NCBI GenBank assembly: GCA_017619355.1
Contig: JAFZSO010000015.1
Coordinates: 1-37,261 of the forward strand
Length of the DNA stretch: 37,261 nucleotides
Direction of reading: 5' to 3'
Source of the DNA: Muribaculaceae bacterium
Lineage (GTDB): Bacteria > Bacteroidota > Bacteroidia > Bacteroidales > Muribaculaceae
The notes under the pieces were generated by a model that made no database searches, had not been told where the DNA came from, and was given only the letters and a program-made list of their open reading frames with translations. This document shows positions 1 through 37,261 of the stretch, in pieces. How positions within the stretch are numbered: the stretch's first letter is position 1; the number at the start of each line of letters is the position of its first letter. Both the position numbers and the translations under genes were made by a program.

Positions 1-295
1 GGTAGGTGTCTTCGGCGAAGTCTTGGTGGCCAGGGGTGTCGAGGATGTTGATTTTGTAATCCTCATAGTTGAATCCCATCACCGAAGTAGCCACCGAAAT
101 ACCACGCTGTTTCTCAATCTCCATCCAGTCGCTTGTGGCGGTCTTCTTGATTTTGGTCGATTTTACTGCTCCCGCCACGTGGATTGCTCCACCAAAGAGC
201 AGCAGCTTCTCGGTGAGAGTCGTTTTGCCTGCGTCGGGGTGCGAGATGATGGCGAATGTGCGCCGCTTAAGTATTTCGTTATGTAGATTGGCCAT
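1..295 (-). CDS. prfC: Peptide chain release factor 3 (partial, N-terminal 98 residues)
   Basis: Translational GTPase that recycles release factors RF1 and RF2 from the ribosome after termination; cytoplasmic. The visible N-terminus starts at ATG 293-295 and runs off the left edge. It shows the RF3 G-domain signature: P-loop SHPDAGKTT (residues 18-26), the RF3-typical stretch around [15 protein letters not shown] (53-67, containing switch I RGIS) and the G3 motif [13 protein letters not shown] (86-98). EF-G and LepA carry a different sequence (NIDAGKTT or HIDHGKST) in the P-loop, so RF3 is a firm call. It begins 9 bases after the rfbD stop and is probably the last visible gene of the crp-DUF4924-rfbD operon. 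The C-terminal domains II and III lie outside the window. Confidence 0.95.
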
Positions 296-304
296 GAATT
301 GGGG

Positions 305-1177
305 TTATTGTTGTTTCAAAATATCGATACATTTTACGAGGCTGTCGCGCCAATATGGCACCGCGCAGCCAAAGGTGGTTTTAATCTTTGTCTTGTCGAG
401 CACACTGTAGTGTGGCCGTTGCGCAGCGGTGGGGTATTCGTTGGTGTGGCATGGCATGACGTTGCAAGTGATGATGCCTGCTATTGCGTGGATTGCCTTA
501 GTGAAGTCGTACCACGAAGTGACGCCCTCGTTGCTATAATGATAGATGCCCGGTTTCCACTCATCGGCAAGGATAATCTTCACGATGGTCTGGGCCAGGT
601 CGAGTGCATAGGTGGGAGTGCCCACTTGGTCATAAACCACGTTCAGGTTAGAGCGTGTGCGTCCCAGTTCCAGCATAGTCTTCACAAAGTTCTTGCCGTA
701 GGGTGAGTAGAGCCATGCGGTGCGTAGGATAATACTATCGTTGGGCAGCACAGCCTGCAGCCGCTTTTCGCCATCGAGCTTGGTGTTGCCATAGACCGAG
801 GCTGGGCAAGTTGGGTGATTTTCGCTATAAGGCCGATGTGCGGTGCCGTCAAACACATAGTCGGTAGAGATATGGATGAGTTTGGCGTGGTGTGCCTTGG
901 CAGCCATTGCCAGATTCTCTATGGCCTCTACATTGAGTTTGTGGCACAGGTCGGCTTCCTGCTCGGCACGGTCCACAGCGGTATAGGCAGCGCAGTTCAC
1001 AATCACGTCGGCAGGATGCGAGTCGAGAAAGGCGTTGATTGCCTCCAGCGAGGTGATGTCGAGCTCTTCCACATCGGTATAGATGCCGTTGAGTGTGAAG
1101 TGCCCTTGCATCACGTTGCGCATTTCGCGTCCCAGTTGTCCATTGGCTCCAGTGATGAGTATGTTCAGCGTATTCAT
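305..1177 (-). CDS. rfbD: dTDP-4-dehydrorhamnose reductase
   Basis: Catalyses the last step of dTDP-L-rhamnose synthesis, the NAD(P)H-dependent reduction of dTDP-4-keto-L-rhamnose, feeding surface polysaccharide assembly. The 290-residue protein is an extended short-chain dehydrogenase: Rossmann glycine motif TGANGQLG (9-16), the substrate/cofactor motif STDYVFDG (104-111) and the catalytic YxxxK (Y129, K133). Length fits the family (about 280-300). I chose ATG 1175-1177, 4 bases after the DUF4924 stop, because the fold begins directly there; an in-frame ATG at 1187-1189 overlaps that stop and is an alternative, while further upstream extension uses TTG. No other dTDP-rhamnose gene (rfbA, B, C) is visible nearby. 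Confidence 0.93.
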   Translation of the reverse strand: MNTLNILITGANGQLGREMRNVMQGHFTLNGIYTDVEELDITSLEAINAFLDSHPADVIVNCAAYTAVDRAEQEADLCHKLNVEAIENLAMAAKAHHAKLIHISTDYVFDGTAHRPYSENHPTCPASVYGNTKLDGEKRLQAVLPNDSIILRTAWLYSPYGKNFVKTMLELGRTRSNLNVVYDQVGTPTYALDLAQTIVKIILADEWKPGIYHYSNEGVTSWYDFTKAIHAIAGIITCNVMPCHTNEYPTAAQRPHYSVLDKTKIKTTFGCAVPYWRDSLVKCIDILKQQ

Positions 1178-1181
1178 GTTG

Positions 1182-1748
1182 TCAAGCATTGATGTCGTCG
1201 TTTTCGTCAAAGAGTTCGCCTGCTTCATCCTTCTTGTAGTAGGCAGCCAGCAGGCCAATGAAATAGGAGATATGACCTATGGCCTTTTCGGTCTCTTTCG
1301 AGATGTCTTTTCCTTGCAGTTTGAGTAACAGCACACCATAGAGTGCCTGAAAACAGGTCTCCAGTTCGTCCACCTGCTTGCCTTGGGGGGCCTTGGCACG
1401 CAGTTCCACAATGAAGGGCAGAGCCTGATAGTATTGGGCGCCGTACTCGGGGAATTTGGGCGACTGGAGCAGCAGGCGGTGCAAGTCGTTGAGGCGTATG
1501 AGCACATTCTTGTTGATTTGCAGGTGGCCGCTCTCTTTCACATGCTCCAGTTCCATCATTTTGATGAGCGAGTCGTACCATTCACGGATTTCGTGGCTGG
1601 TGGCATCGTCGGCCTTAAAGCGGTCGATCACGTTGCGTTGCAGTTCGTCGATGTCGCAGTGATTGGCGCGGATAAGATCTTCGACCTGCCACATATAGAG
1701 CAGGTATTCAGCAATGTTTTCTTTTCGTTTCAGTTGAGCGATAAGCAT
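1182..1748 (-). CDS. DUF4924 family protein
   Basis: A 188-residue soluble protein of the Bacteroidetes-restricted DUF4924 family; function unknown. I recognise it by the N-terminal pattern LKRKENIAEYLLYMWQVEDL (residues 6-25) and the predominantly helical composition with conserved acidic and aromatic positions. There is no signal peptide or membrane segment. The C-terminal end is acidic (FDENDDINA). It lies 3 bases downstream of the Crp/Fnr-type regulator and 4 bases upstream of the chosen rfbD start, so translation is probably coupled. The tight link to rfbD and prfC suggests a conserved housekeeping context rather than an accessory one, but that does not reveal its activity. Confidence 0.85.
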   Translation of the reverse strand: MLIAQLKRKENIAEYLLYMWQVEDLIRANHCDIDELQRNVIDRFKADDATSHEIREWYDSLIKMMELEHVKESGHLQINKNVLIRLNDLHRLLLQSPKFPEYGAQYYQALPFIVELRAKAPQGKQVDELETCFQALYGVLLLKLQGKDISKETEKAIGHISYFIGLLAAYYKKDEAGELFDENDDINA

Positions 1749-1751
1749 GAT

Positions 1752-2453
1752 TTATCCGAATTTACTGATGTGACGCAGAGCGTTCTGATTTACAATCTTG
1801 ATGCGGCGTCCATCCACGGTGATGATGCGCTCCTGCACAAAAGTCGAGAGGGTACGAATGGCATTGGATGTGGTCATGTTCGAGAGGTTGGCGATGTCTT
1901 CTCGTGCCATGTAGATCTTGAGTGTGGCACCATCGTCTTCAAAGCCATAGTTGTCGATGAGCAGGATGAGGGCCTCAGCGAGACGGCCGCGAATGCGCTT
2001 TTGGGTGAGGTTCACAATCTTGGTGTCGGAGCCGCCCAGATTCTTCGAGAGCTCGTGGATGAAGAACCAGGCAAGATGCCTGTTCTCGTCAATCATGTCC
2101 TTGACCAGCTGCATGGGTAGAGCACCCAGGGTAGAAGCCTCAAAAGCCGCTGCACTCGACACATAGGGTTCGTTGGCGAAGTAGGCACGATAGCCGAAGT
2201 ATTGAATGGGTCGGTAGAGTCTGAGAATCTGCTGACGGCCACCTATGCCGTCTTTGAAGAGTTTCACCTTGCCTTTGAGCAGACACCAGAGATACTCGGG
2301 ACTGTCGTTCTCGGCATAAATGATTTGATTCTTCTTGAAATTGTGAATCATGAAGTTGTCAGTAATTCGGCGTTTCTCTTCCGGAGTCAGTATCGACCAG
2401 ATAGCTGCCAGGTCTTCGCTGATTACATTCTTAAGTGTACTTTTTTTAATCAT
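1752..2453 (-). CDS. Crp/Fnr family transcriptional regulator
   Basis: A 233-residue DNA-binding regulator. Residues about 20-130 form a cyclic-nucleotide-binding-like beta-barrel (NQIIYAENDSPEYLWCLLKGKVKLF is the characteristic start), followed by a long dimerisation helix and a C-terminal winged helix at about 180-225 (MAREDIANLSNMTTSNAIRT is the helix-turn-helix). The N-terminal Cys cluster that binds an Fe-S centre in Fnr is absent, so it is not an oxygen sensor of the Fnr type; the ligand is unknown. It is the first gene of the operon crp-DUF4924-rfbD-prfC, behind a promoter with a good -7 element at 2482-2489, and may be autoregulated (inference). Confidence 0.9.
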   Translation of the reverse strand: MIKKSTLKNVISEDLAAIWSILTPEEKRRITDNFMIHNFKKNQIIYAENDSPEYLWCLLKGKVKLFKDGIGGRQQILRLYRPIQYFGYRAYFANEPYVSSAAAFEASTLGALPMQLVKDMIDENRHLAWFFIHELSKNLGGSDTKIVNLTQKRIRGRLAEALILLIDNYGFEDDGATLKIYMAREDIANLSNMTTSNAIRTLSTFVQERIITVDGRRIKIVNQNALRHISKFG

Positions 2454-2481
2454 GTGTTGAACAACATTGCTTTAAAACATA

Positions 2482-2512
2482 CAAAATTACACATTTTGCT
2501 CCAAACTGGCAA
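2482..2512 (-). promoter_or_regulatory. sigma-ABfr-type promoter of the crp-DUF4924-rfbD-prfC operon
   Basis: On the minus strand a perfect Bacteroidetes -7 element, TAATTTTG (TAnnTTTG), occupies 2482-2489, with a TTG (-33 core) at 2510-2512 and a 20-base spacer. It lies about 30 bases upstream of the regulator start codon and just past the terminator hairpin of the preceding LRR gene. Confidence 0.6.
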
Positions 2513-2561
2513 CAATAAAAAGAATAATCGGCAGCTTTCAGGAGAAAAGCCGCCGATTATT
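2513..2561 (-). terminator. Rho-independent terminator of the LRR protein gene
   Basis: A stem of 10 perfect pairs, 2523-2532 (AATAATCGGC) with 2552-2561 (GCCGATTATT), has a further inner stem (GCTTT with AAAGC). On the minus strand it is followed by a T-rich run (CTTTTTATTG). It sits about 22 bases past the stop of the 1552-residue gene. Confidence 0.8.
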
Positions 2562-2583
2562 GGGATGATTGGGAATGTGAAGG

Positions 2584-5500
2584 TTATTTCACTATCACTT
2601 TCTGACCGTTCACGATATACACACCGGGAGCCATGCCGTCGATGACCATTTCACCGCCATTGGCAGTGATTTGCTGCACGAGTCGGCCAGCCATGTCGAA
2701 GATACCAACGATAGTGCCATCGGGAGCCTGGATGGTAATAGCACCGATGCCGCCGGTGACGCTTGGTTTGTTGTCGACTTCAATGTCGGTAACGGCAGTT
2801 ACAACACCTGGAGCGCTCCAGTCGAGATAATATGTGCTGGTGTGCTCTGATACTCCAGTATTGTAAGTGTATTCGGTATGTTTGTTATGCTCGTCGAGAA
2901 CCACGATGGAACCAATTACTTCGTCGGGATCTACAATTCCGTTTAAATTGTGAGGATCGACATAGTTGTTGGGAGATTTGCTTCCACCTGTCAGGGGAAC
3001 AGCATTAGCGGTCCATGCGGTGATTTTGTTTGCTTGCATGCCTTCAATGCTCAGCGCATCGCGCGGCAGTCCTTTCAGCACATCCATGCTCGCCTTGTCG
3101 CCGATGAAGGTTCCACCGCCAGTAACAGTATTGTCGAGCTGGAAGAAAAATAAGTCATATTTAGTGGTGGTAGAGCCATTCTTTATTGTTATAATTGAAT
3201 AGTCTCCCTCGATGGTACGGCCGTTGTCGGCGTCCTTGAGCGTAGTGGCGGTGAGACCTGTATTGCTCAAGTCAATGCCGTTGATATGGTTGTGCTCAAA
3301 CTCAAGACGGGTAAGCGATGCTTTGTTCACACCCTTGATGCTGTGCAAATCGTTGCAGTTGGCAATCACTGTAGCAATCACGTTGCTGTTCACTTCGAGG
3401 TCGCTCAATTTGTTCTTGCCTGTCTCGCCTGTGCTGGTGGCTACTGACGGGCTACTGCAGTCAATGTAGGTGAGAGCCGTGTTTTTGCTGAGGTCGATGC
3501 TGTTGAGCATGCAGTTGTGGAAGTCAAGATAGCTCAACAAGGTGTTCTCGCTTAAGTTGAGAGATGGCAGAATGGCGTTGTCATAGCACTTGAGCGTTGT
3601 GAGATTTTTGTTGTTCCACACTTCGAGTTCGGGCAGATTGTCGTTTGAGACCCACAGTTCCTCGAGATTCGAGCATTCAGAGAGACCTGTGATAAAGTCG
3701 GTGTTTGCATTGTAGAGCACGGGGTCATTGTAGGCGCGCAGGGTCTTGAGGTTCGTGTCGCCGCTCACATCAAGAATGGCAAGGCTGTTCAAGTCATGTG
3801 CCTCGATGGTTTGCAGGTCGGTACACAGATCGGCCTGGAGTTGTTGAAGCTTGGAGTTGTTCGTCACATCAAGTACATAGTTGGGGTAATGGCCACCACC
3901 CAGGGGATTGCCTGTTACAATAAGTTTCTCGACATTAGCGAGGTGCTGTGGATCGATACTGTAGAAGTAGCCATAACTCAGGTCGATATAACGAGCATTG
4001 GCGCAGTTGGTGCCATTGAATCCTTTAGTGCCATAACCGATGTAATCATCGATAGTTTTGTCGGTCATAAAGAGGCAGTCGCCATACATGTGAGTAGCGC
4101 TTAATGTGTCAAGGTTTTCATAATAAGGAATGCCATTATGTGCTGTTCCGAGTGACTGCATATTGTTGTGATCGGCTTTGAACACTTTTAGATGTGCACC
4201 GGCAGGCTGCATCCAGATGAAGTGGTGTTTTACGGGTCCGTATTCTGGATTTGGACTTCCGCTTCTGATATCGTCATTCCAATTATTGCTTCTATCCCAG
4301 CCGGGATTCATATATTCTCGCCCCATTGCTGTATTATGGATATTGGTGTAACTGATATCAATGTACTCGAGTTGCGTGTTGTAATGAAGGTCGAGGTGAT
4401 AGAGTCCTGTGGTGTCACGCAAGTCGCAGGGACGGAAGTCGGCATAACGATCTTCGTTGCGATAGGGGTCATGTTTTTTTACCAAATTAAGAAAGTTGGG
4501 GTCCCATTCTACTGAAATGCCAACTGTGCCATTATTGCCAGCTCCTCCATTAATGGTCAAACCATACTTTATAGAGCAAGAGACTTTCTTTTTAATCATT
4601 TCCATGCGGTCGTTTTCGTTGGTGGGAAGATCGCCGAGAATTTGATTGTGGCTCACATCGAGGTGCTTGAGTGCGGTGTTGCGATAGAGGTGTACTGAGT
4701 CTTTGAGCAGGTTGTTGCTCAAATCGAGGTAAACAAGTCCGGTGAGGTCTTCGAGACTGGGCTTGCCAACGATGGTTGCAAGCGTGTGGTCGCGTGCATC
4801 GTGGTTGGGTGCGTCATAGTTGCTGTTGGTAAAGGTCTCAAACTCGTTGTGAGCCGCACGCAAAGTCGTTACTGCTGTAAGTCCTTCGAGCGACTTGTTT
4901 GCACCTATGTTATTGAACTTGCTATTCTCGATGTTGATGGTAGCGAGGGCTGTGTTGCCCAGCAGATAGAGGCCACTTCCTTCACTCATAGTGGTTTCGG
5001 CCGTGGTGCAGGTGAGGTTGTTGTTGCCGTGCAGTTCAAGGGTGGTGAGACTGGTATTATTGCCAATCATCAGGGCAGAGAGGGCAGTTCCTTCAGCCTT
5101 GAACGAGGTGAATCTGTTGTTGCCCAGGTCAAGGCCCTTGAGCTGACCTGCTGCAGTAGCAGTGAGCTCATAATTGCCTGTGAAACTCGAGTTGTTTTCA
5201 GCATAGAGGAACTGGATGGGTGAGCCTTCAGGCATAGTAAGCGATGCCAAATTGTTGTTGTTGAGTTTTAGCGACTGAATAGTGCTGGGCACATTGGGCA
5301 ATTCGGGCACGCTGGTGAATGCATTATCGCTCAAATTCAGTATGTGAAGTGCATCACAACCAGTAGCCGTAATGGTGGGCAGGGTGAAATTAGAGTTGTT
5401 GTATCCTTGATTCACCAATCCTATTTCAGACATCTTCGTGTTGCCAGATATGTCAATTGTTTCGATGGCAGGGCAGTTGCTAAGCGTGATTCTGTTAATG

Positions 5501-7242
5501 CCAGTATCATTGTCGGCTATATAATTTCCACCCATTTTTAATGTTTTAAGCACAGCAAAGTCACTTAGAGTTTTTTCTAGATAGATTAAGTTGTTGCTAA
5601 AATCAATATAATTGAGCCTTGGAAAATTTGATCCAGTGAATGTGGGCATGGAACCAAGAAGAAGATCTCCATCACTCATGTCAAGATAGCGCAGATTAGT
5701 TGCATAGTTAAGAGAGCTCAGATAATGCATATTTGGATTCCCGGAGACGATAAGAGTGTCGAGGTTGGGCCTCTCTTCTTGCCATACTAGACCATTCTGT
5801 TTGATGGCAGCATTGTGAGCTTTGAATACTTTGAGAGCAGGGCTATAGCTTAAGTGGAAATTTTTAGGCGTAGCACTGTTGTTGCTGATGTCGATATATT
5901 CAAGTGCAAGATTGTATCTGAAACTGATGTCGTTGGTGAGTCCACAATTCTGTAGGCTGAGATAACGCAGATTAGAGGCGCTGCTTAAAGTGGAGATGTT
6001 TCCTAGATTGGGGTTGTTGTCGGCTATGAGAGTATCGAGTTCCGTGAGGTTGGTCAACTTTAAAGCATCGCTTCCGTAAGCATTGTTTGTGACATTTAAG
6101 TATTTCAATCCTGTTTGTGCTGCAATACCTGTTGACCAACCGCCCATATTAGTGTTGTTTGAGAGATCCAGTCGTTCAAGTGACGACACGCCATAATGAT
6201 TGTTGATGGCTTGGAAATATCCGATACTACAGTTGCTGAGATAAAGTTCTTTAAGATTGGAATTATTTGCAGCTAGATTAATGTAGTTTGAATTGGTTGA
6301 GTAATTGCTACTGAAACCTCTTAAAGCGGAATTGTATGATAGGTTTAAGATTTCCAGATTGGAATTGCTGCCTAAATCGGCTGTAGTGAGAGCATTTTTG
6401 CTGGCGTTGAGTTCGATAAGACTAGTGAACTTTTCAATACCGGCAAGAGATGTGATGCCTTTGTTGCTCACATCAAGACGGGTGATAGTTGAGGGGGCAA
6501 AAGTGGCGCCCTCATTAACACCATACTGCGATGTAATACCAGCACGGAAGTTTTCATCAGAAAAACCGTTGTCTGATGATAAATTCACGATTTGTGTTGC
6601 TAAACCACCAGTATTGTAATACCCGCCAAGAACATAGTCAAACATGGGAGTGTCTTTACCGGCGTTGTCATAAAAGTGAATTTGTTGTGGTGTGTCACCC
6701 CAGTTGGTAAAACTTAAGTCGGCATACACATTGTGACCGGCTCCGTCTGTTCCTACGAAAGAAACACTGTGCTCTTCGTAGTAATCGTTATGTTTAATTT
6801 GACTTTTGAGATTGCTGGTGTCCCATGTGGTAGGGCAGGCGAAATAAGCCACTTTACCTGATTGATAAGTGCCCTGTGGCATTGGGGCTATGGCTTTGTT
6901 GTTGCCATCGTAGATAAATGTAGCTGTTCCATTAACACCAACCACATCGTTGATATTGCCAGTTTGAGGTTCTCCGTCGCCCATGTTGAAGATAAGGTTG
7001 ACGGTGGTCTGGTTGGGGATGTCCATGGTCCAGAAGCCATTGTCATCTTTATTAGTGAATTGGGTTCCTGGCCAGTCGCCGGTGAGTTTGGTGGCATTAT
7101 CGCCACTGCCAAGGTAAGCATAGAGGTAGGGGGCAGTGCCGCCTTTTTGCACCTTGATTGTGATGGCGTGCACTTGGGCGACCGAGCCGATGCAGAGGGC
7201 TATCACAAGTAATCGTAAAGTAGAATAGAACGAATTTTTCAT
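2584..7242 (-). CDS. Secreted leucine-rich-repeat protein with N-terminal CBM26-like module
   Basis: A 1552-residue exported protein. Residues 1-26 are a signal peptide (MKNSFYSTLRLLVIALCIGS, cleavage after VHA). Residues about 28-118 resemble starch-binding module CBM26, with aromatic positions around YLYAYLG, DWPGTQF and FWTMDIPN. A second beta-rich segment (about 125-225) precedes a very long array of leucine-rich repeats, about 250-1390, with the recurring pattern LxxLDLSNNxxL and a period of roughly 20-25 residues. The last 75 residues resemble a C-terminal sorting tail (DMAGRLVQQ, APGVYIVNGQK), so export and surface display through a type IX-like or related route is plausible. It probably binds glycan or host protein; no catalytic motif was seen. 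It has its own terminator and lies downstream of the amidase, after a 212-base gap. Confidence 0.85.
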   Translation of the reverse strand: MKNSFYSTLRLLVIALCIGSVAQVHAITIKVQKGGTAPYLYAYLGSGDNATKLTGDWPGTQFTNKDDNGFWTMDIPNQTTVNLIFNMGDGEPQTGNINDVVGVNGTATFIYDGNNKAIAPMPQGTYQSGKVAYFACPTTWDTSNLKSQIKHNDYYEEHSVSFVGTDGAGHNVYADLSFTNWGDTPQQIHFYDNAGKDTPMFDYVLGGYYNTGGLATQIVNLSSDNGFSDENFRAGITSQYGVNEGATFAPSTITRLDVSNKGITSLAGIEKFTSLIELNASKNALTTADLGSNSNLEILNLSYNSALRGFSSNYSTNSNYINLAANNSNLKELYLSNCSIGYFQAINNHYGVSSLERLDLSNNTNMGGWSTGIAAQTGLKYLNVTNNAYGSDALKLTNLTELDTLIADNNPNLGNISTLSSASNLRYLSLQNCGLTNDISFRYNLALEYIDISNNSATPKNFHLSYSPALKVFKAHNAAIKQNGLVWQEERPNLDTLIVSGNPNMHYLSSLNYATNLRYLDMSDGDLLLGSMPTFTGSNFPRLNYIDFSNNLIYLEKTLSDFAVLKTLKMGGNYIADNDTGINRITLSNCPAIETIDISGNTKMSEIGLVNQGYNNSNFTLPTITATGCDALHILNLSDNAFTSVPELPNVPSTIQSLKLNNNNLASLTMPEGSPIQFLYAENNSSFTGNYELTATAAGQLKGLDLGNNRFTSFKAEGTALSALMIGNNTSLTTLELHGNNNLTCTTAETTMSEGSGLYLLGNTALATINIENSKFNNIGANKSLEGLTAVTTLRAAHNEFETFTNSNYDAPNHDARDHTLATIVGKPSLEDLTGLVYLDLSNNLLKDSVHLYRNTALKHLDVSHNQILGDLPTNENDRMEMIKKKVSCSIKYGLTINGGAGNNGTVGISVEWDPNFLNLVKKHDPYRNEDRYADFRPCDLRDTTGLYHLDLHYNTQLEYIDISYTNIHNTAMGREYMNPGWDRSNNWNDDIRSGSPNPEYGPVKHHFIWMQPAGAHLKVFKADHNNMQSLGTAHNGIPYYENLDTLSATHMYGDCLFMTDKTIDDYIGYGTKGFNGTNCANARYIDLSYGYFYSIDPQHLANVEKLIVTGNPLGGGHYPNYVLDVTNNSKLQQLQADLCTDLQTIEAHDLNSLAILDVSGDTNLKTLRAYNDPVLYNANTDFITGLSECSNLEELWVSNDNLPELEVWNNKNLTTLKCYDNAILPSLNLSENTLLSYLDFHNCMLNSIDLSKNTALTYIDCSSPSVATSTGETGKNKLSDLEVNSNVIATVIANCNDLHSIKGVNKASLTRLEFEHNHINGIDLSNTGLTATTLKDADNGRTIEGDYSIITIKNGSTTTKYDLFFFQLDNTVTGGGTFIGDKASMDVLKGLPRDALSIEGMQANKITAWTANAVPLTGGSKSPNNYVDPHNLNGIVDPDEVIGSIVVLDEHNKHTEYTYNTGVSEHTSTYYLDWSAPGVVTAVTDIEVDNKPSVTGGIGAITIQAPDGTIVGIFDMAGRLVQQITANGGEMVIDGMAPGVYIVNGQKVIVK

Positions 7243-7355
7243 AGATGAATAATATAAAGTGTTTTATTGTAATTAGTGCATATAAAGGAAAAAAGTGCGT
7301 AAAATTACTAATATCAATAGTTTTAGGCAAATATTTAAGGTTAAAATATAATATC

Positions 7356-7390
7356 AAAAAAAATAAGAGGGTGAATGGTGTCACCCTCTT
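7356..7390 (-). terminator. Rho-independent terminator of the amidase operon
   Basis: Perfect 10-bp stem: 7365-7374 (AAGAGGGTGA) with 7381-7390 (TCACCCTCTT) and a 6-base loop. On the minus strand it runs directly into ATTTTTTTT. A second hairpin at about 7409-7445 (TCAATGCCAAT with ATTGGTCATTGA, one bulge) lies between it and the amidase stop codon. The remaining sequence to the LRR start (7243-7355) is AT-rich leader with no clear -7 element. Confidence 0.88.
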
Positions 7391-7454
7391 AATGGTAAAT
7401 GATTGTTGTCAATGCCAATGGAAATCAGTCCATATTGGTCATTGACTCAATGGT

Positions 7455-10400
7455 TTAGCGGAGTACCTTGGCGGTAGATTGAGTGCCATCGGTGTAAGTG
7501 GTAACCACGATATTCCAGCCGTCGAAGGGCTTGCTGCTCTCGATACCGGCGAGGTTCACATACTTAACACTTGAAACGGTCTTGCCCTTCACATCGGTTA
7601 CTGCGGTAGGAGTCTGGTTGTTCTTCTTCACAACAATCTTCACACCTTCCACGGGAGCCTTGTCGCCTGTGGTGGCTGCTTCCTTAGCCAGAGTAATGGT
7701 GTAGTTGCCAGAACCAGGCAGACGGAAGTTGGCACCAGCGTCGTCGAGTGTGATTTCAGTGCCAGCGGTCATCATGCCATCGGTCACTTCAAAGTAGCCA
7801 ACGCCGTTGGCGTCTTCACCACCGAGCCACAGCCAGTCGTTCACGCCATTGGTGAGAATCTTGAATTCTTTGCTCTCAACATCGTCGGGATCTTCAACCA
7901 CATCGAAGGTTGCACCGTCTTCAGTGATTTCGAGAGGTTCGTTAGCATTCCAGTCGTTGAAGCCACCCACCACATAGTAAGCAGACTCTAATTCCTTGTA
8001 AACCAGAAGTGCTTTCTTGGCAGGAGTGGTAGTCTGGTTGTCTTCAGTGGGCATCGAGAGGATGACAAGTTTGTTACCCGAAACGACGAGGTTGCCAGCG
8101 TAATCATAGTTGATTTGGGTGACGAGGTTGCCAGCCCCAGCTTTGTACTGATGCTTGTAAGCGAGTACGGGAACACCGTCTTCGTCATAGTCGACGGAGA
8201 AGAACTTGAGCGTTCCGTCGGGCTCATTCACCACGAGTTCAGTGCCATCATTAGACATGGCGCCAGCAGCATATTGTGTGCCGTTGATGTCGTAGTGGAC
8301 AGGATTGTCTTCGAGACCACTGTTGAACTGGATATGGCCTTCGCTATCGAAGTACATCAGAGATGGCACACCGGGAGTGTTGTTGCCTGCACCACGGTTC
8401 TGTACAATCCAGAGGCCGCCGTCTTCAGTTTCATTGAAGACCGATGCATGTTCACTTGCAAGGTAACCGCCAATGCCCCACAGACGAGTAGGCATAGTAG
8501 CCCAGCTGGTCATGATTGAACCATCGGGGTTGCCAATATTGTACTGAGCAATGTCGGCGTTGTAGTCCTCAAGGTGGCAATACATGCGTGTGTCGGCACC
8601 AGAACCAGTGATGTAAACTGAACAGATGGAACTTGCGACAACATCGCCGTTTGCATCAGTGATAAGACCGGTTGAAGCATGTGTGCCTTCAAAGAAGGTA
8701 CCCATATTGCTTTCAAGGTTGGCGGGATCGAGTGTGTAAACACCTGAGTGACCATCGGCCCAGTCGGCCACATAAATGGTACCATTCTCGTCGGTAGCGA
8801 GACGGAAGGGATTGCCCAGTGTCATGCCTCCGTGGAGTGCACTGTCGTTGATACGGGTCCAGTCGGCATTGTAGGCATAGATGCCATTGGTTGCTTGAGC
8901 TGAACCGGTGCGGTTGACAACATAGATGCGTCCGAAGAAGTCGCTCTCAGTGCTCTTGTCGACGATGTTGCCGATGCGAGCATAAGAGTAGGTGTCGTTC
9001 GTGTTCAGGCGAGTAATGGTCGGGATGGTCTTGCCCACGAGGTTGACAGCCCAGTTCATCTTCTGAGTGTTGTCGCCAGGAATCTGGTCAAATGTGAGCG
9101 TAACAGTGTTTTCGCCTTCAACAACATTAGGAATCTCGACTGTGCCTACAGTCTCGCCGGTGGTAGCATCGGAGAAGATGATATAGGCAGCCTCGGCATT
9201 GTCGTTGGCTGTGAAGGTGAAGACATACTTGTCTTCGCCTCTCTCGCTGTTCAGTCCATAAGCATAAATGCCTTTTACAATGTCTTGCTCAACATCCTTG
9301 GTGGTGATGAGTGTGACACCGTTGGCACCCACGAGGGTGGCATTGATGTCTACACCATCAACAACAGCGGTAGCAAGGTGCTCGGTAAGTCCGTTAAGGA
9401 TGGGGTCGTGATGAGCTTTAGCGCTTATGATATCGGTGTTAGTGGTCTTGACGAGTTTAGCGTTCTGAACGCCGCCTGTGATGTCGATAATCTTGACACC
9501 CTTGACCTCGCCTTCAACGGCATAAGGAGTAACTAGCAAGCTGTGGCCGGCATATTTGAAGCACTGGAAGCCAACGCCTGTTGCGCCAAACTCGCTGCTC
9601 AGTTGCTCGATGTCGGTGGCTGATCCGGCATTTTTGTCGGGAGCCGTGAATTCTGTAATGGTTCCCATACCGCCAAGGAGAATCTTGGCATCGTCGTTGG
9701 GTGATACAGCTATGTGGAGTTCTTCGCCATAGGCTGTCTGCGTGCCGACAAATCCACCAGTGTAGAGGTTGTCATAGAATACAGTGCCCTGTTCGCCTTC
9801 ATTCATCAGGATGTGAACGAGGCGTATGTTGCATGTCGAACCTACAGTCATGGCAGTAAGAACGATTTCACAATCTTTGCTGGCGGCACCATTGACCAGA
9901 ATTGAATGACCTACATTGGCATTATAGTAGTTGCCTGAGTTTTGAGTTTCAGCAAAGATCGATGGGGCTTCGTCGATGTTGTTCCAGATATAGACACGAG
10001 CAGTGCCGCGTGTATAACCGTCAGTGACATTCGAAGAGTTATACTGATTCTCGGTGAGAGAAACACCCACGAGCTTGTTGTCGGCAGTGCGGGAGATGGC
10101 ATTGAGTGCGCTGAAGAAACCGGGGCTGTCCTCAGTATAAATGCCCTCAGTGCTCAATTCCTTGATGAACTCGTTAGTGCTGGTCTTGATCAGATAGAGG
10201 TGAGGCATAATGCCCTCGTTAGTGAGCACAACGGTGGAGTCACCCAGTTGAACAGCATCCTTCAAAACACCAACAAACTCGGTATTTCCAGGAACTTGTG
10301 TGAAGTTGTAGTTGTCAGCAAGTTTCAGGTAACCGGGCTGTGCGGGGTCGGGATAGTTCTCATAGTGAGTTTCATCGGGAACATAGTTCTCGCTCTCAAG

Positions 10401-11564
10401 ATAGATGAGTGGCCATGAGGTTTCGTTGGCTGTTACAGTAATGGGAACCTTGTATTCATCGAAGAGTGCCTTGTATCCTTCGCAAGAAGCATCAAGCGTG
10501 TATTCGCCGGGCTCGAGGTTAAAGAAGGCGAACATGCCGTTGTATTTGTTATCGACATTGTAGGTGGCAACTTCCTCGCCGTTCTTGAGCAGGCGCACGG
10601 TGGCACCATTACAGGGCAGCCACTGGTCGTTAGTGTTGGGGCTATACTTGAACAGATTGTGAACAATCTTCTCGTGGAGGTCCTTGACGGTACCCACAAT
10701 CTCACCAGTACCCTTCATGGGGAAGTTGAAGTATGCGGCCACACCACGCGAAATGCGAACACCCTCGAGGTAGTCATAGTCGGGGTTCAGTGCACGATGG
10801 CGTGCCGGCTGATAGGTGTGGAAGTAGCCTTCAATCAGGAAGCCGGGAGCACCATGTTTGAGCACGCCCAGATAGCCATAATAGGTAATTCCAGAGTTGG
10901 GGTCGGTGCGGCCACTGTAGCTGCCATAAAAGTTGATGTCGCCACGCACATTGGTCGAGTTCTGGTAGTAGTTCTGTGGCTCGAAGTCAATGTCGAAGTG
11001 ATGATAGGGCCAGTTGGTCAGAGCCATCTGGTCGCTACCTTCAACAGCAGCTCCAGTGTAACCGGCATTGCCAGTCTGCCCTTGGTCGTAACCTCGATAG
11101 AGATATAGCGGGTAGTTGGTGGCGGTACCATCGGTGGCGGCATTAGAGTGGACGGAGATAAACATGTCGTTATTGCCTGCCTCTACCTCCTCGCATATTT
11201 CAGAAAGAGGGCGGTTGTAGATTTCAGCATCGGCTGCGCCAGAAACATAGGGATAGGGGCCATTCTTGACGCGCGACATGGTGATATTGCTGGCCTGAAC
11301 ACCCATGGCAATGAGTTCTTCGCGAAGTCGGAGACATTTCCACAGGTTGGTGTTCGATTCATAGAAACCGCAGGTGTCGGGTCGTCCTGTTTCCGAAGTC
11401 ATTGGATAAGGAATGGTAGCCATAGGACGGTCGTTGGGTCCCCAGCTGCCATGACCAGGATTGATGTAAATGCGCAGTTCATCAACTGATTTTGCCTGAA
11501 GCGCAAATGCTGCCATGATTGCAGCTGCTGCAAGTAATAATATCTTCTTCATAGCTGTAATCAT
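7455..11564 (-). CDS. Secreted N-acetylmuramoyl-L-alanine amidase-like multidomain protein
   Basis: A 1369-residue exported protein. After a signal peptide (about 1-24) comes an Amidase_3-type zinc hydrolase (about 30-282): INPGHGSWG supplies H38, FYESNT E69, FISVHSNA H139, and FLIEGYF the likely catalytic E245. These are the expected ligands of an enzyme that cuts the MurNAc-L-Ala bond of peptidoglycan. Next is a carboxypeptidase-regulatory-like beta-sandwich (about 287-390), a long beta-rich region that looks like a propeller (about 410-1160), a domain resembling SusE/SusF outer-membrane modules (about 1195-1300, starting YYVVGGFNDWN) and a sorting-like tail ending with AKVLR. The ATG at 11562-11564 overlaps the upstream stop (ATGA); an ATG at 11550-11552, giving MKKILLLAAAA, is an equally plausible start. 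The long non-catalytic part is unusual for an amidase. Confidence 0.85.
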   Translation of the reverse strand: MITAMKKILLLAAAAIMAAFALQAKSVDELRIYINPGHGSWGPNDRPMATIPYPMTSETGRPDTCGFYESNTNLWKCLRLREELIAMGVQASNITMSRVKNGPYPYVSGAADAEIYNRPLSEICEEVEAGNNDMFISVHSNAATDGTATNYPLYLYRGYDQGQTGNAGYTGAAVEGSDQMALTNWPYHHFDIDFEPQNYYQNSTNVRGDINFYGSYSGRTDPNSGITYYGYLGVLKHGAPGFLIEGYFHTYQPARHRALNPDYDYLEGVRISRGVAAYFNFPMKGTGEIVGTVKDLHEKIVHNLFKYSPNTNDQWLPCNGATVRLLKNGEEVATYNVDNKYNGMFAFFNLEPGEYTLDASCEGYKALFDEYKVPITVTANETSWPLIYLESENYVPDETHYENYPDPAQPGYLKLADNYNFTQVPGNTEFVGVLKDAVQLGDSTVVLTNEGIMPHLYLIKTSTNEFIKELSTEGIYTEDSPGFFSALNAISRTADNKLVGVSLTENQYNSSNVTDGYTRGTARVYIWNNIDEAPSIFAETQNSGNYYNANVGHSILVNGAASKDCEIVLTAMTVGSTCNIRLVHILMNEGEQGTVFYDNLYTGGFVGTQTAYGEELHIAVSPNDDAKILLGGMGTITEFTAPDKNAGSATDIEQLSSEFGATGVGFQCFKYAGHSLLVTPYAVEGEVKGVKIIDITGGVQNAKLVKTTNTDIISAKAHHDPILNGLTEHLATAVVDGVDINATLVGANGVTLITTKDVEQDIVKGIYAYGLNSERGEDKYVFTFTANDNAEAAYIIFSDATTGETVGTVEIPNVVEGENTVTLTFDQIPGDNTQKMNWAVNLVGKTIPTITRLNTNDTYSYARIGNIVDKSTESDFFGRIYVVNRTGSAQATNGIYAYNADWTRINDSALHGGMTLGNPFRLATDENGTIYVADWADGHSGVYTLDPANLESNMGTFFEGTHASTGLITDANGDVVASSICSVYITGSGADTRMYCHLEDYNADIAQYNIGNPDGSIMTSWATMPTRLWGIGGYLASEHASVFNETEDGGLWIVQNRGAGNNTPGVPSLMYFDSEGHIQFNSGLEDNPVHYDINGTQYAAGAMSNDGTELVVNEPDGTLKFFSVDYDEDGVPVLAYKHQYKAGAGNLVTQINYDYAGNLVVSGNKLVILSMPTEDNQTTTPAKKALLVYKELESAYYVVGGFNDWNANEPLEITEDGATFDVVEDPDDVESKEFKILTNGVNDWLWLGGEDANGVGYFEVTDGMMTAGTEITLDDAGANFRLPGSGNYTITLAKEAATTGDKAPVEGVKIVVKKNNQTPTAVTDVKGKTVSSVKYVNLAGIESSKPFDGWNIVVTTYTDGTQSTAKVLR

Positions 11565-12469
11565 TTAACAAGGTTAATAATATAAGCCTCGCCGGTGGGA
11601 GTGGAGAAGGCAATCTTTCCGCTCTGTGCCGAGGGCAGAGGATACATCGCAATCACATCGCTGCCGGTGAGCACCTGACGGTTGCCCTTCAGGTCAACAG
11701 CAACGATTTCGCTGGAAGTGAACACTTCACCATTGTCTTGGTCATTCATGCCGACGATGATGTTGTTGTCATACCATTTAGGAGCTCTGACAATGCCCAG
11801 CGACTGGACACCAGAACCGTCGGTGTTGCACACATAAGCACCCATTCCTGAAACGAAGAAGAGCACTTTGGTGCCGTCGGGCGACATAGAAGGCCAGATG
11901 TAGCGATGCTGGGTGCCCAGCGGCGACAGCTGACTGGTCTTGCCATTCATGGTAATCATGAGCTGATACTTGTCGAGAGAGAGAACGGGCATGGTTTGCT
12001 GAGCTTTCTCAGCGCTCAAGGCCTTCTTCTCGGTCTTGCTCTTGTTGACGGCAATAGCCGTGTTACCTTCAATAGCCACACCGTTCAAATCACGGGTGGG
12101 CTTCACAAGCTGCTTGGTCTCGCCGCTTGCAATGTTCTTGCTGAGCACGGCAGTTTTGATCAAGTGCTTGTCGTTCATCGATTTCTCGCGATAGACCACA
12201 TTCTGGCCATCCTGAGAAACCTTTGCATCATAGCCTGCGCCATTGGCATCGGTAATCACCTGTGTCTGGCCCGAGGCAAGGTCGAACTTTGTGAGTCCCT
12301 TGTTATAGTCAGTCGTGATGAGCACATAATCGCCCTGCGGACTGATTGCGGCAATCTTATTGGCTGCATTCTCGGGGATGTTGACTTTGTCGATGGAGCC
12401 AACATTCAGGAGCTGAGCCATGCCACTGAAGGAAACGCACAATGCTAATGTTAAGAAAACATTCTTCAT
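11561..12469 (-). CDS. Exported TolB/PD40-like beta-propeller protein
   Basis: A 302-residue protein with a signal peptide (MKNVFLTLALCVSFSGMAQ, 1-19), so periplasmic or surface-located. The rest is a six- or seven-bladed propeller of WD40-like PD40 repeats; the clearest blades are ISPQGDYVLITTDYN (about 44-58), VSQDGQNVVYRE (about 85-96) and MSPDGTKVLFFVSG (about 195-208), as in TolB and the DPP-IV propeller. There is no hydrolase domain attached. Its stop overlaps the amidase start by 4 bases (ATGA), which implies co-translation and a shared role, perhaps as a partner that senses or positions the amidase (inference). The upstream 202-base region is AT-rich and I see no convincing -33/-7 pair. 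Confidence 0.8.
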   Translation of the reverse strand: MKNVFLTLALCVSFSGMAQLLNVGSIDKVNIPENAANKIAAISPQGDYVLITTDYNKGLTKFDLASGQTQVITDANGAGYDAKVSQDGQNVVYREKSMNDKHLIKTAVLSKNIASGETKQLVKPTRDLNGVAIEGNTAIAVNKSKTEKKALSAEKAQQTMPVLSLDKYQLMITMNGKTSQLSPLGTQHRYIWPSMSPDGTKVLFFVSGMGAYVCNTDGSGVQSLGIVRAPKWYDNNIIVGMNDQDNGEVFTSSEIVAVDLKGNRQVLTGSDVIAMYPLPSAQSGKIAFSTPTGEAYIINLVK

Positions 12470-12610
12470 AAATGCACGGTTTTTAGTTAAACAAAAGATT
12501 AATAATTAGTTTGTAGATAGTTGTCGTAAATTTGCAGTAAATATATAATTTATTTCTATAATATGCAATAATTTTAAATATGTTTTAATAAAATTAAAAT
12601 AAGAAATAAA

Positions 12611-12640
12611 ATAAAAAACCGCCACTTGTGCGAGTGGCGG
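12611..12640 (-). terminator. Rho-independent terminator of prs
   Basis: An 8-bp perfect stem (CCGCCACT at 12619-12626 with AGTGGCGG at 12633-12640, 6-base loop) is followed on the minus strand by TTTTTTATTTTATTT. It lies about 30 bases past the prs stop codon. The AT-rich 12470-12610 stretch beyond it is the leader of the PD40 gene. Confidence 0.9.
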
Positions 12641-12671
12641 CTGTGTATGGTTACTGAATGACCGAGGACGG

Positions 12672-13616
12672 TCAAATCAGGTATTGCGAACTGATAGCCT
12701 CGTTGTTGTGCACACGCATCATAGTGTCGGCAAAGAGTTGTGCGATGCTCACGATGGTGGCCTTGGGGCAGCGGGCCGTGTCGAACGGGATGGAGTTGGT
12801 GAAGATGACCTCGGCGAGGGCGCTGTCGTTCACTCGGTCGCAGGCCGGTCCACTCATGAGAGCGTGTGAGGCTACGGCCCAGACGGTGCGTGCTCCTGCT
12901 TCCTTCATCACATTAGCGGCTTTGCAGATTGTGCCGGCGGTGTCGATCATGTCGTCGACGAGCACCACATCCTTGCCTTCCACATCGCCAATAATGGTCA
13001 TTTTTTCTACCACATTGGCTTTAGCTCTTTGCTTGTGGCAGAGAACGAGGGGCGAATTGAAATACTTGGAATAGGTGTTGGCTCGTTTGGCGCCGCCCAC
13101 ATCGGGCGAAGCGATCACCATGTCGTTGAGTTTCATCTTCTTGATGAAGGGGATGAAGACCGAAGAGGCATAGAGGTGGTCGACGGGCACATTGAAAAAG
13201 CCTTGAATCTGATCGGCATGCAGGTCCATGGTGATCAGTCGGTCGATGCCAGCCTTGCTCAGCAGGTCGGCCACCAGCTTGGCGGCGATAGAAACGCGAG
13301 GTTTGTCCTTGCGGTCCTGACGAGCCCAACCGAAGTAGGGCACCACGGCTATCACGGTCTTGGCCGATGCACGCTTGGCGGCGTCAATCATCAGCAGCAG
13401 TTCCATGAGGTTGTCGCTATTGGGGAAGGTCGACTGGATGAGATAGACCTCGTCGCCGCGAATCGACTCCTCAAACGAGACTTCAAACTCGCCGTCGGCA
13501 AAGCGCTGAATGTTCATCTTGCCCAAAGGAATCCCCAGGCATTTAGAGATTTCTTCAGACAGGTACATAGAATTAGTTCCCGAGAAAATTTTGAAAGGAA
13601 GATCAGTGTTGCTCAT
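12672..13616 (-). CDS. prs: Ribose-phosphate pyrophosphokinase
   Basis: Makes phosphoribosyl pyrophosphate from ribose 5-phosphate and ATP for purine, pyrimidine, His and Trp synthesis; cytoplasmic. The 314-residue length is normal for a class I enzyme. Visible hallmarks are FADGEFEVSF (39-48), the ATP-binding region YFGWARQDRKDKPR (94-107), the metal/ATP motif DLHADQIQGFF (131-141) and the PRPP-binding loop DVVLVDDMIDTAGTI (216-230). ATG 13614-13616 is the only sensible start. It follows the GH13 gene by about 110 bases that contain a -7 element (TAAATTTG, minus strand, 13655-13662), so it may have its own promoter. Confidence 0.97.
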   Translation of the reverse strand: MSNTDLPFKIFSGTNSMYLSEEISKCLGIPLGKMNIQRFADGEFEVSFEESIRGDEVYLIQSTFPNSDNLMELLLMIDAAKRASAKTVIAVVPYFGWARQDRKDKPRVSIAAKLVADLLSKAGIDRLITMDLHADQIQGFFNVPVDHLYASSVFIPFIKKMKLNDMVIASPDVGGAKRANTYSKYFNSPLVLCHKQRAKANVVEKMTIIGDVEGKDVVLVDDMIDTAGTICKAANVMKEAGARTVWAVASHALMSGPACDRVNDSALAEVIFTNSIPFDTARCPKATIVSIAQLFADTMMRVHNNEAISSQYLI

Positions 13617-13654
13617 AATTTTTAGGCTTTTTTATGGCTATGTGAATTGTATTG

Positions 13655-13662
13655 CAAATTTA
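13655..13662 (-). promoter_or_regulatory. Probable -7 element of the prs promoter
   Basis: TAAATTTG on the minus strand matches the Bacteroidetes TAnnTTTG consensus and lies 39 bases upstream of the prs ATG. No TTTG or TTG is seen at the proper -33 spacing, so confidence is limited. Confidence 0.45.
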
Positions 13663-13685
13663 AGAAGTTTCGGTGACTTTATGAG

Positions 13686-13707
13686 AATAATTTTCACTAA
13701 AATTATT
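13686..13707 (-). terminator. Weak hairpin after the GH13 gene, possible terminator
   Basis: A 9-bp AT-only stem (AATAATTTT with AAAATTATT, loop CACT) lies about 20 bases past the GH13 stop. No U-run follows on the minus strand, so termination would be inefficient and prs may be partly co-transcribed with the GH13 gene. Confidence 0.3.
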
Positions 13708-13725
13708 AACAATGCTTGAAAAAAA

Positions 13726-15399
13726 TTATTTCAATTTCCAGAACACAGCACTAAATGGCTGAATGGAAATGGTTAATGGCTTCTCGTGGGTGAGTGACAT
13801 TGGGGATCTTTGACGAGAAATGAGCTCCACGGCCTTCTTTTCGCCGGCAGTAATGCCTAGATGCTCGAAGGCGTGCAGTGGCACATTCACATTGCACACG
13901 GCATCGTGGTCGTCAAAGTTTGCCACCACCAGAATTGTTTCCTTGTTGATGTGACGCAAGAAGGCATATTGCTTGGCGGGGTTCAGCGAGTGCATGTTCA
14001 CATACATCAGGTCATAGAACTCGCCCTCGGCAATGGCTCGCTCGGTGCGGCAAATCTTCAGGATATCGGCATAGGCTTTGCGCAACGCTTTCTCGTCGGT
14101 AGTGAGCAAGGTGCTGTTGCAACGCCCGTGATTGAACCAGCGACGCACGGTATCGACCGAGATGTAGTCGAAAATCGAGGTTCGGCCGTCATCTCCGCTA
14201 AATCCTGTAGCCCCCTCGGCTTTCTCGCCCAGTTCCTGACCGGCATAGAGCATAAATGGGCAGCGCGACATGGCGGCGCTCACAGCCAGTGCGGGAATGG
14301 CTCGGAAAGCATATCCAGCGAACTGTGGCGAAGCGATGCGTTGCTCGTCGTGGTTCTCAAGGAAGTTGAGCATGTGGTCCTGCAGTCCTTCAATGGTCTG
14401 CCAACAGCCCGTAATGGCGCTTGCGGGAGCCTGTCCGCAAACCACGGCACGCAGTGTGTCGTAGAGTGTCACTTTGTCATACAGGTAGTCGAAGCCGCCA
14501 CGGTGAATGTAGTCGTGATACAGGCCCGTGTCATAAATCTCGGCTATGAATACGATGTGCGGGTGCTTTTCCTTCACCTGAGCGATGGCCCAGCGCCAGA
14601 ATTCCACGGGCACCATGTGTGCCATGTCGCAGCGGAAGGCATCCACACCCTTGCTGGCCCAGAACATCAGGATGTGCAACATCTTTTGCCAGGTCGAGGG
14701 GATGGGGTAGAAGTAGCAGCAATTGCACCCGGGATCAATGCCGTAGTTGAGCTTTACGGTCTCATACCAGTCGTTGATGTCGGGATTCTCGCGATAGCAG
14801 TCATTGCCGGTAGCTTTGGCGGGGTGCTCGGTATAGGGCTTCCCGTCGTCACAAGGCACTGGCGGAACGAAGTCGTACCCCGTGATGTAGTAGAAATTGT
14901 TGTCGGGTGCAAAGAATCGCTTTGTGTTGTCGTCTTCGCCCAAATCAGCAACTCCTGAGGGTTTGGCATCGCTGTGATACTCCCTTGCCACATGGTTGGG
15001 GACAAAGTCAATCACCACCTTCAACCCAGCCTCATGAGTCCTCTCCACAAGCATCTCAAACTCTTGCATGCGATGGGGCACATCTACTGCCAGATCGGGG
15101 TCAATGTCATAGTAGTCCCGAATGGCGTATGGCGAACCTGCGTTGCCTTTAACCACCTGATCATTACTTGATTTGATGCCGAAACTTGAATAATCACTTT
15201 TAGTGGCATGCTCAATTACACCTGTGTACCACACATGGCTGATTCCAAGCCCTTTTATCGAGCGCAGCACATGTGGCGTGATGTGATTCAGTTTGCCCAC
15301 ACCGTTTTCTTCGAGGGTGCCGTTAAAGGTGTTTTCGCTGTTCATATTAGTGAACCAGCGCGGCATGAGTTGATAGATGATAATCTTGTCGTTAGCCAT
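13726..15399 (-). CDS. Glycoside hydrolase family 13 alpha-amylase, cytoplasmic
   Basis: A 557-residue alpha-glucan hydrolase without signal peptide, so probably acting on intracellular glycogen or imported maltooligosaccharides. GH13 (beta/alpha)8 motifs are all present: region I VVIDFVPNH (128-136), region II GVDAFRCDMAH with nucleophile D258, region III IAEIYD with acid/base E287, and region IV FLENHDEQR with H350 and D351. The N-terminus (MANDKIIIYQLMPRWF) begins directly with the first barrel strand, and the last 100 residues form the usual beta-sandwich. A Cys-rich insertion (GCNCCYF, 224-230) is notable in a cytoplasmic amylase. It follows the oadB terminator by about 20 bases, and no clear promoter is visible upstream. 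Confidence 0.92.
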   Translation of the reverse strand: MANDKIIIYQLMPRWFTNMNSENTFNGTLEENGVGKLNHITPHVLRSIKGLGISHVWYTGVIEHATKSDYSSFGIKSSNDQVVKGNAGSPYAIRDYYDIDPDLAVDVPHRMQEFEMLVERTHEAGLKVVIDFVPNHVAREYHSDAKPSGVADLGEDDNTKRFFAPDNNFYYITGYDFVPPVPCDDGKPYTEHPAKATGNDCYRENPDINDWYETVKLNYGIDPGCNCCYFYPIPSTWQKMLHILMFWASKGVDAFRCDMAHMVPVEFWRWAIAQVKEKHPHIVFIAEIYDTGLYHDYIHRGGFDYLYDKVTLYDTLRAVVCGQAPASAITGCWQTIEGLQDHMLNFLENHDEQRIASPQFAGYAFRAIPALAVSAAMSRCPFMLYAGQELGEKAEGATGFSGDDGRTSIFDYISVDTVRRWFNHGRCNSTLLTTDEKALRKAYADILKICRTERAIAEGEFYDLMYVNMHSLNPAKQYAFLRHINKETILVVANFDDHDAVCNVNVPLHAFEHLGITAGEKKAVELISRQRSPMSLTHEKPLTISIQPFSAVFWKLK

Positions 15400-15410
15400 T
15401 GTTCAAGGTT

Positions 15411-15451
15411 GTTTTTAAAAAATATAGGCGAACCAGATTGTCCGCCTATAT
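15411..15451 (-). terminator. Rho-independent terminator of the mce-mmd operon
   Basis: A 9-bp perfect stem (ATATAGGCG at 15422-15430 with CGCCTATAT at 15443-15451, 12-base loop) is followed on the minus strand by TTTTTTAAAAAC. It lies 29 bases past the beta-subunit stop codon. Confidence 0.85.
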
Positions 15452-15480
15452 ATAATTAATGTGTTCACATTTCAGTAGGA

Positions 15481-16635
15481 TTAACCCAAGAAACCGAGAA
15501 GCACACCGGCGGCAACAGCCGAGCCAATCACGCCAGCCACATTCGGGCCCATAGCGTGCATGAGCAGATAGTTGCTCGGGTCGGCCTTGAGGCCCTGGTC
15601 GTTACTGATGCGTGCTGCCATAGGCACTGCGCTCACACCGGCATTACCGATAAGCGGATTCAGTTTCTTGTGCTTGGGCAGGAGTAGGTTGAATATCTTC
15701 ACGAAGAGCACACCTGAGGTGGTGGCGATGATAAACGCCATGAAACCAAGTGCGAAAATCTTCACGGTGTCGCTTGTGAGGAACTCTGAAGCCTGGGTCG
15801 AGGCACCCACGCACACGCCGAGCAGAATCGTTACGATATCGGTCATCGCATTGCTTGCCGTCTTGGCCAGGCGGGTGGTTACGCCGCTCTCACGCAGCAG
15901 GTTGCCGAAGAACAGCATACCCAGCAGCGGCAGGCCGCTTGGCACGAAGAAGCAGGTGAGAATCAAGCCCACGATGGGGAAGATGATTTTCTCGGTCTGC
16001 GACACTTTGCGAGCGGGTTTCATCTTGATCACGCGCTCCTTCTTGGTGGTGAGCAGTCGCATGATTGGCGGCTGAATCACCGGCACGAGCGCCATGTAGC
16101 TGTAGGCACTCACGGCGATTGCGCCCATCAGGTTGGGAGCGAGTTTCGACGACAGGAAGATGGCGGTAGGACCGTCGGCACCACCAATGATGGCGATGGC
16201 ACCGGCCTGGTCGGGCATGAAGCCAATGGCGAGAGCCACCATGTAGGCTCCAAAGATACCAAACTGCGCAGCGGCACCCACGAGCATCAGCTTGGGGTTG
16301 GCGAGCAGCGACGAGAAGTCGGTCATGGCGCCAATTCCCAAGAAGATGAGTGGCGGATACCAACCTTGCCGCACACCCTGATACAGGATGTTGAGCACTG
16401 ACCCTTCCTCGTAGATACCAATCTCGTTACCTGCCTGGAAGGGAATGTTACCAATGAGGATACCAAACCCGATTGGTACTAGCAACATGGGTTCAAAGTC
16501 ATGCTTGATGGCGAGGTAGATGAAAAACAGACCCACGCACAGCATGATGAGGCTCTCAGGCGATAATGTCACGTTATAAAAGCCTGTGAACTCCCAAAAT
16601 TGCTTCAGATTTTCAGCAATATTTAATAGTACCAT
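15481..16635 (-). CDS. Na+-translocating decarboxylase beta subunit (OadB/MmdB family)
   Basis: Integral membrane subunit that decarboxylates carboxybiotin and pumps Na+ out of the cell, as part of methylmalonyl-CoA decarboxylase. The 384-residue protein has about ten hydrophobic segments and the family hallmark GGADGPTAIF (151-160); its Asp154 corresponds to the Na+-binding Asp known from OadB. Other conserved parts are the stretch around PLIFLGIGAMTDF (95-107) and the Gly/Ala-rich C-terminus (AMGPNVAGVIGSAVAAGVLL). I chose ATG 16633-16635, 4 bases after the carrier-protein stop; the longer frame would need a TTG inside the carrier gene. It is the last gene of the operon. Specificity for methylmalonyl-CoA rather than oxaloacetate is inferred from mce and mmdA. 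Confidence 0.93.
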   Translation of the reverse strand: MVLLNIAENLKQFWEFTGFYNVTLSPESLIMLCVGLFFIYLAIKHDFEPMLLVPIGFGILIGNIPFQAGNEIGIYEEGSVLNILYQGVRQGWYPPLIFLGIGAMTDFSSLLANPKLMLVGAAAQFGIFGAYMVALAIGFMPDQAGAIAIIGGADGPTAIFLSSKLAPNLMGAIAVSAYSYMALVPVIQPPIMRLLTTKKERVIKMKPARKVSQTEKIIFPIVGLILTCFFVPSGLPLLGMLFFGNLLRESGVTTRLAKTASNAMTDIVTILLGVCVGASTQASEFLTSDTVKIFALGFMAFIIATTSGVLFVKIFNLLLPKHKKLNPLIGNAGVSAVPMAARISNDQGLKADPSNYLLMHAMGPNVAGVIGSAVAAGVLLGFLG

Positions 16636-16639
16636 AGTG

Positions 16640-17074
16640 TTAAGCAATAATCATGATAGTGGTACCTTCTTGTACCGACTCTTCAATTGAAACATTAATA
16701 GACTTGACCACGCCGTCTTTGCCTGCATGAATCTCGTTGCCCATTTTCATGGCTTCGAGTATGCACACCACATCACTGGCCTTCACTTGCTGGCCTTCCT
16801 TCACATGGAGTTCCTTGATCACGCCAGGCAGTGGCGAAGCGATAACATATTCACCGGCAGCAGCAGCGGCGGGTTTGGCGGCAGCAGGTTTGGCTGCAAC
16901 GGGAGCGTCATTGCTCACGGCCACTTTCTTCACAACCGGTTTCACGGCCTTCTCTTCCTCGAGTTCAACATCATAAGCCACTCCGTTGACCTCGATGTGA
17001 GCGATATTGTTCTCAATGTCACCAACATTTACTTTGTATTCGTGACCATTGATTTTATACTTGTATTCTTTCAT
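16640..17074 (-). CDS. Biotin carboxyl carrier subunit of methylmalonyl-CoA decarboxylase
   Basis: Small carrier protein (144 residues) whose biotin shuttles CO2 from the carboxyltransferase (MmdA) to the membrane beta subunit. The C-terminal biotinyl domain (about 76-144) contains EAMKMGNEI with biotinylation site K110, and a flexible Ala/Pro linker (AAKPAAAKPAAAAAG, 60-74) separates it from an N-terminal domain of about 45 residues (MKEYKYKINGHEYKVNVGDI) typical of Bacteroidetes OadA/MmdC carriers. It lies between the OadG-like gene (31-base gap) and the beta subunit. Length and layout match MmdC. Confidence 0.93.
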   Translation of the reverse strand: MKEYKYKINGHEYKVNVGDIENNIAHIEVNGVAYDVELEEEKAVKPVVKKVAVSNDAPVAAKPAAAKPAAAAAGEYVIASPLPGVIKELHVKEGQQVKASDVVCILEAMKMGNEIHAGKDGVVKSINVSIEESVQEGTTIMIIA

Positions 17075-17105
17075 TGATTTAGTAATGCAAATAAAATGTT
17101 AGTGA

Positions 17106-18134
17106 TTAAAGTTTATTGTCGCGATGCTCAGGCAAGTGGCGCAGCAGGTTGCCTTTTGAGCCCCATGCGCTCGACTGCTGCAGTGAGCGGTCGAAGGTGA
17201 GAATGCCACTTTCCTCATCGTGAGCATTGAAGTGCTGATAGAGTGCCATACAGATGGCTGCTATAGCCTCATCGTCGCCTTCGGGCTGAACTACTGTATC
17301 CACATTGTCAACGGCTTTGTCAACAATGGCTTCCTCTTTCTTCTTTTCTTTGGCGGTAAAGATTTTGCCAAAGAGCTTGAAGAGTAGATAAAGCATCAGC
17401 AGGGCGCTGAACACCACACCCATCGACATGAGTGTGAGCAGAATGCCCGAGGGGTCTTCGTCCTTGAACTTCTGGATGTTCTCGTTAATGGGGCGGGCGT
17501 TGAACTTGCCGGGGGTGATAGCTTTCGCTATACAAGACTCGTCACGCACTTCCCAGTCCTTGGCAATGAACTTGTGTTCACCATGAAGGTCAATGCAGTC
17601 CTCGCTGCAACGAGCATAAGACTGGTTGGGTTGCAGGTCGCTGGGGATTGTCACTTCGTCAACAAGGTCGCCGTTCACATCATAGAGGGCAACATATTGT
17701 CCTGGAGTCAGAGCGAATGGCAGGTGGAATGTTCCGGCCACGGTATCAACATCGGCGCAGAACAACACATGAGTGCGTGGTTTGACCTTGGTGGCCACAT
17801 CGCCACGCGGAATCTCATAGATTTCACCAGTGTGAGTGTCGCGGAGCTCCTGAAGCAGCTGATTGCGCTTCTTGTTGCTCTTTTGCTCTTCAGTCTTGAA
17901 ATAGTTCTGGATGAAATCGGGTTTGAGCGTGGTGATGAACATCTTTTCGATGCCATTGGTGCTGTAGGATGCATTGAAAATCTCAATCCATCCCGAGTGC
18001 ATGCCATTCTGGTCAACAGCGTTGCTGTCGGTCTGCACTGCAACCTCATTGATACGCAGGTCCATGCGACCTTGAGCACTGGCGGTAATGGCAGCGACAA
18101 CAGCAATCAGTGTCAATATTATTTTCTTATTCAT
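17106..18134 (-). CDS. OadG-like subunit fused to an N-terminal lamin-tail-like domain
   Basis: A 342-residue membrane protein in the gamma-subunit position of the decarboxylase operon. It has a signal peptide (1-20, ending ITASA), an extracytoplasmic beta-sandwich (about 24-180) that resembles the lamin-tail domain (INEVAVQTD at 28-36, GWIEIFNAS at 48-56, PGQYVALYDVNGDLVDEVT at 144-162, QSYARC at 171-176), one transmembrane helix (about 230-252) and a cytoplasmic charged tail with AKEKKKEEA and a C-terminal segment (EAIAAICMALYQHF) as in OadG. Ordinary OadG is about 80-100 residues, so the exported part is an addition. OadG normally assembles the alpha and beta subunits. The role of the lamin-tail-like part is unknown. 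Confidence 0.82.
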   Translation of the reverse strand: MNKKIILTLIAVVAAITASAQGRMDLRINEVAVQTDSNAVDQNGMHSGWIEIFNASYSTNGIEKMFITTLKPDFIQNYFKTEEQKSNKKRNQLLQELRDTHTGEIYEIPRGDVATKVKPRTHVLFCADVDTVAGTFHLPFALTPGQYVALYDVNGDLVDEVTIPSDLQPNQSYARCSEDCIDLHGEHKFIAKDWEVRDESCIAKAITPGKFNARPINENIQKFKDEDPSGILLTLMSMGVVFSALLMLYLLFKLFGKIFTAKEKKKEEAIVDKAVDNVDTVVQPEGDDEAIAAICMALYQHFNAHDEESGILTFDRSLQQSSAWGSKGNLLRHLPEHRDNKL

Positions 18135-18157
18135 TTTATCGAATGGTTGAATAGGAA

Positions 18158-19771
18158 TTACAAAGGAATGTTACCGTGCTTCTTGGCGGGATTCACATAC
18201 TTCTTGGTGCGCAGCTGCTCCAGGGCGCGAATCACGCGGAAGCGAGTGTTGCGAGGTTCAATCACATCATCAATGTAGCCATATTTGGCGGCATTGAACG
18301 GAGTGCAGAACAGGTCGTTGTATTCTTGCTCCTTCTCGGCGATGAACTTCTTGTTCTCTTCCATGATCTCTTTGGCCTTGGCCTCGTCGCCGGCTTCTTT
18401 AGCTTCGGCGGCAGCGGTCTTGGCGGCCTTCATCTCCTTGGCATAGAGGATGCCGGCAGCACCGGCAGCACCCATCACGGCGATTTCGGCGCTGGGCCAT
18501 GCATAGTTCATGTCACCACGCAGCTGCTTGCAGCTCATCACAATGTGGCTGCCGCCATAGCTCTTGCGCAGTGTCACGGTAACCTTGGGCACTGTAGCTT
18601 CTCCGTAAGCATAGAGCAGCTTGGCGCCGTTCAGAATCACGGCATTGTACTCTTGTCCGGTACCGGGCAAGAATCCGGGCACATCTACGAGAGTCACCAG
18701 GGGAATGTTGAAGGCGTCGCAGAAGCGCACAAAGCGACCGCCCTTCTTCGAGGCGTTCACATCGAGCACGCCTGCCATGTGCTGAGGCTGGTTGGCTACC
18801 ACACCCACACTCTGGCCGTTGAAGCGGGCAAAGCCCACGATGATGTTCTTGGCAAAGTCTTTGTGTACTTCAAGAAACTCGCCGTTGTCGACGATAGCGC
18901 CAATCACGTCATACATGTTGTAGGGATCGTTGGGGCTCTCGGGGATGATGTTGTTCAGGGCGTCCTCCACGCGGTCGATGGGGTCGTTGCACTCAATGCG
19001 CGGAGCCACTTCCATGTTGTTGCTGGGCATGTAGCTCAACAGCTTCTTGATGGTTTCAATCACTTCTTCTTCGGTGTCGCAGGCAAAGTGGGTAACACCA
19101 CTCTTCTGGGCATGAACGGTTGCACCGCCCAGCTGCTCTTGAGTCACATTCTCACCCAGTACGGTCTTGACCACGGCAGGACCGGTGAGGAACATGAACG
19201 AGGTGCCTTTTGCCATCAGTGTGAAGTCGGTGAGGGCAGGAGAGTACACAGCACCACCTGCACACGGGCCCAGGATGGCCGAAATCTGAGGCACCACGCC
19301 ACTGGCGTCGATGTTGCGCTGGAAAATCTCGGCATAGCCTGCCAGCGAGTTGATGCCTTCGGGAATGCGGGCACCACCCGAGTCGTTAAGGCCAATCACA
19401 GGGGCTCCCTGCTTCATGGCAAGATCCATCACCTTGCACATCTTCCATGCCATGGCTTCGCCCAGCGAACCGCCAATCACGGTGAAGTCTTGTGCGAAGA
19501 CATATACTAAGCGACCGTCAACGGTGCCATAGCCTGTTACCACACCGTCGCCCAGGTAGGATTTCTTTTCCTGGCCGAAGTTTGTGCAGCGATGGCGCAC
19601 AAACATGTCGAGCTCTTCAAAACTGCCTGGATCAAGGAGCATGTTAATTCTCTCGCGGGCTGTGTATTTGCCCTTCTCATGCTGTTTCTCGATGGCTTTT
19701 TCGCCACCGCCCACGCGTGCCTGGGCACGCATGTCGATGAGTTGTTGGATTTTTTCGAGTTGTTTACCCAT
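18158..19771 (-). CDS. mmdA: Methylmalonyl-CoA decarboxylase carboxyltransferase (alpha) subunit
   Basis: Transfers the carboxyl group of (S)-methylmalonyl-CoA to the biotin carrier, yielding propionyl-CoA; part of the succinate-to-propionate route. The 537-residue protein has both crotonase-like halves of the acyl-CoA carboxyltransferase fold: the N-terminal half around LNDSGGARIPEGI and GPCAGGAVYSPA, and the C-terminal half around DVPGFLPGTGQEY, GGSHIVMSCKQL and WPSAEIAVMGAAGA. MmdA and PccB homologues are usually about 510-520 residues; the extra length is a Lys/Glu/Ala-rich helical segment at about 446-487. Start ATG 19769-19771 lies 5 bases after the mce stop. Context with mce, carrier and pump favours decarboxylase over propionyl-CoA carboxylase. 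Confidence 0.93.
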   Translation of the reverse strand: MGKQLEKIQQLIDMRAQARVGGGEKAIEKQHEKGKYTARERINMLLDPGSFEELDMFVRHRCTNFGQEKKSYLGDGVVTGYGTVDGRLVYVFAQDFTVIGGSLGEAMAWKMCKVMDLAMKQGAPVIGLNDSGGARIPEGINSLAGYAEIFQRNIDASGVVPQISAILGPCAGGAVYSPALTDFTLMAKGTSFMFLTGPAVVKTVLGENVTQEQLGGATVHAQKSGVTHFACDTEEEVIETIKKLLSYMPSNNMEVAPRIECNDPIDRVEDALNNIIPESPNDPYNMYDVIGAIVDNGEFLEVHKDFAKNIIVGFARFNGQSVGVVANQPQHMAGVLDVNASKKGGRFVRFCDAFNIPLVTLVDVPGFLPGTGQEYNAVILNGAKLLYAYGEATVPKVTVTLRKSYGGSHIVMSCKQLRGDMNYAWPSAEIAVMGAAGAAGILYAKEMKAAKTAAAEAKEAGDEAKAKEIMEENKKFIAEKEQEYNDLFCTPFNAAKYGYIDDVIEPRNTRFRVIRALEQLRTKKYVNPAKKHGNIPL

Positions 19772-19776
19772 TATCG

Positions 19777-20196
19777 TTATTTGTTAGGATTTTCACAAAG
19801 TTCTACGAGTGCTCCGCAAGTGGTCTTGGGGTGCAGGAAGGCAATGTTCAGGCCCTCGGCACCTTTGCGGGGTTCTTTGTCCACTACTCGGCCACCTTTC
19901 TCCTGCACCTCGGCAAGAGCGTTGGCTACGCCGTCTTCAACAGCGAAGGCGATGTGCTGGATGCCACCACGGCCACCATTCTTCTCGATGAATTTTGCAA
20001 TGGCGCTGTCGGGGCTTGTTGCTTCGAGCAATTCAATCTTAGTCTGTCCCACTTGGAAGAAAGCGGTTTTCACGTGCTGGTCTTCAACTTCTTCAATGGC
20101 GAAGCATTTGAAACCAAGTAAATTCTCATAGAAAGGGATAGCTTCTTCAAGCGAAGTAACTGCTATTCCAACATGTTCGATGTGTGAAATTTGCAT
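19777..20196 (-). CDS. mce: Methylmalonyl-CoA epimerase
   Basis: Interconverts (R)- and (S)-methylmalonyl-CoA, linking methylmalonyl-CoA mutase to the decarboxylase. The 139-residue VOC/glyoxalase-fold protein has paired beta-alpha-beta modules and metal ligands in the expected places: H8 (HIEHVGIAV), H81 (GIQHIAFAV) and E132 (ALVELCE). The length is normal. It is the first gene of the operon; the next gene starts 5 bases later. The 360-base gap upstream contains a -7 element at 20294-20301. No mutase gene lies in the window. Confidence 0.96.
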   Translation of the reverse strand: MQISHIEHVGIAVTSLEEAIPFYENLLGFKCFAIEEVEDQHVKTAFFQVGQTKIELLEATSPDSAIAKFIEKNGGRGGIQHIAFAVEDGVANALAEVQEKGGRVVDKEPRKGAEGLNIAFLHPKTTCGALVELCENPNK

Positions 20197-20556
20197 AATG
20201 AGTTGTTTTTAAAAATTTGTTATTGAGTGAATTGATATTTTCGCTGTAACTTGAGGTGGCTGCATTTCACAGCAACCCTTATAAAATAATGTGCAAATTT
20301 ACTAAAAAAATCTCGGAATTGTGGTGCGGTTTTGCACAAAACTGCGACTAAAGTTTCATAAAATAACATTAAGAAGTGCAAAATCTTGCCGCTTTAGTGC
20401 TCTACCGGTACAAATGCGATTTCGTGCGACTGACATAGTGGCAGATTTGTGGCATGTTTCCACTCCCATATATGCGTTTGGCACGGGCTTTGCTATTAAA
20501 TAAATGTCCGCAAGTGGGACAACAACATTGTAAAAACATTAAAACAACACAATATT
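20197..20556. other. Intergenic region between the divergent mce and dnaK genes (360 bp)
   Basis: It holds the leader of the minus-strand mce operon, with the -7 element at 20294-20301, and the leader of plus-strand dnaK. For dnaK no clean TAnnTTTG is visible; a one-mismatch candidate (TGCGTTTG) occurs near 20473-20480. No CIRCE-like inverted repeat was found. I see no gene here; the short ORFs are not convincing. Confidence 0.6.
20294..20301 (-). promoter_or_regulatory. Probable -7 element upstream of the mce-mmd operon
   Basis: TAAATTTG on the minus strand is a perfect TAnnTTTG match, placing the start of transcription near 20287 and giving an mRNA leader of about 90 bases. No -33 TTTG or TTG is found at 19-21 bases spacing. 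Confidence 0.45.
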
Positions 20557-22491
20557 ATGGGAAAGATCATTGGAATCGATTTAGGAACGACCAACTCTTG
20601 TGTGGCTGTTCTCGAAGGAAAAAATCCGGTAGTGATACCGAATAGTGAAGGCCGCAATACCACACCTTCAGTTGTGGCATTTGTGGATGGTGGCGAACGC
20701 AAAGTGGGTGATCCCGCCAAGCGTCAGGCCATCACGAACCCCACGCGCACCGTCTATTCCATCAAGCGCTTCATGGGCGAGAGTTTCGACCATGTGGGTG
20801 TGGAAGTGGGTCGCGTGCCTTACAAGGTGGTAAACAACGGCAGCAATCAGCCTCGTGTGGAGATTGACGGCCGCCAGTACACACCACAAGAAATCTCAGC
20901 CATGGTGCTGCAGAAGATGAAAAAGACCGCCGAGGATTACCTTGGCCAGACGGTAACTGACGCCGTCATTACTGTACCTGCCTACTTCAACGACTCTCAG
21001 CGCAAGGCTACCAAGGAGGCTGGCGAGATTGCCGGACTCAATGTGCAGCGCATCGTGAATGAACCAACTGCAGCCGCTTTGGCTTATGGTCTCGACAAGA
21101 GCGCCGACGACAAGAACATTGCCGTGTTTGACTTGGGTGGCGGTACATTCGATATCTCCATTCTGAATCTGGGCGATGGCGTGTTTGAAGTGAAGTCGAC
21201 CAATGGTGACACCCACCTTGGCGGTGATGACTTCGACCAGCGCATTATCAACTGGCTTGCCGAGGAATTCCAGAAAGAGGAAGGCCTTGACCTGCGCAAG
21301 GATCCTATGGCGCTGCAACGCCTGAAAGAGGCTGCCGAGAAGGCAAAGATTGAACTTTCAAGCTCCATGAGCACTGAAATCAACCTGCCTTACATCATGC
21401 CCGTGAACGGTATTCCCAAACACTTGGTAAAGACCCTTACCCGTGCTAAATTCGAACAGTTGTGCGACGACCTGATTCAGTCGACTCTCGAACCTTGCCG
21501 CAAGGCACTTAACGATGCAGGTCTGTCGACCAGCGACATCGACGATGTGATTCTGGTGGGTGGTTCAACCCGTATTCCTGCCGTGCAGGAAATCGTGCAG
21601 AAGTTCTTCGGCAAAGCTCCTTCGAAGGGTGTGAACCCCGACGAGGTTGTGGCTGTGGGTGCCGCTATTCAGGGCGGTGTGCTCAGCGGTGATGTGAAGG
21701 ATGTGCTGCTGCTCGATGTGGTGCCCCTGTCAGTGGGTATCGAGACGCTGGGTGGCGTCATGACCAAGCTCATTGATGCTAACACTACGATCCCCATCCG
21801 CAAGAGCCAAGTGTTCTCAACGGCTGTCGATAATCAGCCCTCAGTTGAGATTCATGTGCTTCAGGGTGAGCGCCCCATGGCACGCGACTGCAAGACGCTG
21901 GGCAAGTTCCATCTCGATGGCATCACTCCCGCTCCGCGTGGCGTGCCTCAGATTGAGGTGTCGTTTGAAGTAGATGCCAATGGTATCATGAATGTGAAGG
22001 CTGTTGACAAGGCAACCGGTAAGGAACAGAGCATCCGCATTGAGTCGTCGAGCGGCTTGACCGACGCTGAGATCCAGCGCATGAAGGACGAGGCTGCTGC
22101 CAATGCCGCTGCTGACCAGAAGGAGAAGGAGCGCATCGACAAGATTAACCAGGCCGACGCTATGATTTTCCAGACCGAGAAGAGTCTGAAGGATCTGGGT
22201 GACAAGCTGCCCGCCGACAAGAAGGCCGGTATCGAAGAGTCGCTCAATAAACTGAAAGAGGCTCACAAAAACCAGGATGTTGCTGCTATCGACACTGCCA
22301 TGAATGAGCTGAACGAACGCTTCCATGCTATCTCGCAGGAGATGTATGGTCAGGCTGGCGGTGCTCAGCAGGGTGGTCCTCAACCCGGTGCTGGTTTCCA
22401 GGGTGGCAATCCCTTCCAGCAGGGTGGTGGCAATAATGGACCTCAAGGCGGTGGCAATGGTGCCGAAGATGTTCCCTACGAAGAAGTATAA
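20557..22491 (+). CDS. dnaK: Chaperone DnaK (Hsp70)
   Basis: ATP-dependent cytoplasmic chaperone acting with DnaJ and GrpE. The 644-residue length is normal. It starts with [20 protein letters not shown], carries the phosphate-binding motif [12 protein letters not shown] at about 190-201 and the adenosine motif [11 protein letters not shown] at about 340-350, then the substrate-binding domain and helical lid. The C-terminal tail is Gln/Gly-rich (from about 600) and ends EDVPYEEV, close to the EEV-type end of other DnaK proteins. It stands alone with its own terminator; grpE and dnaJ are not adjacent, as is common in Bacteroidetes. Confidence 0.98.
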
Positions 22492-22512
22492 TTTGAAATT
22501 CTATAGAGATTT

Positions 22513-22549
22513 GTCAGGCGAGGAATTCACACCTCGCCTGACTTTTTTT
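22513..22549 (+). terminator. Rho-independent terminator of dnaK
   Basis: An 11-bp perfect stem (GTCAGGCGAGG at 22513-22523 with CCTCGCCTGAC at 22532-22542) and an 8-base loop are followed by TTTTTTT. It lies 21 bases past the dnaK stop. Confidence 0.95.
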
Positions 22550-22785
22550 GTGGTCACATTTGGTTTGTGGCAATCTATGCACTTGCAATCATCAAGAATT
22601 TTGACGATATTTGCATGAATGTTGTTTGAGACATCACTTGGTCTTGCGAACAAGTGTTTGATAATTAATAGTGTACAAATCCATTCTTCAAAAATAAATT
22701 GTTTCATGGTTTCAACCATCAGTTTGCTCATGCAATATATTTTTTTTGATTTATACTAAAAAATTCTAAATATTATTTAACGATT

Positions 22786-24594
22786 ATGAAAAAGCATTTT
22801 GTTTTAGGGGCATTGACTCTCATTTGCTGTATGATGGCACAGGCGTTGCCTTTTGTGCCTACTACCGACCCCAGTTCGTCGAGTACCAAGTGGTATTATC
22901 TCAAGACTGAGGGCCTCTATGTTGTGGGAGGCGAGAATGTGGCCTCTGTATCCTCTACATCTTCCAATTCCAACGCACAATTGTGGTGCTTTGTTGGCAC
23001 TCCCAGTGGTTATAAATTATATAACAAGCAGTATGGTAAATATTTGGGTGATGAGGGTTACATGATCATCAGCGGTTCTGAAGAAGATTACATGATTGTG
23101 TATTACAAAGAATACACCTCCAATACATTTTTGCTGTGGCACACCATCAACGATAACGGTGTTATTTTAAAATACTATTTGTATTATGATTCTGAATGGA
23201 ATGAGTTGGCTACCTATGGTACTGGGGGTAGTGAGACAAGAGGTTGTTTTTCTGTCGAGGAAGCAGGAAATGACCCTGGCCCTCAACCCGGTGAATGGAC
23301 TCGTTATGACAACGAAGGTGTTGGCTACAAATATATCGATGGGGGAACAAGCGAATTTGCCAATGAGTCGGCAAATAATCTGAGTGACAACAATGCCAGC
23401 ACTAAATTCTGTGGTAACCCCTCTTCATTATGGGTCATTATTGAGGCCAGTAAAAGAGTACCTGTGTTCCAGTATTCGATAGTTACTGCCAACGACACTC
23501 GAGATTATTCTGAGCGTAACTTGCGTAGCTGGAAGCTCCAAGGCTCTAACGACAATGCCATCTGGGATGATATTGATGTGCGTACCGACTATCCCTCCAT
23601 GCCATTTGCCAATCAGGAGGAAACAATGTTTTATCTGGGTGGAGGAACCACCTACCGCTACTTCAAGTTCACATGCTTGCAAGGATCCTCTTCCCTCTCT
23701 CAAATCAGTGAGGTTTGGATTAACGAACAGGTGCATAACTGGGGTTCGCCAACCGTCACTGAACCCACTTGCGGGGTGCATGGCAAAAAGGTTTACTATT
23801 GCGACGACTGCCATGTTTACAAGACCGAGTTAATTGACCCCACGGGCAACCATAACTATGTGAATGGTGTGTGCAGCGTGTGCGGCAAGCTGGAAGATGA
23901 AACAGTTTTACTTGCTAATGGACAAGCTAACCCTTATAAGGTCAAATGTCTGCATCAGTATCGTAACAACGATCAGACTTGGCCCTCGCTTCCTGAGGGT
24001 TGGAACACAGAGAACTTTGATGACAGCGAATGGCAAGAGTTGACAATGCCTATTGCCAGCGTGAAGCACACTAATGGCCCGTTTTCCAATCTCAAGTACA
24101 ATACTCACTGGTTTGGTGAATACAACAGCTATCTGTTTCGCCGTACATTCAACATCGACAAGATCGATGCCAATACAAAATTCACCTTCCGTTGCGTGCA
24201 CGACGACAATATGGTGGTTTGTGTGAATGGACAGACGGTAATTAATGAGGAAGGTTGGACCGAAACACCCAACAACTGCACATGGGATAACTCAAGAGAA
24301 GAGTTCACAATCTCCTCGTCGGCTTTCCACACTGGCAAGAATGTGCTGGCTGTTTATATTCAGCAAAACTGGGGAGGTGCTTACTTTGACTGTGAGCTTG
24401 TGACAACAGCTGATTCTATTGTAGGTGATGTGAATGCCGACGGCAAGGTCAATGTGTCAGATGTGACTGCGCTAATCAACATGATTCTCGGTGTTGTGCC
24501 TATGGATCAGTCTCTTGGAGATGTGAATGGCGATGGCAAGGTGAATGTCTCAGATGTCACTGCCCTCATCAACATCATCCTCGGCATCATCTAA
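22786..24594 (+). CDS. Secreted multidomain protein with dockerin type I C-terminus
   Basis: A 602-residue exported protein (signal peptide 1-20, MKKHFVLGALTLICCMMAQA). An N-terminal beta-trefoil-like stretch (about 35-160) precedes a discoidin/CBM32-like beta-sandwich (about 172-315; NLRSWKLQGSND and YRYFKFTC are typical). A short Cys-rich hinge follows with C329, C339, C342, C363 and C366 (CxxC pairs, a possible zinc knuckle). A jelly-roll domain like the sugar-binding domain of beta-galactosidases spans about 400-540 (SYLFRRTFNI, MVVCVNGQTV). Residues 547-602 are two dockerin repeats (GDVNADGKVNVSDV and GDVNGDGKVNVSDV), with calcium-binding Asp/Asn positions. No catalytic domain is seen, so it looks like a glycan-binding or scaffold-docking protein. 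No good promoter was found in the 294 bases upstream. Confidence 0.8.
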   Translation: MKKHFVLGALTLICCMMAQALPFVPTTDPSSSSTKWYYLKTEGLYVVGGENVASVSSTSSNSNAQLWCFVGTPSGYKLYNKQYGKYLGDEGYMIISGSEEDYMIVYYKEYTSNTFLLWHTINDNGVILKYYLYYDSEWNELATYGTGGSETRGCFSVEEAGNDPGPQPGEWTRYDNEGVGYKYIDGGTSEFANESANNLSDNNASTKFCGNPSSLWVIIEASKRVPVFQYSIVTANDTRDYSERNLRSWKLQGSNDNAIWDDIDVRTDYPSMPFANQEETMFYLGGGTTYRYFKFTCLQGSSSLSQISEVWINEQVHNWGSPTVTEPTCGVHGKKVYYCDDCHVYKTELIDPTGNHNYVNGVCSVCGKLEDETVLLANGQANPYKVKCLHQYRNNDQTWPSLPEGWNTENFDDSEWQELTMPIASVKHTNGPFSNLKYNTHWFGEYNSYLFRRTFNIDKIDANTKFTFRCVHDDNMVVCVNGQTVINEEGWTETPNNCTWDNSREEFTISSSAFHTGKNVLAVYIQQNWGGAYFDCELVTTADSIVGDVNADGKVNVSDVTALINMILGVVPMDQSLGDVNGDGKVNVSDVTALINIILGII

Positions 24595-24598
24595 TGAT

Positions 24599-24620
24599 TC
24601 AAGTTGCCGGAGCAACTTGA
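24599..24620 (+). terminator. Hairpin after the dockerin-protein gene, possible terminator
   Basis: A 9-bp perfect stem (TCAAGTTGC with GCAACTTGA, loop CGGA) begins 5 bases past the stop codon. It is followed by GGTTTAGGGTTTAGAGTTT, which is T-containing but not a true U-run, so termination efficiency is uncertain. Confidence 0.5.
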
Positions 24621-24662
24621 GGTTTAGGGTTTAGAGTTTATAGAGATCTTAACCCGCCAAAA

Positions 24663-24725
24663 GTAGGGACAAGGCGGCCTTGTCCGTCAGCATTAGAGCA
24701 GTAGGGACAAGGCGTGCCTTGTCCG
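24663..24725. repeat. Two palindromic repeat units GTAGGGACAAGGC...GCCTTGTCCG
   Basis: Units at 24663-24686 and 24701-24725 share GTAGGGACAAGGC, a 1-2 base centre, and GCCTTGTCCG; each can form a 9-bp stem. A third copy at 25117-25141 has a paired change on both arms. They resemble REP-type dispersed palindromes common between genes. Confidence 0.8.
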
Positions 24726-24733
24726 CAAGTAGT

Positions 24734-24762
24734 AGAGCAGGTGCTTCAACGGCGCCTGCTCT
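24734..24762. repeat. Stem-loop next to the palindromic repeats
   Basis: An 11-pair stem (24734-24744 with 24752-24762, AGAGCAGGTGC with GCGCCTGCTCT, one G-T pair) has a 7-base loop. It follows the second palindrome by 8 bases and may be part of the same element. No U-run follows. Confidence 0.6.
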
Positions 24763-24831
24763 GTATGTTCTATAAAGACAAAATGTGAGATGTTGGTTGA
24801 TGTTTTTTTACTTTTTTTAAGTGATAAATCC

Positions 24832-24862
24832 TTTGAACCATAGGATCTATGTATTATATTTG
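24832..24862 (+). promoter_or_regulatory. Near-perfect sigma-ABfr promoter without a downstream gene
   Basis: TTTG at 24832-24835, a 19-base spacer and TATATTTG at 24855-24862 match both consensus elements (TTTG and TAnnTTTG). Transcription should start near 24867-24870. The next protein gene on this strand is more than 1 kb away. Confidence 0.7.
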
Positions 24863-24867
24863 CAAAC

Positions 24868-25080
24868 GAAATTGTGTTGTTTGCATTGTGATGGGGTACG
24901 GATTGAACTGCCCCTGTGCTTGCAGACAGCGCAATTTCTTCTGATGAATACATATAAGCCTCATTTTCCCACTCTTTCTTTGCTCTTTTATAAAAGCCTA
25001 TTTGTGTTTCACATTGGCAGTGTTCCCATTATCCCTTATCTTCGCCCACACAAGCGCTCTTTGATTTAATTTTATTTTAT
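24868..25080 (+). ncRNA. Candidate structured small RNA
   Basis: The predicted transcript starts at about 24868, exactly where a long hairpin begins. The hairpin has an 18-bp uninterrupted stem (24868-24885 with 24921-24938, including four G-T pairs), an internal loop of 7 and 6 bases, then a 6-pair apical stem (GGGGTA with TGCCCC, 24893-24898 with 24909-24914) and a 10-base loop. The remaining sequence to about 25080 is pyrimidine-rich and ends in a T-rich tract (ATTTAATTTTATTTTATT); CCACACAA or CAAGCGC near 25045-25056 could pair back to the 5' half. The 3' end is a guess. A Bacteroidales 6S-like RNA (the Rfam family Bacteroidales-1 has been linked to 6S) is one possibility; I cannot confirm it by eye. 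Confidence 0.5.
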
Positions 25081-25116
25081 TAATCTATCCAAGTACAATC
25101 AGCCGGAAGGTAGGCT

Positions 25117-25141
25117 GTAGGGACAGGGCGTGCCCTGTCCG
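25117..25141. repeat. Third palindromic repeat unit with compensated base pair
   Basis: GTAGGGACAGGGC, GT, GCCCTGTCCG: the same repeat as at 24663 and 24701, but with A to G on the left arm and T to C on the right arm, so an A-T pair is replaced by a G-C pair and the stem is kept. Confidence 0.8.
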
Positions 25142-25145
25142 CCCA

Positions 25146-25190
25146 CTCCGAGCTCTCTGAGATCTCTGAGTCCTCCGAGCTTTCCGACGG
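25146..25190. repeat. 9-bp tandem repeat, five degenerate units
   Basis: Consecutive units CTCCGAGCT, CTCTGAGAT, CTCTGAGTC, CTCCGAGCT and TTCCGACGG follow the pattern CTCYGAGNN without gaps. It adjoins the third palindromic unit by 4 bases. Confidence 0.7.
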
Positions 25191-25362
25191 TAGTACTATG
25201 AACTTTAACGATAGTACACAATCTAGAACGAATGCAGTATGATGTCCAATTCACCAATCTACTTAAAATCAATCAATTCTGATATATGTTCACAATTTCC
25301 CGCTTTTCCCACCGTTCCCGCCTTTCCACAATTTCTCTCCTTTCCCCAAAGTAAAAATCCGC

Positions 25363-25498
25363 GCGTCAGCCGGCTTTTTGACGCCGATAGGCGCCACTTT
25401 TTGAAATTAAACAATTTCGTCGTCATTTTAAACGCGAATTACGCAAATTTCACTAAAATCAAATTGGCGAAATTGGCTAAATTCGAATCATTCGCGTT
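25363..25498. repeat. Cluster of hairpins and nested inverted repeats
   Basis: GCGTCA (25363-25368) pairs with TGACGC (25379-25384) around GCCGGC; GAAATT and AATTTC pair at 25403-25418; AACGCGAAT (25431-25439) pairs with ATTCGCGTT (25490-25498) across 50 bases that contain short AAATTGGCN direct repeats (about 25461-25485). CGCGTCAGC recurs at about 25527-25535. Confidence 0.6.
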
Positions 25499-25567
25499 GA
25501 AAGGTTTCGCCGCCAAAGAAAAAAAACGCGTCAGCGAGAGGAATAATTGTCATCAATCAAAAGCATC

Positions 25568-25590
25568 GTCATCAATTGTCATCAATTGTC
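25568..25590. repeat. 10-bp direct repeat GTCATCAATT
   Basis: Two exact tandem units (25568-25577, 25578-25587) are followed by the start of a third (GTC). A related TTGTCATCAATCA lies about 20 bases upstream. Confidence 0.7.
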
Positions 25591-25622
25591 TGTTAAACCC
25601 CCCGCGTCTTCAACCTCCCCAT

Positions 25623-25670
25623 CTCCTCAACTCCTTAGAATTCCACGCAGTCCAAGCAACCTATTCTACT
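25623..25670. repeat. Dispersed repeat, left copy (inverted relative to 37059-37106)
   Basis: On the minus strand this reads AGTAGAATAGGTTG, 18 bases, CTAAGGAGTTGAGGAG. The same two blocks with the same 18-base spacing occur on the plus strand at 37059-37106; 41 of 48 positions agree by my count. Confidence 0.8.
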
Positions 25671-25869
25671 TTATGTGAGGAATTATTAATGAAAACGATT
25701 GCATTTCAGTCAAACGGCTGTGAATAAGCATTCTAAGCATGATTTTCAGATGAAGTGATTAAAATTTTATATTGTTGTAAATTCTTGTGGTTCAGTGCCT
25801 TTGAAAATATTTTAGTCTTTATTTTATAAATGTGTATTGTTCCAGCAGTGTGGATAGCGATTTTTTTTG

Positions 25870-25877
25870 TAAATTTG
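25870..25877 (+). promoter_or_regulatory. Probable -7 element of the glycogen operon promoter
   Basis: TAAATTTG matches TAnnTTTG 35 bases before the glycogen synthase ATG and directly follows a T8 run. No TTTG is found at the ideal -33 distance. Confidence 0.5.
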
Positions 25878-25911
25878 CATTTTCATTTTAAGGTAATAAA
25901 AGAGAAGCACA

Positions 25912-27528
25912 ATGCTTGATTTGTTGTTTGAAACAAGTTGGGAGGTCTGTAACAAAGTAGGCGGCATCTATGCGGTGCTGTCAACCAAAGCCAAGACACT
26001 CCAGAAGCTTTTCAAAGATAAAGTGGTTTTTGTTGGTCCCGATATCTGGTCGGCCGACAAGCCATCGCCATTCTTCAAGGAGATGAAAACTCCTCTCGAT
26101 GCGTGGAAGAGTTCGGGGTTGGTGCCGCAGAATGTGGAGGTGCGCACAGGTCGCTGGGATGTGCCCGGCAAGCCCCTTGTGGTGCTGGTGAAATTCGATC
26201 AGCTCTATGCTACCAAAAACTACCTCTATGCTACCATGTGGGAGCATTATGGAGTGGATTCGCTGCATGGTTATGGCGACTATGACGAGTCGTGCATGTT
26301 TGCCCAAGCTGCTGCACTGGTCATTGAGAGCCTTGTGCAGTGGAAGGGGGTCGACCCCAAGCGTGTGGTGGCGCACTTCGACGAGTGGACCGTGGGCATG
26401 GGCCTGCTGCATGTGAAGTTGCATTTGCCTGATGCTACTACCGTCTTCACCACACATGCTACTACTGTAGGCCGCAGCATTAGCGGCAATGGCAAGCAGC
26501 TTTATGCCTACCTGCCTGGCTACTTTGGCGACCAGATGGCGCACGAACTGAATGTGGAGGCGAAACATTCGGTCGAAAAGACTGCTGCTCAGCAAGCCAC
26601 GGCTTTTACCACGGTGAGCGAGGTGACGGCACGCGAGTGTGAACAGTTGCTGGAACGCAAACCTCTTGTGACGCCCAACGGCTTTGAGCAGAACTTTGTG
26701 CCTAAAGTAGCCGACTTCGATGTCCGCCGTCGCGAGGCACGGGCAAAATTGCTGCAAGTGGCGACTATGCTCACGGGCAAGCGCTATGGCAAGAACACGC
26801 TTCTTGTAGGCACATCGGGCCGTCAGGAGTTCCGCAACAAGGGGCTTGACATGTTCCTTGACACGATGAACGAGTTGCGGACTGATGCCTCTACTCAGGC
26901 ATTGGCCTTTGTGCTGGTGCCTGGTTGGACCAAGGCCCCACGCACAGACTTGGCCGAGTCATTGAACAAAGGCAAACACACCGCCCTGCAAGAGCCCTGC
27001 ATCACTCACGATCTGAATAATCCCGACGGCGATCCCATTCTGAGTACCATGCGTCGCATGGGATTCAACAACGATGCCGCCGACAATGTGCATGTGATTT
27101 ATGTGCCCTGTTACCTGAATGGCGATGACGGCATCTTCGGCATGACCTACTATGAACTGCTCATAGGGCTTGACCTCACGGTGTTTGCCTCATACTATGA
27201 ACCCTGGGGTTACACTCCACTCGAGAGCATTGCATTCGGGGTTCCTACAGTTACTACAAATCTCTCGGGATTCGGTCAGTGGGTTCTGAGTGATGTGACC
27301 GACAGGTTTGAGGATTGCGGCGTGAAGGTGATAGACCGCACCGACCATAACTACCATCACTGTGTGGTTGAGATTCAGGACTTTATCAGTGCGTTTGCCG
27401 CACTCGAAAAGAAGGCGGTGGCTAAGATTGCTCAGCAGGCCAAGCGCACTGCACGCATGGCGTCGTGGAGCAACTTCATCAAGTATTACCTTGAAGCCTA
27501 CGATTTGAAAGAGATTGAAACTAAATAA
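25912..27528 (+). CDS. Glycogen synthase, GT3 (animal/fungal-type)
   Basis: Elongates alpha-1,4-glucan from a sugar nucleotide (UDP-glucose is usual for GT3) in the cytoplasm. The 538-residue protein begins with FETSWEVCNKVGGIYAVLSTKA (6-27), the GT3 signature that resembles yeast and muscle glycogen synthase rather than bacterial GlgA (GT5, KTGGLADV). The C-terminal half has GRQEFRNKGLDMFL (303-316) and the donor-site motif EPWGYTPLE with the E-x7-E pair E430 and E438, followed by FGVPTVTTNLSGFG. It is shorter than the eukaryotic enzymes and lacks their terminal phosphorylation tails. The phosphorylase gene starts 14 bases after its stop, forming a glycogen operon. Start ATG 25912 fits the family N-terminus. 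Confidence 0.92.
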   Translation: MLDLLFETSWEVCNKVGGIYAVLSTKAKTLQKLFKDKVVFVGPDIWSADKPSPFFKEMKTPLDAWKSSGLVPQNVEVRTGRWDVPGKPLVVLVKFDQLYATKNYLYATMWEHYGVDSLHGYGDYDESCMFAQAAALVIESLVQWKGVDPKRVVAHFDEWTVGMGLLHVKLHLPDATTVFTTHATTVGRSISGNGKQLYAYLPGYFGDQMAHELNVEAKHSVEKTAAQQATAFTTVSEVTARECEQLLERKPLVTPNGFEQNFVPKVADFDVRRREARAKLLQVATMLTGKRYGKNTLLVGTSGRQEFRNKGLDMFLDTMNELRTDASTQALAFVLVPGWTKAPRTDLAESLNKGKHTALQEPCITHDLNNPDGDPILSTMRRMGFNNDAADNVHVIYVPCYLNGDDGIFGMTYYELLIGLDLTVFASYYEPWGYTPLESIAFGVPTVTTNLSGFGQWVLSDVTDRFEDCGVKVIDRTDHNYHHCVVEIQDFISAFAALEKKAVAKIAQQAKRTARMASWSNFIKYYLEAYDLKEIETK

Positions 27529-27542
27529 TTTTTTAGATATAT

Positions 27543-30098
27543 ATGAAAATTAAGACTAACATTTCGAATGCTCCCGTCTGGCGGAGCATAACAGTGAAAA
27601 CAGAACTTCCTGAACCCTTGAGGAAACTGGAAGAGCTCTCACGCAACCTGTGGTGGGTGTGGAACAGCGAGGGTAAGACCTTGTTCCATGACATCGACAG
27701 GGAACTGTGGCGCAAGACTGGTCAGAACCCCGTGATGTTGCTCCACCGTCTGCCTTCGTCACGACTCGAAGAGATGGCAAAAGACACTGCTCTGGTCGAC
27801 CGCATCAACCGAGTGTATGACCAGTTCAAGAAGTATATGGATGAGCCCATGCGCGAAGATTTGCCATCAATTTCTTACTTCAGCATGGAATATGGCCTTT
27901 GCAATGCTCTGAAGATTTATTCCGGTGGCTTGGGTATACTTGCTGGTGACTACATCAAGGAAGCCAGTGACCGCCGTGTGAGGATGACCGCTGTGGGCTT
28001 CCTCTATCGTTATGGCTATTTCACCCAGTCGCTCTCCATCGATGGTCAGCAGATTGCCAACTATGAAGCTCAGAACTTCGACCAGCTCCCCATCGACCCC
28101 GTCATCGACGAGCATGGACAGCAGCTGGTGCTTGAGGTTCCTTATCCCGGCCGCATGGTGTATGCCAAGGTGTGGCGTGTGAATGTGGGCCGCATGAGCC
28201 TGTATCTGCTCGATACCGACATCGACATTAATGGCGACTTCGACCGTCCCATCACTCATCAGCTCTATGGTGGCGATTGGGAAAACCGCATCAAGCAGGA
28301 GTATCTGCTGGGTATTGGTGGTGTGATGATGCTCAAGAAACTGGGTATCAAGACCGACCTCTATCACTGCAACGAGGGTCATGCCGCACTGCTCAACCTG
28401 CAGCGTCTGGTTGATTATGTGAACGAGGAAGGCTTGAACTTCAACGAAGCTCTTGAGGTGGTGCGTGCCTCTTCGCTCTACACGGTTCACACTCCTGTTC
28501 CTGCTGGTCATGACTACTTCGATGAAGACCTCTTTGGCCGCTACATGGGTGAATTCCCCGCCAAGTTGGGCATCTCCTGGCAGGATCTGATGAATATGGG
28601 TCGCGAGAACCCCGACGCCAACGAGAAGTTCTCGATGAGCGTGTTTGCTCTCAATACCACTCAGGAATCGAACGGCGTGAGCTGGCTGCATGGCCAGGTT
28701 TCGCGCAAGATGTTCCAGGGAGTGTGGAAAGGATATGCACCCGAGGAGTCTCATGTGGGATATGTCACCAATGGTGTACACATGCCCACGTGGGCTGCTT
28801 CGGAGTGGAAGGAGTATTATGCCAAGGTGTTAGGCGAAGACTACATGAGCCGTCAAGAGGAAGAAAAGACCTGGGCTCCCATCCTGAAAGTGCCCGATGA
28901 AGAAATCTGGAACATGCGCATGCGTCTGAAGAACAAGTTCATCGATTTCGTGAAGCGCGATTTCAGCAAGACTTGGCTTAAGAATCAGGGCGATCCTACC
29001 CGCATCATGTCGATTGTAGACAAGATCAACCCCAATGCGCTGCTCATTGGCTTTGCTCGCCGCTTTGCTACCTACAAGCGTGCACATCTGCTCTTCACCG
29101 ATCTTGAACGTCTCGAGAAGATTGTCAACAACGAGAAATTCCCCGTTCAGTTCATCTATGCCGGCAAGGCTCACCCAGCCGATGGCGCTGGCAAGGACCT
29201 GATCCGCCGCATTGTGGAAATCTCTAAGATGCCACAGTTCCTGGGCAAGATCATCTTCCTTGAGAACTACGATATGATGGTGTCGAAGCGACTCATCACG
29301 GGTGTCGACATTTGGCTGAATACGCCTACGCGTCCGCTGGAGGCTTCGGGTACTTCGGGCGAGAAGGCCGAGATGAACGGTCTTCTCAACTTCTCGGTGC
29401 TCGACGGTTGGTGGTACGAAGGTTATCGCGAGGGTGCTGGTTGGGCACTTACCAATGTGCGCAACTACACCGATCAGGTTCAGCAGGATAAGCTCGATGC
29501 CGCTACCATCTACTCGATGCTTGAGAACGAGATTATTCCTCTCTACTTCGCCAAGAACTCGAAGGGCTACTCTCCCGAGTGGATTCAGTATATCAAGAAC
29601 TCGATTGCCTATATCGCTCCTAACTACACGATGTCGCGCATGATGCTTGATTACTTCGACCGCTTCTACAACAAAGAGGCTGAGCGTAGCCGTAAACTCA
29701 AGGCCAACAACTATGCGCTCGCCAAGGAAATCGTGTCGTGGAAAGATCGCGTAGCCAGCAAGTGGGACAAGGTAGAGGCCGTTGAGGTGAACTTGTCAGA
29801 TGCACTGCGGGCTGCCACAAACAATGGCGACTCGGTAGAAGCCACGATTCGACTGAACACTGCTGGTCTTGGCACCGATCTGGGTGTAGAGCTGGTAGTG
29901 CACCAGGAGGTGGATGGTGAAGTGAAATTCTTCAAGACCTATCCTTTCGAAGTGGAGTCGCAGAACGGTGATATCGTTACCTATCACTTGAAGATTAAGC
30001 TGAAGAGTTCGGGTGTGTTCCGATATGCATTCAGGGTCTTCCCGTGGAATGTGAATCTGCCACACCGTCAGGACTTCGCTTATGTAAAGTGGATCTAA
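27543..30098 (+). CDS. glgP: Alpha-glucan (glycogen) phosphorylase, GT35
   Basis: Releases glucose 1-phosphate from alpha-glucan with pyridoxal phosphate. The 851-residue protein belongs to the TIGR02094-like family: an N-terminal DUF3417 domain (about 15-115, [13 protein letters not shown]), the first catalytic half with SMEYGL and [28 protein letters not shown], and the PLP-binding segment [17 protein letters not shown] with K608 the likely Schiff-base lysine. About 110 C-terminal residues (from about 745) form an additional beta-rich domain ending FAYVKWI, as in other Bacteroidetes members. It is the second gene of the glycogen operon and ends at a bidirectional terminator. Synthase and phosphorylase made from one mRNA imply that the balance is set after transcription (inference). 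Confidence 0.94.
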
Positions 30099-30123
30099 TT
30101 CACTCTGTAACAAATAAATAACT

Positions 30124-30157
30124 AACAAGATAGCCCGCTTTTGCGGGCTATCTTGTT
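30124..30157. terminator. Bidirectional terminator between glgP and the M16 peptidase gene
   Basis: A 15-bp perfect stem (30124-30138 with 30143-30157, AACAAGATAGCCCGC) has a TTTT loop. It separates the convergent genes; the plus side is followed by GATTTATAT and the minus side by a T-rich stretch (AGTTATTTATTTG). Confidence 0.9.
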
Positions 30158-30172
30158 GATTTATATGGGTTT

Positions 30173-30187
30173 ATCCCGATTCGGGAT
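30173..30187. terminator. Short palindrome at the end of the M16 peptidase gene
   Basis: ATCCCGA-T-TCGGGAT is a perfect palindrome of 7-bp arms. It touches the last base of the M16 stop codon and precedes the bidirectional terminator, so it may form an early hairpin or protect the mRNA end. Confidence 0.4.
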
Positions 30188-32979
30188 TATTCGCCCTTCA
30201 TGATGGTGGTGAGGTCGCTCACTGGCGATAGCGACTGGATGAAGCGGTTGAGCGATTCGTGCGTCATGTCGTTCAGTGCTTCGATGTACTCTTGAGCGTA
30301 CTGGCAGCCATACTTCATCATGTGAAGGTGATACTGCCAGAAACTGTTGTTATTCAGAGCGAAATTGATGATCTTGATCTGCTGATTGTAGATGTCGCAG
30401 AACACCTCAAAACTCACACCATCGCGCAAAGTGTTGGCTATCACTTCCCGGCAAATTCTGTACACCTCGTCGGCATCATCGTTGTTGGTGTCGAATTGGC
30501 ACTTGAATTCGATCTGGTTGGAATTCTCCTCGAATTCGCACAGCACCTGGGCACCGTAGCTGCTGTTCTTCTTTTCGCGTATCTCATTGTTGATGAGATA
30601 GTCAAATATGTAGGTCAGCATGTCGGCATGCAGTTTGTTCTTCACGCTGAACGAGCATGGGGCGTAGAGTTCAATCTCCACCGATGTCTTAGGGGTGAGC
30701 ATGGGCATCGTGAAACTGTTCAGGTAAGTGCCCCTCCTAACGATCGACTTGATGGGGTTTTGCTCACGCTTGCCGTTGTCGGGGATTGAGGCGATATAGG
30801 TTTCGATGAGGGGCAAGATACCATCGATGGTGAAGTTGCCCACCACTGTGAAGGTGTAGTCACCAGGATTGGCCACCCGCTCCCGGTAGAGCGTGAGAAT
30901 CTCGTCGTAGTCGAGTGCGTTCAACTCTTCTTCAGTGAGTCGTTGTGCATAAGGGAATGAGGGATAGACTGTGGCAATGATGGAGTCGGAGAACACTTGT
31001 TCTGGATTGGTGCTCGATTGCCTGTACTCCGATATCTTGCTGCTCCTGTAGGCCTCAAAGGTCTGCTCGTCTTTCCTGATGTCGGTGAAATAGAGGTATA
31101 GAATCTGGAAGAGCGCTTCAATGTCTTTCTTCCCTGTGTTGCCCGAGAACTCGTCGTGATAGGGCGATTCCTGAAACACGAGGCTCAGATTGGTGTTTAC
31201 CAGACGCTTCTTGAGCTCATTATAAGGAATGCCGCCCAAAGCGCTGTATTCAATCACATCGTTCATGGCACGCAAAGCCGTGCTGTGCTGGTTGTTGAAA
31301 ACGATGAATCCACCGTCGCTCACGCCACTGAACAGTATCTCGTCGTTCTTGCAGTTGGTGGGCATCAGCAGCACTTTGGCCCCGTTGCTCAGGGTGAGGC
31401 TGTAGATGATGGAATCGGCAGTCTCGCAGCTTGTGATGGTACCCGGAGTGGGGATCTCTTTCAAGATGGGGGCATCGGAGATGGTGTCGGTGTAGACATC
31501 GGGAACGGAATTGAACACCTCATGGAAGGTGGCGACTACCGTATGTTCGTCGGGGTAGCTCAACTGTTCGTTGTTGGGGCCTGCTATCAGCACGCCCACA
31601 TTGTCGGGCTTGATGATGCGGGCCATGTACTGGTTCACATCGTCGGTTGTGCAGTGTTCCTCAATGATTTCACGGAGCATTTCATAGGATTCTTCGAAAC
31701 TGCATAGATCGCCGCCGTTGATGTAGTTGTCGATAAACGACTGGATGTAGTCCTTGCGATGCTGCCGGTCTTTCTCCTCCAGTTGATTGTCGATGAGTCC
31801 GTTGAAGTAGGCTTTGGCTCGCTCCAGTTCGCTTGGGCTGAAACCATGCACCATGGCTCTTCTGGCCTCGGTGAGCAGGCTGGTGTAAGCTTCAAGCGAC
31901 TTGCCCTGTTTGGCTTCGGCCATCAGCTCAAAGGCATCGGCCGTAGTCGCTACCAGAAATTCCTGATCCACACATTCGGCTCCGGTAAAGGGCGATTCTG
32001 CACTCAGACTCACATCGTCGAAGCGCATATTGAGCATGGCGGTTGCAAGGTATTGAATGGCGAGGTCCTTGATGTGTCCTTTGGTCAACAGCCTCTCTCG
32101 TGGGGTCTTGTCGTGCTGGAAAAACACGCCTACCAGTGTGCTGGAGGCTTCGGGGTCGACGAAGTTGCAATACTGAATACCTTTGTGATATGGGATGGGG
32201 TAGTCGAGCCGTGGCTGAGGATTCTGGCGGGCTGGAATGGTGTCGAACAGCTCCTTGATCAGTTCCACTGTCACATCGGCATCGCAGTCGCCCACAACCA
32301 TGAGTGCTTGCAGGTCGGGGCGATACCACTTATGATAGAAGTCCTGCAGCTTGGCCTGGTTGAGATTCTGAATCACCTCCATCGAGCCGATGGGAGTGCG
32401 GTCTTCATACTGGCTCCCCTTGAGCAGCGTCTTGCACATTTGAGTGGCCATGCGTTCGCCGAAATCACTGCCGGTGCGCCACTCTTCCCTCACAATGCCT
32501 TTCTGCTTGGTGATGGCCGAGTCGGTCAGGGTGAGGTTGCACGACCAGTCGTGGATGATCGACAAGGCATAGAGGAATTCTGTGGTATCGCTCGCTGAGA
32601 TGTTCTTGATGTCGAACTGTGTGTCGTTAAAACCGGTTGTGGCATTGACGTCTTCGCCCATGTGCAGGCCATAGCCTTGTAAGAGCCTACTGGCCAGGTC
32701 ACCCGGGTAATTCTTGGTGCCCTCGAATGTCATGTGTTCGAGGAAATGGGCGAGACCCCGTTCATCGTCATTCTCTACAATCGAACCGATGCGGGTCACC
32801 AGTTTCATGTCGATGCTGCCGAAACCAGGCTGTGGATAGACATAGTAGGTGAAACCATTGGAGAGCATGCCGTGCCTTAGGTTGCTATCGACAGGCAGGG
32901 GTTGGTTCCAGTCGATGTCAGAAGCCAGAACATGGCACGACAGCAGAACGCTAAGTAGAAGGGAAAACCAGTATTTCAT
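30187..32979 (-). CDS. M16 family zinc metallopeptidase, exported
   Basis: A 930-residue pitrilysin-like peptidase. The inverted zinc motif HFLEH lies at 78-82 (H78, E81, H82) within GLAHFLEHMTFEGTKN; the third ligand should be a Glu about 75 residues on, within LTDSAITKQKGIVREEW. The N-terminal half (about 35-480) carries the active domain and its M16_C partner; the second half (about 520-920) is the inactive repeat, so a single chain forms the clamshell. Residues 1-20 are a signal peptide (MKYWFSLLLSVLLSCHVLAS); a Cys at 15 leaves lipoprotein processing possible but the lipobox is poor. It probably degrades peptides in the periplasm. It is the last gene of a six-gene minus-strand run, 15 bases after the LuxR-type gene. 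Confidence 0.92.
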   Translation of the reverse strand: MKYWFSLLLSVLLSCHVLASDIDWNQPLPVDSNLRHGMLSNGFTYYVYPQPGFGSIDMKLVTRIGSIVENDDERGLAHFLEHMTFEGTKNYPGDLASRLLQGYGLHMGEDVNATTGFNDTQFDIKNISASDTTEFLYALSIIHDWSCNLTLTDSAITKQKGIVREEWRTGSDFGERMATQMCKTLLKGSQYEDRTPIGSMEVIQNLNQAKLQDFYHKWYRPDLQALMVVGDCDADVTVELIKELFDTIPARQNPQPRLDYPIPYHKGIQYCNFVDPEASSTLVGVFFQHDKTPRERLLTKGHIKDLAIQYLATAMLNMRFDDVSLSAESPFTGAECVDQEFLVATTADAFELMAEAKQGKSLEAYTSLLTEARRAMVHGFSPSELERAKAYFNGLIDNQLEEKDRQHRKDYIQSFIDNYINGGDLCSFEESYEMLREIIEEHCTTDDVNQYMARIIKPDNVGVLIAGPNNEQLSYPDEHTVVATFHEVFNSVPDVYTDTISDAPILKEIPTPGTITSCETADSIIYSLTLSNGAKVLLMPTNCKNDEILFSGVSDGGFIVFNNQHSTALRAMNDVIEYSALGGIPYNELKKRLVNTNLSLVFQESPYHDEFSGNTGKKDIEALFQILYLYFTDIRKDEQTFEAYRSSKISEYRQSSTNPEQVFSDSIIATVYPSFPYAQRLTEEELNALDYDEILTLYRERVANPGDYTFTVVGNFTIDGILPLIETYIASIPDNGKREQNPIKSIVRRGTYLNSFTMPMLTPKTSVEIELYAPCSFSVKNKLHADMLTYIFDYLINNEIREKKNSSYGAQVLCEFEENSNQIEFKCQFDTNNDDADEVYRICREVIANTLRDGVSFEVFCDIYNQQIKIINFALNNNSFWQYHLHMMKYGCQYAQEYIEALNDMTHESLNRFIQSLSPVSDLTTIMKGE

Positions 32980-32994
32980 GCGTGTAGGGGATGA

Positions 32995-33552
32995 TTAGGG
33001 TTTGATGAAGCCGTTCATGATGGCATAAAAGCTCAGTCCAGAAGTGCTCTTGATGCCCAGTTTGGCCGTCATGTTCTTGCGGTGGGTGAGCACGGTGTTG
33101 ATGCTGATGTTGAGTTCGCTGGCTATTTCTTTGTTGAGTTTCCCGGCTGCGACGAGTTTCAGCACTTCAATCTCACGAGAAGATAGGGCATTGCTCTTTT
33201 GGGTAGGTTGCTGAGAGGATTTGAGTATCTTGCCCAGGGCTGAAACGATAGACTCGGCTGAATCGATTGTCGTTATGGTGTTGAGGCTGTGGTCGCTCTC
33301 GATTTTCTTTGAGGAAGAAGCCAGAATCACCTTGTTGCGACAGGGCAGGAAAAAGTTCAGGTTCTGAATCAGCGTGTTCTCGTCGACGATAAAGAAGTCA
33401 AAATCGCTCGACATGGCCATATCGGTCAGCAGTTGATGCTGCTCGTGTGAAATGATGCTGGCATCAAGGCTGAAGTGGTCTTTCAGGAGGGTCTTCAATC
33501 CCAGGGCTGAAAGCGTGTCGGAACAGAGGATGGCTACTTTCAGATTCATCAT
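32995..33552 (-). CDS. LuxR/NarL-type response-regulator-like transcription factor
   Basis: A 185-residue regulator. The N-terminal half (about 1-115) resembles a receiver domain: beta-1 VAILCSD, beta-3 DFFIVDEN with a possible phospho-acceptor Asp (D57), beta-5 VILASSSKK; only one acidic residue follows beta-1, so phosphorylation is uncertain. The C-terminal HTH (about 122-184) is a clear LuxR/NarL domain: LSSREIEVLKLVAAGKLNKEIA and SINTVLTHRKNMTAKLGIKS. I start at ATG 33550-33552; a GTG directly after the stop of the upstream gene (33553-33555) and a second ATG (33547-33549) are alternatives. No cognate histidine kinase is present; the partner is probably the overlapping RIC-like gene product (inference). 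Confidence 0.88.
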   Translation of the reverse strand: MMNLKVAILCSDTLSALGLKTLLKDHFSLDASIISHEQHQLLTDMAMSSDFDFFIVDENTLIQNLNFFLPCRNKVILASSSKKIESDHSLNTITTIDSAESIVSALGKILKSSQQPTQKSNALSSREIEVLKLVAAGKLNKEIASELNISINTVLTHRKNMTAKLGIKSTSGLSFYAIMNGFIKP

Positions 33553-33555
33553 CAC

Positions 33556-34245
33556 TTATTTAGAGGCTAATGCCTGATAGAGAGGCATCAGTATGCGTTG
33601 GCGAATGCGGTTGTTTTGCGAGATATCCTTCTTGAGGCTGTCGAGTGCCAGCAGTACGGCTTGCCCGAGATTCACATCGTAGTCACCGCTCAAGTGAATG
33701 ACAAACATGCTCACGAGGTCGTTGATCTTGTCTTCGATTGTGTCATGCCCCTCGTCGAACTGTGTCACAGGGCTCTCGTGGGTGCTGCCATGCTCGCTCT
33801 CAAGCGCCAATATTTCAGGGAACCAGCGTTTCTTGTCGTCGTCGATGCGTCGCATGAGTTCAGTCTTGACCTCGGTGAAGAACTTCATGATGATGAGCAG
33901 GTTGCTGTTCTGTGCATCAGACTTGCTGATGAGCAGGTTGAAGTGCCTCTCGATGTTGGGCAGTTGAAATTGAAGATAGGATTGATTGGTTTTGTTGAGA
34001 TAATCGATGATGAAGTGAGCCTGAAAGGAGTTGAGAATCTTCTCGGGGAAGAAATTGGGGTCGCGAAAGGTGTTAAGAATGGTGGTGAAGAAAGCCACAT
34101 TCATGTGCTTGTCGGCACATACCTGTTCTATGGTGGTGTCGCCCACACCCAGTGAGATGCCAAAGCGGTTGAGCACGGTGATGATGGTGGGATCATCGAT
34201 GATAATTTGCGAAAGTTTGGTGTTTGGGGAAATAATGGGAAGCAT
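33556..34245 (-). CDS. RIC/hemerythrin-like protein with degenerate iron-binding site
   Basis: A 229-residue cytoplasmic protein related to the iron-cluster repair proteins YtfE/ScdA. Residues about 10-60 match the ScdA N-terminal domain (SQIIIDDPTIITVLNRFGI), but the Cys-Cys pair after YGIDF is replaced by SLGVG (31-35). Residues about 70-229 match the four-helix hemerythrin-like domain. By hand alignment to E. coli YtfE, the histidines of helices 1, 2 and 4 are replaced (helix 1 KTNQSYLQFQLP, helix 2 RRIDDDKKRWFP, helix 4 NNRIRQRILMP), and only H167 (EGHDTIEDKI) stays. Stable di-iron binding therefore seems unlikely. The LuxR-type gene begins directly at its stop. It starts 25 bases after the fthC-type gene. 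Confidence 0.75.
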   Translation of the reverse strand: MLPIISPNTKLSQIIIDDPTIITVLNRFGISLGVGDTTIEQVCADKHMNVAFFTTILNTFRDPNFFPEKILNSFQAHFIIDYLNKTNQSYLQFQLPNIERHFNLLISKSDAQNSNLLIIMKFFTEVKTELMRRIDDDKKRWFPEILALESEHGSTHESPVTQFDEGHDTIEDKINDLVSMFVIHLSGDYDVNLGQAVLLALDSLKKDISQNNRIRQRILMPLYQALASK

Positions 34246-34270
34246 GGGAAATGTGGGAAAAACGGGAAAA

Positions 34271-34816
34271 TCAGGGAATCACTCTATTATTTGGGGTAAT
34301 CACAGCGGTCAGTCGCTTGTCATGCGGCTCGCAGGGAATGGAGTCGAAGAACTGGCAGTCGAAGCCCACGCCTATGGTGTAGACTTGGCTGAGCGGGTTG
34401 AGTAGTCGGTCGTAGAAACCTTTGCCGCGGCCCATGCGGTTGCAGTGGGCATCGAGGGCTATGGCGGGCACGATGATGAGATCGAGTTGGTCGGGTGGCA
34501 AGAGTTCATCACCAGTGGGCTCGAAGATGTGGAACATGTTGTCGTCGGTCAGGTCGGCATTGAAAGGGAGAATATCGAGATCGTCGCCGTTGACGCGAGG
34601 CAGATACACCTGTTTCACTCGGGCCCATGCGCGAATCACATCGTGGGTGGGCAGTTCGTCGGGCAGGGAATGGTAGAGCAGCACCTTTTGCGCCTGCTGG
34701 AAAACGGGCAGCTGCTCGATGAAGCCGAACACCTGGCGCGACTGCTCGAGTTTCATTTCGTCGGTCAGGTCTTTTTTCAACCGCCTGACGATGGCACGAA
34801 GTTCCTTCTTCTCCAT
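34271..34816 (-). CDS. 5-formyltetrahydrofolate cyclo-ligase
   Basis: Converts 5-formyl-THF to 5,10-methenyl-THF with ATP, salvaging the folate pool; cytoplasmic. The 181-residue protein has the family layout: N-terminal basic helix (KKELRAIVRRLKKDL), the region LLYHSLPDELPTHDVI (46-61), VYLPRV and the ATP/Mg loop GRGKGFYDR (129-137), preceded by DLIIVPAIALD and followed by the GVGFDCQ strand. Length fits (180-200). It starts 3 bases after the S41 protease stop, so translation is coupled. The usual gene name is fthC or ygfA/fau; I leave the symbol empty because naming varies. Confidence 0.95.
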   Translation of the reverse strand: MEKKELRAIVRRLKKDLTDEMKLEQSRQVFGFIEQLPVFQQAQKVLLYHSLPDELPTHDVIRAWARVKQVYLPRVNGDDLDILPFNADLTDDNMFHIFEPTGDELLPPDQLDLIIVPAIALDAHCNRMGRGKGFYDRLLNPLSQVYTIGVGFDCQFFDSIPCEPHDKRLTAVITPNNRVIP

Positions 34817-34819
34817 AGC

Positions 34820-36448
34820 TTAAAACGAGTCGGGGGTTATGGGGAAGGCGGCCTGATGCTTGCTGAAGGCCTTCAGGGCGGCATCAATCGTCTTGTCGTT
34901 GCGGTTGTAGATGGGATAGAAGGCACTTTGTCCAAACAGGTCGCGTGCAATCAAGGCCTTGATGTTCTTGATTATCAGGTCTTTCGACTGGTTGATGTAA
35001 TACCAGCGTGCCGGAATGCCTTGTTGCGAGGCAAAGTCGACGAAGTCGTTGAGCAGCTGTTCGTTGTTGGTGAGCAGCCTGAGCAGTTGCTTGTGGTCCT
35101 TGGCTTCGATGAGGGCCTTGCGGTTGCTCTGGACATATTTGAGCACAAACTGCGGAATGATGCCGGCATTGCTCACAGCTATGTAATAGGAGTTGATGCC
35201 CGTAGTGTCTTGCGGCACAAAGATGTCGGGGATGATGCCGCCACCGCCATACACGGTGCGTCCGTGCAGGGTCTTGAACTGCTGCTTCTCGTCGGTCTTG
35301 ATGCTGTCGCGACTGTAGAGCTCGCCTTTGGTGTATCGGTCGAGCAGTTCTTTCTCGTAGGAGAGCAGGCCGTGAGCCTTGTAGTCCTTCTGAATGCATC
35401 GGCCGCTTGGGGTGTAGTAGCGAGCAACGGTGAGCCTGATGGCACTCTTGTCGCCCAGGTCGAACTGCTTCTGCACAAGACCTTTGCCAAATGAGCGGCA
35501 GCCCACCACCAGACCGCGGTCGTTGTCCTGAATGGCGCCTGCAAAGATTTCGCTGGCGCTTGCCGAGAACTCGTCGATGAGCACGATAATCTCATCTTCC
35601 TTGAACGAGCCGTTGCCGTCGCTCCACACCTTGGTGTCGTTGTTCTTGTAGCGGCCCTTGGTAGAAACAATCAGCTGATTGGCTGGCAGGAACTCGTTGG
35701 CCATGTAGATGGCCATCTCCATGTAGCCGCCACCATTGCCTCGCAGGTCGACGATGTAGCGTCGGGCACCTTCAGACTTGAGGCTGGTGAGAGCAAGCAT
35801 GAACTCGTCGTAGGTGGTGCGGCCAAACTGGTTCACCCTCACATAGCCTATGTTCTTGTCAATCATGTAGGCGGCATCAACGGCCTTGACGGGCACATCG
35901 TCGCGCTCCACCACAAAGGTTATGGGCTTGCTCGAGGTCATGCGCTTGATTTCGAGTTTCACCTTGGAGTTCTTCTTGCCGCGCAGCGTTTCCTTGATCT
36001 CGTTCTGGTCGAGGCCTACGAGCGATTTGCCATTGGCCGAGATGATTCTGTCGCCCGCCACAATACCGGCTTTCTCGGAGGGACCGCCCGGAATCACCTC
36101 AATCACATAGAGGGTGTCGCCGTCCATCTGGAATGAGATGCCAATGCCGCTAAAGCTGCCGTTCAGGTCTTCTTCGGCGAGCTGCAATTCCTTGGCCGAG
36201 AGATAGTAGGAGTGGGGGTCGAGGTTGCCGAGCAACTCAGGGATGGTGAGTTCGATGAGGCTGTCGACCTCGATGTTATCGACATATTCGTTGGAGACGA
36301 GATTCAGGATGTTGTTGAGTTTGCGGTCATATTCGCCCGCTTTCTTGCCCGAGAACAGCAGACCGAGCCAGATGCCCACCACCAGCGAGGCTGCAATGGC
36401 AATGGGAACCCAGGAAAACGGCTGACGATCGTTGGCGTTGGTGTTCAT
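34820..36448 (-). CDS. S41 family C-terminal processing protease
   Basis: Membrane-anchored tail-specific protease of the CtpA/Prc family, active on the periplasmic side. The 542-residue protein has an N-terminal uncleaved signal anchor (about 13-33, PIAIAASLVVGIWLGLLF), an N-terminal helical segment, a PDZ domain (about 97-170, GIGISFQ and EKAGIVAGDRI) and the S41 catalytic domain (about 190-400) with RGNGGGYMEMA, the Ser/Lys dyad S297 (EFSASASEIF) and K322 (GKGLVQ), spaced 25 residues as in CtpA. The C-terminal 120 residues are an extra helical domain. It sits between dCMP deaminase (8-base gap) and the cyclo-ligase (3-base gap). Confidence 0.95.
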   Translation of the reverse strand: MNTNANDRQPFSWVPIAIAASLVVGIWLGLLFSGKKAGEYDRKLNNILNLVSNEYVDNIEVDSLIELTIPELLGNLDPHSYYLSAKELQLAEEDLNGSFSGIGISFQMDGDTLYVIEVIPGGPSEKAGIVAGDRIISANGKSLVGLDQNEIKETLRGKKNSKVKLEIKRMTSSKPITFVVERDDVPVKAVDAAYMIDKNIGYVRVNQFGRTTYDEFMLALTSLKSEGARRYIVDLRGNGGGYMEMAIYMANEFLPANQLIVSTKGRYKNNDTKVWSDGNGSFKEDEIIVLIDEFSASASEIFAGAIQDNDRGLVVGCRSFGKGLVQKQFDLGDKSAIRLTVARYYTPSGRCIQKDYKAHGLLSYEKELLDRYTKGELYSRDSIKTDEKQQFKTLHGRTVYGGGGIIPDIFVPQDTTGINSYYIAVSNAGIIPQFVLKYVQSNRKALIEAKDHKQLLRLLTNNEQLLNDFVDFASQQGIPARWYYINQSKDLIIKNIKALIARDLFGQSAFYPIYNRNDKTIDAALKAFSKHQAAFPITPDSF

Positions 36449-36456
36449 AGTGTGGG

Positions 36457-36915
36457 CTAAATTAAATCTTCAACAATCCCGTCTTTATTGTCTGAGAGAC
36501 ACACACATTCGATGCCTGCACGCTTGAGCAGGTCTACGCCGTCGGTGAGCCGGTAAATCTCGCCGAAGACCACCCGCTTGATGCCTGCCTGGATAATGAG
36601 CTTGGCGCACTCGATGCAGGGCGAGGTGGTCACATACAGGGTGGCTCCCTTGCTGCTGTTGTTGCTCTGCGCCACTTTGGTGATGGCGTTGGCCTCGGCA
36701 TGGAGCACATAGGCCTTGGTGTTGTCGTTCTCGTCCTCACAAATGTTCTCAAAGCCGACAGGTGTGCCGTTATAGCCGTCGGAGATGATCATCTTGTCCT
36801 TGACGAGAAGGGCGCCCACTTGCCGGCGCTTGCAATAGGAGTTCTCGGCCCAGATTCGCGCCATGCGCAGATAACGGGCATCGAGTAGTGCTGTTTTTTG
36901 CTGAATATCAGTCAT
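36457..36915 (-). CDS. dCMP deaminase family protein
   Basis: Zinc-dependent deaminase that converts dCMP to dUMP for thymidylate synthesis; some family members in other bacteria are annotated ComEB. The 152-residue protein has the zinc/catalytic motif HAEANAI with H72 and proton donor E74, and the second half of the site TSPCIECAK with C100 and C103. RQVGALLVKDKMIISDGYNGTPVGF (31-55) is typical of deoxycytidylate deaminases. ATG 36913-36915 is the family start. It is the first gene of the six-gene minus-strand run, behind the promoter at 36965-36997. Confidence 0.93.
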   Translation of the reverse strand: MTDIQQKTALLDARYLRMARIWAENSYCKRRQVGALLVKDKMIISDGYNGTPVGFENICEDENDNTKAYVLHAEANAITKVAQSNNSSKGATLYVTTSPCIECAKLIIQAGIKRVVFGEIYRLTDGVDLLKRAGIECVCLSDNKDGIVEDLI

Positions 36916-36964
36916 TTCGGCATCTAAACAAACAGGGTGACAATAAAGCTTTCAATCAATAGTA

Positions 36965-36997
36965 CAAAAGTAGTGAAAAAAACAAATACAAAACAAA
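36965..36997 (-). promoter_or_regulatory. sigma-ABfr promoter of the dCMP deaminase-to-M16 operon
   Basis: On the minus strand TTTG (36994-36997), a 21-base spacer and TACTTTTG (36965-36972) match both promoter elements. The start of transcription is expected near 36958, leaving a leader of about 43 bases before the deaminase ATG. The run of six genes has gaps of 0-25 bases and a single strong terminator at its end. Confidence 0.7.
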
Positions 36998-37034
36998 GTT
37001 TTGTCCACAATTTTTCAAACTACAATATTAAACA

Positions 37035-37066
37035 AGTAGACGAGTAGAATAGTAGAGTAGTAGAAT
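37035..37066. repeat. 8-bp tandem repeat AGTAGANN, four units
   Basis: Consecutive units AGTAGACG, AGTAGAAT, AGTAGAGT, AGTAGAAT, without gaps, run into the dispersed repeat at 37059. Confidence 0.75.
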
Positions 37067-37106
37067 AGGTTGTTTTGACGACGTGGGGCTCTAAGGAGTT
37101 GAGGAG
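37059..37106. repeat. Dispersed repeat, right copy (inverted relative to 25623-25670)
   Basis: Reads AGTAGAATAGGTTG, 18 bases, CTAAGGAGTTGAGGAG on the plus strand. Both outer blocks are identical to the reverse complement of the left copy; 11 of the 18 middle bases also agree. Confidence 0.8.
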
Positions 37107-37172
37107 TTTGGGAGAAGGGAACTACGGATTAATCTCTAAGTTTGCAGCGGCTAAGAAAAGATAAGATAAATC

Positions 37173-37203
37173 TTGCTTAGTAAGGTTTGGTTCCCTACCT
37201 TTG
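37173..37203 (+). promoter_or_regulatory. sigma-ABfr-type promoter facing the right edge
   Basis: TTG at 37173-37175, a 20-base spacer and TACCTTTG at 37196-37203 fit the Bacteroidetes consensus. The predicted transcript (from about 37208) begins with a purine-rich leader and leaves the window, so its gene is unknown. Confidence 0.6.
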
Positions 37204-37261
37204 TTGTAAGAAGGAGGAACCGGCCTGCTGGAGAGGGAAACTTTGGATTTATCAGGGATAA

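Follow-up and report, generated by a model that had tools for sequence, protein, structure and literature searches.

A promoter and long hairpin on a Bacteroidales-like contig: a probable orphan of an RNA family encoded antisense to LPD3 genes

What is the role of a promoter that points at a region in which no gene is mapped, and is the long hairpin directly behind it an RNA in its own right? We explored this question at a locus of a Bacteroidales-like contig (G000:C23) from a genome that is 89% complete; the whole stretch analysed, 37,261 nucleotides, is called the window. The original prediction had described a promoter carrying both consensus elements, and we found TTTG, a spacer of 19 bases and TATATTTG, a promoter of the Bacteroidota type positioned just 5' of the hairpin (Table 1). 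The RNA is flanked on one side by the gene of a dockerin-domain protein (22786-24594) and on the other by that of a glycogen synthase (25912-27528). The accompanying claim that the region harbors no gene held for its intergenic setting on the map and failed for the minus strand, which carries the relic of a mobile-element gene. The product of 22786-24594 combines dockerin type I and F5/8 type C domains in a Bacteroidota protein, and a 29-nt palindromic REP-like repeat is present three times around the RNA, at 24660-24688 (the most diverged copy), 24698-24726 and 25114-25142.

Table 1. Positions of the promoter, the predicted RNA and the gene relic in the window.
Feature	Position	Strand	Basis or remark
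TTTG, -33-type promoter element	24832..24835	+	Sequence; a TTG-N19 element also precedes the C1 copy and L062
TATATTTG, -7-type promoter element	24855..24862	+	Sequence; box TANNTTTG antisense behind LPD3 in 55/64 loci
Predicted hairpin RNA	24868..24942	+	~71 nt plus short U-rich tail TTCT; fold, covariation, strand stability
Basal stem (18 bp), 5' arm	24868..24885	+	Fold and comparison with second own-genome copy
Basal stem, 3' arm	24921..24938	+	Fold and comparison with second own-genome copy
Apical stem-loop GGGGT...GCCCC	24893..24914	+	Mostly kept between both own-genome copies
Relic: LPD3 end and stretch behind it (gene usually opposite the RNA)	24786..24989	-	Open frame 24696-25028; BLASTP

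The hairpin at 24868-24938 folds with a minimum free energy of -37.6 kcal/mol compared with -18.0 (sd 2.6) for shuffled sequences (z -7.49), and none of 200 shuffles equalled it. The plus strand (-36.2) is about twice as stable as the minus strand (-17.5), probably because three G-U pairs become A-C on the latter. Folding reproduced the predicted order: an 18-bp stem starting at 24868, then an internal loop, then the apical GGGG/CCCC stem, whose arms are 24893-24896 and 24911-24914. Four G-T pairs had been assigned to the 18-bp stem; it carries three, and the fourth G-U pair tops the apical stem. The loop reads GAUUGAA and the U-tail is weak.

Elsewhere in this genome, at C1:1330-1418, a second copy shares with the window the promoter box and the apical GGGGT.CG.....AACTGCCCCTGT, while its stem differs in sequence. 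All 22 pairs form in each of the two copies, with six changed on both sides and two on one side; these changes fall among the 17 aligned basal pairs, nine of which are identical. As a control, sliding the partners by 1 to 3 columns left 42-52% of the cells paired. Although only two sequences are compared, the double changes would be hard to obtain without selection on pairing, and the covariation by which the fold was to be judged is seen within a single genome. A covariance model built from the two copies (R1) was searched in 101 genomes of the genus, our own included, and yielded clear new matches in two of the 100 congeners, G128 (E 3.8e-13) and G034 (E 8.9e-8). In both, the RNA lies antisense within a long open frame of a mobile-element gene that carries Pfam LPD3 (PF18798), a domain found in large polyvalent proteins; the hairpin begins 30-35 bases past the LPD3 match, and its opposite strand encodes E-I-x-[LV]-[SL] ... 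S-I-S-x-A-N-L-[LI]. The RNAs of L062 and L063 have the fold of the window RNA, with its long stem. R1 missed the other seven of the nine LPD3-bearing congeners among the 101 genomes, and nothing further was accepted outside our own genome when R1 was run over 295 genomes of the order. Conservation in relatives, another point on which the original prediction was to stand or fall, is therefore present, though limited to rare mobile-element loci at chromosomal places other than that of the window.

Several candidates were examined and set aside. The R1 matches L064 and L065 (E 0.16-0.19) are coding and have many broken pairs, and L166 (E 0.02) folds poorly; all three were judged to be chance. Short DNA matches in 86 of the 101 genomes (E <= 1) consisted for the most part of promoter-like pieces, 16-40 bases long, and we did not take them as relatives. 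The pattern GATTGAACTGCCCCTG, found at 17 places in 13 of 61 genomes, resembled conservation; apart from the window there were 16 places, and the eight on the plus strand, when read, all lay in one unrelated coding gene. A loop pattern allowing 2 mismatches occurred in 5 of 101 genomes, and its four places outside our own genome fold into nothing alike. At L066:1501-1565, where R1 gives a weak match (E 0.39), the promoter box is complete and the stem partly formed; this is possibly a copy that has decayed.

Profile searches detected LPD3 in 9 of 101 genomes of the genus (11 matches), in 18 of 295 genomes of the order (26 matches, 14 genomes being above the family cut-off) and in 3 of 395 genomes of the phylum, one of them already known from the other sets. 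Protein searches added 19 loci in viral contigs and 32 in genome contigs; in viral contigs, a search with subfamily A5 and one with the single query L074 gave none, and a protein search of a phage collection with the LPD3 stretch of L063 gave no match. We folded 46 of the 51 protein-search loci, leaving out the near-duplicates L108, L124, L126, L127 and L135, together with 39 profile-search loci (of which L092, L093, L095, L096 and L101 are below the Pfam cut-off), in all 85 loci, 65 of them non-redundant; promoter boxes were counted in 64, one region being too short. Behind LPD3, the antisense hairpin was more stable than the sense hairpin in 55 of the 65 loci (Wilcoxon p 2.6e-9) and not the more stable in 10, compared with 33 of 64 (p 0.27) in a control region upstream of LPD3; the p values are rough, since related loci are not independent. 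The box TANNTTTG was found behind LPD3 on the antisense strand in 55 of 64 loci and on the sense strand in one, with 8.6 expected from first-order resampling; it is missing from the antisense strand of 9, and upstream of LPD3 it occurred 7 times antisense and 4 times sense in the 64. The looser TANNTTTR gave 58 antisense and 8 sense occurrences in the same 64 loci (16.8 expected, same resampling), and TTG-N18-21-TANNTTTR 41 and 1 (2.3 expected). We also scanned 290 further open-frame ends (frames of at least 200 residues): TANNTTTG was antisense at 33 of them and the full pattern at 6, with LPD3 ends accounting for two of these 6. L063 has a poor -33 box.

T makes up a fraction of 0.51 at the RNA's 3' end, compared with 0.32 in the reverse direction (p 5e-9). 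Where LPD3 genes stand alone, the hairpin is found at the stop codon; the lysines at the C-terminus of several LPD3 proteins would be the complement of the RNA's U-run. Eight later loci were kept outside the counts of 65 and 64; in six of them the antisense side is the more stable, and L160 and L161 (near-identical) as well as L164 carry a plain stem like that of the window. Two loci have peculiarities of their own. The LPD3 frame of L071 has one in-frame TAG where its relatives have Gln, suggesting a TAG-recoded phage, and the RNA stretch of L149, labelled Lachnospiraceae, looks identical to that of the Prevotella contig L148, probably reflecting a binning error.

The RNAs fall into subfamilies. 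In A6, the motif [CT]TG[CT]A was present near the LPD3 end in 43 of 43 loci, lying outside the hairpin in L157. Among 34 RNAs picked by this motif, 26 have a 7-nt loop and 29 a loop starting with YUGYA, mostly UUGCAGU or UUGUAGU; as the motif itself selected these RNAs, the counts place it in the loop and say nothing on its frequency. A second covariance model (R2) was built from four A6-type RNAs, and the alignment fitted to its structure (A13; 26 rows, 25 distinct) was used because MAFFT misplaced the variable stems, leaving 5 consensus pairs. In A13, 93.0% of the cells are paired (62.9 when shuffled, 40-53 when slid), double changes occur in 21 of 22 pairs, and the covariation score is 0.835 compared with 0.254 for shuffled alignments (0 of 500 reached it); these counts lean upward, since the alignment is fitted to its own model and its rows are related. 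R2 did not match the RNAs of the window (24855-24940), L061, L062, L063 or L074, and the window RNA lacks the YUGYA loop. The subfamilies are joined by place, promoter and fold, and no common sequence model unites them. Over 393 genomes of the order, R2 gave 19 matches with E <= 0.01, of which 12 were inspected: L167 was accepted, two (L169 and L174) were LPD3 loci already known, and nine were rejected by eye as hairpins lacking the loop or as LPD3 remains.

RNAs and LPD3 genes are arranged in several ways. Tandem hairpins are found at L141, L147, L081 and L083; L118 contains two LPD3 genes, each with an RNA of its own. Orphan RNAs, with LPD3 absent or only its last part adjoining, are L111:2554-2636, L110:202-286, L134:3219-3301, L167 and the two copies of our own genome. 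In L081 and L083 (about 1477-2010), cas3'' (HD) and cas8a enclose a standalone LPD3 gene together with its antisense tandem hairpins, an arrangement resembling a CRISPR-guarding toxin-antitoxin module. Cas models matched the flanks of these two of nine partly covered loci and of none of the other seven. Ten flank proteins of those seven loci were also compared with candidate defence families; eight match none, and one each at L104 (2-1171) and L157 (3424-4548), near standalone LPD3, matches a candidate anti-phage family (PDC-M37B/DolB and PDC-M30A).

Opposite the window RNA there is no LPD3 domain; its antisense partner is only the relic of an LPD3 3' end. The relic is identical to the LPD3 protein of L062 at 27 of 72 positions (BLASTP, E 4e-8 for that single comparison) and to the corresponding relic at C1 at 17 of 32, and its frame gave no Pfam match of its own. 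A profile search for LPD3 in our own genome, as far as it is complete, found none. Because of this absence and of the coding similarity left on the minus strand, both own-genome copies resemble leftovers that have lost the protein gene but kept an intact promoter and hairpin. The window RNA is very probably a member of the LPD3-linked hairpin family, and its identity as an LPD3-linked RNA is well supported; hairpin, covariation, strand, promoter and LPD3 association are established computationally. Without the LPD3 gene, the window copy would either protect in trans against an incoming LPD3 effector or persist as a remnant. That this one copy is a non-functional mobile-element relic which has not yet decayed is a serious possibility, to which we give slightly less than even weight and which is compatible with our best reading of the family. 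The coding similarity reaches past the hairpin, LPD3 was not found in the 89% of the genome at hand and R1 finds no congener copy at the corresponding place, all as expected of a relic; against it, two unlinked copies in one genome both have an unbroken stem and a promoter, and orphans elsewhere retain the same piece.

Which function might such an RNA have? All 29 proteins of subfamily A7 match LPD3 and share the residues N-Q-P-H...K-N and S...D with little or no variation. A10 comprises five proteins from the polyvalent, window-like subfamily; there, the invariant columns do not include the His. A sequence search of the PDB with LPD3 gave no relative. His and Ser, near-invariant in A7, are also residue types described for PBECR RNases in the available text of PMC5512222, which reports LPD3 in the same polyvalent proteins as PBECR domains and leaves the functions of LPD domains open; its main text contains neither 'antisense' nor 'small RNA'. 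For prophage MuF effectors, the available parts of PMC5576092 and PMC11699363 place immunity genes directly behind the effector. We propose that a hairpin RNA of ~70 nt would be transcribed from its own promoter antisense to the 3' end of LPD3, overlapping it or just behind it; that LPD3, carried by phages and further mobile elements of gut bacteria, may be an RNase effector of the BECR type; and that the RNA, once folded, would bind LPD3 and restrain its action as an RNA antitoxin or immunity RNA of a type III-like kind, the immunity partner behind the effector, a protein gene in MuF, being here possibly an RNA. An antitoxin or immunity role is favoured because of the tandem hairpins, the separate RNA of each L118 gene, the orphans and the His and Ser of A7. 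The whole reading, in which the window RNA is an orphan of an undescribed hairpin family and that family the RNA antitoxin or immunity partner of an RNase-like LPD3, mechanism included, seems to us evenly poised between right and wrong; our confidence is reduced because the LPD3 His is conserved in one subfamily only and because R2 misses the window subfamily.

A more specific form of this proposal draws on the A6 loop. In the anticodon loop of tRNAs, U occupies the U33 place and the triplet follows it; the A6 loop has GCA or GUA as this triplet. LPD3 might be an anticodon-nuclease-like enzyme and the 7-nt loop of the RNA (YUGYANN; GCA or GUA at the anticodon place) a mimic of the anticodon arm of its target tRNA, the module being at work in phages, in polyvalent proteins and in cas operons of type I, and the orphan RNAs kept by bacteria such as this one providing anti-addiction immunity. 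We regard this as a suggestion that is unlikely but far from negligible, since the loop is limited to one subfamily anchored by the motif and the window RNA lacks it.

Other explanations of the family have to be weighed against the type III-like proposal. If the RNA acted in the manner of type I systems, it would base-pair with the LPD3 mRNA at the latter's 3' end, and the fold of the RNA itself would carry little weight; complementarity is given wherever the antisense RNA overlaps the last LPD3 codons in standalone genes. Yet fold, conserved loop and antisense stability bias persist as the sequence drifts, hairpins occur in tandem, and orphans have no mRNA in cis. These features lead us to prefer the type III-like mode and to consider plain antisense pairing unlikely. 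Protein-RNA association, a loop conserved in one subfamily and tandem copies would equally suit an RNA that serves LPD3 as cofactor or substrate (a guide or processed RNA) instead of inhibiting it; orphan RNAs without the protein fit immunity better, and this option appears more doubtful still. Far less probable is that the hairpin is a (bidirectional) terminator of the LPD3 gene: its position at the stop codon of standalone genes would agree with that, but a hairpin within long open frames cannot end a gene, the U-rich side is the antisense end, and the promoter behind the hairpin faces it. Nor do we find it credible that the inverted repeat is a mere by-product of protein sequence (E-I-x-L-S ... 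S-x-S-I-S), even though the polyvalent subfamily has both arms in coding sequence and in L062 the antisense hairpin (-25.9) barely exceeds the sense one (-24.4) in stability, since across loci the antisense strand is the more stable and other subfamilies carry a hairpin behind the stop codon too.

The original prediction had offered a 6S-type RNA (Rfam Bacteroidales-1) or an undescribed small RNA. The former would be in keeping with a promoter followed by a long, internally looped hairpin. Rfam covariance models run over the whole window at the gathering score gave no 6S or Bacteroidales-1 match, and no match of any other family in the hairpin region; neither family is among the eight matches up to E 10 in 24600-25911; 20 related LPD3 loci gave no match at the gathering score; and the RNA is ~70 nt long. 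We therefore give a 6S-type RNA practically no credence, while an undescribed small RNA with structure and promoter is supported by covariation and relatives; that such RNAs are normally encoded antisense to LPD3 3' ends was not part of the original prediction. In the open-licence literature, among the matches listed, none of the titles or abstract beginnings describes an RNA of this kind, and a family that Rfam 15 does not recognise in the window and in 20 related loci would be an addition to the known RNA families. For LPD3, a mobile-element domain with no assigned function, a dedicated hairpin RNA on the antisense strand supplies a partner and makes the toxin-RNA antitoxin hypothesis directly testable. 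If true, an RNA would join the immunity repertoire of phage-borne effectors, and orphan promoter-hairpin units in Bacteroidota genomes would be explained.

Compared with known systems, the LPD3-linked RNA resembles ToxI of the type III system ToxIN, as far as the available descriptions go, in that a structured RNA, at times in tandem repeats, is tied to an RNase or RNase-like protein. The ToxI gene lies upstream of the toxin gene. ToxI is also co-transcribed with that gene according to the available text of PMC5772629, whereas the LPD3-linked RNA gene is convergent and antisense at the 3' end, forms one long hairpin and has its own promoter, so that the gene order differs from that of type III. 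With type I antisense antitoxins such as SprA2AS it shares, in the descriptions at hand, a cis-antisense small RNA beside a toxin-like gene; there the toxin is a peptide, while LPD3 is a domain of ~110 residues and the fold (with the loop in one subfamily) is conserved as the pairing sequence drifts. CreTA and CrePA likewise tie an RNA element and a toxin to CRISPR-Cas, as L081 and L083 lie between cas3'' and cas8a, but CreA is crRNA-like and acts through the Cas effector in the available text of PMC12737573. The likeness to PBECR proteins consists in the occurrence of LPD3 in the same polyvalent proteins (PMC5512222, available text) and in the His and Ser that are near-invariant in A7 only, a BECR fold of LPD3 being putative. 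The MuF modules of prophages also combine a phage effector domain with an immunity partner directly behind it and have orphan immunity genes (polyimmunity); their known partners, in the available parts of PMC5576092 and PMC11699363, are small proteins, whereas the partner of LPD3 would be an RNA gene.
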